Shown here piece after piece: positions 1 to 64,000 of a DNA stretch of 64,000 nt (positions within the stretch are counted from its first letter, which is position 1; the number at the start of each line of letters is the position of its first letter). The notes under the pieces are model-generated. The model saw only the letters and a program-made list of their open reading frames with translations, was not told the DNA's origin and did not search any database. A program made the translations under genes and the position numbers. Origin of the DNA: Rarobacter incanus (GTDB lineage Bacteria; Actinomycetota; Actinomycetes; Actinomycetales; Cellulomonadaceae); NCBI RefSeq assembly GCF_006715765.1, contig NZ_VFNV01000001.1, forward strand, positions 1,426,001 through 1,490,000, given 5' to 3'.

Positions 1-836
1 GTTTCATCCTGGCACGCGATCCGCGGGCGCTGAGTTCGGACCCGTTCTTCGGGCCGTTCATTGCGGGCATGGAACAAAAATTGGACGAGGCCGGCCAGTT
101 CCTTGTCCTGCGTTTCGTGTCGGGCAAGGAATCGGAAATTCAGGCGTATCGCGATCTTGCGGAGCAGGGACGCGTCGATGGGTTTGTCCTCTCCGATCTG
201 CGTACGGATGATCCCCGGATCGATCTCATTTCGTCGCTGGGCACGCATGCGGTCACGCTCAATGTCGCCGATACGACCACCACCATCCCCGCGGTTTCCC
301 GTTCGGACGAACCGGGCGTGCTGGCGGCGGTCGATCACCTTGCCGATTTGGGGCACCGGCACATCGCGTATGTCGGCGGGCCGGCGCACTACCTCCACGC
401 GATCCGCCGCCGTGCGACTTGGCAGGCGGCGCTCGCATCCCGGAACCTCCCGGAGGGGCGATCGGTGCAATCCGACTTCACGGCGGCGGGGGGTTCTGCC
501 GCAACGGAGCAATTGCTCGACTTGCCCGCGCGGGAGCGCCCGACGGCCATTGTCTACGCGAACGACCTCATGGCTGCCAGCGGGATGTCGGTGGCGATCA
601 GCCGCGGGATCCGCGTGCCGCAGGAGCTTTCGGTTGTTGGGTATGACGATTTCGAGCTGTCCGCGTACCTAACTCCCTCGCTCACAACGGTGCGAACCGA
701 CCCGATGGCCTGGGGAGTCGCCGCCATCGATCAGCTCTTGCGGGTCATCGACGGCAAGCCCGCCCGCGATGTTGCGCTCCCCCACCCGGTGCTGGTTCCC
801 CGCCAGTCGACTGGCCCCGCGCCCCGCACCCGCTAG
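1..836 (+). CDS. LacI-family transcriptional regulator, 5' end cut by window
   Basis: The reading frame is open to the first base of the window, so the N-terminal HTH and the start codon are missing. What remains is the periplasmic-binding-like effector domain of LacI/GalR regulators: a stretch starting LARDPRALSSDPFF, then GRVDGFVLSD, then HLADLGHRHIAYVGGP, then the C-terminal VVGYDDFELSAYLTPSLTTV. The order and spacing are typical of the family. These proteins bind palindromic operators and release them when a sugar binds. The gene sits 161 bp upstream of a secreted glycosidase whose promoter carries two palindromes, so it probably regulates that gene; this is inferred from position. The ligand cannot be told. 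Confidence 0.93.
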   Translation, partial: FILARDPRALSSDPFFGPFIAGMEQKLDEAGQFLVLRFVSGKESEIQAYRDLAEQGRVDGFVLSDLRTDDPRIDLISSLGTHAVTLNVADTTTTIPAVSRSDEPGVLAAVDHLADLGHRHIAYVGGPAHYLHAIRRRATWQAALASRNLPEGRSVQSDFTAAGGSAATEQLLDLPARERPTAIVYANDLMAASGMSVAISRGIRVPQELSVVGYDDFELSAYLTPSLTTVRTDPMAWGVAAIDQLLRVIDGKPARDVALPHPVLVPRQSTGPAPRTR

Positions 837-904
837 CGCACCGCTCACCGCTCACCGCGCAAACCCGCACGCATCCCCGCGCCCCGCACCCGCCAGCGCA
901 CCGC
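815..904. repeat. 30-bp direct repeat copying the 3' end of the lacI-type gene
   Basis: Positions 815-844 and 875-904 are the same 30 bases with one difference. The first copy contains the last codons and TAG stop of the regulator; in the second copy the TAG has become CAG. The copies are 60 bp apart. It looks like a local duplication of the gene end. No function can be assigned. Confidence 0.8.
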
Positions 905-919
905 GCCCGGCGGTTGCCA

Positions 920-981
920 TTGACAACGATGACCTGAACCGGTTTAGTATGAACAACAACACGTGCACACCGGTGTGCACG
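920..981 (+). promoter_or_regulatory. Promoter and two candidate LacI-type operators
   Basis: A TTGACA-like -35 lies at 920-925 and a TAGTAT -10 at 945-950 (19-bp spacing, somewhat long). An AACCGGTT palindrome (937-944) sits between them. A perfect 20-bp palindrome, CGTGCACACC and its complement, lies at 962-981, just downstream of the expected start of transcription. Both are centred on CG, as LacI-family operators usually are. Together with the regulator gene upstream this suggests repression of the glycosidase gene that starts at 998. The operator role is inferred. Confidence 0.6.
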
Positions 982-997
982 ACAATCAGGAGCACCC

Positions 998-3900
998 ATG
1001 AAACGAATCGTCTTCGCCGGAGCCTGCCTGGCCGCCGGTGCGCTCATTTCCACCGCCTTGGTCCCCGGCGCCGCTCAGGCGGCGCCGGTAGCCGATGCCG
1101 CGGCCCGCACGTCCGCGGTCACGACGGGGTCGTTGACCGATACCTCGTCCGCGCAACAACGCTGGCTATCCGTGGCCGATTCGCGCGTAGTCCTCAACCC
1201 CTACGATTTCGACGCCGCCGGCAACGGTAACTCGGAGATCAGCTACACGGGGGGCAAAAACCTCCCGCTCGCAACCGGGTTCTACGCTCACGACAAGGCA
1301 TTGCACGTGCGCGAGTCTTTGACGACCTACGCCCTGGGCACCAACGATCAGTACGCCCTGAACGAATCCTTCGACTCCAAACCGAGCGGATGGACCACGG
1401 GCAACGCGGAGGCCACCTACTCGGGCGGGAAGGTGACCGTCAAGAACTCCGGCGAAAAATGGGGCTACCTGGCCACCCCTAGCATGTCACTCAACGTGTC
1501 CGTATTCACCAAATTGAAGATCAAGATCGACTCGACCAGCCCCGCGTCGGTCGGCAAGTGGGCGCTCAAGGTCAACACGGGCGGCAGTGACGATCTATCC
1601 CCCGCCCTGCAGGCCGACACCACGAACACCGGCGAACTCACGTTCGACATCGGCGCCTATTTCGCGCAGAAAAACCTCACTGGCGTCCAGGACGTGTCCT
1701 TCCGCATCTGGGCAACGACGTACGGGACCGCAGAGGACACCGTCAGCTACACGATGGATTCGTTCCAGATATTCCGCGGCTCCACCCCCGAGGACGGGCA
1801 ATTGGTGAAGTACACCACTTCCTGGCAATCTGGCCACGGGTGGACTTCCAAGGACACCAATCCCGCGACCATGGCCGACGGCGGAGTCCTGACGCGATCG
1901 GGTTCCAACTACGGCTACGCGCAAAAGCAGATCACCTCCGTGAACCTCACCCAAACGCCCATGGTCACCGTCGCGGTGGGCTCGACCACCGGCAAGTGGG
2001 CCCTGAAGGTATCCGACGGCGGCTCTGACAAAACGATCCAAGGCGACACCGCGAGCACCGGGACTTTCACCTACAACATCGCTTCGCTCACAGGTTGGTC
2101 CGGTTCGAAAGACATCTGGTTCAAGCTGTTCCAGATCACCGACTCGGGCAAATCATCGAGTTCGACAACCTTTGCTCGGTTCTCGGTCCACTCCGGTGGG
2201 GACGGCACGGCCGTCAGCGCGGCCAATTCGGTTGCATACTCCTGGACGCCCGCATCCGACACCATGACCGGGACGTACGGGGCGGGAACGATCACCACCA
2301 CAGATTACTTCTCAGCGAACCAGCTGGACGGCGCGGTGCGCCGCATCGTCCCCGCCCTCACCGGCGGGGCGGCACCGATTGTCGCAGGCGTCGTCGAATC
2401 GGCCACGGCCTCCTACGACCAAGCCACGGGAGTCCTCACCATTCCGACAACGTACGGGACACGGGCCGTGGCGCTTCCCGCCGGCACCTCCGTCTCGTTC
2501 TACACCTCGAAGGCCGCGTTCCTGTCGAATTCTTCCCCCACGGCGGCCCCGACCTCCGCGTCGGCCTACTGGTCGGCCTCCCTGTCGGCATCGTCCACGA
2601 GCTTCGTGGGCCTCGGCTTCTCCGTCAACAGCGGCACCAACACGGAATTGGGCGTCACTTGGACCAACCCCTACCCGGGTGGCCCCGCCGCCGAAGCGGC
2701 CGCCATCGCCACTTCGTCGCGTGACGAGGGTGCCGCTGGTATCGCCCACTGGACCGACCACTGGGACACCTACGTGGCCTCCGTGCCCGTCGTCGAGGAT
2801 TTCTCCATCCAGCGCGTCGCGGCGGGCGGAGTCACCGCAGACCAGATGGAGGCTTTTTACTACAAGGCGTTCCTGAACCTGGAAATGAACGTGCTCCCGG
2901 CGACTCCGGAGACCGGGAACATGTATCGGCAGGTCGGCACCGGCAAGCCTTCGCTATGGATGCACGGGACACCGGGCACGCGAAACGTCGCCTCGTGGGA
3001 CTCCCTGCTCGGCATGCAGCAACTCGCCTACACCAACGCGGACGCGTCGTGGGACTCGTTCATTGGAATGATGAAGTCCGTCCAGATGTCCGGCGATGCG
3101 CCGACCGACACCAACGGCGTCAGCGCCAAGGGCGCCCTGAAGGGCGAGTCGCTGCCGAGCCGCAAGGCGCAAACGGCCTGGATCTTGTACTCGGTTTCGG
3201 GAGATGAAACCAAGCTGAATAGCATCTACGACGAGCTCTACGCGAACCTCATCTGGTCCAGTCACAACATGCGCTGGATCTACTCGTCGAACAACTACAC
3301 CGACGAGCGCGACAGCGAGTTCGTTGCGTCACTCATCTACGATCTGAAGTTCGGGATCAAGGTCGCCCAGACCTTGGGGAAGTCGGCCGACGCGGCGCAG
3401 TTCGAATCCATGATTACCGACCTCACGCGGGACTACGAGGCGTGGTTCTTCCCCACCACCTCGACGACTGATAGCAAGGGCAATCCCGTCACCTGGACGA
3501 CGGTGCAAAAGATCTACCTCACCCACCTCAAGGGCGCGCAGGGCTGCCCCTGGTCCGACGGATCCGAAGGCGCCGACTACTACAACTCGGCCGGGCAGTG
3601 CGTGAAGGCAGGGTGGTCGTTCTACACCTCCACCGCGCTCATCGCCGACCAGTTGTCCCCCGAATACAAGGCCAAAGTCTTGGACCGCTTCCTGCGCGAC
3701 TACAAGGCTGGGTCGCAACTGGCCGGCCTGGGCTCGTTCGCAGTGAAGGCCCCCGACATCCAGCTGATCACCTACGGCCTGTTCGACGAACTCGGCTGGT
3801 CCGGGGGTTCGAACAGCGCGGGTTACACCTGGAGCACCGTGACACGTAGCGCACTGATCGACATGGGCACCGTCCTGGTGAACTCGTTCAACCGCGACAT

Positions 3901-5452
3901 GGTCAAATCCGGATTCTTCGCCGAGGTCTACTACCAAACCGGTGATGGGACCGACGTCAGCGCCGCCATTGGCTCGCGCGGCGTGCGCCCGTCCCTGTTC
4001 GGGGTGTCGCACTACATCGACAACATCTGGATCGCGAACGGCTACCGCGTGGACGAGGGCAACCCCACGTTCATCCGCACGCAGGGTGCGACGGGCGGGA
4101 TCTCCGGCCTGACCTACATGGGCAAGACCTTCAACCTGGACATTTCCGGGAACTCGATTAACCTCACGGGGAAGGCCGTGGGCGGCTCCGTGGGACTTCC
4201 GCGCAGCGTCGATGTCAGCCAGACCGGGATTCCGGCGCAACCGGAAGTTAGCCCGCAGGAGCCCGGCACGCAAAGTGGCGACGCCACCCTGGCATCGCTG
4301 ACATACGGCGGCGCCCCGGTCCCCGGGTTCAACGCGGCGACAACCACCTACGCTGTGGAACTCCCGGCGGGCACCACCACCGCCCCAACGGTCGCCGCAA
4401 CGCCAACCGACGCCAAGGCAACCGCCCACATCCAGCAGGCAACGAGCCTGCCGGGCACCGCCACCGTCAAGGTCACCGCCGAAGACAACACCACCGCAAC
4501 CTACACGGTGGCCTTCACCGTCGCCGCCAACCCCGGCACGCAAAGTGGCGACGCCACCCTGGCATCGCTGACATACGGCGGCGCCCCGGTCCCCGGGTTC
4601 AACGCGGCGACAACCACCTACGCTGTGGAACTCCCGGCGGGCACCACCACCGCCCCAACGGTCGCCGCAACGCCAACCGACGCCAAGGCAACCGCCCACA
4701 TCCAGCAGGCAACGAGCCTGCCGGGCACCGCCACCGTCACGGTCACCGCCGAAGACAACACCACCGCAACCTACACGGTGGCCTTCACCGTCGCCGCCAA
4801 CCCCGGTGCACCCACGGATCCCGTCCCTACGACCACCACCGCCCCCGCGGCGGTCAGCGCCACCTACGGCACCCCGGCGCGCATAGCGGTCGCCGTGCAC
4901 GCAGGCAGCAAGACCGCCACCGGCACCGTCACGGCGCGCCAGGGCAGCAAGCTCCTTGGGTCGGCGACGCTGCAAGCGGGGAAGGCGAACCTCGTCCTTG
5001 ATAAGACGCTGAGCGCGGGTACCCACGCTGTCACGCTGACGTTTGTTCCCGCCGACGCCAAGGCGTTCGCCGGCTCGACGGCGGCCACCCGCGTAACGGT
5101 GGCGAAGGCTCGCACCAAGATGGCGGCGGCAAAGATCACGCGCGGCAAGGCCGGCAAGAAGGGCAAGGCCGCCCGATCGATCAAGCGCACCAAGAAGTCC
5201 ACCATCAAGGTGACTCTGCGGAGCGTGTCCGGAATCGCCCCCACCGGCACTGTCACGCTGAAGGCCGGCAAGCGCAAGCTCGGTAAGGCGCGCATCAAGG
5301 TGACGGCTGCCGGGGTTGCGACAGCCACCATCAAGGTCAGCAAGAAGTCGGCAAAGAAGATCAAGAAGAAGACCGCGATCAAGGCGGTATATGGCGGCAA
5401 TGCCAACATCGCGAAGGCAACCCTCAAGACGGGGCTGCGGGTTATTCGCTAA
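998..5452 (+). CDS. Large secreted six-hairpin glycoside hydrolase with Cadherin-like and Ig-like repeats
   Basis: 1484 aa. ATG is preceded by AGGAG five bases upstream. Residues 1-28 form a signal peptide ending AAQA. The N-terminal half has two beta-rich segments containing [15 protein letters not shown] and [14 protein letters not shown], likely carbohydrate-binding. The region around residues 600-1030 resembles alpha/alpha six-barrel glycosidases (GH63/MGH1-like): note [19 protein letters not shown] and [20 protein letters not shown]. It is followed by two near-identical 90-residue Cadherin-like beta-sandwich repeats (1089-1268), an Ig-like (Big_3-type) domain and a very Lys-rich Ig-like tail that may hold the protein to the wall. 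No LPXTG motif is seen. The substrate is unknown, probably an alpha-linked oligosaccharide. The glycosidase fold is a fair match; the exact GH family is uncertain. Confidence 0.75.
4262..4801 (+). repeat. Two tandem 270-bp repeats inside the glycosidase gene
   Basis: Units 4262-4531 and 4532-4801 encode two 90-residue Cadherin-like domains beginning [18 protein letters not shown] found only one amino acid difference (VKVTAED against VTVTAED), and the DNA is nearly identical. The duplication is therefore recent or kept uniform by gene conversion, and the copy number may vary between strains. Confidence 0.95.
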
Positions 5453-5472
5453 CCTCGCGGAGCGAATCGCAC

Positions 5473-5511
5473 GGGCCGCGGCTGCGGGATCAACTTCCGT
5501 AGCCGCGGCCC
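5473..5511 (+). terminator. Terminator hairpin after the glycosidase gene
   Basis: Arms 5473-5487 (GGGCCGCGGCTGCGG) and 5497-5511 pair with one mismatch around a 9-nt loop, 21 bp after the stop codon. A short TCTTTG follows. It would separate the glycosidase transcript from the riboswitch leader. Confidence 0.7.
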
Positions 5512-5614
5512 ACGTCTTTGCCGCAGCACCGACACAAGGTTCAGCGGCCCGTTTCGGTCTGCGCGTTCACCCGCCCGATACGCGCCTGCGCTACGATGTT
5601 GCTGCTGCACAAAT

Positions 5615-5840
5615 CGCGGTGGGAGAGTCCCGGACTTCACAGGGCCCGCCACACCCACTAGGCTGGCCCACCGGGCGCCGAAGGAGCAAACCCTCCCCGG
5701 GAATCTCTCAGGCAAACGTACCGCCGCGACTAGGCAACTCTGGAAAGCGATCCATTCGCACCGACGGGGCAAATCGGGCCACACCCGACCAAACTCTCAG
5801 GTTTGCGGGCTGCGGCCCGCGGGATGACAGAGCGGGGAGG
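5615..5840 (+). promoter_or_regulatory. Tandem glycine riboswitch (two aptamers)
   Basis: Two copies of the glycine aptamer core lie directly upstream of gcvP. Aptamer 1 has GGGAGAGTCC at 5621, GCGCCGAAGGAGCAAA at 5675 and CTCTCAGGCAAA at 5705. Aptamer 2 has AACTCTGGAAAGCGA at 5736, CACCGACGGGGCAAA at 5759, AACTCTCAGGTTT at about 5792 and GATGACAGAGCGGGG at 5823. These are the conserved blocks of the gcvT RNA family. Such RNAs switch on glycine cleavage genes when glycine binds. A TACGAT -10 candidate lies at 5592-5597. The second aptamer ends only about 35 nt before the ATG, so control may act on translation; that part is inference. Confidence 0.95.
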
Positions 5841-5873
5841 ACGAGCCGTCTTCACCGTCCCCTGGAGCATTCG

Positions 5874-8750
5874 ATGACCGTCCCCCCCTCCCCGCTCGGC
5901 ACAACCCAAACCGATTCATTCGCCGATCGCCACATCGGCCCCGACGTTACGCCCATGCTCGAGGAACTCGGCTTCTCGTCGCTGGAGGAATTGACGCGCG
6001 CCGCCGTTCCCCACTCGATCCTGCTCGACCAACCCCTAGACCTGCCAGCGCCGCTGACGGAGCCGGAGGCGCTTGCCGATCTGCGCCGTATCGCGGATCG
6101 GAACCAGGTCATGACATCGATGATCGGGCAGGGGTACTACGACACCGTGACCCCGGCGGTCATCCGCCGCGGTGTCCTGGAAAACCCCGCCTGGTACACC
6201 GCCTACACGCCGTATCAGCCCGAGATTTCGCAGGGGCGCCTGGAGGCCCTGCTCAACTTCCAAACGATGGTTGCGGACCTGACCGGGCTGCCCGTTGCCG
6301 GGGCATCATTGTTGGACGAGGCCACCGCCACCGCCGAAGCGGTCGCCCTCATGTTCCGCGCTGGCGGTAGGCGCCTGGATCTATCAACGGCAGCCGTCAT
6401 CGTCGACCAAGATGTGCTTCCATCAACCCAGGCGGTCGTCCTGGCGCGCGCCCAGGCCGCGGGGCAGTGCGTGGTCGTGGCGGATCTGTCCCGGGGACTT
6501 GACGGCGTTGATCTTCCCCGCGCCGTGGAAAAGGTGGCCGGAATCGTCCTTCCGCAAGTCGGCGCCAGCGGTGCGGTTCGAGACTGGAGCGCGGTGATCG
6601 CAGGCGCAAAGGGCGCAGGTGCCCTGGTGGCGATGACCACCGACCTGTTGGCGCTCACTATCATCAGCGAGCCGGGCGCCTTGGGTGCCGACATCGCGGT
6701 CGGGTCCACGCAGCGATTCGGCGTCCCCATGTTCTACGGCGGCCCACACGCGGCCTTCATCGCCGTCCACCAGGGCCTGGAGCGGCAGTTGCCCGGCCGC
6801 CTGGTCGGGGTGAGCGTTGACGCCGATGGCGCCACCGCGTATCGCCTAGCATTGCAAACGCGCGAACAACACATTCGGCGCGAAAAGGCGACCAGCAACA
6901 TCTGCACCGCGCAAGCGCTGTTGGCGATCACCGCTTCGATGTACGCCGTCTATCACGGCCCTACGGGCCTGCGCTCCATTGCGACGCGCGTTCATGCCTT
7001 GGCGCTCGAACTGGCCAACCGCCTGGCAACAATGACGGAGGTCGCGCCGCTGCCCTTCTTCGACACTGTCCGCGTTAGCGCGCCGGGCCGGGCGGAGGCT
7101 ATTCGCACCGAGGCCGAATCACGCGGCATCAACGTGTTTGTTGCGGACGGCGACCACGTGCAGATAAGCGTGGACGAGGCCACCCGACCCGCCGACATCG
7201 CCGCCGTGGAGGCCGCCGTCGCCGCAGCCACCGGGGCCGCGCCGGGCGCCGGTGCCAACGTCACGGTTCCGGACCTTCCGCGGGACTGGGCGCGCAAGTC
7301 CGAATTCTTGACCCACCCCACCTTCCACGCCTATCACAACGAGACGGCGATGATGCGCTACCTGCGCCGCCTGGCCGACAAGGATCTGGCGCTGGACCGC
7401 ACCATGATTCCGCTCGGGTCGTGCACGATGAAGCTGAATTCTGCGATCGAAATGGAACCGATCAGCTGGCCGCAGTTCGCGCAGATTCACCCCCTTGCGC
7501 CCGCCCACCAGGTTGCGGGATACACGGAGCTGATAACGCGGTTGACCGACTGGCTTGCCGAGATCACCGGGTATGCAACGGTGTCCGTCCAGCCGAATGC
7601 GGGTTCGCAGGGGGAGTTCGCGGGGCTGCTGGCTATCCGCCGCTACCACCAGTCCCGTGGGGATGCAGACCGCACGGTCTGCCTGATCCCAGCATCGGCG
7701 CATGGAACTAACGCGGCGTCGGCCGCCATGGCGGGCTTGCGGGTTGTCGTGGTCGCCACGGCCTGCGATGGTTCAATTGACCTGGATGACCTGCGATCAA
7801 AGATCGCGGCGCATGCCGCCGAGTTGGCCGCGATCATGATCACGTACCCGTCCACGCACGGCGTCTACGAGGAAGACGTCCGCGAGGTTTGCAAGCTTGT
7901 ACACAATGCTGGTGGGCAGGTGTACATCGACGGAGCGAACCTCAACGCCCTGGTCGGGTTGGCCAAGCCCGGCCTCTTCGGCGGCGATGTCTCGCACCTG
8001 AACCTCCACAAGACTTTCGCCATTCCGCACGGCGGCGGCGGGCCGGGCGTTGGCCCGATCGCGGTGGCCCGTCACCTGGCCGAATTCCTGCCGGGCGACC
8101 CGCAGCAGCCGGGATCGACGCCCGTTTCCGCCGCGAACTTCGGCTCCGCGGGCGTCCTGCCTATCTCGTACGCGTACATCGCACTCATGGGACCGAACCT
8201 GCGCCGCGCGACGCAGGTCGCCGTGCTCAGCGCAAACTACCTCGCACACAAACTACAAGATGCCTTCCCGGTTTTGTACACCGGACCGAGCGGCCTGGTC
8301 GCGCACGAATGCATCCTGGATCTGCGGGCCATAACCGCCGCGACCCACGTCACCGCCGAGGATGTGGCAAAGCGCCTCATCGACTACGGCTTCCACGCCC
8401 CCACCCTCGCCTTCCCCGTCGCAGGGACCCTGATGGTGGAGCCGACCGAGTCGGAAGACGTCACCGAACTCGACCGCTTCATCGAAGCGATGCTGTCGAT
8501 TCGCGCGGAAATCGCCGAGGTTGAAAGCGGCAAGGTCAGCGCGGAAGAGTCCGTGCTGCGCGCGGCGCCGTTCACGGCCCGGAGCGTTGCTTCCACGCAA
8601 TGGGCGGCCTCGTTCACAAGAGACCAAGCCGCCTACCCCACCGAGCGGCTGATCGAAGCCAAGTATTGGCCGCCCGTGCGGCGCATTGACGGCGCCTACG
8701 GCGATCGCCACCTGGTGTGCTCATGCCCGCCGGTAACCGACTACGTGTAA
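5874..8750 (+). CDS. gcvP: Glycine dehydrogenase (decarboxylating), P-protein
   Basis: 958 aa, the usual length for a full-length P-protein. It uses PLP to decarboxylate glycine and passes the aminomethyl group to the lipoyl arm of GcvH. Seen: N-terminal [20 protein letters not shown] in the N-terminal half, [24 protein letters not shown], and [17 protein letters not shown] with the PLP lysine at K713. The frame stays open far upstream through the riboswitch, but that part does not look like protein. ATG 5874 gives the family's normal N-terminus. gcvT follows 21 bp later and gcvH next, forming the gcvPTH operon under the glycine riboswitch. The lpd gene is not in the window. Confidence 0.97.
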
Positions 8751-8771
8751 GCCCGACAAAAAGGACAGATC

Positions 8772-9917
8772 ATGACCGACCACATCTCCCCCTTGCTCGC
8801 GCAACACGAAGCGCTCGGTGCCACCCTGACCGAATTCGGCGGATGGCAAATGCCGCTGCGGTACGGCTCGGACATTGCCGAACACAACGCCGTGCGCCAA
8901 GCGGCCGGGCTCTTCGATATCTCCCACATGGGGCAAATTCGGGTCTTCGGCCCGCAGGCCGCAGCGGCGCTCGACTACGCGGTGGTCGGGTGGATGTCGA
9001 GCATCCCCGTCGGGCGGGCAAAATACACGATGATCTGCGCCGAGGACGGCGGGGTCATCGATGATCTGGTCGTGTACCGCGAGGGGGACGACCAGTTCAC
9101 GGTCGTCGCAAACGCCGGTAATGCCGATGTGGTGTTCGCAGAATTAGGGACGAGGGCCGCCTCCTTCGACGCGACTGTGGCCCGGCCGCAGGAGCAGATG
9201 TCTTTGATAGCCGTCCAGGGACCGGTCGCCGAGCAGATCCTGACCGGCACGCAACTAGTTTCCGCCGTCGACGCGGAGGCGCTGAGCGCGCTGAAGTACT
9301 ACGCGATCACCGGTGCCGTGGTCGCCGGGATCGAGGTGCGCGTCGCCCGCACCGGATACACCGGCGAGGACGGGTTTGAGCTGTTCGTGTTGGGGTCGCG
9401 CGCGCAAGAACTGTGGCAGGCGCTGCTGGCGGCGGGCGCGCCATTCGGGATGGTTCCGGCGGGGCTCTCCGCGCGCGATTCGCTGCGCCTCGAGGCGGGC
9501 ATGCCGCTGTACGGGCACGAATTGGACCTCACCACGACTCCGTATGAGGCGGGCCTGGGGCGCGTGGTGCACCTGCAAAAGGTCGACGCCGCGGGCGCCC
9601 CGTTGCCGTTTGTCGGGCGCGCGGCGCTGGAGTCGCGGCGCCACAGCGCCCCGGCGCGGGTGCTGGTCGGCCTGCGCGCCCACGGGCGCCGGGCGGTGCG
9701 GGCGGGAACCGAACTGGTGCTCGACGCCGCGGAACCAACTGCCGTCATCGGGCGGGCCACCTCGGGGGCGCCAAGCCCCACCCTCGGGTACCCCATCGCC
9801 ATGGCATACGTAACTCCCGAGTTCAGCGCGCCCGGCACCGAGTTGACCGCGCTGGTGCGCGGCCGCGGGGAAACCGTCGAAGTAGTTCAGATGCCGTTCT
9901 ACCGCCGCCAAAGCTGA
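8772..9917 (+). CDS. gcvT: Glycine cleavage system aminomethyltransferase, T-protein
   Basis: 381 aa. It transfers the methylene group from aminomethyl-lipoyl-GcvH to tetrahydrofolate and releases ammonia. Seen: HEALGATLTEFGGWQMPLRY at the N-terminus, DISHMGQIRVFG, GVIDDLVVYR, ARTGYTGEDGFELF, and GLSARDSLRLEAGMPLYGHE with the C-terminal GcvT domain after it. AAAAGGA lies upstream of the ATG, 21 bp behind gcvP, so the two are co-transcribed. Length and domain order are ordinary for the family. Confidence 0.96.
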   Translation: MTDHISPLLAQHEALGATLTEFGGWQMPLRYGSDIAEHNAVRQAAGLFDISHMGQIRVFGPQAAAALDYAVVGWMSSIPVGRAKYTMICAEDGGVIDDLVVYREGDDQFTVVANAGNADVVFAELGTRAASFDATVARPQEQMSLIAVQGPVAEQILTGTQLVSAVDAEALSALKYYAITGAVVAGIEVRVARTGYTGEDGFELFVLGSRAQELWQALLAAGAPFGMVPAGLSARDSLRLEAGMPLYGHELDLTTTPYEAGLGRVVHLQKVDAAGAPLPFVGRAALESRRHSAPARVLVGLRAHGRRAVRAGTELVLDAAEPTAVIGRATSGAPSPTLGYPIAMAYVTPEFSAPGTELTALVRGRGETVEVVQMPFYRRQS

Positions 9918-10028
9918 CCGCGGCTCCGCTGGACCGCTGGACCGACCGCGATGGTCCGCTCCACCGCGACACCCCGCTCCACTGCAATAATTATCGAGGA
10001 TCCACCCAACGCCCAGAAAGGCTCCACA

Positions 10029-10406
10029 ATGAGCGACACCCTCCCCGTCGACCTGCAATACACCGCCGAACACGAGTGGGTTGCGTCCGGCGAACCCGCA
10101 ACGATCGGCATCACCTGGACGGCGCAGGACGCCCTAGGTGACGTCGTATATCTGGAATTGCCGCAGGTGGGAGACCAGGTCACGGCCGGGGCCGTGGTCG
10201 GCGAGATCGAATCGACCAAGTCCGTTTCCGAGCTCTTTTCTCCCGTGACCGGCACGGTCGTAGAGATCAATGAGGGCGCGGTCGCAGATCCGGCTTTGGT
10301 CAATTCCGACCCGTACGGCGCGGGCTGGCTGTTCAAGGTGACCGTCGAAGCATTTGGCGAATTGCTGAGTGCCGAGGGGTACGCGGAGCTGACCCACAAC
10401 GCCTGA
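10029..10406 (+). CDS. gcvH: Glycine cleavage system lipoyl carrier, H-protein
   Basis: 125 aa. It carries the aminomethyl intermediate between GcvP, GcvT and the lipoamide dehydrogenase. The lipoylation site is K64 in [20 protein letters not shown] near the N-terminus and the C-terminal GWLFKV are also typical. The chosen ATG has GAAAGG upstream; longer in-frame starts back to 9951 would add unrelated residues. The gene is 111 bp behind gcvT. An AT-rich TAATTAT patch near 9986 could be a separate -10, but read-through from the operon is likely as well. Confidence 0.96.
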
Positions 10407-10503
10407 CCGCTTCCGGGACCACCCCTCCCAGGCGCGCGCGGAGCTGGCCCACACCGCCCCACCGATTCCGGGTTTCCGGCTCGGCGGGTGCGAAAATGGG
10501 AGG

Positions 10504-10980
10504 GTGAATACCCGCCGACTTGTAGTTGCTGCCGCGATCGTTGATGACCTGGATAGGCCCAGCCGCCTCTTGGGCGCGGAGCGCTCGAAGCCGGCTGCGA
10601 TTGCCGGCCGCTGGGAGTTTCCCGGGGGCAAGGCGGAGCCCGGCGAAACCCCCGCGCAGGCGCTGCATCGGGAACTGCGCGAAGAGTTGGGCGTCGCGGT
10701 CGAGCTCGGCACCGAGATAATCGGACCCGATCGGGAGCCGGGCGGACACATCGGCTGGCACATCACCGATAGGCACGTCATGCGGGTGTGGTTTGCCCGG
10801 ATCACCGACGGCGCACCGCGCCCGCTCGTCGAACACACTCGGTTGCGGTGGCTGCCGCTGGCGCACCTGTGGACGGTCCCGTGGCTAGACGGCGACATTC
10901 CAATCGTGCGGCGCATCGAGGACGCATTCGAGGACGCCGCCGGGGTCCAACCGCTACCCGGTGATCACGCCGCCCGGTAG
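10504..10980 (+). CDS. Nudix (MutT-type) NTP pyrophosphohydrolase
   Basis: 158 aa, GTG start just after GGGAGG. The Nudix box is complete: GKAEPGETPAQALHRELREE followed by LGV, preceded by WEFPGGK as in MutT/NudG enzymes. The family hydrolyses oxidised or modified nucleoside triphosphates such as 8-oxo-dGTP, cleaning the nucleotide pool. The substrate cannot be assigned from sequence. The gene follows gcvH by about 100 bp on the same strand and may be expressed from its own promoter. Confidence 0.9.
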   Translation: MNTRRLVVAAAIVDDLDRPSRLLGAERSKPAAIAGRWEFPGGKAEPGETPAQALHRELREELGVAVELGTEIIGPDREPGGHIGWHITDRHVMRVWFARITDGAPRPLVEHTRLRWLPLAHLWTVPWLDGDIPIVRRIEDAFEDAAGVQPLPGDHAAR

Positions 10981-10992
10981 CATCTGCGCGCC

Positions 10993-11520
10993 CTACCGTT
11001 CGTGGGCTAGTTCGACCATCTGGGCGAAATCGACGTAGTCGTGCGTGTCGTTCCGCGCACCGCGCAGGACGGGTATTGCGGTTCCCGCGTTCCGACCCAC
11101 AAATTCGCGCACTTCGTCGGTGCCGCCGAACGGGTCATGCTCGTTTTGCACGACCACGGCGCTGGGCAAATCCGCTAAAGCGGCAGCGACCGGGGCGCGA
11201 AATTCGTCAAGCCCGCTCAGCGGAATCCCGAGAAAGACCACGCGCTGCGGCGCGATCAAACCGCGAGCATTGGCGAGCGTTACTATGGCCGTTCCGATCG
11301 ACTTTGCGACGATCGTGTACGGTTTGGCAACCGTCTCGACCAACGCCGCCAGGGCCGAGATTTCTGCCTCCACGTCGGTATTAGCGTCGCCGCGGTCCCA
11401 GTTCGCGTAGTCCAAAATCGTGGTCGCATCGCCCGCGCCGTCGAACTCAGCAGCGACTTCGCGAATCCAGGCCTTGTGGCGGGGGTTTTTCCCGCCCAGA
11501 AGAACTATGTTCACATCCAT
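10993..11520 (-). CDS. Putative small alpha/beta-hydrolase-fold protein
   Basis: 175 aa. Starts MDVNIVLLGGKNPRHKAWIRE. A nucleophile-elbow-like VAKSIGTA is followed by RVVFLGIPL, then VVVQNEHDPFGG (possible acid) and NDTHDYVDF (possible His). This order of Ser, Asp and His suggests a small esterase-like alpha/beta hydrolase. The usual first Gly of GXSXG is replaced by Ala, so activity is not certain. It converges with the Nudix gene, 12 bp apart, and there is no operon partner. Function unknown. Confidence 0.7.
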   Translation of the reverse strand: MDVNIVLLGGKNPRHKAWIREVAAEFDGAGDATTILDYANWDRGDANTDVEAEISALAALVETVAKPYTIVAKSIGTAIVTLANARGLIAPQRVVFLGIPLSGLDEFRAPVAAALADLPSAVVVQNEHDPFGGTDEVREFVGRNAGTAIPVLRGARNDTHDYVDFAQMVELAHER

Positions 11521-11639
11521 CCCCTTCGGTCACCTCCATTATCGCGCCCGCCGAGCAACCAGTCGCCCGCCGCTCTTGCCACGACGCGGCTAAGGTAGGT
11601 CTCGTACGGCATCATTCATACCGAACAAGGACGGTCATT

Positions 11640-12689
11640 ATGCGCGCCGCCATCATCCACGGCCCCGGCGATGTCCGCATTGAAACGGTTCCCGACCCCC
11701 AGTTGCACGATGACGGCGACGTGATTGTCGACGTGACCGCCGGATGCGTTTGCGGTTCTGACCTGTGGGCTTACCGCGGGATCCGCCCCACCCCACATCC
11801 GCACCGTATCGGTCACGAACTGGTCGGCGTGGTAACCGCTGTGGGTGCGGGGGTACGGACGCTGGGGATCGGCGACTTTGTCATAGCGCCGTTCGACTTG
11901 GGTTGTGGGCACTGCCAGTCGTGTCGGCACGGCTTCTATTCGGCGTGCGAGACGGTGTGCCTGGTGGGCGCCACGGACTCGCACGGCCGCCCCATCGATG
12001 GGGGGCAGGGCGAACGTGCCCGCATTCCCTATGCGGACGCGTCCCTGGTCAAGGTGCCAGGACCGATCGATCCGCTAGTGATACCGAGCCTGCTCACCCT
12101 CAGCGATGTGCTTCCCACCGGTCATCATGCCGCGATCAGCGCGGGGGTCGATTCGTCGACGACGGTCGTCGTGGTCGGGGACGGTGCGGTTGGACTGTGC
12201 GCCGTTTTGGCGGCAGCGCGCCTGGGCGCTCCCCGGATCATCGCGATGTCGCGGCATGCCGAGCGCGCTCAGTTGGCACGCGACTTTGGTGCCACGGACG
12301 TGATTGCGGAGCGCGGGGATGCGGGCATCGCGGCCGTCCGGGAGGCACTCGATGGGGATCTTGCGGATTGCGCACTGGAGTGTGTTGGCACCGACATTGC
12401 CATGGACCAGGCGCTCGGATCTGTGCGGGGTGGCGGAAGCGTCGGATTCGTTGGCGTGCCGGCGGGCGGGTCGCAGATCCCGATCGGCACGCTCTTCGCG
12501 CGGAACATCCGCGTCGGCGGCGGCATGGCCCCCGCCCGGCGTTACATTCCGGAACTGCTAGCCGACGTGCTCGCGGGCAGGATCGACCCAGGGTTGGTAT
12601 TCACCCAAGCGTTTGCGCTGCGCGACATTGCGGCCGCGTACAGGGCCATGGACGAGCGCACAGTCATCAAATCCCTGGTCATGTCCTAG
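11640..12689 (+). CDS. Zinc-dependent alcohol dehydrogenase (MDR family)
   Basis: 349 aa. Medium-chain dehydrogenase/reductase. Catalytic zinc ligands are in GCVCGSDLWAYRG and GHELVGVV; structural zinc cysteines are in CGHCQSCRHGFYSAC. The Rossmann fold has VVVVGDGAVGLCAVLAA. It would oxidise an alcohol or polyol with NAD(P)+; the substrate is unknown. The start is ATG with AAGGACGG upstream. A second, truncated and diverged copy of the C-terminal part lies at about 16575-17011. The stop is followed at once by tandem repeats. Confidence 0.93.
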   Translation: MRAAIIHGPGDVRIETVPDPQLHDDGDVIVDVTAGCVCGSDLWAYRGIRPTPHPHRIGHELVGVVTAVGAGVRTLGIGDFVIAPFDLGCGHCQSCRHGFYSACETVCLVGATDSHGRPIDGGQGERARIPYADASLVKVPGPIDPLVIPSLLTLSDVLPTGHHAAISAGVDSSTTVVVVGDGAVGLCAVLAAARLGAPRIIAMSRHAERAQLARDFGATDVIAERGDAGIAAVREALDGDLADCALECVGTDIAMDQALGSVRGGGSVGFVGVPAGGSQIPIGTLFARNIRVGGGMAPARRYIPELLADVLAGRIDPGLVFTQAFALRDIAAAYRAMDERTVIKSLVMS

Positions 12690-12711
12690 CGCGGGTGCAC
12701 CGAACGCTGGC

Positions 12712-12854
12712 CGCGCAGGGCAAGGTCGCACCGAGCGTAGTTGCACCGAGCGCTGGCGCGCAGGGCAAGGTCGCACCGAGCGTAGTTGCACCGAGCGCTG
12801 GCGCGCAGGGCAAGGTCGCACCGAGCGTAGTTGCACCGAGCGCTGGCGCGCAGG
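12712..12854. repeat. Tandem 45-bp repeat, 3.2 copies
   Basis: Units start at 12712, 12757 and 12802 and are identical; each begins CGCGCAGGGCAAGG. A partial fourth copy ends near 12854. A diverged half unit (GTGCACCGAACGCTGG) lies just before, next to the dehydrogenase stop codon. There are no spacers, so it is not CRISPR. The 200 bp between the dehydrogenase and the convergent luxR-type gene hold little else. Confidence 0.95.
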
Positions 12855-12890
12855 TCGATGGGATCGCACCGGTTAGGCTCGTGGCCGCCC

Positions 12891-14471
12891 TTACAGCAAA
12901 CCAAGTTCACCGGCGCGCGCCAGCATTCCCTGGCGATCGTGCACACCGAGTTTGCGGTAAATCGATGCCAGGTGGGTCTTGACGGTATTCGGCGAAAGAT
13001 ACAGGTGCTGGCCAGCCCGCGCCACCGTGTCCTTGACCGCGATAGCGCGCAGAACGCGCAGCTCCGCGTTCGACAGCGGAACCTTCAGCGCGCTATCTGC
13101 GTCGATGTTTCCCTGCCTGTGCGCGGCGAACGCGGCGGCGAATTCGGGGGACTCGTCGCACAACGCCTGATGCACCGCGGGCGGCACCGCCCAGGCCACC
13201 CTCCACTTCGATTCCTGGGTGACGAGCCGGACGATGTGGCGCGCGGTCGCGGCGCCAATGGGCTGCCCCGTGGCCACCCGCAACCATGCCAACGCCATAA
13301 TCGATTCGTCCCTAACGACCGCGTATGTCTCGACGCAGTTGAGGTTGGCGTCGATGATCTGCTGCGCGCGATCGTATTCACCGGTCGCGAGCAGCAGACG
13401 CAGGTGCGATGTACCCGTGAAAATTCCCGCTGGGTGCTTGGCGTACACGTCCCAGGCCATGCCGTATTCGCCGATCGCCGAGAAGGCGTCGATCGCGACC
13501 GACATGACGATATCCCTGCTCAACGGGCATTTGCGCCTGTCATGCACGCCCGATACCAAGGCAATCTGATCGAGCACCTTCCCCGGGGTTCCCCGCACCA
13601 ATTCCATGCGGCACCTCAGTAGCAGGGCAATCGGCCACAGCGAATTCAGTGGATCGAGCACATCGATGGCGTAGGCGCGCTCACGCGCGTCCGGATCCAA
13701 CCGCTCGACTGCCCGCAGCGCCCCAACCGTGTCATGCGAATAGTGAGTGTAGGGCCGCAGAATCACGGCGGTGGGGTCCGGCTGCCCGGGGCGGGCGCCA
13801 GCATCCAGTGCATTGACCCGCCCCAACAGGCCATGAACGAGTCCAAGTTTGGCGTGAGCGTCGCGTTCCAACAGCAGCGCGCCATCATTGCGACCCAGCC
13901 GGTGCGCGGCGTTGAAATCCGTAATCGCGGCATCGAAGTCTTCGTTGAGCAGGGAAATGATGCCGGTGTGCAGCAACACCATGCCGAAGAACGCCTGCGC
14001 GTGTTCCGTATCTCCCGCCATGACGGAAAGCGCCAATTCGCGCACCGCCCGGGCGGCGGCTAATGACTCGGAATCTTTGCGGTGCGCCGCTCCAAACATC
14101 ATGTCCTGGAACATCGCCACCAGATCGGTCCGGTCGAGGTCGCGGCCGGGAGCGTCTCCCGCCGGTGCCAGGACGTAGCGGGTGTCCATGAGGCCGCAGA
14201 GCGACTTGGCCGCGCGCAGGCCAGGATGGAGATTAGTCACCGCCGGATCCAGGGCATACAGGCCGCGGATGGCAAGCGCCGGGTCGTGATCCAGAAGCTG
14301 CCAGAACGTGCGCCCGACTATGTCCGCCACTTCCGTGCTGGCGTCCCGGTCCAGGGCCGAATTCAGATCGGATGCGACCGCGTCTATGTCGCTCGTGACG
14401 GCGCCGCACACTGACTCCACCCGGTCGCCCCCTTCCATCTCGCGCACCATCATGGGCCAACTACAGCGCAT
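12891..14471 (-). CDS. LuxR-family transcriptional regulator with long helical N-terminal region
   Basis: 526 aa. The C-terminal 65 residues are a LuxR/GerE HTH: LSNAELRVLRAIA, then LYLSPNTVKTHLASIYRKLG, then RQGMLARAGELGLL. The preceding ~440 residues are Ala/Leu-rich and helical, like the TPR-type region of MalT/LAL regulators, but I see no Walker A motif, so the ATPase module is missing. It lies 98 bp downstream of rocD on the same strand and may be co-transcribed with it. That suggests control of amino acid or dehydrogenase genes nearby, an inference from position. The exact start is uncertain; several ATGs lie within the first 12 codons. Confidence 0.8.
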   Translation of the reverse strand: MRCSWPMMVREMEGGDRVESVCGAVTSDIDAVASDLNSALDRDASTEVADIVGRTFWQLLDHDPALAIRGLYALDPAVTNLHPGLRAAKSLCGLMDTRYVLAPAGDAPGRDLDRTDLVAMFQDMMFGAAHRKDSESLAAARAVRELALSVMAGDTEHAQAFFGMVLLHTGIISLLNEDFDAAITDFNAAHRLGRNDGALLLERDAHAKLGLVHGLLGRVNALDAGARPGQPDPTAVILRPYTHYSHDTVGALRAVERLDPDARERAYAIDVLDPLNSLWPIALLLRCRMELVRGTPGKVLDQIALVSGVHDRRKCPLSRDIVMSVAIDAFSAIGEYGMAWDVYAKHPAGIFTGTSHLRLLLATGEYDRAQQIIDANLNCVETYAVVRDESIMALAWLRVATGQPIGAATARHIVRLVTQESKWRVAWAVPPAVHQALCDESPEFAAAFAAHRQGNIDADSALKVPLSNAELRVLRAIAVKDTVARAGQHLYLSPNTVKTHLASIYRKLGVHDRQGMLARAGELGLL

Positions 14472-14569
14472 TTCGGACTAACTACATTCGCACCGATTTC
14501 GCCGCACGCAGCCAACTTCAGCGTAAAGACTCGCACGTTCCCCGCATTTCTGCTCGGCTATTTCACAAT

Positions 14570-15814
14570 TCACCGCTCTGATGAGAAGTCTAATGCCCGT
14601 GACAGCGCACTGACGACCGTTTCTATCTCGCTCTCCGTAATCACCAATGGCGGCGCCAAACGCACGGTCTGGACGTGGGTATCCTTCGCTAAAACTCCCT
14701 GTTCCATAAGGCGCATGCAGACATCGCGCCCCGTTCCCACTGCCGGATCAATGTCCAGCCCGAACCATAGCCCCGCATTGCGAATCGCCGTGAGCCCATT
14801 TCCCAGCGCAGGCTCCAACATCTTCCGCAGCAACTCTCCGTGGCGGCGTGCCGCCTCCTGGTACCGGCCCGTGCGCAGTATCGAGACGACCTCCCGCCCG
14901 ACGGCGGCGGCGAGCGGGTTACCGCCGAACGTCGACCCGTGTTCGCCTGGACGCAATACACCCAAGACGTCCGCGCGACCGACCACGCCGGATACCGGAA
15001 CTATGCCACCACCCAGGGCCTTTCCCAGCGTTATCAGGTCCGCGGTCACGCCCTGACGCTGCGACTCCAGCGTGGCGCCCGTGCGCCCCAGCCCCGATTG
15101 CACCTCGTCGCATATCAGCAAGACGCTCTGTTGTTCGGTGATAGCGCGCACGGAAGGGAGGTAATCGGCCGGGGGGATGATGACCCCGGCCTCGCCCTGA
15201 ATCGGTTCCAGCAGGACGGCCACCGTGTTCGCGTCGATTGCCTCCGCGACCGCCGTGGCGTCGCCAAACGGCACCCGCCGGAAGCCCGGCGTGAACGGCC
15301 CAAAGTCCTCGTAGGCGCTGGGGTCATCGCTGAAACTCACGATCGTGGTGGTGCGTCCGTGGAAATTCCCGTCCATCACGATGATGTTTGCCTGCCCCGC
15401 GGGCACGCCCTTGACTCGATACCCCCATGCGCGGGCAACCTTGATAGCAGATTCGACGGCCTCGGCTCCGGTGTTCATCGGCAAGTACATTTGCGTACCG
15501 GTTAGGTCCGTGAGGGCGGCGGCGAACTCGTCCAATTTGTCGTTATCGAACGCGCGCGACGTCAGCGTCAGCCGATCGAGCTGCGCGTGGGCCACGGCCA
15601 ACAATTGCGGATTGGAGTGCCCGAAATTCACTGCGGAATACGCGGCGAGGCAGTCGAGGTAGCGTCGCGAATCCGTTCCCGTCACCCAGGCGCCCCGTCC
15701 GCTAGTGAGCGTGACGGGCAGCGGGTGGTAGTTGTGGGCGAGCCGGTCGGCCCCCGGCGCCGGCGGTCGATCGGCGGCGATTTCGGCTGGTGCGGGGGCG
15801 GAAATGTTGGTCAC
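14570..15814 (-). CDS. rocD: Ornithine--oxo-acid aminotransferase (copy 1)
   Basis: 414 aa class-III PLP aminotransferase. It converts ornithine and 2-oxoglutarate to glutamate semialdehyde and glutamate. Seen: RYLDCLAAYSAVNFGH, MPMNTGAEAVESAIKVARAW-type block, GNFHGRTTTIVSFSDDP, LICDEVQSGLGRTG and the PLP lysine motif LGKALGGG. GAAAGAGG precedes the ATG. It is roughly three-quarters identical by eye to the second copy at 27496-28719, but its neighbours differ: a LuxR-type regulator here, ddaH and AsnC there. The two may answer to different signals. Confidence 0.95.
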   Translation of the reverse strand: MTNISAPAPAEIAADRPPAPGADRLAHNYHPLPVTLTSGRGAWVTGTDSRRYLDCLAAYSAVNFGHSNPQLLAVAHAQLDRLTLTSRAFDNDKLDEFAAALTDLTGTQMYLPMNTGAEAVESAIKVARAWGYRVKGVPAGQANIIVMDGNFHGRTTTIVSFSDDPSAYEDFGPFTPGFRRVPFGDATAVAEAIDANTVAVLLEPIQGEAGVIIPPADYLPSVRAITEQQSVLLICDEVQSGLGRTGATLESQRQGVTADLITLGKALGGGIVPVSGVVGRADVLGVLRPGEHGSTFGGNPLAAAVGREVVSILRTGRYQEAARRHGELLRKMLEPALGNGLTAIRNAGLWFGLDIDPAVGTGRDVCMRLMEQGVLAKDTHVQTVRLAPPLVITESEIETVVSALSRALDFSSER

Positions 15815-15889
15815 GATGTGCCTCTTTCAGTTAGATCCACCTCCATTATGCGGACCATCGCGCCGAGAATCGTCATCGGTGCCGCGCCT

Positions 15890-16050
15890 CCACCGACAAC
15901 GATTCCCCCACCGCACCAAAAACCCGCCGCAGGCATTACCCCACCGCACCAAGAACCCGCCGCAGACATTCCCCTCACCGCGCCGAAAACCCGCCGCAGA
16001 CATTCCCCTCACCGCGCCAAGAACCCGGCGCACCACAATCCCGCCGGCAA
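15890..16050. repeat. Imperfect ~32-bp tandem repeats upstream of a TM2 gene
   Basis: The 305-bp gap between rocD and the TM2 gene holds four to five imperfect copies of a unit with ACCGCACC(A/G)A followed by AACCCGCCGCAGACATT. The last two full copies (about 15965-16030) are nearly the same. Close to the TM2 gene, TAGGCT at about 16083 may be a -10. I see no gene in it. Confidence 0.75.
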
Positions 16051-16119
16051 CACGCTTCCAACGGCTGTCGGACCTATCCAATAGGCTGGAGCCACTCGTT
16101 ACTTACTTACAGGGGGTAC

Positions 16120-16434
16120 ATGACCATGGCAGCAATTGGAAATAAGAGTTTCATCGCCACGTGGCTTCTATCGTGGTTCCTCGGCGTCTTCGGAATTGAC
16201 CGTTTCTATCTCGGGAAGATCGGCACCGGGATTCTCAAGCTCGTCACCCTGGGCGGGTTTGGCCTCTGGGCTCTGATCGACCTCGTGATCACACTGGGCG
16301 GTGCCCAAACTGACGCGGACGGCTACGCACTCAAGGGATATGACCAGTACAAATGGACGGCAATCATCATCACGGTTGTCGTCGTGGTACTCGGTGGTGG
16401 CGGGTACAGCACCAGCATCATGTCGGGCAGCTAG
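16120..16434 (+). CDS. TM2-domain membrane protein
   Basis: 104 aa. The TM2 domain (PF05154) is clear: two membrane helices around the motif GVFGIDRFYLGKIGTG, then LWALIDLVITLGG, and a third hydrophobic stretch near the C-terminus (WTAIIITVVVVVLGGGG). ATG 16120 is only 3 nt from AGGGGG; ATG 16126 (MAAIGNKS) has better spacing and may be the real start. A longer paralogue lies at 41689. The molecular role of bacterial TM2 proteins is not known. The next feature is the lhr/adh chimera 53 bp downstream. Confidence 0.9.
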   Translation: MTMAAIGNKSFIATWLLSWFLGVFGIDRFYLGKIGTGILKLVTLGGFGLWALIDLVITLGGAQTDADGYALKGYDQYKWTAIIITVVVVVLGGGGYSTSIMSGS

Positions 16435-16487
16435 GCGCAACTCTTCGCCCCGCAGCCGGTGTCGTAGGTCATGCGTAGGCTGAACGC

Positions 16488-17011
16488 ATGAAGTTCTCAC
16501 CCGCCACCCAAGCCTGGCTAGACGCATCCTTCGCTGCGCCGACGCCAGCACAGTTGGGTGCGTGGGATGCCATCGCCACGCGGACCGCGCCGCTCTGGCA
16601 CGTAAGTTCGGGGCCACCGATGTGATCGCGGAACGCGGTGAAGCAGGCATCGCCGCTGTGCGCGACCTGCTGGGTGGCGAACTGGCTGACGCCGCGCTCG
16701 AATGCGTCGGGACAGACGTGGCCATGCACCAGGCGCTCGGATCGGTCCGCGGTGGCGGACGCGTCGGGTTCGTCGGCGTCCCCGCAGGCGGATCTCAGGT
16801 GCCCATCGGCACGCTGTTCTCCCGCAACATCACCATCGGCGGCGGTATGGCACCCGCCCGCCGCTACATCCCCGAACTGCTCGAGCACGTCCTCACGGGG
16901 ACCGTCAACCCCGGCATGGTCTTCACCGAGACATTCGCGCTCGATGACATATCCGCCGCCTACGAGGCGATGTCGGAACGCACCGCGATCAAGTCGCTGG
17001 TGATGCCTTAG
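16488..17011 (+). pseudogene. Chimeric remnant: 5' end of an lhr gene fused to the 3' part of an alcohol dehydrogenase gene
   Basis: From ATG 16488 the frame reads MKFSPATQAWLDASFAAP and so on for about 30 residues, matching the start of the Lhr helicase encoded at 30119 (MTFSRATQAWLDASFDAP). At about 16575 the similarity stops, and a different frame begins that matches the last ~140 residues of the dehydrogenase at 11640 (ARKFGATDVIAERGEAG through IKSLVM), about 80% identical by eye. The Lhr frame meets a stop at 16623-16625. Even the promoter is shared with lhr: TA-GG-T-type -10 (TAGGCT) six bases before the start codon. The 149-aa dehydrogenase fragment lacks all zinc ligands and is not expected to work. 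Confidence 0.88.
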
Positions 17012-17068
17012 CGGTCGCACCGTCAGGGCTGGCACGCGCCACATCCCCCGGGCGGCGCGCTCGGTGTC

Positions 17069-17120
17069 GGTTTGACCCCCCGGGTAGCGCGTTGAAATGC
17101 GCACCCAGGGGGGTCAAACC
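17069..17120. repeat. Long inverted repeat (stem about 20 bp)
   Basis: Perfect 13-bp arms 17069-17081 (GGTTTGACCCCCC) and 17108-17120. With one bulged base the pairing continues inward through GGGT/ACCC and GCGC/GCGC, leaving an 8-nt loop. There is no U-tract. It lies just past the dehydrogenase remnant and before the 3' end of the amidase gene. It may be a bidirectional terminator or the footprint of a small mobile element. Confidence 0.75.
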
Positions 17121-17159
17121 GCCACCTACCAAACCCTCCGCCACCTACCCGAACGAGAG

Positions 17160-17200
17160 GGCGGGCCAGCCCCCGGGATGACCCCGGCGACCAGCCCGCC
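17160..17200 (-). terminator. Possible terminator after the amidase gene
   Basis: GGCGGGC (17160-17166) pairs with GCCCGCC (17194-17200), with further internal pairing CCGGG/CCCGG. It is 23 bp past the amidase stop on the minus strand. No clear T-run is present, so this is only a candidate. Confidence 0.4.
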
Positions 17201-17222
17201 GCGACAGTGGCGTGCGAAACGG

Positions 17223-20200
17223 CTACTTCTTGACTGCCACCTTCTTGATGGCACTCTTGGCTACCTTCGTGGTGGCCGATCCGGCGTAGGTGACGCGCAC
17301 CTTCGCCTTGCCCTTCTTCAGCTTGGGCAGCTTGACGCTGATCTTGCCGTTCTTGAGGGCAACCGTCTTCACCTTCTTACCGTTCACGCGGACCGTGACC
17401 TTGCCGGTGACGGTCTTGAGGCCCGACGCCTTGACGGTGATGGTCGCCTTGAGGCGCTTCTTGGTCGTCGTCTTCTTCGCGACCTTGAGCGTGACCTTTG
17501 CCGCCGCCTTGGCGACGGTGACGACCGCCGAGGTGGCCGTACGGGCGGCGCCGTTCGAGGCGCCTGGCAGCAGCCGCGCGGTGAGCGAGTGCTTGCCGAC
17601 GGTCAACCCGGGCACCTTGAGGGTGGCCTTGCCCGTCGCCGGGATGGTCACCTCGGTGATGACCTTGGCGCCGTCGTACACGATCGCCGTGCCAGCGAGC
17701 GGCTTGCCGCTGGCGGTCGTGGCTGCCAGGGTCACGCTCGCCGCCGTTCCGTAGGTCAGTGAGGACTTCGCTGCGGATATGGCGATGGACGAGTCACTCG
17801 CCGTCACCGCGAGCTGTGCTGCGGCCGAGCCTGCCGCGACCTTCTGCGTACCGGCGTAGCTGGCCTCGACCAGGTGCGTGCCGACTGTCAGCGTCGAGGG
17901 CAGGGTGACGGTTGCCTCACCGTTCACCAGTGCGCCCGTGACCGACGCTCCGTCGACGTTGACCGTGACGTTCCCCGTTGCCGTGCGGGCGCTGACGACT
18001 TTGATGGTGGCCTTGGCCGGGGTTCCGAACGCGGTCGAGGTGGAACTCAGCGACAGAGACACGATGGAGTCCGCCGGACCCGAGTATTGCAGTGCCGGCG
18101 CGTACTGGGTGTGGAGGGCCGCCTTGGACTGCTGCTCGGCCGCGTAACCGTAGCCGAGGATGCTCGCGTCGTCCCAGGCCCGGCCCACGATCTGGACCGA
18201 GTTGGAGTAGCCGGCACTCGTGGTGGTGATCGGCAGGATGACGGTCGGGACACCGAAGTTCGACGTCAGGACTCCGGTCGCGCGGTCCGAGCTGAGGGCT
18301 GCGGATGAGGCGTCGTTGTTGCCGACCTCGGAGATGAAGCCCGGGTACACGACCGCGTCAACCGGTTCCGTATCGGCGGCACCTGTGTCCATCCAATCGG
18401 CCACCCGCTCCTTGTAGACGTCGCGGCGCTGCAGGTAGAGGTCCGTATTGGCATCGTCCATGCCGACAGAGGTGTAGTTGGACGAGACGTTGTACGGCAG
18501 GTTGTCTTTCGACTCGAGCAATCCCTTGGGCGTCGCGAACGGGAAGCCCGGGTTCTCCTCGATGTACCGCTCCCAGCCCTCGGCGCCGCCGCTGCCGACC
18601 GGGTTGATGCCCGTTCCCGACGTGGAGGGTGCGCCGGTCATCGGTACGAGCGTGGCGCCAGCAGCCTCGAAGATCTCCTGGATCGCCTCGAAGGTCTCGG
18701 GGCCTGTCGTGTCGTCCGTGAAGATGGCGGACTGGAAGGCCGTGGGCGAGTAGCCGATCCGCTTGCCCTGCAGCGCGCCAGAGTCAAGCGCGGTCTTCCA
18801 TTCGGTCGGACGCTTGGAGTTGTCCACGCGGCTGGTCAGGATGTCGTCCGGGTTGTTGCCCGTCTCCTGGGTTGCGGTGGCATCGAGCAGTACGGCGAGG
18901 TCGGACACGGACTTGGCCATCGGGCCGGCGTAGTCCTGAGCCCAGGTGAGCGGCATGACACCCGAGGTCGACGTCAGGCCGTCCGTGCCGCGGAAGGCGG
19001 CGATCGAGGCCCCGGTGGATGGGGCGTAGAGCGACACACCGGTCTGGGAACCCATGGCTCCGGCGGCGAAGTCCGCCGCGAGCGCCGTCGCCGAACCGCC
19101 GGAGGAGCCGAACGAGCTCTTGGACGGATACAGGCCGTTCCAGGTCTGCTGGAAGCCGGATTCGCTGAAGGAGCCCGAATTCGCGAACTCGGAGAGGTTG
19201 GTCTTGCCGATCAGGACGGCTCCGGCATCGCGCAGTGCCGCGACCTGGAAGGCATCCGTGGCCGGCTGCCAGTCCTTCAGCGCCCGTGTGCCACCGGTCG
19301 TGATCTGGTCCTTGGTGTCGTACAGGTCCTTCAGGGCGATCGGGATGCCGAGCAGATCGGAGTCGGCGCCGTTCTTGCGCGCCACATCGGCGGCCTCGGC
19401 CTGCTCGATCGCGTTGTCGGCGACCGAGATGAAGGCTTTGAAGCCGAGCGATCCCGTGTCGTAGGCGTTGATGCGGTCCAGGTAGGCCTGGGTGATCTCG
19501 ACCGAGGTCACCTCCCCGGCGCGCATCGCCGCCTGCAGTTCCGTGATGGTCTTTCCCGTGACGTCGTACGCCACATCGGTGACGGCGGGGGCCTCGTCCT
19601 CAGCGGGAGGGAGGACGAGCGGCTCTGTGCCAGCGCAGCCGGTCGCGCCCAGAAGCGCGGTGACGTCCCAGTTACTGACGGTGCACAGTTCGTCGAGCGT
19701 CAAAGCGCTGACGACAGGGCTGGCCGCGAGCGCCGCCGTGTTGGCCGCAATGGTAGTGGTGTCGTTCCGGTCACCCACGACGACGTAGCGCAGCAGGGAC
19801 TGAGTCTCACCAGGGGCGATGTCGAGCGATTCGACAAAGCCCGGGTAGTTCGCGGCGCTGCCGGTGGTCACGTAGTCGGTCGTGAACGGGTCGCGTTGCT
19901 GGTTGCCGACGCGATCCGAGCCGGCGTCACCGACGACGACACCGACCGCCCGCCGGTTGCTGCCGCCCGCCGCCTGGGACAGGGTCCAGGAGTCGGTGCC
20001 ATCGATCACCTGATCACCGCTGGAGGTGGCGAGAATCGACGCTGCGGAGTTGGCTGTGCCGTAGCCGAGCGCGCCACCGAACGAGACGTCGACTACGCGG
20101 TCCGCAGTGGCCGTGTTGGTGAATGTGTCGAAGAAGGTGGCGATGTTGGTGGTCGTGTCCAGCGAAAGCTTGCGAGTGACGAGGATGTCGCCGAGACGCA

Positions 20201-20537
20201 CAGACGCGGAAGAGGTGTAGGTGGTGCCGGATGTGGCCGTGAGACCGAACCCACGCAGCATCTGACCATTCATGCGGGGCTCCTCGCCACCGCTGACCTG
20301 GGCGAAGATCGAGCCGAACGCCTCAACGTTCGAATTGGAGATGTTGCGGATGGAGCCCGTGTCGATGCCGGGTCGGCGAGCGTCGTTGATGTTCCACGAA
20401 GCGCTGTCGGCTCCCACGGGAGTGGTGATCGCCGATGCGCTCGTCCCGGCCACCACCGCTACCGGCAGTGCTCCGAGCCCTAGGGCCAGCGCGATGGCGC
20501 CGGCGGAGGCCCGTCGCGCGCTCATGTGTCGTCTCAT
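17223..20537 (-). CDS. Secreted amidase-signature enzyme with Ig-like repeats
   Basis: 1104 aa from ATG 20537, which has GAGGAAT upstream; a longer start at 20612 lacks a ribosome site. Signal peptide about residues 1-37 (after MRRHMSARRAS). An unrecognised ~300-residue beta-rich domain comes next. Then an amidase-signature domain: GKTITELQAAMRAGEVTS, the catalytic lysine in GIPIALKDLYDTK, the cis-Ser region SSFGSSGGSATALAADF and the nucleophile Ser in GSQTGVSLYAPSTGAS. The C-terminus has three Ig-like (Big_3-type) repeats and a Lys-rich tail. Amidase-signature enzymes hydrolyse C-terminal or side-chain amides; exported ones include peptide amidases. The substrate is unknown. The gene is divergent from an HTH gene. 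Confidence 0.85.
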   Translation of the reverse strand: MRRHMSARRASAGAIALALGLGALPVAVVAGTSASAITTPVGADSASWNINDARRPGIDTGSIRNISNSNVEAFGSIFAQVSGGEEPRMNGQMLRGFGLTATSGTTYTSSASVRLGDILVTRKLSLDTTTNIATFFDTFTNTATADRVVDVSFGGALGYGTANSAASILATSSGDQVIDGTDSWTLSQAAGGSNRRAVGVVVGDAGSDRVGNQQRDPFTTDYVTTGSAANYPGFVESLDIAPGETQSLLRYVVVGDRNDTTTIAANTAALAASPVVSALTLDELCTVSNWDVTALLGATGCAGTEPLVLPPAEDEAPAVTDVAYDVTGKTITELQAAMRAGEVTSVEITQAYLDRINAYDTGSLGFKAFISVADNAIEQAEAADVARKNGADSDLLGIPIALKDLYDTKDQITTGGTRALKDWQPATDAFQVAALRDAGAVLIGKTNLSEFANSGSFSESGFQQTWNGLYPSKSSFGSSGGSATALAADFAAGAMGSQTGVSLYAPSTGASIAAFRGTDGLTSTSGVMPLTWAQDYAGPMAKSVSDLAVLLDATATQETGNNPDDILTSRVDNSKRPTEWKTALDSGALQGKRIGYSPTAFQSAIFTDDTTGPETFEAIQEIFEAAGATLVPMTGAPSTSGTGINPVGSGGAEGWERYIEENPGFPFATPKGLLESKDNLPYNVSSNYTSVGMDDANTDLYLQRRDVYKERVADWMDTGAADTEPVDAVVYPGFISEVGNNDASSAALSSDRATGVLTSNFGVPTVILPITTTSAGYSNSVQIVGRAWDDASILGYGYAAEQQSKAALHTQYAPALQYSGPADSIVSLSLSSTSTAFGTPAKATIKVVSARTATGNVTVNVDGASVTGALVNGEATVTLPSTLTVGTHLVEASYAGTQKVAAGSAAAQLAVTASDSSIAISAAKSSLTYGTAASVTLAATTASGKPLAGTAIVYDGAKVITEVTIPATGKATLKVPGLTVGKHSLTARLLPGASNGAARTATSAVVTVAKAAAKVTLKVAKKTTTKKRLKATITVKASGLKTVTGKVTVRVNGKKVKTVALKNGKISVKLPKLKKGKAKVRVTYAGSATTKVAKSAIKKVAVKK

Positions 20538-20868
20538 GTTTCGATTCCTCTGCGTCGTGTCTGCTCGCGGCCCATCGGGCCAGACGTTGGACGGAGCCAT
20601 CCCGGAAGGCATGGGATGTTTCCCGCCTCTCAGTCTGCGGGGCGGGACGGAACCGATTGACGCATTTCGCTCGCTATTTACGGTCGTGAAACAGGGGTTT
20701 TACTCGGGAATCTAGGGTGGGAGTCTAAGGCGCGAAGACGGCGGACTCAGGTGCCGGAGGGCTCCTGTTAAGGTCAGGAGCGAACACGCTCCCCGATGGG
20801 ACATCGTCCAACTAGACTCGGGTGAACGCCAGCAAGGTCACCCGGACCCGCCAGACGAAGTAGCCTCG
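20538..20868. promoter_or_regulatory. Divergent intergenic region with an inverted repeat
   Basis: This 331-bp gap separates the amidase (minus) from the HTH gene (plus) and must hold both promoters. A perfect inverted repeat GCTCCTG-N7-CAGGAGC lies at 20761-20781 and could be an operator for the adjacent HTH protein. No good -35/-10 pair stands out. I see no gene or RNA in it. Confidence 0.35.
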
Positions 20869-21804
20869 ATGTCAGAAATCTCGCCAGAAGAACTCCTGCG
20901 AATCGCGCTCCGCTCGCGGGCTCGCGATGCAGAAAAACTGGCCTTGATCGCTGGCCTGGAACAGGCCGCCACCGATTCCCGTCTTGCCGAGTTGTCGGAC
21001 GCGGAGCTGCTCAAAGTCCACGACGACGGAGGGATCGAGTACTTCAATCCGTTTGAAGTCGCAGTTACGCAGATAGCGCAGGGAGTGGCCTCCGCGAACC
21101 GGTTTCTGGATCGACTGCGTGCTTCCCTCGAGGACTTGCCCGAATTCCTCCGTTCCTGGCAGGAGGGCAGCCAGCCGAATCTTCTAGGACGAGTCATCCA
21201 TGGTCCGGCCGCTGTCGAGCAGATCTGGCGAGAGAACTTCACGACAAGGGCACCGCGCGATGTTCGCGTGGTGCTGGTCGGCCCTTCCACGCTTCAGCAG
21301 TTCGGAGCGGTCCAGCCGGAATGGGCGCATCAGTATCTGACGCATCACGACGTGCGGATACGCTGCGTCGTCGATGCGATAACGTTCGAGGACGGCCCGA
21401 ACCGGAGTGGATTCGACGACTGGTTCCCACCGTGGGTGTCACTTCGAGTCAACTCCCAAGCAACGGAGATGCTCCACATCTACGACGATCTGCTCCTGGT
21501 TCAGGCCGAGACGTCAATGGCGCGGTTCGACTCGGTCATAGCGATCCAAGGCGGTCCGATCGCTTCCCTTGCCGCCGCACACTTCGAATCCCTGTGGCGC
21601 AGCGGAGGCAACCCACGTCCGCCCGCCGCAGTGCGACCCTGGGAAGCACTGATCGAACTCCTTGCCCAGGGCCTCACCATTGAATCCGCAGCTCGAACCT
21701 TGCTGATCTCGGAAAGGACGGCCCGCCGCCGCATCGCCGAGGCGATGGACTACTACGGTGCTAGCTCGCTCTTCGAATTGGGCCGCCGAAGCGGCAAAGC
21801 CTGA
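20869..21804 (+). CDS. Putative regulator with C-terminal LuxR-like HTH
   Basis: 311 aa. The last ~60 residues look like a LuxR-type HTH: LIELLAQGLTIESAARTLL, then ISERTARRRIAEAMDYYGA. The N-terminal ~90 residues are helical; the middle (RDVRVVLVGPSTLQQFG, DVRIRCVVDAITFEDG, LLLVQAETSMARFDS) has alternating strands and helices, as in TrmB- or PLD-like sensor regions, but I do not recognise the family with confidence. Its position divergent from the secreted amidase suggests it may regulate that gene. Confidence 0.6.
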   Translation: MSEISPEELLRIALRSRARDAEKLALIAGLEQAATDSRLAELSDAELLKVHDDGGIEYFNPFEVAVTQIAQGVASANRFLDRLRASLEDLPEFLRSWQEGSQPNLLGRVIHGPAAVEQIWRENFTTRAPRDVRVVLVGPSTLQQFGAVQPEWAHQYLTHHDVRIRCVVDAITFEDGPNRSGFDDWFPPWVSLRVNSQATEMLHIYDDLLLVQAETSMARFDSVIAIQGGPIASLAAAHFESLWRSGGNPRPPAAVRPWEALIELLAQGLTIESAARTLLISERTARRRIAEAMDYYGASSLFELGRRSGKA

Positions 21805-21961
21805 TTCGGCAGACTTCGGACATGGCCAGTTGATGCCGGTCCAATTCGGTGACCTCTCACCGACGGCCTGGTTTTATTGACAACATCACTGAAACGCAGG
21901 CAACGAAACCGAGGTCGTCTCGATCCCATGGTCGTGCAGCCTGACGACCCGAGGGGGAATC

Positions 21962-22726
21962 ATGCGCGATACATCGGAGCTTTTGCCATTGCTGAAAACC
22001 GACTGGCGTCTCAAATTCATAGTGCTGATCGGGAGTTTGGTGTTGGTCGCATCGATCGCATCGCCCGCGACCACATCCCACGCCGCCGCTTCTTCGTCGA
22101 AATCGACCCCGTCCGCAGATACGAAGACACGGATCACCGGCTGGGTATCGGGAGTCAACCGGAAGGGCAAGCAGGGAAGACGCCTCCCCGCCGCTGTGGT
22201 GACCGTAACGGAAGTAGAACCCTACGTTCAGGTGGTTCTGGAATACAACGAAGGCGACGGATGGCGGTCGGCCACCATCAAGACAGTTCCGGAGAATTAC
22301 GACGGCGGGCCGCTCAAGGTCAAGTTGCGCTTCCCGGTCACTCGAACGCTATCGACGAAATACCGAGTAAGGGTGCAGAAATGCGCAACCTCGACAGGAG
22401 CCACATCGAAGGTGCTGCTTGTTAAGGCGAAGGCTGTGAATCCACGCCTTAAAGTGTCGGCCAAGAGCGCCCTGCTGAAGGTGACGATGAAACCTGCCTA
22501 TTGGCGCAAATATCGCATAGAGGAATGGCGTCAGGGCAGTTGGCGCACGATCCCCTACGGCAAAGGAGACTTCGCCACGTCGAAGGTCAAGACCACCATG
22601 AGTCTCTATCTCTTCGAGTCAGGCACGCACCGCGTACGCGTAGTCGTCCCGAGTTCGAAGCGGTACGGCAAAGGCGCGACATCCAAGACGGTGGTGGTGA
22701 CAGGCCGTCGCAGTCATGTCGGCTAG
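21962..22726 (+). CDS. Exported protein of unknown function
   Basis: 254 aa. One hydrophobic segment (residues ~19-36, FIVLIGSLVLVASIASPA) followed by TTSHAAASS looks like a signal peptide with a long n-region. The rest is basic and beta-rich with Lys/Val/Thr repeats (VKLRFPVTRTLSTKYRVRV, LLKVTMKPAYWRKYRIEEW, HRVRVVVPSSKRYGKG), possibly two or three Ig-like modules like the tails of neighbouring secreted proteins. No catalytic motif is seen. The upstream 150 bp hold a TTGACA at about 21877. Function unknown. Confidence 0.6.
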   Translation: MRDTSELLPLLKTDWRLKFIVLIGSLVLVASIASPATTSHAAASSSKSTPSADTKTRITGWVSGVNRKGKQGRRLPAAVVTVTEVEPYVQVVLEYNEGDGWRSATIKTVPENYDGGPLKVKLRFPVTRTLSTKYRVRVQKCATSTGATSKVLLVKAKAVNPRLKVSAKSALLKVTMKPAYWRKYRIEEWRQGSWRTIPYGKGDFATSKVKTTMSLYLFESGTHRVRVVVPSSKRYGKGATSKTVVVTGRRSHVG

Positions 22727-22790
22727 GTGATACGGGATGTGACCACCCATGCGCTCGCACACGGGACAGATGTGGGTCGGACCTGTTCAG

Positions 22791-24005
22791 TCAGTCCAGA
22801 TCGCCGACCGTGGCTTTGAGCGTGCCCAGCATCATCTCGTCATCCGCGAGAGCGGTCTCCCAGTTGTCGTTCGTGATCGTGACCGGATTTACATAGACGG
22901 CCGGAATGTCCGTAGCGGTTCCTTCGCGAGGCAGCGTGGGCAACTGGCCAATGGTCCCCCGCTGGAGCGCGTCGAGGGCCGTTCCCACGGAATTGACCAG
23001 TTCGGAGGGGAAGACCGTCACCGTTGCGCGCGTGTCAAGTCTCACCACCGATTCGAGGGCGTCGAAGGATGCATCCAGCAAGACCACTGGAAGCTCTTCC
23101 GGCAACGACGAGACCAGCAAGGTGCTCGGATCGGCGAGCACGATACCAGCCAGACCATCCAGGCCATCAAGCCATTCGAGCGCATGCTTCTTCACTTTTC
23201 GGCTGTCGCCGGCAATCTGGCAGTCGTGAACAATCACGTCGCCAGCGTCCGCGAGCTGTCCCGCTTCAACCAGCGCATCGATCGCCTCACTGAGGTCCGG
23301 GGACCCATACGCGAGATTGGCACGCTGCAAGTCACTACCGTCGCCCTGACCCAGGGTGGCGACGAAGTTCGCGATGCGCCACGGCTTCGGAGTATTCCTC
23401 TCTGCAAGCATGCCGACCAACGCCTCGAGTTGGGCGCGCGCGATAGCGTCCTCGCGCACTCCGACGTGCAAGTCGACGTCGACGTCGACGGATGCGCGCG
23501 GCACAGCGTTGTAGGAGATGAAGCGGACCCCGGCGGTGCGGGCGGCAGCTATGGCCTCCGCGTCCCCATCCCAGACATCGGATTCCATAACGATGGCTGC
23601 GGCCCCCTGCTGAGTCCACTCGTCGATGGTCTCCGCCCACGTCCAATCGTCCGTCACGTTCCGGCGGCCGTCGTGCTCATAGCCGCGTTCCGTCAGCATT
23701 TCTTGGAACAGATACTCGTCGTCATCCCAGGAGGTGAGTGCATCTGTCTCTTGGATGACACCGATCAGTGCCACAGCCTCCAGTGCCCGCGGCCGCGGGC
23801 TCTCATCTGCGACGGGTGTCGCCTCAGCAGGTAGAGTAGTTGACGCGGTGGGGTTCGGACCAGCAGCGCATCCAGCCAGCGTGATCACAACAGCGGCAAC
23901 CAGAGCCGTCGCCGCGCGGAAGATCGCGGGAGCACGCAGAAGCGTATGGCACGACGCACGCAAAGTGGGGATCACGGTGGCAGTTCGCGAGACGGATCGG
24001 CTCAT
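22791..24005 (-). CDS. Sugar-binding lipoprotein (ABC-type periplasmic-binding fold)
   Basis: 404 aa. A lipobox ITLAGC puts the lipidated cysteine at C46. The mature part follows the Peripla_BP_4 pattern of ribose/xylose-type binding proteins: VALIGVIQET, then EWTQQGAAAIVMESDVWDGD, AARTAGVRFISYNAVPRA, then a C-terminal lobe with VLADPSTLLVSSLPEELPVV. No permease or ATPase gene lies nearby, so it may work with a distant transporter or as a sensor. It follows the CHAP gene by 34 bp on the same strand, so the two may be co-transcribed. Confidence 0.75.
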   Translation of the reverse strand: MSRSVSRTATVIPTLRASCHTLLRAPAIFRAATALVAAVVITLAGCAAGPNPTASTTLPAEATPVADESPRPRALEAVALIGVIQETDALTSWDDDEYLFQEMLTERGYEHDGRRNVTDDWTWAETIDEWTQQGAAAIVMESDVWDGDAEAIAAARTAGVRFISYNAVPRASVDVDVDLHVGVREDAIARAQLEALVGMLAERNTPKPWRIANFVATLGQGDGSDLQRANLAYGSPDLSEAIDALVEAGQLADAGDVIVHDCQIAGDSRKVKKHALEWLDGLDGLAGIVLADPSTLLVSSLPEELPVVLLDASFDALESVVRLDTRATVTVFPSELVNSVGTALDALQRGTIGQLPTLPREGTATDIPAVYVNPVTITNDNWETALADDEMMLGTLKATVGDLD

Positions 24006-24039
24006 GCATCGAGACTAACCGAACAATGCACCTAGCATG

Positions 24040-25617
24040 CTAAGACTTATGGACTCTCTTGACTTTCGCCCACACCTTCGCGGTCACGTAGCCCTTCTTC
24101 TTGCCGGCAATGCGCACCGCGATCGTGGCTCCCCGATCGCGCTTCTTGACCTTGTAGGTGGCCTTCGTCGCGCCCGCGATCTTCTTGCCGCCCCGGTACC
24201 ACTGGTACTTAAAGGTGACATCTGGCGTCCATGCGCCGGTCTTGACCGTGAGTTTGGCGCCGACTGCGGCCTTGCCCTTGATCTTGGGCGTCGTCGAGGC
24301 GAGCTTGCCGGGCATGACCACGGCGGTCGCGACCGACTTCTTGGTCGCGGTCTTGTATCCGGGCCGCGACGCGACGACGACGACCGAGAGTCGCTTGCCC
24401 TTGTCGTCGGGCTGCGCCAGGTACTTGCGGGTGGTCGCGCCCTTGATGGTCTTCCCTTCGCGCCGCCACTGGTAGTCGAGTACGACGCCTTCGGGCCAGT
24501 CGGCCACTGCCGCCTTCACCGTGGCCCCCACCCGCGTCTTGCCCGTCAGCGCGACGGTGCCAGCCTTGATCGCGAGCGGCTTCGTCACCTTGACGGTCCT
24601 GCCGCCGAGGAGCACCGCCCGCCCCAGCGTTCCAGCGACATTCTGGGCGTACACGTACACGGGCAGCTTCCCGCCCGTCTGTGTGTCCACGGTGATGTCG
24701 AAGCCCACGGTGGACGAGATGGCTCCCGTGGCATCCGCGCCCGAGGCGATCCCGCTGGGCGAGGACGGGTTCGTGGACGAGCCCTGCGCCCCGTTGGCGT
24801 TCGGCGTGGCGGCGACGGAGGACTCGTCGGCGATCACGCCCGCCCCGCCGGCGGGCGCGCCCACGACGACGCGAATGCCCACTGCCGCTCCGGCGGAGTC
24901 GGGGTCGACGGCCCAGCCAGTCACCCGGATCTGGCCGCGCACCGGCGACGTGGCGGCGTCGAGCGCGCCCGTCGGGTTGCCGGCCGCGTCAGCGGTGAAG
25001 TGGAGGAACCCGCTGGGCCACACCGAACTGGCGCGCTTGATGCGCTTCCAGTGGAAGTCTCCGGACCAGTTGTCCTCGGAGATGATGACCTCGTCGTTCG
25101 ACACGACCCTCTCGACGTACGCGACGTGGCCCGCCGAACCCATGCCGCCCGCTCCGCCTAGCCACCAGGCGATCGCACCGACCGCAGGGGCCTGATCGAC
25201 GAGTTGCGGAACCGACGTCCCCCAGTAGGTCGCGTTGCCTCCGCCGGTCCAGGGGCGCGTCGCGGGGCCGCCATCGCGAATGACCTTGTAGGCCGCGTAG
25301 TTGGTGCAGTTGTGGCCGGAGAACATGTTCCAGTACATGCTCGATCGGGCCTGCTTGTAACCGTGATCGGGGTAGCCCGCCGCGACGCAGCCGTCGTATC
25401 CGGTGCACAGCACTTCGTAGTTCGCCGCCTGGGCGGGGGCCGTGGTGGCGAGGCCGGGGAGGAGCACGAGGGCTCCTGCGAATGCCATGAGCCGTCGCCA
25501 GGCACGAAATGGCCGCCGAGCAAGGCGCCGTCGCCGTGTCGCACGCGGAATGCACCCGGGTACGACGGTCCGATTGGATGCTGCAATGTCGGTGGGAACG
25601 AGAGTGCGCTGGGGCAT
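24040..25617 (-). CDS. Secreted CHAP-domain cell-wall hydrolase with Ig-like repeats
   Basis: 525 aa. AAGGAGG lies 4-5 nt from the ATG. A basic head precedes a hydrophobic segment (MAFAGALVLLPGLATTAPAQ), i.e. a long signal peptide. The CHAP domain spans about residues 68-205: the catalytic Cys is in GHNCTNYAAYK and the His in AGHVAYVE, with VGAIAWWLGG between. CHAP enzymes cut peptidoglycan stem peptides or act as endopeptidases/amidases. The C-terminal half has a beta-rich domain and at least two copies of an Ig-like Lys-rich module with (G)KTRVGATVKA... YQWRREGKTIKG and AKLTVKTG...YQWYRGGKKIAG. Probably acts in wall remodelling. Confidence 0.85.
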   Translation of the reverse strand: MPQRTLVPTDIAASNRTVVPGCIPRATRRRRLARRPFRAWRRLMAFAGALVLLPGLATTAPAQAANYEVLCTGYDGCVAAGYPDHGYKQARSSMYWNMFSGHNCTNYAAYKVIRDGGPATRPWTGGGNATYWGTSVPQLVDQAPAVGAIAWWLGGAGGMGSAGHVAYVERVVSNDEVIISEDNWSGDFHWKRIKRASSVWPSGFLHFTADAAGNPTGALDAATSPVRGQIRVTGWAVDPDSAGAAVGIRVVVGAPAGGAGVIADESSVAATPNANGAQGSSTNPSSPSGIASGADATGAISSTVGFDITVDTQTGGKLPVYVYAQNVAGTLGRAVLLGGRTVKVTKPLAIKAGTVALTGKTRVGATVKAAVADWPEGVVLDYQWRREGKTIKGATTRKYLAQPDDKGKRLSVVVVASRPGYKTATKKSVATAVVMPGKLASTTPKIKGKAAVGAKLTVKTGAWTPDVTFKYQWYRGGKKIAGATKATYKVKKRDRGATIAVRIAGKKKGYVTAKVWAKVKRVHKS

Positions 25618-25790
25618 GGCACCTCCTTTGCGGCTACGGCCATCGCGCCAACTGGGGCTGGTGTGACAAAAGTGACAGATGATACGACTGTCATGACTCT
25701 ATCGGCAGCAGCGACGCGCCACAATATGGCGGCTCGTGGCGTTGCAAGAATCGGTTCGCCGCCGACACATGATGGTTGGAGGTGAACCGC

Positions 25791-26405
25791 ATGAAACCAA
25801 GGCTCGTGCGATCGCTAGTGGTGATGATCGCCGCGCTAGCGACGATTGGCATCGCGAGTTGTTCCTCGTCGTACACCAATGAGTTGAGCGCGGACTGGCC
25901 GCACTACAGCACGCTGCCCCAGGCCCTCTCGGCGGCGGATGCGGTCATCGTCGGCAAGACGCTGTCCTCCCGGGAATCCCTGCTGCTTCCAGAGAGCACG
26001 GCCGCGAACGGCGCCGTGGCGAATCCTGGCGAAGGAACCGCTCCGAGTCCCGACGAAATTGGCGGCTCGGCCGTACCAATAACGATCGCCACGGTCGAGG
26101 TCATCGAATCCATCAAGGGCAGCCTGCCGCCGGGAACAACGATTGAGATCGGGCAACCGGGCACCAAGGCTCAGCGCGAAGTCAGCACCGTCCTGCTCGA
26201 AGACATCGACGCGGCGGAGATGGTGCTGCTGCTCAGCGCCTACGAATCCTCTCCCTACAGTCTCATCTCCCCCGAATCCGGGGTCATGCCGCTTGCGGGC
26301 GAGCGGATCACTGCCCTCAAAGAACCTGCCGGGAGTAGTTCCACCCCGCTCGCCAGCGATCTAGAGGAGATCAGGAACGCGCTGCGGGATAAAGAGGGGG
26401 CATAA
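25791..26405 (+). CDS. Putative lipoprotein of unknown function
   Basis: 204 aa from ATG 25791, with GGAGG 8 nt upstream; the frame's earlier ATG at 25776 lies on top of that site and is unlikely. A lipobox (GIASC, C24) follows a hydrophobic run. The mature protein has ADAVIVGKTLSSRESLL, ITIATVEVIESIKGSLPPG, and EMVLLLSAYESSPYSLISPE. The pattern (a strand-rich export protein with VEVIESIKG... PGTTIEI) is like small lipoproteins beside peptidases in actinomycetes, but I do not recognise it. Confidence 0.65.
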   Translation: MKPRLVRSLVVMIAALATIGIASCSSSYTNELSADWPHYSTLPQALSAADAVIVGKTLSSRESLLLPESTAANGAVANPGEGTAPSPDEIGGSAVPITIATVEVIESIKGSLPPGTTIEIGQPGTKAQREVSTVLLEDIDAAEMVLLLSAYESSPYSLISPESGVMPLAGERITALKEPAGSSSTPLASDLEEIRNALRDKEGA

Positions 26406-26429
26406 CTCCGGCACCCGTTCCTGCAGACA

Positions 26430-26470
26430 CTTCACGCCGGTGGCCTCCCATGTGAGCCACCGGCGTGAAG
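26430..26470. terminator. Bidirectional terminator between convergent genes
   Basis: A perfect 15-bp stem, 26430-26444 (CTTCACGCCGGTGGC) with 26456-26470, and an 11-nt loop. CGCTTTGTC follows on the plus strand. It sits between the lipoprotein gene and the convergent ddaH gene. Confidence 0.85.
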
Positions 26471-26507
26471 CGCTTTGTCGTCACTAGCCTTAAGAGAGGC
26501 GGCTAGA

Positions 26508-27356
26508 TCAGTCTCGCAGCGTCATGGTGCAGCACTTGATGCCGCCACCAGCCTTGAGAAACTGCGAGAGGTCGAGGGGAACCGATACGAAGCCGAGTTC
26601 CTCGACGATGCGGCCGAACTCGCGCGCGGCACCGGCGTGGAACACGTGCTTGCCGTCGGAGACGGAGTTCATGGCGAATGCTTCCGCGTCCTCAGCCGAC
26701 ACCTTCACGGCGTCGGGGAACAAGCGCTCCAGCGTGGCGCGCGACTCATCGCCGAACGCTCCGGGGAAGTACGCGACGAGCCCGCGAGCCTCGTCGAGCA
26801 CGCACAGGGCGGTGTCGAGGTGATAGAAGCGCGAGTCGACCAGGTGCAGCGACACGACCTCGCGACCAGCGACCGCTTCCAGCTCGCGATGCGACTCAAT
26901 GGTCGAACGGAACCCATATCCGGCGAGGACTCGGTCGCCGAGCGCGATGTAGTCGCCCTCGCCCTCGTTCACGAAGGTGGCCTCGACGACCTTCGCGGAC
27001 GTGTTCGCCTTCTGCCACTCGGCGTGCAGCGGTCCTTCGGCCTCGCGGAACTCGGTCGAGAACTTGGCGGTGTAGAAGATGCCGCCGACGCTGAGGCCGC
27101 CGTTCGCGGCGAACACCATGTCGGGCAGGCCCGGCACGCCGGGGATGATCTCGACGGTGTGGCCGTAGGCGCGGTACGCGTCGACCAGCGTGCGCCACTG
27201 GGCGAGCGCGAGTTCGCGGTCGGGGCGGTCGGTCGTGGCCATCCACGGGTTGATCTCGTATACGACGTCGAATTCGGACGGTTCGACCATCGCGAAGTGA
27301 TACGGGGATGCGGTTCGCTCTACGGCTTCGACCTTCTCAGCCAGGGTTTCAGTCAC
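26508..27356 (-). CDS. ddaH: Dimethylarginine dimethylaminohydrolase-like amidinohydrolase
   Basis: 282 aa from GTG 27356, with GAGGAG just upstream; the ATG 75 bp earlier gives an extension not typical of the family. It belongs to the guanidino-group modifying enzymes: PDMVFAANGG, FVNEGEGDYIALGD, the catalytic His region SRFYHLDTALCVLD, and the C-terminal nucleophile in GGGIKCCTMTLRD. DDAH releases citrulline and dimethylamine from methylated arginine; related enzymes act on arginine. It lies 139 bp downstream of rocD copy 2 on the same strand and near an AsnC-type gene, so arginine/ornithine breakdown is the likely setting. The exact substrate is not proven. Confidence 0.85.
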   Translation of the reverse strand: MTETLAEKVEAVERTASPYHFAMVEPSEFDVVYEINPWMATTDRPDRELALAQWRTLVDAYRAYGHTVEIIPGVPGLPDMVFAANGGLSVGGIFYTAKFSTEFREAEGPLHAEWQKANTSAKVVEATFVNEGEGDYIALGDRVLAGYGFRSTIESHRELEAVAGREVVSLHLVDSRFYHLDTALCVLDEARGLVAYFPGAFGDESRATLERLFPDAVKVSAEDAEAFAMNSVSDGKHVFHAGAAREFGRIVEELGFVSVPLDLSQFLKAGGGIKCCTMTLRD

Positions 27357-27495
27357 GTGGGACTCCTCGTGTTTCTCAGGGCGGGTTCGGTGGTTGTAGT
27401 GATCGGGGGTGGTCCGTGCGGGCTCGCCCATGGGCGGGTGGTTCCTGAGCCTGTCGAAGGGCGGGCGGGTCTCCGGACTCGTCCGGCGAGCGCGA

Positions 27496-28719
27496 TCAGG
27501 CGTGCAGGGCGGCCTTGACCGCTTCGGCGAGCTGGTCGACCTCGTCCGCGGTCACGATGAGCGGCGGCGCAAGCCGCACGGTCTGACCATGCGTGTCCTT
27601 CGCGAGCACCGAACGCTCCATCAGTCGCATGCAGACGTCGCGGCCCGTGCCGAGGCTGGGGTCCACGTCGATGCCGAACCAGAGTCCGGCACTGCGGATG
27701 GCCGTCAGGCCGTTGCCGGCCAGGGGATCGAGCGCCGCCCGCAACTGGGCACCGCGCTCGCGTGCCGCCTGCTGGTGCTCACCGGTCTCGAGCATCCTCA
27801 CGACCTGGGTTCCCACGGCCGCCGCCAGCGGGTTGCCGCCGAAGGTCGAGCCGTGCTCGCCCGGCCGCAGCACACCGAGCACGTCACCGCGGCCGATCAC
27901 GGCGGACACGGGGACGACGCCGCCGCCGAGGGCCTTGCCGAGGGTCATCAGGTCGGCGCGGACTCCCTGCCGCTCCGATTCGAGCGTCGCACCGGTACGT
28001 CCGAGACCGGCCTGGACCTCGTCGCAGATCAGGAGCACGTTCCGCGCCGCGGTGAGCTCGCGCACATCGGCCAGGTAACCGGCCGGGGGGATCAGCACGC
28101 CCGCTTCACCCTGAATGGGCTCGATCAGGACCGCGACGGTGTTCTCGTCCATCGCCTGGGCAATCGCGAGGGCGTCGCCGTACGGCACGCTGCGGAATCC
28201 CGGGGTGAAGGGCCCGAAATCGCGGTATGCGCTCGGGTCGTCGCTGAAGCCGACGATGGTCGTGGTGCGGCCGTGGAAGTTGCCGTCCATGACGATGATG
28301 TTCGCCCGGTTCTTGGGGACGTCGCGCACCCGGTAGCCCCAGGCGCGTGCCACTTTGATGGCGGATTCGACCGCCTCGGCGCCCGTGTTCATCGGCAGGA
28401 CCATGTCCGTGCCGGTCAGGTTCGTGAGCGCGAGGGCGAACTCGTCCAGGCGGTCGTTGTCGAAGGCGCGCGAGGTCAGCGTGAGGCGGTCGAGCTGCGC
28501 GTGGGCGACGGCGAGCAGTTCTGGGTTGGCGTGACCGAAGTTCACCGCTGAGTAGGCCGAGAGGCAGTCCAGGTACTCCCTGCCGTGGGAGTCGGTGACC
28601 CAGGCGCCCTTCCCGCTGGTCAGCGTGACCGGTAGCGGGTGATAGTTGCGGGCCAGTCGGCTCGCGCCCTCCTGCGCGGCGGGCTTCGCGCTCCGGTGCG
28701 TCACGGTTGAGTCGGCCAT
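27496..28719 (-). CDS. rocD: Ornithine--oxo-acid aminotransferase (copy 2)
   Basis: 407 aa class-III aminotransferase. Key blocks are as in copy 1 (14570-15814): YLDCLSAYSAVNFGH, GNFHGRTTTIVGFSDDP, LICDEVQAGLGRTG and the PLP lysine in LGKALGGG. AAGGAGG precedes the ATG. It makes glutamate semialdehyde from ornithine. ddaH follows on the same strand, and the Lrp/AsnC-type regulator is divergent upstream, a set found together in other actinomycetes. Copy 2 is richer in G/C at third positions by eye than copy 1, which may point to separate histories; no codon statistics were run. Confidence 0.95.
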   Translation of the reverse strand: MADSTVTHRSAKPAAQEGASRLARNYHPLPVTLTSGKGAWVTDSHGREYLDCLSAYSAVNFGHANPELLAVAHAQLDRLTLTSRAFDNDRLDEFALALTNLTGTDMVLPMNTGAEAVESAIKVARAWGYRVRDVPKNRANIIVMDGNFHGRTTTIVGFSDDPSAYRDFGPFTPGFRSVPYGDALAIAQAMDENTVAVLIEPIQGEAGVLIPPAGYLADVRELTAARNVLLICDEVQAGLGRTGATLESERQGVRADLMTLGKALGGGVVPVSAVIGRGDVLGVLRPGEHGSTFGGNPLAAAVGTQVVRMLETGEHQQAARERGAQLRAALDPLAGNGLTAIRSAGLWFGIDVDPSLGTGRDVCMRLMERSVLAKDTHGQTVRLAPPLIVTADEVDQLAEAVKAALHA

Positions 28720-28780
28720 TTCGCCTCCTTGGTGTCGGATTCGTCCCTTCCATTATGGGGACGAGCCCTCCGTCACTTCA

Positions 28781-28834
28781 TTGCAAAATACGCAACGGGC
28801 ATGCGAATAATGGCGATGGGCGCAAACAGTTTGC
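28781..28834. promoter_or_regulatory. Candidate Lrp/AsnC operators between rocD and asnC
   Basis: Two short palindromes lie in the 127-bp divergent gap: TTGC-N7-GCAA at 28781-28795 and GCAAAC-A-GTTTGC at 28822-28834. Their size and A/T-rich centres fit Lrp/AsnC sites. The second ends 13 bp before the asnC start, so autoregulation is plausible. The role is inferred. Confidence 0.5.
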
Positions 28835-28846
28835 TAATTTAACAAA

Positions 28847-29275
28847 GTGGACGCAATAGATCGCACAATCATTGAACTGCTTCGCGACGATTCCAGAACC
28901 GCGCTCGGGGTCATCGGAGCGCAGGTGGGACTCTCGGCTTCCGCGGTGAAGCGAAGGGTCGACCGGCTCCGAGAGCTCGGGATCATCCGCCGCTTCACCA
29001 TCGTGGTCGATGAGACCGCCGCCAACGCCTCGACCGAGGCCTACGTCGAGGTCTTCTGCCGCGGGACCGTCGCCCCCGCCATGCTCCGGACCATGCTGGA
29101 GCAGGTGCCCGAGGTCGTCTACGCCGGGACGGTCACGGGCGACGCCGATGCCGTGGCGCTGCTGCGGGCGCGCGATATCGCCGCTCTCGAACGGGCGCTC
29201 GAGCGAGTGCGGGCGATGCCGAACGTTGATCGCACGCGATCCGCTGTGGTCCTCACGCCGCTCGTTCAGAAATAG
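28847..29275 (+). CDS. Lrp/AsnC-family transcriptional regulator
   Basis: 142 aa, GTG start. N-terminal HTH: DAIDRTIIELLRDDSRTALG, then GLSASAVKRRVDRLRELGII. The C-terminal RAM/AsnC ligand domain has AYVEVFCRGTV, VPEVVYAGTVTGDADAVALL, ending at MPNVDRTRSAVVLTPL. These proteins bind amino acids and control nearby catabolic genes. It is divergent from rocD copy 2 and ddaH, so ornithine or arginine is the likely signal. Length is normal. Confidence 0.93.
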   Translation: MDAIDRTIIELLRDDSRTALGVIGAQVGLSASAVKRRVDRLRELGIIRRFTIVVDETAANASTEAYVEVFCRGTVAPAMLRTMLEQVPEVVYAGTVTGDADAVALLRARDIAALERALERVRAMPNVDRTRSAVVLTPLVQK

Positions 29276-29349
29276 CGCCAGTCGTCGGCTCGGCCGGACG
29301 CTCGGCCAGGCATTGGCTGGCGGCCGTTCGGCAGGGCCAGAAGCACGCG

Positions 29350-29387
29350 GGCAGGCCCCACCGCGCTTGCGGCGAGACCTGCCCGTC
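29350..29387. terminator. Bidirectional terminator hairpin
   Basis: CGGGCAGG (29350-29357) pairs with CCTGCCCG (29380-29387), with an inner CCGC/GCGG stem. It lies between the asnC-type gene and the convergent gene ending at 29405. Confidence 0.65.
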
Positions 29388-29404
29388 ATGAGGTTTGCGT
29401 CTGG

Positions 29405-29923
29405 TCAGCCCAGCAGGAATACCCGGGCGTTGTCCGCTTCGACCGTGGCGCCCAGAACGACTATTGCCTTAGTCTTCGCGGCAAGCGAAATAGGCAGATT
29501 GCCCTCGGCGAAGTCCTCTCCGCTGACGCGCTTGAGAACCTTGACGTTCAGCTTCTTGCCCTTGGCCGTGATGATGCGAACCTTCTGGCCCTTCTTCGCC
29601 TTCCACAGCTTCGCGGCCGACGCGTGGCCCTTCTTGATGCCAATCAGCAGGGGGAATCCCAACTCGTCGAATGCGCTGCCCTTGGCCTCGATGAAGGTGG
29701 ACTTCATCTTCCGGGCCTGCTTCACCGTCAGTTTCTCGGGGTTGGCACGACTCTTCGCCTTTACGACGATCGTTTTCGTCGTCTTCACTGCGGCTACAGC
29801 AGGTGCGGCAGATACGGCTGGAAGAGGAGCCGCCGGGGAAGCCTGGGCGATGGGGGCGACGCCGGCGGCGGCACCGCTCGAGAGTGCTACCGCGGTCAGG
29901 GCCGCGACGATCTTTTTGCGCAT
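29405..29923 (-). CDS. Small secreted basic protein, paralogue of the 58947-59477 product
   Basis: 172 aa. A clear signal peptide (MRKKIVAALTAVALSSGAA... ending AQASPA). The mature part is Lys/Val-rich. A block with PLLIGIKKGHASAAKLWKA, KKGQKVRIITAKGKKLNVKV and a final IVVLG matches in order the block PIVIGVKEGPRSAAQAWKLK, QRVNVKL...KLRVIKV and LIIGV of the protein at 58947. The two form a family of unknown function. There is no catalytic signature. The gene converges with asnC. Confidence 0.65.
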   Translation of the reverse strand: MRKKIVAALTAVALSSGAAAGVAPIAQASPAAPLPAVSAAPAVAAVKTTKTIVVKAKSRANPEKLTVKQARKMKSTFIEAKGSAFDELGFPLLIGIKKGHASAAKLWKAKKGQKVRIITAKGKKLNVKVLKRVSGEDFAEGNLPISLAAKTKAIVVLGATVEADNARVFLLG

Positions 29924-30118
29924 GAGTGCGAGGTCTCCATTCAGACGTGAAATGCCGATGTCACATGACCATACTTGCGTCTAGGGACAAGCCAATAGAA
30001 TACCGGCCACAGCTGGCGCTCAGATGGGACTTGTTCAGCCTCCGCCCCACGCCTAGTGCGACAACCTCCAGACAACCTCAGCCGCTCGTTTGTCAGAGCG
30101 TGTGCGTAGGGTTGGCAT

Positions 30119-33100
30119 GTGACGTTCTCGCGCGCGACGCAAGCCTGGCTCGATGCCTCCTTCGACGCGCCCACACCGGCCCAGCGCGACGCGTGGCAGG
30201 CGATCGGCCAGGGCAATCACACGCTCGTCGTCGCGCCCACCGGCTCGGGGAAGACGCTCGCAGCGTTCCTGTGGGCAATCGACCAGCACCTCCAGGTCGC
30301 GCATCCGGCTTCCCCCGGCGTTTCCGGACCAGCCCCGCAGATCCTCTACGTCTCCCCCCTCAAGGCGCTCGCCAGCGACGTTGAGCGCAACCTGCGTGCC
30401 CCGCTGACTGGAATCAGCCAGCGGGCGCACCGCCTGGGTATCTCCATGCCGCCGGTGTCGGTGGGCGTGCGCACCGGCGATACGTCCCAGCGTGACCGGC
30501 AAAGAATGACCAAGGATCCCCCGGACATAGTCATAACCACGCCCGAATCGCTGTATCTAATGCTCACCTCGTCCGCGAGCGCGGCGCTGGAACGCGTGGG
30601 CACGATCATTATTGACGAGATCCACGCGATCGCGGGGACCAAGCGCGGCGCGCATCTGGCCGTCAGCCTCGAAAGACTCGATGCACTGCTCCCGCAACCG
30701 GCGCAGCGGGTTGGCCTGTCGGCCACGGTCACCCCCGCCGACCGGGTGGCGGATTTCCTGGCGGGGAGGCGCGCGCCCGACGCGGGCGGGCGCGCGGTGC
30801 GCATCGTGCAGCCGCCGAGCACCAAAGTGATCGATCTGGGGATTCAGTTCGACCTGCCCACCGTGGGTGAAGGCGGGATGGAGGATGAGCGGGCCTCGTC
30901 CTCGATATGGCCGCAGGTCGAGGGGCGGATCGTTGACCTGATCGAACAGAATCGGTCAACGCTAGTGTTCGTGAATTCGCGCCGAACCGCGGAAAAGCTC
31001 ACGGCGCGGCTCAACGAGGAATGGGCGCGGCGCCACGGGGCAACGAATGCGTTGGGTGATGGCGTCCTGGCGGATACATCGAAGTGGCCCGCCGAGATCA
31101 CGGCGCAGGCGGGCGCGGCGCTTGGCATCGAACCGGTGATCGCCCGCGCCCACCACGGGTCGATGAGCCGGGCCGAACGCACGTCAATCGAGGATGCGCT
31201 GAAGGCGGGAAGGCTACCCGCAGTGGTCGCGACTTCATCGCTCGAATTGGGCATCGATATGGGGGCGATCGATCTGGTCATTCAGGTCGGGGCGCCCCCG
31301 TCGGTTGCCGCGGGGCTGCAGCGGGTGGGCCGCGCTGGGCACCAGGTCGGGCAGGTTTCGCGCGGGGTGATGTTGCCGCTGTATCCGGGCGAATTGGTGG
31401 CGGCGGTTGTGAGCGCCCAGGGGATGCGCGATGGGGACATCGAGCCCGTCCGCGAGCTCACCAACCCGCTGGACGTGTTGGCCCAGCAGATCATCGCGGC
31501 GGTGGCCGTAGCCGACTGGCACGAACAGGACCTCTTGGCTCTGGTGCGGCGGGCTGCCCCGTTCGCGACCCTAGGTGATGCGACCTGGGCGGCGGTGCTC
31601 GACATGCTGGCGGGGCGCTACCCGTCGCAGGATTTTGCCGATCTGCGCCCGCGCATAGCGTGGGATAGGGCCACCGGCATGCTCAAGGGGAGGCCCGGGG
31701 CGGCGCTGATGGCGGTGACCTCGGGTGGCACGATTCCCGACCGCGGACTGTATCCGGTGGTGTTGGCCGGTTCCGACGGCTCCAAGGCTTCGAATCGTGT
31801 CGGCGAATTGGACGAGGAGATGGTCTTCGAATCGCGGGTGGGCGATGCCATTACCCTCGGGTCGTCAACGTGGCGGATCGCCGAAATCACGCCCCAGCAG
31901 GTCATTGTGACCCCGGCACCGGGGCAACCGGGGCGGCTGCCGTTTTGGAAGGGCGATGGGCCGGGCCGCCCATTTCAGTTGGGGGCGGCGATGGGCGCCT
32001 TCACCCGCCAATTCGATGCGCGCCGCCGCTCCGATGGGGCAGCCGCGCACGCGCAACTGCTCGCACTGGGCCTCAACGCGGGGGCGGCCAATGCCTTAAT
32101 CGATTTGCTGCGTGAACAGTACGCGGCCACGGGCCGTGTCCCCGATGACAAGTGCCTGGTGATCGAGCGATTCACCGACGAGCTGGGTGACTGGCGCATT
32201 GTCGTCCATTCGCCCTTCGGGGCGCGGGTGCACGCGCCGTGGGCGCTGGTCCTGAGCGGACGCATCCGGGAGATGTATGGCCTGGATGCTTCCGTGTCCT
32301 ATACGGACGACGGGCTGGTCCTGCGGATGCCACCCAGTGGAGACAGCCTCGACGCGGGCATGCCCGCCGCCGATCTTGTGATTGACCCCGCCGACGTACT
32401 GGCAGCGATCCAGGCGGAAATAACCGGTTCCGCGATGTTCGCGACCCGGTTCCGCGAGGCTTCCGCGCGCGCACTGTTGTTAGCCAAGCGCAAGCCGGGG
32501 CTCCGCCAGCCGCTGTGGCAGCAGCGGCACCGCGCGGCGCAGCTCCTGGCCGTCGCCGCCCAGTTCCCGGATTTTCCGATAGTGATCGAGGCCGTCCGCG
32601 AATGCCTGCAAGACGACTTTGACGTGCCCTCGCTGCTGGCTTTGATGACGGCCATCGATTCCGGCAGGATCCGGATTGTTGAGGTAACAACGTCGGCGCC
32701 CTCACCCTACGCACGCTCGCTGCTGATGAGCTACACGGCGCAGTTCATGTACGACTCCGACGCACCCCTGGCGGAGCGCCGAGCGGTGGCGTTGAGTTTA
32801 GATCCGGTACTGCTTGCCGAGATTCTTGGATCGCATGCCGCCCCCGATCTTGCGGATCTGTTGGATGCGGATGCGATTGCGCAGGTCAGCGCCGACGTGG
32901 AATGGACTTCTGCGGATCGGCGCGTCGCGCGGGTGGATCACTTATGGGAGCTCTTGCGCACACACGGGCCCCTGACCATGGCGCAAATCATGGCGCGTGC
33001 AACGTTGAGCGGCCCTGACGTGCGCGATTGGCTCGCGGATAACGAGTTGCGACAGGTCATCCGCGTCGCACGCCCCCATGGCGGCGAGTGGTGGGCGGCG

Positions 33101-35212
33101 GCGGAGGACGCCGGGCGACTACGCGACGCTCTCGGCGTGCCACCCCCGGCGGGGGTTCCCTCCGCATTCTTGGAGCCGGCAGCCGATCCCCTGGGTGATT
33201 TGGTGCGCAGATTCGCGCGCACCCACGGGCCGTTTACCGCGGCTGAGCTGGCAGCGGACCTTTGCCTTTCAAGCGGCATGGCGACCGAGGTCATCCGCCG
33301 GTTAACCTCTGCGGGCCACCTGGTAGCCGGCCCCACGCGAAGCCTCCGCGGCGACCCAACCGGCGGCCCCGCGGGCCCAACCGGCGCCGACGCCCGGGCA
33401 TCGACCGGGGTGCTGCCTCCGCCTGCTTCCGGCACCGCCACCGTTGTCGACGCCGACGTCTTGCGCCGCATCCGCAGGCGCAGTTTGGCGAGCCTGCGCG
33501 GGCAGGTCGAGGCCGTTTCCCCCAACGCCCTGGCCAGGTTCGTTCCTGCCTGGCAAAGGCTGGGCCATACGGCGTGGCGACGCGGGGACGAAGGTCAGTT
33601 ATCACCCGAACGGGTCCGGCCCGACCTACAGGGCGTCGATGGCTTGTTGACGGCAATCGAACAACTGGCCGGCGCCCGCTTTCCCGCCTCCGCCCTCGAA
33701 TCGTGGATCCTGCCGTCGCGCGTATCCGACTACCGGCCGGAGTTTTTGGACGAGCTTTCCGCCCGCGGCGAGATTCTCTGGTGTGGGCATCAGTCGCTCC
33801 CCGGGGCGCGCGGGGACGGCGTGATTTCGTTGCATCTGGCCGAAACGGCCGCGCTCACCCTGCCACCACACGGCAACGACGCCCGGCCCACACCCGACAC
33901 CGCAGCCGCGCCCACACCCGACACCACAGCCGCACCCACCCGGCCCACACCCGACACCGCAGCCGCGCCCACCGCGCCCACACCCGACACCACAGCCGCA
34001 GCACCGCCAAACCCCACCTCCCCGCCAGTGCCCACGTCCCCGGATCTCGCCGCGGTGCTCTTGACTACCCTTCGCACCGGGGGTCAGTTCTTCGACCACC
34101 TCCTGACGGCAACACGCGCCCCCGCTGACGCGGTGGCGGCCGCGCTCTGGGAACTTGCTTGGCGGGGGCTGATCACGTCCGATTCCTTCGGTTCCCTACG
34201 CCACATGGTGGGGGCCCGCGGCGGCGCGCACCGCGCCAAACGATCCCCCGGGAGGGCCCGCCCCGGCCGCGGCCTGCGGGGCCTGCGTGCGTTGGCGCAC
34301 TCTCTCCAGGCCCCCACCTCGTTGGATCCACGCCCGCCAACCGACGAAACGCATTTCGCCCCGACCATGAGAGCTGACGGCAAACACGCGCTGCGCGACA
34401 TAGCAGCGGCCCGCGCGGGTGGCCGCTGGTCAACACTGTGCGCAGATTCCGAAACAGGCGCCGCGGCCCCGCCCGACGCAGCATCCACCGATGCAACGCT
34501 GCGCGCCCATGCGGATGTCACGGTTCTATTGCAGCGCTACGGTGTCGTGCCCCGGACGCCCGGCCTCGCGGATCAGATCGTAACACCCGCCGCCACGATG
34601 TACCGGGTGCTGTCCGACATGGAAGCCCAGGGCCACGTGCGGCGCGGCTATTTCGTGGAAGGGTTGGGCGGTGCCCAGTTTGCGTTGCCCGGAGTAGTGG
34701 ACGAACTGCGGACGTTTTCAGCGGAGCCCTCGTCCCCCCAAACGACAGTGTTGGCCGCGACCGATCCCGCAAATCCCTACGGCATCATGCTGGATTGGCC
34801 CCCGGCTGCGGATGACAAACACCGGCCCGGCAGGCGAGCGGGCGCCGTCGTCGTCCTGGTCGATGGGAGATTGGCGCTGTACTTGGAACGCGGCGGGCGG
34901 ACCTTGCTTGCGTTCTCGAACAATGCATCCGAATTCGACGAAGCCATCGGTCGGGATCCGCGATCCGAGCGGCCGGGTGATCTTGAAGTCGCCGCGAACG
35001 CGCTGCTGGCTGCCGTGCGGTCGGGGATCGTTTCACGTGCAACGGTCCGCACGATCAACGCTACGCCCGCGCTCGAATCCGTCTCCCGCGCGCGTAGCCA
35101 CCATCCCAATAACGAGGACGCCGCGACCGAAGTGGTGAACTATCTCCTTAGCGCCGGGGCCGCGGTCAGTGCCCAGGGCTTACTATTGGAGGCCCCCCAT
35201 GCCCGAAGGTGA
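30119..35212 (+). CDS. lhr: Lhr-type ATP-dependent DNA helicase
   Basis: 1697 aa, the long actinobacterial form. Superfamily 2 motifs: APTGSGKT with K45, STPESLY-type motif TTPESLYLMLTS, DEIH at 166-169, the SAT motif LSATVTP, and motif VI QRVGRAGHQVG. The long C-terminal Lhr-CTD part contains a Pro/Thr/Ala-rich repeat linker at about 33880-34040 (units like TPDTAAAP). Lhr unwinds forked DNA and RNA:DNA hybrids and is tied to repair. A TAGGGT -10 lies six bases before the GTG, so the mRNA is probably leaderless. nei2 overlaps its end. A remnant of a second copy's 5' end is at 16488. Confidence 0.95.
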   Translation: MTFSRATQAWLDASFDAPTPAQRDAWQAIGQGNHTLVVAPTGSGKTLAAFLWAIDQHLQVAHPASPGVSGPAPQILYVSPLKALASDVERNLRAPLTGISQRAHRLGISMPPVSVGVRTGDTSQRDRQRMTKDPPDIVITTPESLYLMLTSSASAALERVGTIIIDEIHAIAGTKRGAHLAVSLERLDALLPQPAQRVGLSATVTPADRVADFLAGRRAPDAGGRAVRIVQPPSTKVIDLGIQFDLPTVGEGGMEDERASSSIWPQVEGRIVDLIEQNRSTLVFVNSRRTAEKLTARLNEEWARRHGATNALGDGVLADTSKWPAEITAQAGAALGIEPVIARAHHGSMSRAERTSIEDALKAGRLPAVVATSSLELGIDMGAIDLVIQVGAPPSVAAGLQRVGRAGHQVGQVSRGVMLPLYPGELVAAVVSAQGMRDGDIEPVRELTNPLDVLAQQIIAAVAVADWHEQDLLALVRRAAPFATLGDATWAAVLDMLAGRYPSQDFADLRPRIAWDRATGMLKGRPGAALMAVTSGGTIPDRGLYPVVLAGSDGSKASNRVGELDEEMVFESRVGDAITLGSSTWRIAEITPQQVIVTPAPGQPGRLPFWKGDGPGRPFQLGAAMGAFTRQFDARRRSDGAAAHAQLLALGLNAGAANALIDLLREQYAATGRVPDDKCLVIERFTDELGDWRIVVHSPFGARVHAPWALVLSGRIREMYGLDASVSYTDDGLVLRMPPSGDSLDAGMPAADLVIDPADVLAAIQAEITGSAMFATRFREASARALLLAKRKPGLRQPLWQQRHRAAQLLAVAAQFPDFPIVIEAVRECLQDDFDVPSLLALMTAIDSGRIRIVEVTTSAPSPYARSLLMSYTAQFMYDSDAPLAERRAVALSLDPVLLAEILGSHAAPDLADLLDADAIAQVSADVEWTSADRRVARVDHLWELLRTHGPLTMAQIMARATLSGPDVRDWLADNELRQVIRVARPHGGEWWAAAEDAGRLRDALGVPPPAGVPSAFLEPAADPLGDLVRRFARTHGPFTAAELAADLCLSSGMATEVIRRLTSAGHLVAGPTRSLRGDPTGGPAGPTGADARASTGVLPPPASGTATVVDADVLRRIRRRSLASLRGQVEAVSPNALARFVPAWQRLGHTAWRRGDEGQLSPERVRPDLQGVDGLLTAIEQLAGARFPASALESWILPSRVSDYRPEFLDELSARGEILWCGHQSLPGARGDGVISLHLAETAALTLPPHGNDARPTPDTAAAPTPDTTAAPTRPTPDTAAAPTAPTPDTTAAAPPNPTSPPVPTSPDLAAVLLTTLRTGGQFFDHLLTATRAPADAVAAALWELAWRGLITSDSFGSLRHMVGARGGAHRAKRSPGRARPGRGLRGLRALAHSLQAPTSLDPRPPTDETHFAPTMRADGKHALRDIAAARAGGRWSTLCADSETGAAAPPDAASTDATLRAHADVTVLLQRYGVVPRTPGLADQIVTPAATMYRVLSDMEAQGHVRRGYFVEGLGGAQFALPGVVDELRTFSAEPSSPQTTVLAATDPANPYGIMLDWPPAADDKHRPGRRAGAVVVLVDGRLALYLERGGRTLLAFSNNASEFDEAIGRDPRSERPGDLEVAANALLAAVRSGIVSRATVRTINATPALESVSRARSHHPNNEDAATEVVNYLLSAGAAVSAQGLLLEAPHARR

Positions 35213-36032
35213 CGTATTGGCGCGATGCGCGCAGACGCTGGGGCAGGCGCTCGACGGGACTCGATTGACGACAGCGCAGTTGCGCTGGCCGAACGTGGAC
35301 CCGGGCGCACTAGTCGGGCAGACAGTAACGCAGACCCTTTCTTACGGCAAGAACCTCTTTCAGCGGACCGGTGACGGGTGGACGCTGCACACGCATCTGC
35401 GGATGGACGGAGCGTGGAGAACCGCCCCCGCAGGATCGCCCGCGGCGGCGCGATTGGCGCGAACTCCCCACGCACGGGTGTTGCTGGGCAACGATGCGAC
35501 GCTGTGCGTGGGGCTCGATATCGGCATGGTCAACCTGGTGCGAACCCGCGATGAGCACACGATCGTGGACCGCCTGGGGCCCGACCTACTCGCCGCGGAT
35601 TTCGAGGGTGGCAACGCCCGCGGCGGGCTTCATGCGGGTGCGACGCCCACTCCAACCGGGCTACAGAAAGCGGTGTCCAACGCGCAGGCCGATCCGTCGC
35701 GCCCGATCTGCGAGGTCTTGCTCGATCAGCGAGTCGTCGCCGGGATCGGAACGATTTACATGGCCGAGTCGTTGTTCGCTTTGCGAATTTGGCCCTGGAC
35801 GCCCGTGGCGCAACTCGCCGGGGAGGATATTGCAAACCTACTACTGGCCGCGCGCAGGCTGATGCAACGCGTTGTGGTCGGCGGCTTCGGCGCGCGCACC
35901 AGCCACGCGCACGCCCGCCGCGGCAAGCCATGCCACCGCTGCGGAACTCCGATCGCGCGCGGCACGGCCAACGCCCTACCGTACGAACGTCCCGTTTTCT
36001 ACTGCCCTCACTGCCAACCGGAGCCGCGATAG
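35199..36032 (+). CDS. nei2: Fpg/Nei-family DNA glycosylase (Nei2 type)
   Basis: 277 aa from ATG 35199, which overlaps the end of lhr by 14 bp with TGGAGG upstream; this suggests translational coupling. The start is fixed by chemistry: the mature protein must begin with Pro2-Glu3 (MPEGDVLARCAQ), the catalytic pair. The helix-two-turn-helix region has VLLDQRVVAGIGTIYMAE. The C-terminal zinc finger is PCHRCGTPI...FYCPHC. It removes oxidised bases and nicks the site. The lhr-nei2 pair is a known actinobacterial arrangement, and it suggests joint work in repair. Confidence 0.93.
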   Translation: MPEGDVLARCAQTLGQALDGTRLTTAQLRWPNVDPGALVGQTVTQTLSYGKNLFQRTGDGWTLHTHLRMDGAWRTAPAGSPAAARLARTPHARVLLGNDATLCVGLDIGMVNLVRTRDEHTIVDRLGPDLLAADFEGGNARGGLHAGATPTPTGLQKAVSNAQADPSRPICEVLLDQRVVAGIGTIYMAESLFALRIWPWTPVAQLAGEDIANLLLAARRLMQRVVVGGFGARTSHAHARRGKPCHRCGTPIARGTANALPYERPVFYCPHCQPEPR

Positions 36033-36132
36033 AGTTCCCACCCAACCCGCGCCGCGCCCCAACATCGGCCCCTACCCGCGTCGCGCCCCAGCATCGACCC
36101 CTAACCGCCCCGATCAGCGCGACAATGGATGA

Positions 36133-38181
36133 GTGACCGCCTACGATTCCACGAACCCCCTGCTCGCCCCATCCGCCCTGCCGTACCAGATTCCTAACTT
36201 CCGACGCATCACGGCGGACCACTATCTCCCCGCTCTTCGCGCCGCCTTGGCGCAGCAGGCAGCGACGGTTGCGGCGATCGGCGCTGAGACACGGCCCCCA
36301 ACGACGGCCAATGTCCTGGACCCGTGGGAACGTTCGGTGGCAGCGGTCAACGCGGTGACGCACCCGCTCTTCAACCAGGTTTCAGCGGATGGAACCGCGG
36401 CGTTTCAGGCCGTGAACCTGCAAGCCTCCCCGCTGCTGGCTTCGCATCACGACGACATTTTCATGAACCGAGCTTTCCTTGCGCGCCTCAAGGGCTTGGC
36501 GGCCAATCAGCGGGATCTTTCGCCAGAACAGTCGCACAGGATCGCCGAAATGATCCGCGACTTCACGCGGGCGGGCGCCGATTTGCCGACACCGGAGCAG
36601 GCACAGCTACGCGAGCTCAATACCCGCATCAACGAACTACAGACCGCGTTCGAGCAGGCCGTTCTGGAGGCGGGGAACGCGGCAGCGGTGACAGTCGCGG
36701 ATCGCGCCGCCCTGGCGGGACTGCCGGATGACGCCGCCGACGCTCTCGCCACTGCGGACGGTTACGCGATCGACATCAAACTCCCCACGGCGCAGTTGAT
36801 CTTGGAGTCCCTGGATGACCGCGATCTGCGCGAGAGGGTGCAAAAAGCATCGGAAGGACGAGCGCTCCGTCCCCCGCACGACACTCGTCCGCTCGTGGCC
36901 GAGTTGGCCGCGCTACGCGCCCGCCGGGCACGCCTTCTGGGGTTCCCCAACCACGCGGCTTACGTTGCGCAGGGGGAAACGGCGGGGACCACCAAACGCA
37001 TCGACGGACTGCTTTCGGAACTAACCCCGCGGGCTGTCGCGAATGCTCGCCTGGAAGGCGCCGCCCTGCAACAACGCCTCGACGCGGAAGACCCCGGCGC
37101 GCAGTTGCGCTCTTCCGATTGGCTCCACACGGCCGCCAAGCTGCGCGCCGACACGTTCGGATTCGACATGAATCAGGTCCGCCCGTACCTGGAACTCGAA
37201 ACCGTGGTGCGCGACGGAGTGTTCTTCGCCGCGAGCGAACTGTTCGGCATCTCGTTCGCGCCGCGACCCGACATCGTCGCATACCATCCGGATGTCCGGG
37301 TCTTCGAGGTTTTCGACCAGCCTGAACCCGGAGCCCGGAACAGCGGCATCGGCCTGTACTTGGCCGATTGGTTTACGCGCGACACCAAGGCCGGCGGGGC
37401 GTGGATGAACACGTTGGTCGATCAAAATCACCTGCTCGGGCAGCGTTCCGTGGTAGTCAACAACCTGAACATCAACAAGCCCGCCCCCGGTGAACCGGCG
37501 CTGCTGCGCTGGGACGAGGTAATCACGCTATTTCACGAATTCGGTCACGCTTTGCATGCCCTCTTCTCGGATGTGACGTATCCGAGCAGTTCGGGAACCA
37601 ACGTGCCGCGGGACTTCGTGGAGTACCCCTCGCAGGTCAACGAGATGTGGGCGTGGGAACCGCGGGTGCTCGCCAATTTTGCGCGCCATTACAAGACGGG
37701 CGAGCCCCTAGACCCCGCCATCGTCGACAAGATTCTCGCCGCAAGGCAGTTTGGCGAGGGCTTTGCCACCACCGAATACCTGGCCGCCGCGGTGCTCGAT
37801 CAGGCGTGGCACCGCTTGGGTCCGAACGAGGTCCCCGCCGACCCCGCAGGCGTCACCGATTTTGAGGAGTCGGCGCTGACCGACGCGGGCTTCGACTACC
37901 CGTTGGTTCCGCCGCGGTACCGCTCCACCTACTTCAAGCACATCTTTGCGGGCGGCTATTCGGCGGCGTACTACGCCTACATCTTTTCGGAGGTGCTGGA
38001 CGCTGACACCGTGGCCTGGTATGCCGAGAATGGCGGCCTGACCCGCGCTAACGGCGAGAGGTTCCGCCGCGAGGTGCTCGCGCCCGGCGGCAGCGGCAAC
38101 CCGCTGTCCGGATTCGAATCCCTGCGCGGTCGCCCGGCCCGCGTGGACGCGCTTCTGCGGCGGCGCGGTCTTACCGGCTAA
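36133..38181 (+). CDS. M3-family zinc oligopeptidase (peptidyl-dipeptidase Dcp / oligopeptidase A type)
   Basis: 682 aa, GTG start. The zinc site is HEFGH (468-472) in LFHEFGHALHALFSD, followed by the downstream Glu region EYPSQVNEMWAWEP. The N-terminal half is helical (LPYQIPNFRRITADHYLPA). The C-terminus has FAGGYSAAYYAYIFSEVLDAD and PGGSGNPLSGFESLRGRP, typical of Dcp/OpdA. These cytosolic enzymes cut short peptides. No signal peptide is present. The gene stands alone between nei2 and nrdD. Confidence 0.93.
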   Translation: MTAYDSTNPLLAPSALPYQIPNFRRITADHYLPALRAALAQQAATVAAIGAETRPPTTANVLDPWERSVAAVNAVTHPLFNQVSADGTAAFQAVNLQASPLLASHHDDIFMNRAFLARLKGLAANQRDLSPEQSHRIAEMIRDFTRAGADLPTPEQAQLRELNTRINELQTAFEQAVLEAGNAAAVTVADRAALAGLPDDAADALATADGYAIDIKLPTAQLILESLDDRDLRERVQKASEGRALRPPHDTRPLVAELAALRARRARLLGFPNHAAYVAQGETAGTTKRIDGLLSELTPRAVANARLEGAALQQRLDAEDPGAQLRSSDWLHTAAKLRADTFGFDMNQVRPYLELETVVRDGVFFAASELFGISFAPRPDIVAYHPDVRVFEVFDQPEPGARNSGIGLYLADWFTRDTKAGGAWMNTLVDQNHLLGQRSVVVNNLNINKPAPGEPALLRWDEVITLFHEFGHALHALFSDVTYPSSSGTNVPRDFVEYPSQVNEMWAWEPRVLANFARHYKTGEPLDPAIVDKILAARQFGEGFATTEYLAAAVLDQAWHRLGPNEVPADPAGVTDFEESALTDAGFDYPLVPPRYRSTYFKHIFAGGYSAAYYAYIFSEVLDADTVAWYAENGGLTRANGERFRREVLAPGGSGNPLSGFESLRGRPARVDALLRRRGLTG

Positions 38182-38189
38182 GCGCGCGC

Positions 38190-38300
38190 GGGGCCCCGCG
38201 CGACCGCGCAACCCCCGCGCAACCCCCGCGCACACCCCAACCCCCGGCGACCGGGCGCAACCCCCGCGCACACCCCAACCCCCGGCAACCGGGCGCGACA
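38190..38300. repeat. GC-rich tandem repeats after the peptidase gene
   Basis: The 317-bp gap before nrdD starts with repeated CGCAACCCCCGCG and CACACCCCAACCCCCGGC blocks; the ~45-bp unit GGGCGCAACCCCCGCGCACA... occurs about twice (38215-38290). The rest of the gap holds the nrdD control region. No gene is seen. Confidence 0.75.
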
Positions 38301-38422
38301 CGCGGCGCGGAAATTCATCCTTCCACCCCGCCCGCCGCACAATTTCGCCGCTGCGGCGCACCCCCATGACCTTCGTCCCATTGCGACAGGGGTGCCACTA
38401 AATCTAGGGTTACAAGCATGTA

Positions 38423-38446
38423 ATTCCCACAACATGTTGTGGGAAT
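38423..38446 (+). promoter_or_regulatory. Perfect 24-bp palindrome, probable NrdR box
   Basis: ATTCCCACAACA followed by its exact complement. The core CCACAACATGTTGTGG resembles the ACA-N-AT-TGT pattern of NrdR operators. A weaker palindrome, TTACA-AGCA-TGTAA (38410-38423), touches its left side; paired boxes are usual for NrdR. It lies 53 bp before the nrdD start, and a TAGGGT-like -10 (about 38405) is adjacent. Repression by NrdR is the likely role; the assignment rests on similarity to the known motif. Confidence 0.75.
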
Positions 38447-38498
38447 CCCCGCAGACGAAGCGGATTTCACACCTCGGAACCAGTGCAGGAGCATCGCA

Positions 38499-40835
38499 GT
38501 GACGATCGTTGATTCGGAACGAGCCTCGGACCTTCTCAACGCCACCGAGCACCTCACGGCCGCCGTGACAAGTGGCGAGGCGGCCTCGTCCCAAACCCTG
38601 GCCTCCATGAGTGTGCGCAAGCGCGACGGGCGCACCCTCCCGTTCAATGACTCGCGGATCCGCATCGCCCTGCGACGCGCTTTTAGTGAGGTTTACGGCC
38701 TGCTGGCACCGCTGCACGAGCACACGATCGATTCGCTGGTGGCCGCGATCGATGACGAAGTGACGCAGCGTTTCGGCCTCGAGGGTGAGGTGAAAATCTA
38801 CGAAATCCAAAACATCGTCGAGCACATCCTCCTCGAATCTCGCGAATACGAAGTGGCGAAGGTCTACATCGACTACCGGGTCACCAAGGACCTGAACCGG
38901 TCGAAGGCGACGGACATCAATCACTCAATCAGCCGCCTGCTCGACAAAGAGGCCGCCGTCGTCAACGAGAACGCGAACAAGGATTCGGACGTTTTCAACA
39001 CGCAGCGCGACCTCACCGCGGGCGCGGTCGGCAAAGCGATCGGCCTGAAAATGCTGCCGGCGCACGTAGCGAACGCCCACGCCAAGGGCGAGATTCACTA
39101 CCACGATCTCGACTACCACCCGTACGCGCCGATGACGAACTGCTGCCTGATCGACTTCCGCACCATGCTCTCGCAGGGGTTCCGCATCGGCAACGCGGAA
39201 GTTGACCCGCCGCGCTCAATCCAGACGGCAACCGCGCAAATCTCCCAGATCATCGCGAACGTTTCCTCCAGCCAGTACGGCGGTTGCTCCGTAAACCGCA
39301 TCGATGAGCTTTTGGCGCCCTTCGCGCAACGGAACTTCGACAAGCACATGGCGGAGGCGCAGCGGTGGATCCCACAGGGGCCGAACCGCGAGCTTTACGC
39401 CCGCGAGCGCACCGCCAAAGACATCTACGACGCGATGCAGTCGTTGGAATACGAGATCAACACCCTATTCACCTCGAACGGCCAGACGCCGTTCACCTCG
39501 GTCGGGTTTGGTCTCGGAACCGGGTGGCTGGAGCGCGAAATCCAGCGCGCAATCCTGCAAATCCGCATCGGAGGGTTGGGCCGCGAGCGGCGCACCGCGA
39601 TCTTCCCGAAGCTGATCTTCACGCTGCGTCGTGGCGTGAACCTCACCAAAGATGACCCGAACTACGACATCAAGCAGCTGGCCGTCGAGTGTGCGACGAA
39701 GCGCATGTATCCCGACATACTCAGCTACGACAAGATCGTTGACATCACCGGATCTTTTAAGGTCCCGATGGGGTGCCGTTCGTTCCTGCAGGGGTGGCAG
39801 GATGCGGCCGGTAACGACGTCGTTGAGGGCCGGATGAACCTGGGCGTGGTGACCCTGAACCTGCCGCGCATCGCGCTCGAAACCCGCGGCGATTCCGACG
39901 CGTTCTGGGATCTGCTGGATCAGCGACTGGAGACCGTGCGCGACGCGCTGGTTTACCGGATCGAACGCTGCAAGGAAGCCGTACCCGCCAATGCGCCGAT
40001 CCTCTATGTGCACGGCGCGTTCGGCAGTCACCTTGCCCCCGATGACGACGTCGATACGCTCTTCCGGGGCGGCCGCGCCACCGTCTCCCTGGGCTATATC
40101 GGCCTGTACGAGGTGGCGGCCGCGTTCTTCGGTGGTCAATGGGAGCACAACCCGGAGGCGAAGTCGTTCACGCTGCGAATTTTGCAGCGGCTTTCCTCTC
40201 GCGCCAAGGCCTGGACCCAGCACTACGGCTATCAGTTCTCGGTCTATTCGACGCCGAGCGAGTCGCTCACGGATCGGTTCTGCCGACTGGATAAGGCCAA
40301 GTTCGGCGCCGTTGCGGACATTACCGACAAGGATTACTACACCAATTCCTTCCACTATGACGTGCGCAAGGCTCCCACGCCCTTCGAAAAGATCGACTTC
40401 GAGAAGGACTATGCTCCATTCGCCTCCGGGGGCTTCATTCACTACTGCGAATACCCGGTGCTGCGCACCAACCCGAAAGCGTTGGAGGCCGTGTGGGATT
40501 ACGCGTATGACCGGATCGGATACCTGGGGACCAATACGCCTATCGATCGCTGCTACGAGTGCGGGTTCGCGGGTGAATTCCACCCCACGGCCGCCGGGTT
40601 CGAATGCCCCGATTGCGGCAATCAGGATCCGCGCAGTTGCGACGTGGTCAAGCGGACGTGTGGGTACCTGGGAAACCCGCAGCAACGGCCGATGGTGCAT
40701 GGGCGCCACGTTGAGATCTCGTCCCGCCTCAAGCACTTGGAGGGCGACCTGCGCGTTGCGGCCGCGGCGATGACGGATGACCCGCCGGTTGTCCCCGCGG
40801 CAAAGACGGACGACCCGCCGGCCTTGCCCGTTTAG
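38499..40835 (+). CDS. nrdD: Anaerobic ribonucleoside-triphosphate reductase (class III)
   Basis: 778 aa from GTG 38499, with CAGGAG 8 nt upstream. An earlier GTG at 38439 lies inside the palindrome and is unlikely. An ATP-cone (VRKRDGRTLPFNDSRIRIAL) comes first. The barrel has the Cys of NCCLIDF and CSVNRID. Near the C-terminus lie the four zinc cysteines (CYECG... CPDCG) and the glycyl radical motif RTCGYLGNP with the radical glycine near G722. It reduces NTPs to dNTPs without oxygen. A short Pro/Asp-rich tail (TDDPPVVPAAKTDDPPALPV) is unusual. nrdG follows 9 bp later. Confidence 0.96.
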   Translation: MTIVDSERASDLLNATEHLTAAVTSGEAASSQTLASMSVRKRDGRTLPFNDSRIRIALRRAFSEVYGLLAPLHEHTIDSLVAAIDDEVTQRFGLEGEVKIYEIQNIVEHILLESREYEVAKVYIDYRVTKDLNRSKATDINHSISRLLDKEAAVVNENANKDSDVFNTQRDLTAGAVGKAIGLKMLPAHVANAHAKGEIHYHDLDYHPYAPMTNCCLIDFRTMLSQGFRIGNAEVDPPRSIQTATAQISQIIANVSSSQYGGCSVNRIDELLAPFAQRNFDKHMAEAQRWIPQGPNRELYARERTAKDIYDAMQSLEYEINTLFTSNGQTPFTSVGFGLGTGWLEREIQRAILQIRIGGLGRERRTAIFPKLIFTLRRGVNLTKDDPNYDIKQLAVECATKRMYPDILSYDKIVDITGSFKVPMGCRSFLQGWQDAAGNDVVEGRMNLGVVTLNLPRIALETRGDSDAFWDLLDQRLETVRDALVYRIERCKEAVPANAPILYVHGAFGSHLAPDDDVDTLFRGGRATVSLGYIGLYEVAAAFFGGQWEHNPEAKSFTLRILQRLSSRAKAWTQHYGYQFSVYSTPSESLTDRFCRLDKAKFGAVADITDKDYYTNSFHYDVRKAPTPFEKIDFEKDYAPFASGGFIHYCEYPVLRTNPKALEAVWDYAYDRIGYLGTNTPIDRCYECGFAGEFHPTAAGFECPDCGNQDPRSCDVVKRTCGYLGNPQQRPMVHGRHVEISSRLKHLEGDLRVAAAAMTDDPPVVPAAKTDDPPALPV

Positions 40836-40844
40836 GCCTGGGCG

Positions 40845-41411
40845 ATGCGCACACCGGCGCCCGGGCAGTGGCGCTCCGAGAAACTCAGCCAAGGTTACGT
40901 GGCCGACTACAAGCCGTTCGTGATGGTCGACGGCGAGGGCGTGCGCTGCTCGCTTTACGTTTCGGGCTGCCTGTTCGCGTGCGAGGGCTGCTTCAACGAA
41001 TCCGCCTGGAGCTTTCGCTGCGGCGAGCCGTATTCCGCGGCGCTGGAGGCGCGGATCCTGGACGATCTGGGGCATGTCGCCGTGCAGGGTTTGACGCTGC
41101 TCGGCGGGGAGCCGTTCCTCAACACGGGAGTGTGCCTGCGGATTGTGGGTGCGCTCAGGGCCCGGTTCGGGCGCGCCAAGGACGTGTGGTGCTGGTCGGG
41201 GTACACGTTCGAACAAATCATGGACGAGGCCCGCGCCGGGTCGACCGACAAGCTCGATCTGCTGCGCTCGATCGATGTGCTGGTCGATGGCCCGTTCGAG
41301 ATTTCGCAGCGCGATCTGAGCCTGCCGTTTCGCGGCTCGCGCAACCAGCGCGTTCTTGACGCACGGCTGTCCTGCGCGGCGGGCCGCGCCGTGGAGTGGC
41401 TGCCGGGCTAG
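40845..41411 (+). CDS. nrdG: Anaerobic ribonucleotide reductase activating enzyme
   Basis: 188 aa radical-SAM protein. The iron-sulfur cysteines are C42, C46 and C49 (CLFACEGC), followed by LTLLGGEPFLNTG and VWCWSGYTFEQIM. It makes the glycyl radical on NrdD. The 9-bp gap to nrdD means co-transcription and probably common NrdR control. Length is typical. Confidence 0.95.
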   Translation: MRTPAPGQWRSEKLSQGYVADYKPFVMVDGEGVRCSLYVSGCLFACEGCFNESAWSFRCGEPYSAALEARILDDLGHVAVQGLTLLGGEPFLNTGVCLRIVGALRARFGRAKDVWCWSGYTFEQIMDEARAGSTDKLDLLRSIDVLVDGPFEISQRDLSLPFRGSRNQRVLDARLSCAAGRAVEWLPG

Positions 41412-41620
41412 CGCATTGCGCGCACCGCACGGCCCCCGCCGACCGCGCCCCTTATGCCCCCCGCCACCCGCCGACCGCGCCCCTCTGCGCGCACCCCTCT
41501 GCGCGCACCGCGCGGCCCCCGCCGACCGCACCCCTTATGCCCCCGGCAAACACCACCCGCCACCCGCCGACCGCGCCCCTCTGCGCACACCGCGCGGCCC
41601 CCGCCGACCTCGCCACCTGT
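41412..41620. repeat. GC-rich tandem repeats after nrdG
   Basis: Repeated blocks: GCGCACCGC(A/G)CGGCCCCCGC, CGACCGCGCCCCT(C/T)T and CTTATGCCCCC, in three to four imperfect copies of a ~60-75 bp unit. The gap to the TM2 gene (277 bp) holds nothing else except a ribosome site at its end. Confidence 0.75.
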
Positions 41621-41688
41621 GATTCCGTTGTCGCGCTGCTGCTATCCATGTAGAGTTCAAAGCCCGCGACCTTTTCACAGGAGATTCC

Positions 41689-42195
41689 ATGACGTTCAAC
41701 AACGATCCCGCTGGCCAGCAGGGCGGATACGGACAGCCTCAGCAGCCTTTCGGCCAACAGTCAAACCCCTATGGCACAACTCAGCAGAATTACGGAGCGC
41801 CGCAGAGTCCCTATGGCGCTCCCGCACCCGAGTACAACTCGTACCTGGCAAATGCCTACGTATCGGACAAGACGTTTATCGTGACCTGGTTGCTATCGCT
41901 GCTTCTGGGAAGCTGGGGCATCGACCGCTTCTACCTCGGAAAGATCGGGACCGGTGTCCTGAAGCTGATCACGGGCGGCGGCCTGGGGATCTGGGCACTG
42001 ATCGATCTCATCATCATCCTGACCGGGAATATGCGGGACAGCAACGGTCGCAGCTTGGCGGGATACGAAGAGAACAAGCGGACCGCGATCATCGTCACGG
42101 TTGCGCTGTTCGCAGTGTCGATCGTCTCGACCATCTTGATGATTTCGGCAGGAATGCTGACCGGAATCGGCGCGTACTCGTCAACCTCCGTTTGA
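41689..42195 (+). CDS. TM2-domain membrane protein with Gln/Gly/Tyr-rich head
   Basis: 168 aa; AGGAG precedes the ATG. Residues 1-55 are a low-complexity cytosolic head (GQQGGYGQPQQPFGQ, NPYGTTQQNYG). The TM2 core follows: LGSWGIDRFYLGKIGTG and LGIWALIDLIIILTG, then a third helix (TAIIVTVALFAVSIVSTILM). It is a longer paralogue of the 16120 protein, with the same core. Function unknown. Confidence 0.9.
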   Translation: MTFNNDPAGQQGGYGQPQQPFGQQSNPYGTTQQNYGAPQSPYGAPAPEYNSYLANAYVSDKTFIVTWLLSLLLGSWGIDRFYLGKIGTGVLKLITGGGLGIWALIDLIIILTGNMRDSNGRSLAGYEENKRTAIIVTVALFAVSIVSTILMISAGMLTGIGAYSSTSV

Positions 42196-42220
42196 TTCGT
42201 TCCGCGATCTGGCAACGCTG

Positions 42221-43463
42221 ATGCATCGAAGCCCTTCGGCCCCAGACGCAACCCGCCTCAAATCCGGCAACACATCGGCCCCTGTGCCACCGATCGCCCG
42301 CGCCCCAAAGCGACGCTCCCATCGCAACTCTGGATGGGTACCGCAGCATCATGGGGCGTGGGCGATGCTCATTGCGCCACTCGTCATGGGCGCCATCGCT
42401 TCACGGCCCAGCTGGCAGCATATTCCTCTTGCCGCGGCCTGGCTGTGCGGTTATTGCGCCTTCTACGCCTGCGGACTGGCCGTCAAGTCACGGCGCTTTG
42501 CGCGGTATGCCCCGCCGATCTTCGTATACGGCGCGCTGGCCCTGATCCTAGTCGCCGCCGTGATGAGTTCGGCGCCACTCCTCGTCGCTTGGGGTGTGCT
42601 CTTTCTCCCGCTGGTGGCGGTCAGCCTCTATGCTTCATATCGGCGTGCGGATAGGTCGGTGTGGAACGACGCGATCACGGCCGTTGCAGCGTGTGCGATG
42701 GCACTGGTGTCGGCTTGGGTTGGGCTCGCACCTCACGCCGTGTGGTGGTCGGTCATCGGATCGCAACCCTTTGCCCCCGCCCGCCTGGCAGCAGTGGTGC
42801 TATTTGCGTACTTTTTTGGCACGGTCCTGTACGTGAAGACGATGATCCGCGAGCGCGGTAATCGGATTGTCTACGCGGCCTCGGTGGGTTACCATCTCGC
42901 ATTGGTCGCAGCGGCGTGTTTGGCTGCCTACGCCGCAACGACGACGGGTGCGGCGGCGGGCGCCCCCGCGGCACCGGCACCCGCAGCCATCGCACCCGCC
43001 ACCATCACAGCACCCGCAGCCACCACAAGCACCCACCACATCACCCGGCACGGCACCCGGCACATCACCAGCCACCACATCACCCGGCACAGCACCCGGC
43101 ACAGCACCCGGCACGGCACCCGGCACGGCACCCGGCACGGCACCCGGCACGGCACCCGGCACGGCACCCGGCACGGCACCCGGCACAGCATCACCCGCAG
43201 CCACCACAGCCACCACCACATCACCCGCAGCCATCGCAACCGCTGCGATGCGGCGATCGTGGGCCCCCTTCGATTTTCCCGTTCCGGCATCTGATTCCGG
43301 CCCTGTGCCGTGGGGGTGGGCGCTTGCGGTCGTCGCCGGCGCGCTTGCTCTTCGCGCCGCGCTTGTTCCCCGTTTCTCTCCGCAGGCATCACCCAAGCAA
43401 CTCGGCATCGGCGAGATCATCGCGACCCTCGCAGTTTGCGCGGCGCTTGTGGCATACATCTAA
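42221..43463 (+). CDS. YwiC-like membrane protein, interrupted by a frameshift
   Basis: The first frame (from 42221) encodes the YwiC family start WVPQHHGAWAMLIAPLVMG and about seven membrane helices, then runs into a His/Thr/Arg repeat that makes no sense. The normal C-terminus (VPWGWALAVVAGALALR ... KQLGIGEIIATLAVC) is in the next frame and ends at 43463. The frames join cleanly if one C of the ACCCACC at about 43030-43036 is removed; the repeat tract then reads (PGTA)n, a normal Ala/Pro/Thr linker. The repaired protein would be about 413 aa. Either the gene is broken or phase-variable here, or this is an assembly slip. Function of YwiC proteins is unknown. Confidence 0.8.
43043..43190. repeat. 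12-bp tandem repeat encoding (PGTA)n
   Basis: About eleven copies of CACCCGGCACGG, some with CACAG in place of CACGG or interrupted by ATCACCAGCCACC. Units are a multiple of three, so copy-number change alone keeps the frame. It lies in the linker of the YwiC-like gene. Confidence 0.92.
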
Positions 43464-44758
43464 CCCGCTCGCTCCATTGCATTTTCCAGGTGCGTGCGTA
43501 TCTTGCCTGACCTGCGAGCCCTTCCAAAGGTTCGCAGTACCTCCGATTCAAGTTCCGCCCGCCCCAGTTCGGGCCGCTTCGCGCTGATGAATTTTGCCGC
43601 ATTCGCGATTTCAACGGGGCTTATGTGAGTGAATTCCCGCCCGACATCACTGCCATTCGGACGAAACTGGTCCCAAGTTGTCGGATCGATATCCGAGGGC
43701 CACACGAACTTATCGTCGTCAACGAACGCTCCACACTGGACCACCTGACGCTCAAGCTGTTTCTTGAGTTTGCCCCCCAGATGCGTCACCCCGAACGAGC
43801 TCGCCGTCAATCGAACCAGGCGTTCGACTGCGATCGGCCACTCAAAATCAACGATCTCGAGAGCAACAGAGCGGACCTGCAACCTGGGCGACTTCTTACG
43901 CAAGTCCTCAATGACGGTCCGGTCACCGTCCCGCGCGACCTGCCACGGCTGGTAGGGGAGCCTGGACGCCCCAATGAACGTCCTATCGCTCGCCATCACT
44001 TCGGGAGCAGGCTCGACGTGCTCATCAGCCCACTCACCCTCGATTCCAATTCGGCTTTGCCCGCGGGTTGCCCCTGTCGGGGTGGGGACGAGGCCCTGAT
44101 GACGCTGCTTTGCCCCATAGCCCAGCGCACCACCGGCGCCACCGCCAGGCAGCGCACCCGCACCGGCATCCGCGCCACCGCCAGCCACCGTACCCGCACT
44201 CGCACCGGCACCCGCACCGCCATCCGCACCACCGCCAGACAGCGCACCCTCATCCGCGACAATCGAGCTGTCCGTCTTGGCGATTACCTCGTCCACCGCA
44301 CTTCGTGTGAGTCCGCGCTCCCTAGCTAAGTCCATAAGAATGTCATCAGCTATAGTGCGCGCATGCGTAGCACCCGCGTCGGCCAACTCAGCAAGTAGTC
44401 GCGCGCTTGTGTCTGCGGCGCGATAGGCCTCGTCCATCTCAAATCGATATGTATGGGAAAGCCTATTGCGAAAGATTCTCAGCTCCCCCGCCAGCGTTCG
44501 CGAAATTCGATCACCACGGTCAAACGGATACGCGAACTCCCCGAGCCATTCCGTGAGCATACGCAATTGCGGTTGCAAATCACCGCACATGTACTCGTCC
44601 GAGGGTTTCCGCCCCTTCTTTTCGTCGATAATTCGCAATATCACGGTCCAGGGGTGGCCGCCCAGTTCGCGCGCGAATCGCTCACCGATGATCGGATCGA
44701 GCCGCGATGCCAGATAGTCCAATGCGGATTTGACGTAGAGATTCGGTGTCATTTTCAC
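43460..44758 (-). CDS. HEPN (Swt1-like) domain protein with DUF3320-like C-terminus
   Basis: 432 aa. The N-terminal ~130 residues match the Swt1-type HEPN fold: LYVKSALDYLASRLDPIIGE, then LQPQLRMLTEWLGEFAYPFD, and the RN-x3-H motif at R97-N98...H102 (FRNRLSHTYRFEMDEAYRAAD). Such motifs form RNase sites in HEPN toxins. A Gly/Ala-rich linker (about 195-235) follows. The last ~120 residues (ISPVEIANAAKFISAKRPELG, LRTFGRARRSGKIRTHLENA) look like DUF3320, normally the tail of large DUF4011-type helicases. The helicase core is absent. A defence or stress RNase role is an inference. It converges with the YwiC gene, overlapping its stop by 4 bp. Confidence 0.65.
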   Translation of the reverse strand: MKMTPNLYVKSALDYLASRLDPIIGERFARELGGHPWTVILRIIDEKKGRKPSDEYMCGDLQPQLRMLTEWLGEFAYPFDRGDRISRTLAGELRIFRNRLSHTYRFEMDEAYRAADTSARLLAELADAGATHARTIADDILMDLARERGLTRSAVDEVIAKTDSSIVADEGALSGGGADGGAGAGASAGTVAGGGADAGAGALPGGGAGGALGYGAKQRHQGLVPTPTGATRGQSRIGIEGEWADEHVEPAPEVMASDRTFIGASRLPYQPWQVARDGDRTVIEDLRKKSPRLQVRSVALEIVDFEWPIAVERLVRLTASSFGVTHLGGKLKKQLERQVVQCGAFVDDDKFVWPSDIDPTTWDQFRPNGSDVGREFTHISPVEIANAAKFISAKRPELGRAELESEVLRTFGRARRSGKIRTHLENAMERAG

Positions 44759-44991
44759 TGCAATTCAACCCTCCATGATGCCGCGGACGAGCGCCATGCG
44801 CTTCCTAATGTTACGTACTCGCAGTCTGCACCTAGCCTCTGACATTGCCCGACGACGGCCAAGCATCCGCGGGCGGGCGCGCATTTCGTCAAGCGATGAA
44901 ATACACGGGGGTGACCCCCACTCGTAACTAAACTTGCGATTCGACGTCCGTTCGACTGGCATTCGGATTCGAACACCTGTATGATTGCTGC

Positions 44992-46965
44992 ATGGAGAAT
45001 CGTCGCTCAAGCTCGTGGGAGGTCGCCACATTCGCCGCCCACCTGCGCCTCAACGGCTACGCGCCCGCCACCGCGCAGCCGGCATCGGGCGGCCACGCAT
45101 CAAACCGTCGCATGCTTGATGAGGAGCCACCGGCGTACCTTCTCGACCCGCCCCCCATTCCCGAGTGGATGCAAGAACAAATGCGCGAGCGGTCGCTTTA
45201 TGAGGAACCGTTCGGAACCGAGTTTGAAGATGACAGTTGGGACGAGGATTCGCCCACCGACGGTTCAGATGATCCGGGACCGTGGACGTTGGTTTCCTCA
45301 GGAACCGACGACGCGGGCTACGTTGTTGTAGAACCAACTGGACGTCTGCGGGAGTTGGATCCGCGCGAACGCCTTCTGGGCGCCACAATGAACGACTCTC
45401 TGCCGTGCGCGGAGTTAGGGTTCGTGCTCGGAAACATCGATCCTGCTAGCTATCAAGACGAGGAACTCGTCGATGCAATCGCCGCGTGGGACAGAATGCG
45501 GTCATGGGTTGAGGCAGAACAACTGCGCGCCATCGCCGAACTGAGTACGCGACCGAGCATGCGCCCGGATTGGCCCGCCAGTGCCGGGGAAGTGACCGTA
45601 AAGGACACGACCGGTGACGAGGTCGCGATCCGGCTTCAGTGCTCACGCATGCAGGCACGGCAACGCGTTGAGCTGGCTAGGGAGCTGTTCTTGGGGCGCC
45701 TCGATCTAACCGGGCGCGCACTTCAGTCGGGTCACATCAGCCCCGAAAAGGCGCGCACTGTCGCCCGCGAATTGGATTGCGTCGACATCGAGGACGCAAG
45801 CATCATTCAGGGACGAGTTCTCCCCTCCGCCGGGGCCAAGACTCCCGCACAGTTAGGGCGGGCCATTGCCCGCGAACGGGTCCGCCTCTACGGCCATGAC
45901 CAAGCTGCGGTTGAGGGTGCCAGAAAGCGGCGGCGAGTGGAACGTCCGCGGCCTCTTCCCGACGACATGGCTAGCTGGCAGGCCGTGCTGCCCGCCGCGG
46001 ATGCAATCGCTGTTGACAAGGTACTGGACCATCAGGCTCGGTCGGTGCGCAACGGCGGCGACAAGCGGACCTTAGACCAACTCCGTGCGGATCTGCTGGT
46101 CGCGGCCATTTTGAACCCGTGCAGCGGGGCAAGCTGCCAAACCACGCGCGGCGCCAATGGCAACGAGCACAATGGCGAGTTCCTCGCCGCATTCGCCAGC
46201 ACCCCCACTAGCCCGCAACCGCGGCTCACTCGCCCAGCACGCCCCGCCGACACAACCACAGCGCAGCTTGAGACCCCGGCCACCGAGCCTTTCGGCAGCC
46301 CCGCCAACACTGTCGAGGCGTTGAGTGGTGCGCCTATCGACACGGACGATGCCGGTTCCGAGTCAAAGCGTCTGCCGGTGCGCGCGCAGATCAATGTCAC
46401 CGTCCCCCTCAACGTGTTGCTGGGCGACAGCAACGAACCCGCTGAGTTGGACGGTTTCGGGCCAATCCATCCCGACACCGCCAGGGCGCTAGCCGCGGGC
46501 GGAGTGTGGCGCAGGATCGTCACAGATCCTAAATCTGGGGCCGTTTTGGATGTCGGCCGGACGCGATATCGGCCACCCGCTGAAATGGCGGATTACGTGA
46601 GGACTCGCGACAGGTACTGCGTGAGACCGGGGTGCTCGGTTAGTGCCCAGAGCGCCGAACTCGATCACACCGAAGAGTTTCACCGACATGGCGGTGTGAC
46701 CAGTGCCGCTAACCTGGGCCCGCTTTGCAAACGAGATCACCAGATCAAGACCGACGGCGGCCACACGCTTGTGCAGATGACGCCGGGAACGTTCAGGTGG
46801 ACTACGCCGACCGGGCACGCATACATCATCACGCCCGGCATAGATGAAGAGGTCCGGCACCTCAGGCGCGCAGCCACCGGCGCACCGCCCACCGGATACG
46901 AACGTCTCCTGAAGCGCTCTTTCAAGACTGCAGCCGTCGACGATGACGAGGAACCGCCGTTCTGA
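44992..46965 (+). CDS. DUF222/HNH endonuclease (13E12-repeat family)
   Basis: 657 aa. The central DUF222 region (AIAAWDRMRSWVEAEQLRAI through ...KARTVARELD) is followed by a variable linker and the HNH site near the C-terminus: YVRTRDRYCVRPGCSV, AELDHTEEFHRHGG and LGPLCKRDHQIKTDGG. This family is abundant in actinomycete genomes, often in several copies, and its role is unclear. A TATGAT -10 at 44980-44985 lies six bases before the ATG, so the transcript may be leaderless. The acidic N-terminal ~100 residues are unusual. It is divergent from the HEPN gene. Confidence 0.9.
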   Translation: MENRRSSSWEVATFAAHLRLNGYAPATAQPASGGHASNRRMLDEEPPAYLLDPPPIPEWMQEQMRERSLYEEPFGTEFEDDSWDEDSPTDGSDDPGPWTLVSSGTDDAGYVVVEPTGRLRELDPRERLLGATMNDSLPCAELGFVLGNIDPASYQDEELVDAIAAWDRMRSWVEAEQLRAIAELSTRPSMRPDWPASAGEVTVKDTTGDEVAIRLQCSRMQARQRVELARELFLGRLDLTGRALQSGHISPEKARTVARELDCVDIEDASIIQGRVLPSAGAKTPAQLGRAIARERVRLYGHDQAAVEGARKRRRVERPRPLPDDMASWQAVLPAADAIAVDKVLDHQARSVRNGGDKRTLDQLRADLLVAAILNPCSGASCQTTRGANGNEHNGEFLAAFASTPTSPQPRLTRPARPADTTTAQLETPATEPFGSPANTVEALSGAPIDTDDAGSESKRLPVRAQINVTVPLNVLLGDSNEPAELDGFGPIHPDTARALAAGGVWRRIVTDPKSGAVLDVGRTRYRPPAEMADYVRTRDRYCVRPGCSVSAQSAELDHTEEFHRHGGVTSAANLGPLCKRDHQIKTDGGHTLVQMTPGTFRWTTPTGHAYIITPGIDEEVRHLRRAATGAPPTGYERLLKRSFKTAAVDDDEEPPF

Positions 46966-47060
46966 TCGCGTCGGGTCCCGACGCTGTCACCGCAACGCCT
47001 GTCGCCCGCGCCCATCTGCGCCACAGCACCGCGCAGCGCCCCTCCACGAAGCTCACCCGC

Positions 47061-47118
47061 CCGCGCCCATCCGCGCCCATCCGCGCCCATCCGCGCCCAT
47101 CCGCGCCCATCCGCGCCA
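47061..47118. repeat. 10-bp tandem repeat
   Basis: Five exact copies of CCGCGCCCAT (47061-47110) and a partial sixth. The flanking TGCGCCACAGCACCGCGCAG block at about 47019 recurs at about 47114, so a larger unit was also duplicated. It lies between the HNH gene and the convergent ybaK-type gene. Confidence 0.95.
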
Positions 47119-47151
47119 CAGCACCGCGCAGCGCCGCCAAGCGCAATACCC

Positions 47152-47631
47152 CTAGCCGAGTGGAAGACGCGCAACGCTAACCCACCCGGCCGCGTTGGAT
47201 AGTTCCTCGAGGTCGCTCAGCGTTAGTTCGATTGCCGAATTAGCGCTCCCTGCGGCGGGGTAGACGGTTTCGAACCTGCGCAGTGATTCATCGAGATAGA
47301 TCGTGGCGGATTCTGGGTTGGCAAACGGGCACACCCCACCGGGCTCGTGGCCGGTGAGCCGCGCGACGTCATCGGATTGCAGGAATCTCGCCTTATATCC
47401 GAAGGCCCGCTTGAAGTCCCCGCTGTTGATCCGCGCATCGCCCGCCGCAACGATCAGCACCGCGGCATTACCGTCCTGCGAATATAGCGACAGGGTCTTC
47501 GCGATCCGCGCAGGTTCGCACCCAACGGCTTGCGCGGCCAGTTCAACGGTTGCGGATGACTGGGCAAAAACACGGATGTCGTGCGAGCGCCCAAATCTCT
47601 CAAGGTAGTGGCGAACTGTACTTTCAGACAT
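47152..47631 (-). CDS. YbaK/EbsC-type aminoacyl-tRNA deacylase (copy 1)
   Basis: 159 aa. The YbaK fold is recognisable: ELAAQAVGCEPARIAKTLSL with the conserved Lys, AAVLIVAAGDARINS, AFGYKARFLQSDDVARLTGH and the loop EPGGVCPFA. These enzymes hydrolyse mischarged tRNA, e.g. Cys-tRNA(Pro), or act like ProX. A second YbaK-type gene lies at 60262; the two are only distantly alike. Confidence 0.88.
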   Translation of the reverse strand: MSESTVRHYLERFGRSHDIRVFAQSSATVELAAQAVGCEPARIAKTLSLYSQDGNAAVLIVAAGDARINSGDFKRAFGYKARFLQSDDVARLTGHEPGGVCPFANPESATIYLDESLRRFETVYPAAGSANSAIELTLSDLEELSNAAGWVSVARLPLG

Positions 47632-47717
47632 CTCTCAACGATATCGCTGCGCGCAGCACTGTCATCGCATCCAGCTCACCAGACACACAACCCCAACCAC
47701 CGGCACCAGACAGGCAA

Positions 47718-47943
47718 CGCTAACCAACCGCACTCAACACACCACCGTGTCAGATAGCGCCGGCCCAACCGCGACCCCCCGGCGCTAACCAACCGCACTC
47801 AACACACCACCGCGTCACATAGCGCCGGCCCAACCGCGACCCCCCGGCGCTAACCAACCGCACTCAACACACCACCGCGTCACATAGCGCCGGCCCAACC
47901 GCGACCCCCAACGCTAACCAACCGCACTCAGCACACCGCGCCT
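47718..47943. repeat. 65-bp tandem repeat, about 3.4 copies
   Basis: Units start at 47718, 47783, 47848 and 47912 (the last is partial and one base short). Each begins CGCTAACCAACCGCACTCAA and has AGCGCCGGCCCAACCGCGAC in its second half. Copies 2 and 3 are identical. This fills most of the 437-bp gap upstream of the ybaK-type gene. No gene or promoter stands out. The unit contains no spacers and no dyad of note. Confidence 0.95.
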
Positions 47944-48016
47944 CTGCAGCGCTCGGTCGGCATGCTTGCCACTCAACCGTCTGCACGCTCCGCATAGCTT
48001 CGCGCGACGGCACAAC

Positions 48017-48055
48017 GGGGCGTCACGACCGCAAGCTCGCCGGTCATGACGCCCC
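48017..48055 (-). terminator. Terminator hairpin for the Ig-like exported protein gene
   Basis: GGGGCGTCACGACCG (48017-48031) pairs with 48041-48055 except for one C/A mismatch, with a 9-nt loop. It begins 13 bp past the stop of the minus-strand gene ending at 48069. Confidence 0.75.
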
Positions 48056-48068
48056 GGAAGACACGGGG

Positions 48069-49160
48069 CTACGATTTTGTCGGGCCCTCGACGAAGGCCA
48101 CCGAGTCAACGTTCCAATCAGACCTGTCCTTAATTCGCCAAACACCGCCAAGCGCCGTGCCGTGCGCGGGGAAGGCAAACGATGGGAAAGCTACGCAGCC
48201 GCCGGTGTAGACCTCGGGCGCGTCCCAGATGTCACCGTCGATAAAGACGTCTCCGTTGTCGTAAACGACCCCGTTCGTTCCGACGTACTCGATTGCCAGA
48301 TCGCTCCAAGCCAGCGCCTTTCCAGGTCCCCTATAGCACGCCTTGGTCATCCCAAAGACGAGTTGATCCCCGGAGTCCGTCAAGTCATACACCGCTCGGT
48401 CGATCAGAACAGTCCAGTTATTCATTACAACGGTCGAGCCCTCGGCATAAGCGTCATTTCGCGTCGAATTCACGACGATGATCGCCGCACGGCTCGTCCG
48501 AATACCAGCAGCGTTCTTCGCCGTAACCCGGTAACGGTTGCCCGATTCCTTGAGCTTCGGCGTCAGTTTCAGATCAGGCGAACTGCGGTACGACGTGACG
48601 GCCTGCCAGGACGCGCCGTTATTCGAGCTCCGTTCCCAGCGATACTTGACGGCATTGCCACTGGCTCTCGCCTTTAGCGTCAGCGCGGACCCCGCGTCGA
48701 CCAGCGGGCTCGCTGGTTGCAATTCGAAGGTTGGCCGCGAGATGACCGTGAGCCGCGCCGTCCTAGATGTCTTCTTGCCCGTGCCCTTGCCGCCCACGAC
48801 GACCCTCACCGAGGCTCCGTCGTAAGCCCCCTTGGCCTTGAGAACAAGCGTCTTCTTCTTGCCGGCCTTTCCACTAACTCGTTTCCATAAACCCGCCCGC
48901 GCCTTGACCGACCACTGATACGTCAGGCCTGAGCCTTTCGCTTTCACAGTGAACCTCGCCTTCTTGCCCTTCACAACCGCGGTCGACTTGGGCTGCTTCA
49001 CGATTTTGGGGCTGTCCGCACTTGCAGCGACCACCGCCACTTCACCGCTTGCAGTGGATCGCTCGGCCGCATTCGCGCTCGGCACAAAACTCGCCAACCC
49101 CACGGCGGTGCACAGCACCACCGCCGACCTCAATTGCCGTACCACCTGTTTAGATGTCAT
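48069..49160 (-). CDS. Secreted Ig-like domain protein
   Basis: 363 aa from ATG 49160 (a TTG at 49172 is also in frame). Signal peptide: VVLCTAVGLASFVPSANA. Two Ig-like modules follow: IVKQPKSTAVVKGKKARFTV with LTYQW, and FELQPASPLVDAGSALTLKA with VKYRW. The C-terminal ~130 residues (TVVMNNWTVLIDRAVYD, LVFGMTKACYRGPGKALAW, GVVYDNGDVFIDGD) form a separate beta-rich domain like DUF4352-type exported domains. It probably sits at the cell surface. Function unknown. It is the last gene before the CRISPR locus. Confidence 0.75.
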   Translation of the reverse strand: MTSKQVVRQLRSAVVLCTAVGLASFVPSANAAERSTASGEVAVVAASADSPKIVKQPKSTAVVKGKKARFTVKAKGSGLTYQWSVKARAGLWKRVSGKAGKKKTLVLKAKGAYDGASVRVVVGGKGTGKKTSRTARLTVISRPTFELQPASPLVDAGSALTLKARASGNAVKYRWERSSNNGASWQAVTSYRSSPDLKLTPKLKESGNRYRVTAKNAAGIRTSRAAIIVVNSTRNDAYAEGSTVVMNNWTVLIDRAVYDLTDSGDQLVFGMTKACYRGPGKALAWSDLAIEYVGTNGVVYDNGDVFIDGDIWDAPEVYTGGCVAFPSFAFPAHGTALGGVWRIKDRSDWNVDSVAFVEGPTKS

Positions 49161-49444
49161 CACAACCACCAACTTCCAAATCGCGTATCAATGAGTCGCC
49201 TCCCGTTTCAAAAGATGAACCCGGTGACGCGCACAGACGCTATGGCAGCCCTCTGACATTCGTTGTCAGAGCCCCAACTCCACACCAAAACGCAACTCAT
49301 GCAAGACGCGGAAGCCGGGCCTCGTCCCCGTAATTAATGACGAGCGCCCCCCGCCCTTGCCCCCTCGCGGAAGCGATATCCGAAGGGATTGAACCAACAT
49401 TGGTCTTCATGGCACCATGTTCTTACAAACGAGGGGTCTTCGTG

Positions 49445-49477
49445 GCTGGGAATCGTGCTTCACCTCATCGAAGCTTC
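49445..49477 (+). ncRNA. Solitary degenerate CRISPR repeat in crRNA orientation (possible natural guide RNA)
   Basis: GCTGGGAATCGT (49445-49456) is identical to the first 12 bases of the array repeat in crRNA sense. The following bases keep TTCA, CCTC, CGA and a final CTTC in the same order with small gaps. It lies on the plus strand, the same strand as the tracrRNA and cas9, about 360 bp upstream of the tracrRNA, whose anti-repeat (49808-49819) can pair with it. Orientation means any sequence just upstream (ending GGGTCTTCGTG) would be the guide part. This resembles scaRNA of Francisella or mini-arrays that make Cas9 repress its own or other genes. Transcription is not shown. The ~280 bp upstream (49161-49444) hold one hairpin (CTCTGACA, 49251-49271) and no gene. 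Confidence 0.6.
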
Positions 49478-49518
49478 TCGCTTTCGTTTAATCGAGCAAC
49501 TGCACAAAGGAGTGCACC

Positions 49519-49797
49519 GTGAAGATTCGATTTTCCTTGGCGTTCCAGATTTCTTTTGTCTGTCACAGACCCCGTTTCAAAACGGTGCGCATTAATTCAC
49601 CGCGCCACCCTTATGCACGTCCGCCGCTGCGCCCGGACATCGATTGGAGCAATCGCAGGCGCCGCAGCGAGGTTCGCCCACCATCGCCAAGCATTGTGCC
49701 GCCCATAGAACACACGCACACGGCGCACAGCGCCCACCTGACCTGCCGGGCAAATGCACGATTTAAGTGCTTGACCTGTAAGAACATCCACCTGTAA
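49519..49797 (+). other. Open frame of 92 codons with a ribosome site, doubtful gene
   Basis: GTG 49519 has AAAGGAG 7 nt upstream, and that site sits in a small hairpin loop (TGCAC-AAAGGA-GTGCA, 49501-49516). The start MKIRFSLAFQISFVC is hydrophobic, but the rest is Arg/Pro/His-rich without any pattern, and the frame ends inside the tracrRNA promoter. I give it a low chance of being real. If it is expressed, the first ~15 codons could also be an RNA tail of the guide element. Confidence 0.15.
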
Positions 49798-49800
49798 CTT
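49771..49800 (+). promoter_or_regulatory. Candidate tracrRNA promoter
   Basis: TTGACC (49771-49776) and TAACTT (49795-49800) with 18-bp spacing place transcription start near 49806, exactly where the anti-repeat begins. ACCTGTAA occurs twice, 16 bp apart, across it. An 11-base block TGTAAGAACAT (49777-49787) is the exact complement of a block beside the solitary repeat (49417-49427). Confidence 0.55.
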
Positions 49801-49805
49801 TGAAC

Positions 49806-49892
49806 TTACGATTCCCAGTAGGTCCCGACAGGTTAGCGGGACTGAATTCTCCACCGACACGCCCGCGGGTAACCCTGCGGGCGTTCGGCTTA
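49806..49892 (+). ncRNA. tracrRNA of the type II-C system
   Basis: The anti-repeat ACGATTCCCAGT (49808-49819) is complementary to the first 12 bases of the crRNA repeat, with one G:U pair. It is followed by a nexus stem GTCCCG/CGGGAC (49822-49842), a single-strand GAATTCTCCACCG segment, and a GC-rich end hairpin CGCCCGCGGG/CCC-T-GCGGGCG (49860-49883). This order matches the C. diphtheriae tracrRNA plan, which has GATTGCTCCGCCGG in the same place. The end is placed after TTCGGCTTAT. It lies 75 bp before cas9 on the same strand. Confidence 0.88.
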
Positions 49893-49966
49893 TATAAATC
49901 AATACGCTCGGGCACCGCCACTAGGTGGCGCGTTCCCGGCGCGGATATCGCAGCAAGGAGTCAAAG

Positions 49967-52900
49967 ATGACCCGCACGGTCGCTGGCATTGACGTCGGCG
50001 CGAACTCGGTAGGGGTAGCGCTGTGGGAGCTAGACGATGATGGCACCCCAGTTGCCCTACTTAACGCCCAGACATTTCTGCACGACGGCGGCGTGCACCG
50101 GGGACTCGAAAAGGCAGCTACCAGCCGGCTGGAAGCTGCAGGGATCGCGCGGCGCACCAGACGCAGGTACCGCAGGCGCAAGCTCCGGCTCGAAGAACTT
50201 GATTCGGTCTTGGCTAGCAACGGATTCCAAGTGGCAACTCAACCGCCTAAGGACCCCCGCGCACCATGGCTATATCGCGCCGCACTAGCGGGCGGATTTA
50301 TCGCGGATCCCGATCGCCGGGCGCTAATGATTGCGGAATCCGTACGCCACATCGCGCGCCACCGCGGTTGGCGCAACCCGTATCAGCGCGTGGAAGCGCT
50401 CCGGGGGTACACCGCACCCAGCGAGCCGTTCGAAAAGATGGCGGATTTGCTTGGCGTATCGCCAAACAATAGCGACGGCGAGATCATGACGGTCGGACAA
50501 ATCGTTGCCGAGGCAATCGCCGAAAAGTCGGGACTCCCCGCGGGCCCGAAGCTCCGCGGACCGAGCGGCGCCATGGTCGCCCGCCTCCTCCAAAGCGACC
50601 TTGCGAATGAGTTACACACCATTTTCGAGGTCCAACAGGTCGATCCAGACACGGCATGGGCCATTGAGCAAGCCGTATTCGCTGCGGAATCGCCCCGCGG
50701 GTCAGCGGAAGGCCGGGTCGGAAAAGACCCCCTGCCCGGTCAGCGCGCGCACCCGCGATCCTCGAAATCCTCGCCGGCTTTCCAAGAGTTCCGCATCCGC
50801 GCCACCATCGCAAATCTGCGAATATCCGAGGCCGGCACCGAGCACCCCTTGGACAAGGACCAACGCAGGATCGTCGCCGATTGGCTCCTGGCCTGGAGCG
50901 ATTCGGAATCTCCGACTTGGGGCATGGTCGCCGAACTCCTGGGGATACCGCGGCGCTCGCTCATGGGAACCGCCAACGCGGGTCCCGACGGCGAACCCGC
51001 AACACGCCCGCCAACGGATCGAACCAATCACCTCATGAGCCGGTGCTCTGTTGGCGCTGTCAGAGAATGGTGGCGCGATGCAAATGAGGCTGACCGGACT
51101 GCATTTACCGAATTGATAGCCGGGTCGCGGCAGACCGAGGCAAGCTCCGAAGAGCAGGCGGAGGTCGACGAATTATTCGCATCGTTGACCCCTGAAGAAC
51201 TCATCAAATTGGAAGCGCTGGATCTGCCCCGCGGCAGAGCCGCTTATTCGGTCAATTCGTTGCGGCGCCTGAATGCCAGATTATCCTCTTCCGAATTGGA
51301 CCTCCATGCAGCCTTACAGGCGGAATTCGGAGTAGACAACGACTGGCGCCCACCCGTCGATCCCATCGGGGCAACGATCGGAAACCCGGCCGTTGACCGC
51401 GTAACCCGCATCGTCGGGCGGTGGCTTGAACAAGTCGGACGCCGCTGGGGCGCGCCAGAAAGGGTCGTCATCGAACACGTGCGCGACGCGTTTGTGAGCG
51501 TCGCTCGCGCCCGCGAAATGGAGCGGGAAGCGGAATCGCGCAGGCGGAAACGTGAAGCCGCCAGGCAACGGTTTGCCGCAGAAACCGGCACGCCAACCGA
51601 TCAAGTGCGCGACGAACAGGTACGCCGGTTCCTTATCGTCGAGCGCCAAGACGCCACGTGCGTCTACTGCGGTGCGGGCATCACCTACGCCTCCTCCCAA
51701 TTGGATCACATCAGACCGCGCCGCGGGAAAAGTAGCCGCTCGACCCAAGATAACCTCGTTGCGGTCTGCGTCTCGTGCAACCTCTCAAAATCGAACACGC
51801 CTTTCGCGGTGTGGGCAGAAAGGAGCACCAACCCGAACATCTCAGTCAAAGATGCCGTGAAACGGGTCAAAGCCTGGCGACACCTTTCCGATTTACCGAA
51901 TCCTGCCGCCCTGCGATCGCTGAAGACGCGGGTCATTCGTAACATCCAGACTGCGAATTACGACGATACTGACGAGCGTCCTATGGAGTCGGTCGCGTGG
52001 ATGGCACGGGAACTCGCGGCCCGCATCCAGGCGCACTTCAAAGACGAAACAAAGGTAAATGTCTACCGCGGGTCGATAACCGCACAGGCGCGCCGCGCCG
52101 CCGGCATTGACAAGGCCTTCACGATGATCGGCGGACAGGGTAAGCAACGCCTTGACCGGCGCCATCACGTTGTCGACGCGGCCGTGGTCGCTCTCATGAA
52201 GCCCTACGCCGCCCAGGTGCTTGGCGAGCGGCTTGCGATGCGGGACGCTGCGCGTTATACGCCCACCGCGGACGCGGCCGGGTGGAAGACCCATGAAGGA
52301 TCGACGCCAGCACTCGTTTCAGAGTTCCGCAGGTGGAAACATCGCATGGAAGCTGCGGTCAGTCTGCTGCAACGCGCGCTGGACGAGGACACCATCATCG
52401 TCCGCCGCCCGCTAAGACTCACGCCAAACGTCGGCAGGCTGCATGAGGATCAGGTGGCCTCGTTCTATCCAAAGAAAACGAAGAAGAACGAGGCCTCCGC
52501 CCCCGTAATCCGCCTGGGCGATGAGCTACCAGCCTCACTCATAGATCGGGCATCAACGCCCGCGCTGTGGCATGCGCTGACAAGGCACGAAGACTACGAC
52601 CCGCAGCGGGGTCTACCCGAATCGTCTGCTCGTCGCATCCGCGTGCAAGGAAGGCTAGTCGAGGCGATGGACCCCCTCGAGTTTTTCCCCACGCCTGCGG
52701 CCGCATTGACGGTTCGCGGCGGGTGGGTGAAACTCGGTGACGCACTGCACCATGCACGCGTCTACCGTTTCCAACACCGCGGCAAGACCGTCTACGGAAT
52801 GATTCGAGTCTTCGCGATTGACCTGCGCGGTGCCCGCGGCGGTGACGTATTCGGATTCGATCTGGATCCCGGTTCAATCAGTATGCGAACTGCCGAAACG

Positions 52901-53284
52901 AAATGCCGCAACGCGGTAGTGAACGGCGAGGCCGAGTATCTGGGCTGGCTGGTGCCGGGGGATGAAATACAGGTGAAGGTACCAATCGCCCGCGGATCGA
53001 TTGGTGAGTTCCTTGAGGCTTTCCCGGGTATTACTCGGTGGGAGGTAACTGGATTGGAATCACCCACAACCTTAAAAGTCCGCCCCCTCCTCTTGTCGAA
53101 GGAAGCGACCCCCGCCGACCTCTCAGAAAACGCCACGACAGTTATTCAGAAAGCATGGCGGCCCAAAATAAACGTCCTGATGCAGATGCCTGGTCTAAAG
53201 GTTGTCCGTCGCGACACCCTCGGACGCGAAAGACAGGAATCCGCCGCCCACCTCCCAGTCTCGTGGTCGCCGCAGGCTGAGTGA
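49967..53284 (+). CDS. cas9: CRISPR-associated endonuclease Cas9, type II-C
   Basis: 1105 aa from ATG 49967, with AAGGAG 6 nt upstream. It uses tracrRNA:crRNA to cut double-stranded DNA beside a PAM. RuvC-I has D9 in GIDVGANSVGVALWE. The Arg-rich bridge helix is RRTRRRYRRRKLRLEEL. RuvC-II has E503 in VVIEHVRDAF. The HNH domain has CVYCG, LDHIRPR with H581, and CVSCNLSKSN. RuvC-III has H734 and D737 in HHVVDAAVVA. All catalytic residues are present, so the enzyme should cut. Size and the lack of csn2 or cas4 mean subtype II-C. cas1 follows after 6 bp. Confidence 0.97.
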   Translation: MTRTVAGIDVGANSVGVALWELDDDGTPVALLNAQTFLHDGGVHRGLEKAATSRLEAAGIARRTRRRYRRRKLRLEELDSVLASNGFQVATQPPKDPRAPWLYRAALAGGFIADPDRRALMIAESVRHIARHRGWRNPYQRVEALRGYTAPSEPFEKMADLLGVSPNNSDGEIMTVGQIVAEAIAEKSGLPAGPKLRGPSGAMVARLLQSDLANELHTIFEVQQVDPDTAWAIEQAVFAAESPRGSAEGRVGKDPLPGQRAHPRSSKSSPAFQEFRIRATIANLRISEAGTEHPLDKDQRRIVADWLLAWSDSESPTWGMVAELLGIPRRSLMGTANAGPDGEPATRPPTDRTNHLMSRCSVGAVREWWRDANEADRTAFTELIAGSRQTEASSEEQAEVDELFASLTPEELIKLEALDLPRGRAAYSVNSLRRLNARLSSSELDLHAALQAEFGVDNDWRPPVDPIGATIGNPAVDRVTRIVGRWLEQVGRRWGAPERVVIEHVRDAFVSVARAREMEREAESRRRKREAARQRFAAETGTPTDQVRDEQVRRFLIVERQDATCVYCGAGITYASSQLDHIRPRRGKSSRSTQDNLVAVCVSCNLSKSNTPFAVWAERSTNPNISVKDAVKRVKAWRHLSDLPNPAALRSLKTRVIRNIQTANYDDTDERPMESVAWMARELAARIQAHFKDETKVNVYRGSITAQARRAAGIDKAFTMIGGQGKQRLDRRHHVVDAAVVALMKPYAAQVLGERLAMRDAARYTPTADAAGWKTHEGSTPALVSEFRRWKHRMEAAVSLLQRALDEDTIIVRRPLRLTPNVGRLHEDQVASFYPKKTKKNEASAPVIRLGDELPASLIDRASTPALWHALTRHEDYDPQRGLPESSARRIRVQGRLVEAMDPLEFFPTPAAALTVRGGWVKLGDALHHARVYRFQHRGKTVYGMIRVFAIDLRGARGGDVFGFDLDPGSISMRTAETKCRNAVVNGEAEYLGWLVPGDEIQVKVPIARGSIGEFLEAFPGITRWEVTGLESPTTLKVRPLLLSKEATPADLSENATTVIQKAWRPKINVLMQMPGLKVVRRDTLGRERQESAAHLPVSWSPQAE

Positions 53285-53290
53285 CGTGAC

Positions 53291-54205
53291 ATGGCTAGGG
53301 GCTGGCAGGTTCTTGATGTAACAAGTTCACCTGTCTCGATACGGCATCGGCGCGGTGAGCTTCAGGTATGTGTCGATGGCGAAATTGTGGGACGTGCGAT
53401 GCTCGCCGATTTAGCCGTCGTGCTGATCGGTGCTCGTTCGAGTGTATCCGGCGGTGCGCTCATCGCCGCGACCGAGCATGACGTTGCAATACTTATGTGC
53501 GATTGGCGAGGCGTCCCCGTCGGTGGTGCGTATGCGTGGTCGAATACGACCCGCGTCGGCGCTCGCAACCGCGCACAAGCAGCGCTCAGCGCCCCCAGGC
53601 GAAAGAATGCGTGGGGCCGGGTCGTGCGCGCCAAGATCCTCGGCCAGGCTCACACCCTGGATGCCATCGGCAGGTCAGGTGGGAATGAACTTCGCGACAT
53701 TGCTAACTCGGTTAGGTCCGGCGATCCCGAGAACCGCGAGGGCCTGGCGGCTCGTATCTACTGGCAACGCCTTTTCGGCCACGAAGAGTTCTCCCGCATA
53801 CCCGGTTCCGCGGAGGGACGAAACGCACTTCTCAACTACGCGTACACCATACTGCGCGGTCACGGAATCCGTGCGGTACTGGCAGCCGGGCTCAGCCCCA
53901 CCCTGGGCGTATTCCATCGCGGCCGCAGCAACCCATTCTCACTGGTCGACGACATGATCGAGCCGTTCCGCCCGGCCATCGACTACGCCGTCGCGCAGAT
54001 CGATGTGGAAGCCCCCGGCATGGACGCCCCTGCGACCAAAAAGCACCTGGTCAATGCATCACGAATGGGCTTCGGTTGCGGCCGGATTCTCACGACAGAG
54101 ATGGATTCATTGGCGCAACGCTTCGGACGCTACGTTGAAGGCGAAGTGGCAAAGCTGGACGTGCCGGTGTGGGACGGACCCGAGGAAGTCATTGACGATG
54201 AGTGA
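53291..54205 (+). CDS. cas1: CRISPR integrase subunit Cas1
   Basis: 304 aa, the usual size for type II. With Cas2 it inserts new spacers. The metal site residues are E150 (NREGLAARIYWQR), H209 (LGVFHRGRSNPFSLVDD) and E224 (MIEPFRP). The N-terminal beta domain has ALIAATEHDVAILMCD. It starts 6 bp after cas9 and its stop overlaps the cas2 start (ATGAGTGA), so the three genes form one operon. Confidence 0.96.
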   Translation: MARGWQVLDVTSSPVSIRHRRGELQVCVDGEIVGRAMLADLAVVLIGARSSVSGGALIAATEHDVAILMCDWRGVPVGGAYAWSNTTRVGARNRAQAALSAPRRKNAWGRVVRAKILGQAHTLDAIGRSGGNELRDIANSVRSGDPENREGLAARIYWQRLFGHEEFSRIPGSAEGRNALLNYAYTILRGHGIRAVLAAGLSPTLGVFHRGRSNPFSLVDDMIEPFRPAIDYAVAQIDVEAPGMDAPATKKHLVNASRMGFGCGRILTTEMDSLAQRFGRYVEGEVAKLDVPVWDGPEEVIDDE

Positions 54206-54518
54206 GGATCCGATGTGGGCAATCGTCATGTTCGATCTGCCAGTCCAAACTAAGGAACAGCGCCGGGAAGCGACCGCCTATCGCCATCTCCTGAAGGACT
54301 TAGGCTTTCAAATGGTCCAGTTGTCGGTGTATGCGCGATACTCCGTAACGTCCGCAACAAGCCTTCGGCTCGCTTCAACCTTGTCTGCGTACCTACCTAA
54401 GGGTGGGGAGGTGCGCATACTTCGCGTCACTGATCGGCAGTGGTCCCAAGGTTTCCGTTTTTGCAACGGAGACCCCTCCGACATCGAGCAGGCACCCGCT
54501 CCGCTGCTGCTTTTCTAA
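54198..54518 (+). CDS. cas2: CRISPR integrase subunit Cas2
   Basis: 106 aa. Starts MSEDPMWAIVMFDLPVQTKE; D13 is the conserved acidic residue at the end of the first strand. It forms the core dimer of the Cas1-Cas2 integrase. The ATG overlaps the end of cas1 by 8 bp. A second ATG 15 bp downstream would also fit. The stop codon is part of a long hairpin. Confidence 0.95.
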   Translation: MSEDPMWAIVMFDLPVQTKEQRREATAYRHLLKDLGFQMVQLSVYARYSVTSATSLRLASTLSAYLPKGGEVRILRVTDRQWSQGFRFCNGDPSDIEQAPAPLLLF

Positions 54519-54559
54519 TCGTGGTTCTGACCTATTTCAGCAGGTCAGAACCACGATTA
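54516..54559. terminator. Perfect 18-bp hairpin between cas2 and the CRISPR array
   Basis: Arms 54516-54533 (TAATCGTGGTTCTGACCT) and 54542-54559 are exact complements with an 8-nt loop; the left arm starts with the cas2 stop codon. It ends 10 bp before the first repeat. Both the cas operon (rightward) and the crRNA transcript (leftward) run into it, so it is probably a bidirectional terminator. No U-run follows on either strand, so another role, e.g. RNA protection, remains possible. Confidence 0.75.
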
Positions 54560-54569
54560 GGGCCTCTCA

Positions 54570-57485
54570 GAAGTCTATCGGAGGGGCCTGAATACGATTC
54601 CCAGCATAGGCGTAGTGAGTACAGCGCTAGGGTGAAGTCTATCGGAGGGGCCTGAATACGATTCCCAGCGTTGCCTAGATGTTAGTGCCTAGTGCGAGAA
54701 GTCTATCGGAGGGGCCTGAATACGATTCCCAGCATAGGTTTGTTGTGCCGGAGCCTCTGACGAAGTCTATCGGAGGGGCCTGAATACGATTCCCAGCACC
54801 TCAAAACCCTCACCGACACCGAACTGAAGTCTATCGGAGGGGCCTGAATACGATTCCCAGCACTAGGCCGTATCCGAAAACGTGTAGAGGAAGTCTATCG
54901 GAGGGGCCTGAATACGATTCCCAGCAAGCTCTCTGTCACTGGCGAGCAGCACTGAAGTCTATCGGAGGGGCCTGAATACGATTCCCAGCCTCGGTCAGGG
55001 TCTGCGCAGGGTGGGCAGAAGTCTATCGGAGGGGCCTGAATACGATTCCCAGCCCTCTCGAATCGCTCAAAGCCGCATCGCGAAGTCTATCGGAGGGGCC
55101 TGAATACGATTCCCAGCTGGGTGTTGGTGGGCTTGAGGGCACGACGAAGTCTATCGGAGGGGCCTGAATACGATTCCCAGCTCAGGCCGGTGAGCGACCT
55201 GCTTGCAGGGAAGTCTATCGGAGGGGCCTGAATACGATTCCCAGCAGTGGCGTACGGAGGTTCGGGGCGAACAGAAGTCTATCGGAGGGGCCTGAATACG
55301 ATTCCCAGCCCGGTCGAGGGGATCGCGTTGCCGTGAGGAAGTCTATCGGAGGGGCCTGAATACGATTCCCAGCATTCCGGGCCATTGTCGGAGTTTGTGC
55401 AGAAGTCTATCGGAGGGGCCTGAATACGATTCCCAGCTTCAAATCAAACGCGCACGCAAAGTCGTGAAGTCTATCGGAGGGGCCTGAATACGATTCCCAG
55501 CGATTGCCGACACTAGGGCGTAATTAGCGGAAGTCTATCGGAGGGGCCTGAATACGATTCCCAGCGTCTCATTGATTACGGCACCGCATTTGCGAAGTCT
55601 ATCGGAGGGGCCTGAATACGATTCCCAGCCCGAACAGGAACGGCGACAGCGACTATCGAAGTCTATCGGAGGGGCCTGAATACGATTCCCAGCAGGACAG
55701 TGATGCCGCCGTTGCGCGTGTGAAGTCTATCGGAGGGGCCTGAATACGATTCCCAGCCCGCCGCGCGCGCCCACTTCGCGCCGGAGAAGTCTATCGGAGG
55801 GGCCTGAATACGATTCCCAGCCCGAAGATCGTTCGCACGAAATCCCACGGAAGTCTATCGGAGGGGCCTGAATACGATTCCCAGCATAGAACAAGCCCGA
55901 GCGCGGCCCCGTGGAAGTCTATCGGAGGGGCCTGAATACGATTCCCAGCGAGAATCCAACGCTTCAGCCCACGCGGTGAAGTCTATCGGAGGGGCCTGAA
56001 TACGATTCCCAGCGTTCCTGGAGAGGCTCGGCGGGTGAACCGAAGTCTATCGGAGGGGCCTGAATACGATTCCCAGCCCAGGGCGGTCATGCTGCGAACC
56101 CTTTAGAAGTCTATCGGAGGGGCCTGAATACGATTCCCAGCACTGAACGCGCGGATTATGCGCAGATTAGAAGTCTATCGGAGGGGCCTGAATACGATTC
56201 CCAGCACGTGCTTCCCTTCGCGACGGATCGCGTGAAGTCTATCGGAGGGGCCTGAATACGATTCCCAGCGGGTTTACCGGTGCACGATGACCACGGTGAA
56301 GTCTATCGGAGGGGCCTGAATACGATTCCCAGCGAATCCGCGGTTTTCAGGTCTGCCGGCAGAAGTCTATCGGAGGGGCCTGAATACGATTCCCAGCGTC
56401 TCGCGGTATTCAGGGTTAGTAATGCGAAGTCTATCGGAGGGGCCTGAATACGATTCCCAGCGGATACAAGCCCGACTCGATCAACACTTGAAGTCTATCG
56501 GAGGGGCCTGAATACGATTCCCAGCATTCCGGGCCATTGTCGGAGTTTGTGCAGAAGTCTATCGGAGGGGCCTGAATACGATTCCCAGCGTGAGCGGCGA
56601 GCGGTGAGCGGGCAGTCGAAGTCTATCGGAGGGGCCTGAATACGATTCCCAGCCGTATCTCGTCGCCGCGGGCACGGTCGGGAAGTCTATCGGAGGGGCC
56701 TGAATACGATTCCCAGCTGGACGCATAAGCATGGCGCAGATCGGAGAAGTCTATCGGAGGGGCCTGAATACGATTCCCAGCAAGAGTGCGCCAGGGTGCC
56801 AGAAGTCCAGAAGTCTATCGGAGGGGCCTGAATACGATTCCCAGCGGGAGCGACCAGCGGAGCGCAGCGTAGCGAAGTCTATCGGAGGGGCCTGAATACG
56901 ATTCCCAGCCTGTCGTGTAGTAGTCGTCGTCGGTCGTGAAGTCTATCGGAGGGGCCTGAATACGATTCCCAGCCATCTAAGGGGCGTAGACAACTCACTT
57001 GGAAGTCTATCGGAGGGGCCTGAATACGATTCCCAGCTTCCCGCTGGGCAGTCGGTGACGATCGAGAAGTCTATCGGAGGGGCCTGAATACGATTCCCAG
57101 CGGATACAAGCCCGACTCGATCAACATTTGAAGTCTATCGGAGGGGCCTGAATACGATTCCCAGCTACGCGCGCGACCACGCGGCGATCAACCGAAGTCT
57201 ATCGGAGGGGCCTGAATACGATTCCCAGCGGAATCGGCGGCGTTCATGCTCGGTTCAGAAGTCTATCGGAGGGGCCTGAATACGATTCCCAGCATGAGGC
57301 TGGACAGGCACTCGTGCTCCAGAAGTCTATCGGAGGGGCCTGAATACGATTCCCAGCTGTGGCTGAGTCCCGTAAAGGGTTTTGCGAAGTCTATCGGAGG
57401 GGCCTGAATACGATTCCCAGCACGGGCGCACGGACTGGCACCGCGTGACGAAGTCTATCGGAGGGGCCTGAATACGATTCCCAGC
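54570..57485 (-). CRISPR. Type II-C CRISPR array: 46 repeats of 36 bp, 45 spacers of 28 bp
   Basis: Repeats recur every 64 bp from 54570 to the last at 57450-57485. On the plus strand each starts GAAGTCTATCGG and ends ACGATTCCCAGC. All copies read appear identical, including the end ones. crRNA sense is the minus strand (repeat starting GCTGGGAATCGT and ending GATAGACTTC), shown by pairing with the tracrRNA and by likeness to the C. diphtheriae repeat. TAGACT at the crRNA 3' end of the repeat is a -10-like element, as in Neisseria arrays where each repeat drives its own crRNA. Two spacers occur twice. The identical repeats and many spacers suggest an active system. Confidence 0.98.
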
Positions 57486-57654
57486 AAGGGCATTGCACGG
57501 CGCGAGGCAGAAGACTCGACAAGCTCAGCCCCCTGCCAGCAATGGCATGAAACGACCAAGGCACTCCGCACAAGGCAAGCACAACCGCAAGCAATCGACC
57601 CCGCCGCCCCGCTCCCCGCGATTACGCTCGCGTCAAGCAGGTAAATACCTAGCG
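57486..57654 (-). promoter_or_regulatory. Probable leader side of the array
   Basis: Because crRNAs read leftward, the leader and newest spacers should lie at this right end. The sequence after the last repeat is not AT-rich and shows no clear promoter; an IR-like GGGCATTGC... GGGGGC/GCCCCC is weak. If every repeat has its own promoter a classic leader may be absent. It ends at the start of the SGNH hydrolase gene. Confidence 0.3.
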
Positions 57655-58869
57655 ATGCCTGTGGGGCGGGTGACAGACTCAAGGGAGTACGCAACCGATA
57701 CACCGACAGGCAAACTCGTGAGAACCAAGCACACCATTCCCTTTACCGACCAGTTCGTCCGCGGCGCGGCGGACCTCGAAATCACGAGCGAGGGAGCAAT
57801 CCCCCACCGCATCGCGACCGCCAACCGCCATCGCTACCGCGACCCCCAACTGATGGGCGCCGAGGCTCAGCCATCCGGCGTGCGCGTCGAACTATTGACG
57901 GCCGCAACCACCGTCGAATTGACCGTCCACACAACGCGGTTCACCTACGCCGGGATCACGCGTCCGCGGGGGCAAATCGACATCGAGGTCGACGGCCACA
58001 TAATCGCGAGCCACGCGCTCACGGGCGGAACCGCGCTGGAAACCGACTTCGCGACAGGCACGACCTCGCGAACCGTCGGCCCCGACGACGTCGTCACGAT
58101 CAGTGACTTACCCACCGGAACCCACCACATCGCCATGTGGCTTCCCTTCAATGAACAGGTCGAACTCCGTTCTCTCGTTGCCGACGCGGCCGCCTTACCC
58201 GTCGCCGCGGCGGGAGTCACCTGGATCAATTACGGCAGTTCGATCAGCCAGGGCTCGAACGCGGCCTCGCCGACGGGCATCTGGCCGGTCGTCGCGGCCC
58301 GCAACACCGGAAACGTCGACCTCATCAATATGGGGTTCGGCGGCAGCGCGATGGCCGACCCGTTTATTGCACGCCAGATCGCGCAAACGCGCGCGGACGT
58401 TATTTCCGCGAGCATCGGAATCAATGTCGTCAACCTCGACGCCATGCATGAGCGCATCTTCGTCCCGCTCGTACACGGATTCTTGGACACGATCCGCGAC
58501 GGCCATCCAACCACACCGATCCTGCTAATCACGCCGATTTTCTGCGGCATCCACGAAGACACGCCCGGCCCCGGTGCCTTCGATCCCGCCGCATTCGCCA
58601 CCGGCACCGCACGCTTCATCGCAACAGGCGATCCCGCCGATGCCGCGCCGAGGCACCTCACCCTCACGTCAATTCGACGCCTCCTCACGTCAATTTCGAA
58701 CGAGCGCTCCGACCCCCACCTCCACCTCATTGACGGGCTAGAACTGTTCGGCGCCGCCGACGCCGAGGCCCTGCCGCTCCCGGACGCACTGCACCCCGGA
58801 CCTGCCGCGCACGATCTCATCGGCACTAGATTCGCACGGTTCCTTTGCACAGTGGCTTCCGCGCGGTAG
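57655..58869 (+). CDS. SGNH/GDSL-family hydrolase
   Basis: 404 aa from ATG 57655; the frame is open back to 57493 but that part looks non-coding, and relatives begin close to IPFTDQFVRGAADLE. The N-terminal ~200 residues are a beta-sandwich domain. The SGNH domain follows: Ser in INYGSSISQGSNA, Gly in NMGFGGSAMADP, Asn in SIGINVVN, and Asp/His in LPDALHPGPAAHDLIG. Such cytosolic or exported enzymes remove acyl groups from sugars or lipids. No signal peptide is seen. The substrate is unknown. It starts 170 bp after the array. Confidence 0.85.
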   Translation: MPVGRVTDSREYATDTPTGKLVRTKHTIPFTDQFVRGAADLEITSEGAIPHRIATANRHRYRDPQLMGAEAQPSGVRVELLTAATTVELTVHTTRFTYAGITRPRGQIDIEVDGHIIASHALTGGTALETDFATGTTSRTVGPDDVVTISDLPTGTHHIAMWLPFNEQVELRSLVADAAALPVAAAGVTWINYGSSISQGSNAASPTGIWPVVAARNTGNVDLINMGFGGSAMADPFIARQIAQTRADVISASIGINVVNLDAMHERIFVPLVHGFLDTIRDGHPTTPILLITPIFCGIHEDTPGPGAFDPAAFATGTARFIATGDPADAAPRHLTLTSIRRLLTSISNERSDPHLHLIDGLELFGAADAEALPLPDALHPGPAAHDLIGTRFARFLCTVASAR

Positions 58870-58946
58870 CGACTCCATTCGCCCTGCGTATAATCGCGAG
58901 GCAGGCCAACCACACACAGCAACTACATATGAAACGTGAGAAGTAA

Positions 58947-59477
58947 ATGCGCAATAAAATGACCGCCCTCGCCATCGCCGCGCTGCTGGCCGCATCGACG
59001 CTCGGCGCCTCCGCACCCGCCCAAGCGGCGGAAAGCGTCGTCGCTGCGGCGAGCGCAACAACGGCAGCCTCGAACGCAACGGGCGCGACCCCCACGCTGG
59101 CCGCACCCAAGGCGGTCACTATCACCTCCACGTTCCGCACGAGCCTGGCCGGAATCAGCAAACCTAAGAACGCCCTTAAACTCCTCACTACTTTCGCCCA
59201 GGTGAAGGTCAAGGGAGTTACGCAGCCAATCGTTATTGGAGTGAAAGAAGGGCCTAGGAGTGCCGCGCAGGCCTGGAAGCTCAAGAAGAACCAACGGGTC
59301 AACGTGAAACTCAAGGGTAAGAAGACTCAAAAGCTGCGCGTTATCAAGGTTCTCAACAAATCGACAGTCGCGAGCTACAAGCCAACCTTTGCGGAGCAAT
59401 CCCGCACGAAGCTGATCATCGGAGTTTCCTCGGTCACGAAACCCGGAAAAATGAAACTCATTTTGGTCGGCAAGTAG
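58947..59477 (+). CDS. Small secreted basic protein, paralogue of the 29405-29923 product
   Basis: 176 aa. Signal peptide MRNKMTALAIAALLAASTLG ending APAQAA. The mature part is Ala/Thr-rich, then Lys/Val-rich with PIVIGVKEGPRSAAQAWKLK, RVNVKLKGKKTQKLRVIKVL and KLILVGK at the end, parallel to the 29405 gene. A TATAAT -10 is at 58889-58894. A five-codon frame (58929-58946) ends directly before the ATG (TAAATG); coupling is possible but not shown. Function unknown. Confidence 0.7.
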   Translation: MRNKMTALAIAALLAASTLGASAPAQAAESVVAAASATTAASNATGATPTLAAPKAVTITSTFRTSLAGISKPKNALKLLTTFAQVKVKGVTQPIVIGVKEGPRSAAQAWKLKKNQRVNVKLKGKKTQKLRVIKVLNKSTVASYKPTFAEQSRTKLIIGVSSVTKPGKMKLILVGK

Positions 59478-59521
59478 GTCGCCGCCGGACCCCACGTTAA
59501 TAAGCGCAAGGTCCATCTACG

Positions 59522-60148
59522 GCCTCGGATCACTCTAATGTTTATGGTGCGCTGAACGCCGCCAAGTCTTCCGCAGAATCGCAACTAACAGCAGCCCAGG
59601 ACGCGCGGGCTGCCGCCGCGGCGCAACTCAACGGCACGGCGGCATTGGCGGCGGACGCCGAATCGACCAGGGCGGAGCTAGCCGCTGATCTGAGCGCCGA
59701 AAAGAAGGCGGCGGAGGCGACCGCGGCGGCCAAGACCGCAGCCGCAAAGGCTGCGAGCGCCGCGAAGAAGAAGGCGTTGGCGGCCAAAAAGAAACTCGCC
59801 CGCGCCAAGGCGAAACTTGCCAAAGCGAAGAGGCGGGCCTCGTCGGCGAAAATTCGCGCAGCGAAGAAGACCGTGAAGAAGCGCACGGTCTCCTACAAGA
59901 AGGCACAAGCAAAGGCGACGAGCGCCGCCACCGCCGTCCAGGTGGCATCCGCGAATGACAGCGCGGCGGTCAAAGCCCGGGCCAAGGCCCAACGCGCGGT
60001 GGACCGGAACGCGACACGCATTTCCTCCTACGCGGCCAAGACGGCGACTCTCACCGAATCCATCGCCGCGCTGGCCGCGGACATCGATGGATACGAAGCG
60101 GACATCGCCTCGCTAGCCGAGCAGCTGGCGGCGATCTCGGAGAAATAG
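59522..60148 (+). pseudogene. 5'-truncated Ala/Lys-rich coiled-coil protein
   Basis: The frame is open from 59522 to the stop at 60148, but there is no ATG or GTG start; the only candidate is TTG 59645 without a ribosome site. The protein starts like the mature part of an exported protein (NVYGALNAAKSSAESQLTAA) and then is nearly all Ala, Lys, Arg and Glu in heptads, ending in LAADIDGYEADIASLAEQLA. The signal peptide is missing and the gene in front ends only 44 bp earlier in another frame, so its 5' end was probably lost. A functional start I cannot see is the alternative. Confidence 0.55.
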
Positions 60149-60172
60149 CCTGCGCGCAATCGCCAAGTGGTG

Positions 60173-60216
60173 GCCGGTGGCGCCGAGGGACTGACGATCC
60201 CCTCGGCGCCACCGGC
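60173..60216 (+). terminator. Terminator hairpin
   Basis: Perfect 17-bp stem, 60173-60189 (GCCGGTGGCGCCGAGGG) with 60200-60216, and a 10-nt loop, 24 bp after the coiled-coil frame. It separates it from the YbaK-type gene. Confidence 0.88.
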
Positions 60217-60261
60217 ACTTATGCGCACGGGTTTGGTTCCCGGCGAGGTTACGCTTGCAGG

Positions 60262-60729
60262 ATGAGCGAAACGCGCGCAATCGAGGCCCTGCGCCAAGCC
60301 GAAATCGCATTCACCATCACCCGCCACGGCCCTGCCAAATCGTTGGCGGAAGCGGCAGCGATGCGCGGAATCGATCCCCGCCAAATCGTCAAGACCCTCG
60401 TGGTCAGGCGGGCCGACGATGACTACCTATTCGTCCTGGTTCCCGGCGACCGCGAGATATCGTGGCCGAAGCTTCGGGGCCTGCTCGGCGTTGGGCGCCT
60501 GTCCATGCCGCCGGCCGCAACCGCGTTCGCGGTCACTGGCTACGAACGCGGAACGATCACGCCCTTCGGGTCGACGACCGCGTGGCCGGTCGTGGCCGAC
60601 TCTTCCATCGTTGGCCAAACCATTTCATTGGGCGCCGGCGCCCACGGCGTAGCGGCAACGCTGGCGGCCGACGACGCTATCCGCGTCCTTTCAGCCACGG
60701 TGGCCGACGTGACGACGCCGCAGGCATAG
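60262..60729 (+). CDS. YbaK/EbsC-type aminoacyl-tRNA deacylase (copy 2)
   Basis: 155 aa. EAAAMRGIDPRQIVKTLVVR holds the conserved Lys; YLFVLVPGDREISWPKLRG, MPPAATAFAVTGYERGTITPFG and the end SLGAGAHGVAATLAADDAI follow the family. The GYERGTITPFG loop is more typical of Cys-tRNA(Pro)/ProX-like deacylases than copy 1. It would remove wrong amino acids from tRNA. Its last codons and stop are duplicated in tandem just downstream. Confidence 0.9.
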   Translation: MSETRAIEALRQAEIAFTITRHGPAKSLAEAAAMRGIDPRQIVKTLVVRRADDDYLFVLVPGDREISWPKLRGLLGVGRLSMPPAATAFAVTGYERGTITPFGSTTAWPVVADSSIVGQTISLGAGAHGVAATLAADDAIRVLSATVADVTTPQA

Positions 60730-60830
60730 GCGTGGCACGGGCGCTGGCGGACGCGCAGGCATAGGCGTGGCGCGGGCGCTGGCGCAGTCGGACGCGCAGG
60801 CATAGGCGTTGGCGCAGGCATAGGCGTGCC
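60721..60830. repeat. Tandem duplications of the end of the ybaK-type gene
   Basis: CAGGCATAGGCGTGG, which contains the last codons and TAG stop, occurs at 60721, 60756, 60797 (one change) and 60815 (ends in CC). GGGCGCTGGCG blocks lie between. The copies are irregular in spacing (35, 41, 18 bp). Confidence 0.9.
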
Positions 60831-60902
60831 TTGGTGGAGGCGCAGGAACCCGCGCCCGGCGCGGCCCCGCTCGCAGATGGCATGGCGAGAGGCGCCCGCG
60901 CC

Positions 60903-61898
60903 CTAGACGCTAGCGGAATCCGCAGCGGTTTGCGCCAACGAGCTCACCAACCATTTTCCGTCGACCTTAGAGAGCGTCAACGTGTAGGTTCCGTTCGCGG
61001 AAGAATCCGTCGACCCCTTCATCGTCAGGGTCGCAGTGGCGTTCGACCCCTGGGTTTTCACGTCACTCACGGTGAGGCTGAAGCCGTCCGCATTCGGTTC
61101 GAACGACAAATCGGAGCATGTGACGGTCTTTCCACCGCGAAACTGCGAGGTTGTCAGGTTGTTGACGACTTCCAAGACCTTGTCATCGCACGATTCTGCC
61201 GCCATGAAGTCGCTGGCGAATCGCTGGGCCACGTGGGTCGGAGTGTTGGTGTTGAGCGCTCCGCGGATCGCGAAGACCCCCACGCCAATACCCACGGCCA
61301 GAATCAGGGCGGCCGCCGCGATGAGAATCACCGTCTTCGTTGTGCTCAGGCGGTTCTTCGGCTTCCCCGGCGCACCCGGGAAACCCGGCTGCCCGTAGGC
61401 TGCGGGGTCGTACCCCTGCCCGGCCGGATAACCCTGCCCAGCCGGGTAACCCGGCTGCCCGTAAGCTGCGGGGTCGTAACCCTGCCCGGCCGGAAAACCC
61501 TGCCCAGCCGGATAACCCTGCCCGGCCGGAAAACCCTGCCCAGCCGGATAACCCTGCCCAGCCGGGTAGCCGGGGACGCTGCCGAAGGCAGGCTGCCCGC
61601 CGGAGTTGGGCGAGGGCATCTGTTGGCCGGGCATGGGAGCCGCCCACGGCGACCGGTCGCCTTGCGCCGCCGCTGGCACCGCGCCGCCCGCCGCTTCCGC
61701 GGGAGGCGCCGTCGCCCAGTGGGGAGCCGGCGGGGGTATGGGGGAGAACTCGTCACTCGCGTTGCCGACGCCGGGAAGACTGCCACCGCTCGGGGTTTCG
61801 CTGCCAGCCTGTGCGCCCGCGGCGCCACCATCGCCCGGCGCGGTGTCACCCCCAGACGGTACGGCCCATCCGTTGTTGCGGTCGTTCGATTCGCTCAC
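60903..61898 (-). CDS. Single-pass membrane protein with Gly/Tyr/Pro repeats and extracytoplasmic domain
   Basis: 331 aa. Residues 1-175 are low complexity, with about eight copies of G(Y/F)PAGQ and YDPAAYGQPG. A single membrane helix (about 183-207, TVILIAAAALILAVGIGVGV) follows KNRLSTTK. The outer ~120 residues (AQRFASDFMAAESCDDKVLE, TCSDLSFEPNADGFSLTV, STDSSANGTYTLTLSKVDGK) look like the DUF4878/lumazine-binding-like domains common in actinomycetes. Topology is cytosolic N-terminus, outside C-terminus. Function unknown. Confidence 0.75.
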   Translation of the reverse strand: MSESNDRNNGWAVPSGGDTAPGDGGAAGAQAGSETPSGGSLPGVGNASDEFSPIPPPAPHWATAPPAEAAGGAVPAAAQGDRSPWAAPMPGQQMPSPNSGGQPAFGSVPGYPAGQGYPAGQGFPAGQGYPAGQGFPAGQGYDPAAYGQPGYPAGQGYPAGQGYDPAAYGQPGFPGAPGKPKNRLSTTKTVILIAAAALILAVGIGVGVFAIRGALNTNTPTHVAQRFASDFMAAESCDDKVLEVVNNLTTSQFRGGKTVTCSDLSFEPNADGFSLTVSDVKTQGSNATATLTMKGSTDSSANGTYTLTLSKVDGKWLVSSLAQTAADSASV

Positions 61899-61939
61899 GA
61901 TTCACCCTTTCCGAGCGGGATCGGCGGATGCGAGCGGAT

Positions 61940-63223
61940 TTACTCGAACAACCCTTGACCAATGTAACCGCCCTCGCGCACCCCCGGGGGCACTGCAAAA
62001 ACGGCCGATCCCACGTGCCTAATGTATTCATTAAGCGCATCGGACTTCAAAGAACGCTGAACGTCGATGAATTGTTGCGGATCCTTTTGGAAGGCGATGA
62101 AGAACAATCCGGCGGTCAGTTGCCCCAAATTGTTGTTCCCCTCGACGAAGTTGAAGCCCCTTCGCAGGATCCGGACGCCGCCATTATTGTCCGGGTGGGC
62201 CAAGCGCACGTGCGAATCGGCGGGAATCGCGAAGGCCCCGTCCGCTTCGACCGCGCCGAAATCGGGATCCGTGAATTCCTCCCCGCCCGAAAGCGGCGCG
62301 CCCTCGAATTTGTCCCTGCCGATAATCTGTTCCTGTTCGCCCAGTTGGGCCCGGTCCCAACTCTCGATCGTCATCAGGATCTTGCGCACCACCAGGTACG
62401 TCCCACCCGCGAACCAGGCCGGCTGCGAATCGGCGTCGGTCCACACCCAGGCTTCCAAGTCGGCGGTTTCGTTCGCCATGATGTTCGCGGTGCCGTCCTT
62501 GAATCCGAACAGATTGCGCGGGGTTGCCTGCTTCTTCGACGTTGCGGAGGTCTTGCCGTAACCAAGCTGCGCCCACCGAATCATCGCCTTGCCGAAGGCA
62601 AGCCGGGTCAGGTTACGAATCGCGTGGACGGCAACCTGCGGATCCTCCGCGCATGCCTGGATACACAGATCACCCCCGCTCAGTTCATCTTCGAGGATGT
62701 CGAACGCGAACAGCGGCAAATCGGCGAGCGCATCCGGCTTCCGGTCCGCGATACTCAATCGCTTTCCCAACTCGCCCGTAAAAAGCGATGGGCCAAAACC
62801 AAACGTTATGGTCAAAGCAGCGGGCCCCAGCCCCAGCGCCTCGCCCGTGTCATCCGGCGGCTTCAGCGGGCCTCCCCCAACGGCGCCTTCGGCGGTGACC
62901 TGCTGCCCGTGGGTCAGGCGCGCGGACGCGTCCGTCCACGCCTTGAGCAGCTCGATCAGGTCATCGCGCGTGGTGGAGTCCGTCAGGTCCAGGCTCGCGA
63001 AGTACAGGTGCTGCTGCACCTCGGTCGTGATGCCAGCCTGGTGGGTTCCGTAGAAGGGGTGGACGGTCTTGGCGCCGCTAGCGGCCTGGGCGCGGGCGGC
63101 GCCGATCCCGTAACCGGCACCCCCCGCCGCCGCGGCCGCCGCCCCGGCACCAACCAACCCTAGGAATCCGCGGCGCGACACACCGCCGGTTTCCTTTCCG
63201 GTTCTTTCGGGTTCGTTGGGCAT
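61940..63223 (-). CDS. efeB: Dyp-type heme peroxidase, EfeB type (deferrochelatase)
   Basis: 427 aa from ATG 63223, with AGGAGG 7 nt upstream; ATG 63244 lies before this site and is unlikely. A Tat signal (SRRGFLG followed by an Ala-rich run ending ARAQAA) sends the folded protein across the membrane. The DyP signature GFKDGTANI holds the catalytic Asp, and the heme-side His is in a C-terminal segment such as DSHVRLAHPDNNGG. EfeB works with EfeU and EfeO in ferrous iron uptake and can release iron from heme. It follows efeO by 55 bp. Confidence 0.93.
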   Translation of the reverse strand: MPNEPERTGKETGGVSRRGFLGLVGAGAAAAAAGGAGYGIGAARAQAASGAKTVHPFYGTHQAGITTEVQQHLYFASLDLTDSTTRDDLIELLKAWTDASARLTHGQQVTAEGAVGGGPLKPPDDTGEALGLGPAALTITFGFGPSLFTGELGKRLSIADRKPDALADLPLFAFDILEDELSGGDLCIQACAEDPQVAVHAIRNLTRLAFGKAMIRWAQLGYGKTSATSKKQATPRNLFGFKDGTANIMANETADLEAWVWTDADSQPAWFAGGTYLVVRKILMTIESWDRAQLGEQEQIIGRDKFEGAPLSGGEEFTDPDFGAVEADGAFAIPADSHVRLAHPDNNGGVRILRRGFNFVEGNNNLGQLTAGLFFIAFQKDPQQFIDVQRSLKSDALNEYIRHVGSAVFAVPPGVREGGYIGQGLFE

Positions 63224-63278
63224 CCGGAGCCTCCTGCGTTCCATCGTCTACTTCCGCGGAGACCAGCCCCGCAACCTA

Positions 63279-64000
63279 CTACTCTGCCTGTTCAACCCCG
63301 AGCACGGTGTGCGTGAGCTGCGACAACGGTTCGCTCAACGCGTTCAGTTGCGCCCCAAGCGCGTTGCGCTGTTCCTGGCTGACCGTATCGTAGGACACAA
63401 ACCCGTCCGTGTAGTTGCCGTACTTCGCCAACGCCTCCTTCATGGCCTTGAACTGCTTGTCGAGCTCGGCAACCAGCGTCTTGCCCTCGGCACCCTTGGC
63501 AATCGCGATGTCTCGCACCGACTCGTAGGCAACGTCCGCGCCCTCCACGTTGGCATAGAAGTCGTACAGATCCGTGTGGCTAAATTCGTCCTCTTCACCC
63601 GGCAGCTTCCCGTCGGGTGCGGCAACCTCGTCCAGCAGCCCGATCGCACCGTTGGTGATGTCGGCGAGCGTGAGCGCGAAGTCGGCCGAATGCACCTTGT
63701 CGTAGAGCGCCTGGATGTCGGTGTTCAGCTGGTCGGCGACCTTCTTGCGGCCGGCATCGGTGAGTTGCTCGATGTCCTCGTTGGGGTAGTTCTTGACGGC
63801 CTCGCCGTACCACAGGTCCATTTCGATCCGGTGGAATCCGGTGAATTCCAGCCCCTCCGCCTCGGCGCCGGGCTTGCGGTAGTCAATCTTCGGATCCAGG
63901 TCGCCGAACTGTTCCGCCGTGGGCTCGATGCGCTCGTAGCTCACCCGCGCCAGCGGGAAGAGTTTGCGGGCCTCGTCATCGTCGCCCGCAACGTACGCGT
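63279..64000 (-). CDS. efeO: EfeO-type iron uptake lipoprotein/imelysin-domain protein, N-terminus beyond window
   Basis: The frame is open past the right edge. The visible part is the M75/imelysin domain: FPLARVSYERIEPTAEQFGD, the metal-binding HxxE in EFTGFHRIEMDLWYGE, then a helical region ending in LTHTVLGVEQAE. EfeO captures Fe2+ outside the membrane and hands it to EfeU. The gene order efeO-efeB with 55 bp between agrees with an efeUOB operon; efeU should lie to the right of the window. Confidence 0.92.
   Translation of the reverse strand, partial: AYVAGDDDEARKLFPLARVSYERIEPTAEQFGDLDPKIDYRKPGAEAEGLEFTGFHRIEMDLWYGEAVKNYPNEDIEQLTDAGRKKVADQLNTDIQALYDKVHSADFALTLADITNGAIGLLDEVAAPDGKLPGEEDEFSHTDLYDFYANVEGADVAYESVRDIAIAKGAEGKTLVAELDKQFKAMKEALAKYGNYTDGFVSYDTVSQEQRNALGAQLNALSEPLSQLTHTVLGVEQAE

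Follow-up and report, generated by a model that had tools for sequence, protein, structure and literature searches.

Does a single decayed CRISPR repeat beside a tracrRNA gene still provide Cas9 with a guide, or is it a relic without function? This question is raised by a locus of Rarobacter incanus, whose genome is a single contig (C1) of 2.49 Mb and in which a window of 64 kb (C1:1426001-1490000, the whole stretch of DNA analysed) was studied; coordinates without prefix are positions in this window. The cas locus runs in the order tracrRNA, cas9, cas1, cas2 and array, which is the layout of type II-C, and consists of the following features.

49771 to 49800, plus strand: tracrRNA promoter, TTGACC-18-TAACTT
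49802 to 49893, plus strand: tracrRNA with anti-repeat GAACTTACGATTCCCAGT, nexus hairpin and 3' hairpin (folding z -3.7)
49967 to 53284, plus strand: cas9, type II-C, 1105 aa, conserved catalytic residues present
53291 to 54205, plus strand: cas1 (type II)
54213 to 54518, plus strand: cas2
54570 to 57485, minus strand: CRISPR array of 46 identical 36-nt repeats and 45 spacers of 28 nt, its crRNA sense being the minus strand

The array repeat in crRNA sense is GCTGGGAATCGTATTCAGGCCCCTCCGATAGACTTC. The catalytic positions of Cas9 are invariant in an alignment of 13 sequences, and its nearest solved structures, by sequence, are those which we take from known PDB entries and papers to be the Cas9 proteins of Actinomyces naeslundii, Corynebacterium diphtheriae and Acidothermus. 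Given the intact Cas9, cas1 and cas2 and the 46 identical repeats, the CRISPR-Cas system looks active. Because the array flank on the cas2 side is alike among relatives (L050-L068), whose degenerate repeats lie at the opposite, far end, the comparison suggests that spacer acquisition takes place on the cas2 side, with the crRNA sense running toward cas2. In addition, two spacers of the array, AAGTGTTGATCGAGTCGGGCTTGTATCC and AAATGTTGATCGAGTCGGGCTTGTATCC, differ by one base, another, TGCACAAACTCCGACAATGGCCCGGAAT, is present as two exact copies, and the gap between cas2 and the array holds a perfect inverted repeat of 19 bp, with a loop of 8 nt (54515-54560), that is probably a terminator.

The element in question lies about 350 bp upstream of the tracrRNA.

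49445 to 49477, plus strand: single degenerate CRISPR repeat, crRNA sense, sharing its first 12 nt with the array repeat

The first-pass annotation had described a match to the array repeat, in crRNA sense, over the first 12 bases, with a decayed remainder, and had placed it on the strand of tracrRNA and cas9; both statements are confirmed. The bases GCTGGGAATCGT (49445-49456) are identical to bases 1-12 of the crRNA-sense repeat (12/12), and the following 21 bases (49457-49477) can be aligned globally, with gaps, to the last 24 repeat bases in the blocks TTCA, CCTC, CGA, AG and CTTC (p 0.0044 by mononucleotide shuffles and 0.0014 against 21-mers of the window). Dinucleotide shuffling of the 623-bp intergenic region, repeated 2000 times, never gave an alignment score as high as the observed one, nor a copy of the 12-mer. 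The strand, which is that of tracrRNA and cas9, is opposite to the array as written. From the 12-base identity, the alignable tail and the shuffles it follows that the element is a genuine, solitary, degenerate CRISPR repeat. No second repeat, even a degenerate one, was found upstream or downstream of it, and elsewhere in the genome, the array excepted, there is one more exact 12-mer (C1:1045487, minus strand), whose tail is unlike the repeat. Furthermore, the element has no Rfam family match, and the likeness of its upstream flank to the right flank of the array is not significant (62/300 shuffles equally good). Elsewhere on the minus strand of the genome, eight copies of GGGTCTTCGTT, mostly about 56 nt apart, occupy C1:436507-437153, which points to a tandem repeat.

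The tracrRNA starts, by its promoter boxes, at the anti-repeat, and thus GAACTTACGATTCCCAGT would be offered for pairing; TTGACA-type boxes likewise precede the anti-repeats of several relatives. The capacity of the element to pair with this anti-repeat, which had been proposed from the sequence, is supported by the predicted duplex of -23.7 kcal/mol, as compared with -25.0 kcal/mol for the true repeat, and the register of the element is the best for this pairing among 18,167 windows in the flanking 54 kb. The bases retained in the element, GCTGGGAATCGT and the adjoining TTC, are those needed by a short tracrRNA starting at the anti-repeat, so the element may make a short natural Cas9 guide. 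Folding together with the tracrRNA, suggested earlier as a check, gave the same picture: in a read-through RNA of 460 nt (49434-49893) the repeat stub is predicted to pair with the anti-repeat across the approximately 350 nt (49457-49806) that separate them.

What would precede the stub in such an RNA is given by the following two features.

49400 to 49429, plus strand: weak promoter-like pair TTGGTC-18-TACAAA, 7/12 consensus bases, predicted start about 49436
49434 to 49444, plus strand: putative guide GGGTCTTCGTG, of 9-11 nt for a transcription start at about 49434-49436, as judged from the -10-like hexamer

The proposal of a short guide is supported in that a plausible sequence of 9-11 nt stands before the stub, but less so in its signals, the promoter being weak, with none called at the element by a stricter promoter scan, and no terminator being found 3' of the element. 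A related sequence had also been noted 33 bp upstream, and it is present: GGTCTTCATGGC (49402-49413) precedes GGTCTTCGTGGC (49435-49446) by that distance, and an equally close pair of this type arises in 3/200 shuffles. Between the element and the tracrRNA there is a GTG open reading frame of 92 aa (49519-49797) with an AAAGGAG box, weak coding bias and no Pfam match. Among the neighbours that were tested, which are cas genes and genes of chromosomal type, no mobile element is recognisable.

A target of Cas9 must be sought beside its PAM. The array gave no match in a phage collection and matched only itself in 222 genomes of the family, and three 20-nt spacer ends had no match in IMG/VR; since these spacer searches gave no protospacer, the PAM rests on residue alignment. 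The Acidothermus enzyme AceCas9 recognises NNNCC via E1044, R1088 and R1091 (PMC7733487), and opposite these residues stand E1031, K1062 and R1065 in the Cas9 studied here, the C. diphtheriae Cas9 having F1011, P1043 and L1046 at those positions (PMC6488586). We infer from this that the PAM of the R. incanus Cas9 is NNNCC, a prediction which uses the protein only, though the candidate site described below was already known when it was made.

Targets were then sought in the genome by pattern searches. The 11-nt GGGTCTTCGTG has no exact copy elsewhere in the genome, and an exact 8-nt seed followed by NNNCC occurs at seven sites, all within genes or just downstream of one. When up to one mismatch was allowed, GGTCTTCGTG-NNNCC was found at 24 sites in the genome, one of which lies 33 bp upstream of the guide.

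49402 to 49416, plus strand: candidate target GGTCTTCATG (49402-49411) with PAM GCACC, 9/10 matching, mismatch at PAM-proximal position 3

The chance that one of the other 23 sites lies within 50 bp is about 0.001, rising to about 0.01 for 500 bp. The candidate lies outside all open reading frames of at least 80 aa and within the putative promoter of the element itself, its distance upstream from the predicted start being about 25 nt. Its likeness to the guide continues for two bases beyond the guide, which local duplication would explain equally well. The own promoter had been put forward as an early target; the GCACC flank, which fits the predicted PAM, speaks for this, and the mismatch, which falls in the seed, speaks against it. 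Likewise, the proposed genome search for guide matches beside a PAM yielded this near-match but no exact 11-nt site, and within the tracrRNA-cas9 gap (49820-49966) no guide match with a fitting PAM was found. According to the summary in PMC13431127, repression in Francisella novicida depends on a match of 9-15 bp beside a PAM, on the template strand and near the start site; the candidate target fits this rule in strand and fits it poorly in the seed.

Conservation was examined in loci of relatives. Counterparts of the element were sought in three overlapping sets, namely 17 relative loci, 22 further loci (about 13 with a readable repeat) and 62 of the 80 named loci that a profile scan gave, some of these 62 having yielded an incomplete repeat only and so being a weaker test. 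The expectation of conservation was not borne out: among about 60 related actinobacterial II-C loci, none of them a close relative, there was no crRNA-sense counterpart, and this includes the only same-genus cas9 locus (G202), whose upstream neighbourhood is different. The three further genomes of the genus contain no homologue of the intergenic region. As a positive control, the tracrRNA anti-repeat was found by these scans in several dozen loci. Plus-strand matches in the 62 loci comprised a lone mismatched 12-mer (L167), ribosome-binding regions (L219 and L226) and the anti-repeat itself. In L219 and L226, which are Bifidobacterium thermophilum and Pseudoscardovia radai, the ribosome-binding and start region of cas9, GGGAATTAGCATG, matches the crRNA-sense repeat at 11/12 positions, so that the anti-repeat could pair with the start of the cas9 mRNA there.

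The reading that we prefer, weakly and at rather less than even confidence, is that the element is a lineage-specific, crRNA-like short guide functional with Cas9. The first-pass suggestion of a natural Cas9 guide keeps its repeat origin, its pairing, a plausible guide and a PAM-fitting candidate site, while conservation and a clean target are missing. Nearly as likely is a functionless remnant, namely a single copy from an ancient inverted or duplicated piece of the array, perhaps left when the tracrRNA locus arose, which is decaying by chance. The lack of counterparts in the relative loci scanned and of a good target, the weak promoter and the absent terminator agree with such a relic, and six random edits would all spare the first third of the repeat with a probability of about 0.09; on the other hand, no further repeat remnants lie nearby, the degenerate repeats of relatives are at the far array end and not beside the tracrRNA, and the part that survives is precisely the part that pairs with the tracrRNA.

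That same pairing would also suit a repeat mimic without guide function, which occupies tracrRNA or Cas9 as a decoy like phage Racrs, or whose minus-strand transcript serves as a second anti-repeat sequestering crRNAs; the complement of the element is predicted to bind the array repeat at -26.5 kcal/mol, at least as strongly as the tracrRNA does (-25.0 kcal/mol). We regard a mimic as unlikely, as no mobile element is recognisable among the neighbouring genes tested and the minus strand, by eye, is without a tracrRNA-like nexus. Still less probable is a chance likeness in which the GGTCTTCrTGGC pair is the direct-repeat binding site of an ordinary regulator. The two copies do form a direct repeat, spaced by 33 bp, which encloses the short palindrome CATGGCACCATG, and an unrelated site elsewhere in the 64-kb window attains an alignment score of 28 against 32 for the element, but the intergenic shuffles never attained the latter score and the match begins at repeat base 1 on the tracrRNA strand.

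For the preferred reading, that of a short guide, the repeat match, strand, predicted pairing, intact Cas system and near-match with its PAM-fitting flank are computed, and from these we infer transcription, Cas9 loading and repression. An ectopic CRISPR repeat would have been exapted as a crRNA-like RNA, transcribed from the plus strand either as a short RNA from about 49436 or as the 5' portion of a longer tracrRNA. In this RNA a guide of about 9-11 nt would be followed by the repeat stub, which would pair with the anti-repeat and allow loading into Cas9. Since Cas9 with a guide this short binds DNA but does not cut it, the complex would act as a promoter repressor. Locally, the best candidate is the promoter of the element itself, and repression there would place the guide, and any read-through into tracrRNA and cas9, under negative feedback. 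A bolder and doubtful version has a type II-C Cas9 under autoregulation: a natural short guide, encoded upstream of the tracrRNA, would work in trans or as a split tracr-L with a long loop, would repress its own promoter and would in this way sense free Cas9-tracrRNA.

Several known systems resemble this proposal. The scaRNA is known in F. novicida (type II-B), and scaRNAs have been predicted in types II-A and II-C (PMC6199352). The element shares with them a degenerate repeat outside the array and, by prediction, pairing with tracrRNA, and a short guide with PAM-dependent repression would be expected; it differs from the F. novicida scaRNA in its host, a II-C actinobacterium, in its position upstream of the tracrRNA, in having no clear terminator and in having a candidate target only. 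The tracr-L of Streptococcus pyogenes (type II-A, PMC11417352) likewise combines guide, repeat-like stretch, anti-repeat and tracrRNA, in this order, on a single strand; its guide is of about 11 nt, and the short tracrRNA has a promoter of its own downstream. However, about 350 nt lie here between stub and anti-repeat instead of a compact single guide RNA, and tracr-L targets a cas promoter, whereas the tracrRNA-cas9 gap here is free of guide matches with a fitting PAM. The element resembles CreR and CreA (types I and V-A, PMC12737573, PMC9458426) in being a lone degenerate repeat next to cas genes that has a candidate promoter target close by, but the present proposal depends on Cas9 and tracrRNA. 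In CreTA the guide represses an adjacent toxin gene; no toxin gene is recognised here, the 92-aa open reading frame downstream of the element having no Pfam match and a weak coding bias. The partial spacer of CreR matches the cas promoter, whereas in this type II-C locus the candidate site is the element's own promoter. The Neisseria meningitidis scaRNA is a CRISPR-associated small RNA outside the array of another II-C locus, and it acts on mRNA with no detectable contribution of Cas9 in vivo and no DNA-type targets found (PMC13431127). Racrs and solitary repeat units (PMC10651486) are intergenic solitary repeat mimics too, but they lie on phages and plasmids and the element lies inside a host cas locus.

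Types II-A and II-B have known natural guides that make Cas9 a repressor, types I and V-A have similar RNAs, and the one II-C scaRNA studied seems to act on mRNA. If the preferred reading is true, a DNA-targeting natural guide in a II-C actinobacterium would add a further Cas9 subtype to those with RNA-guided autoregulation, and would show that one lineage can evolve such autoregulation out of a single repeat.
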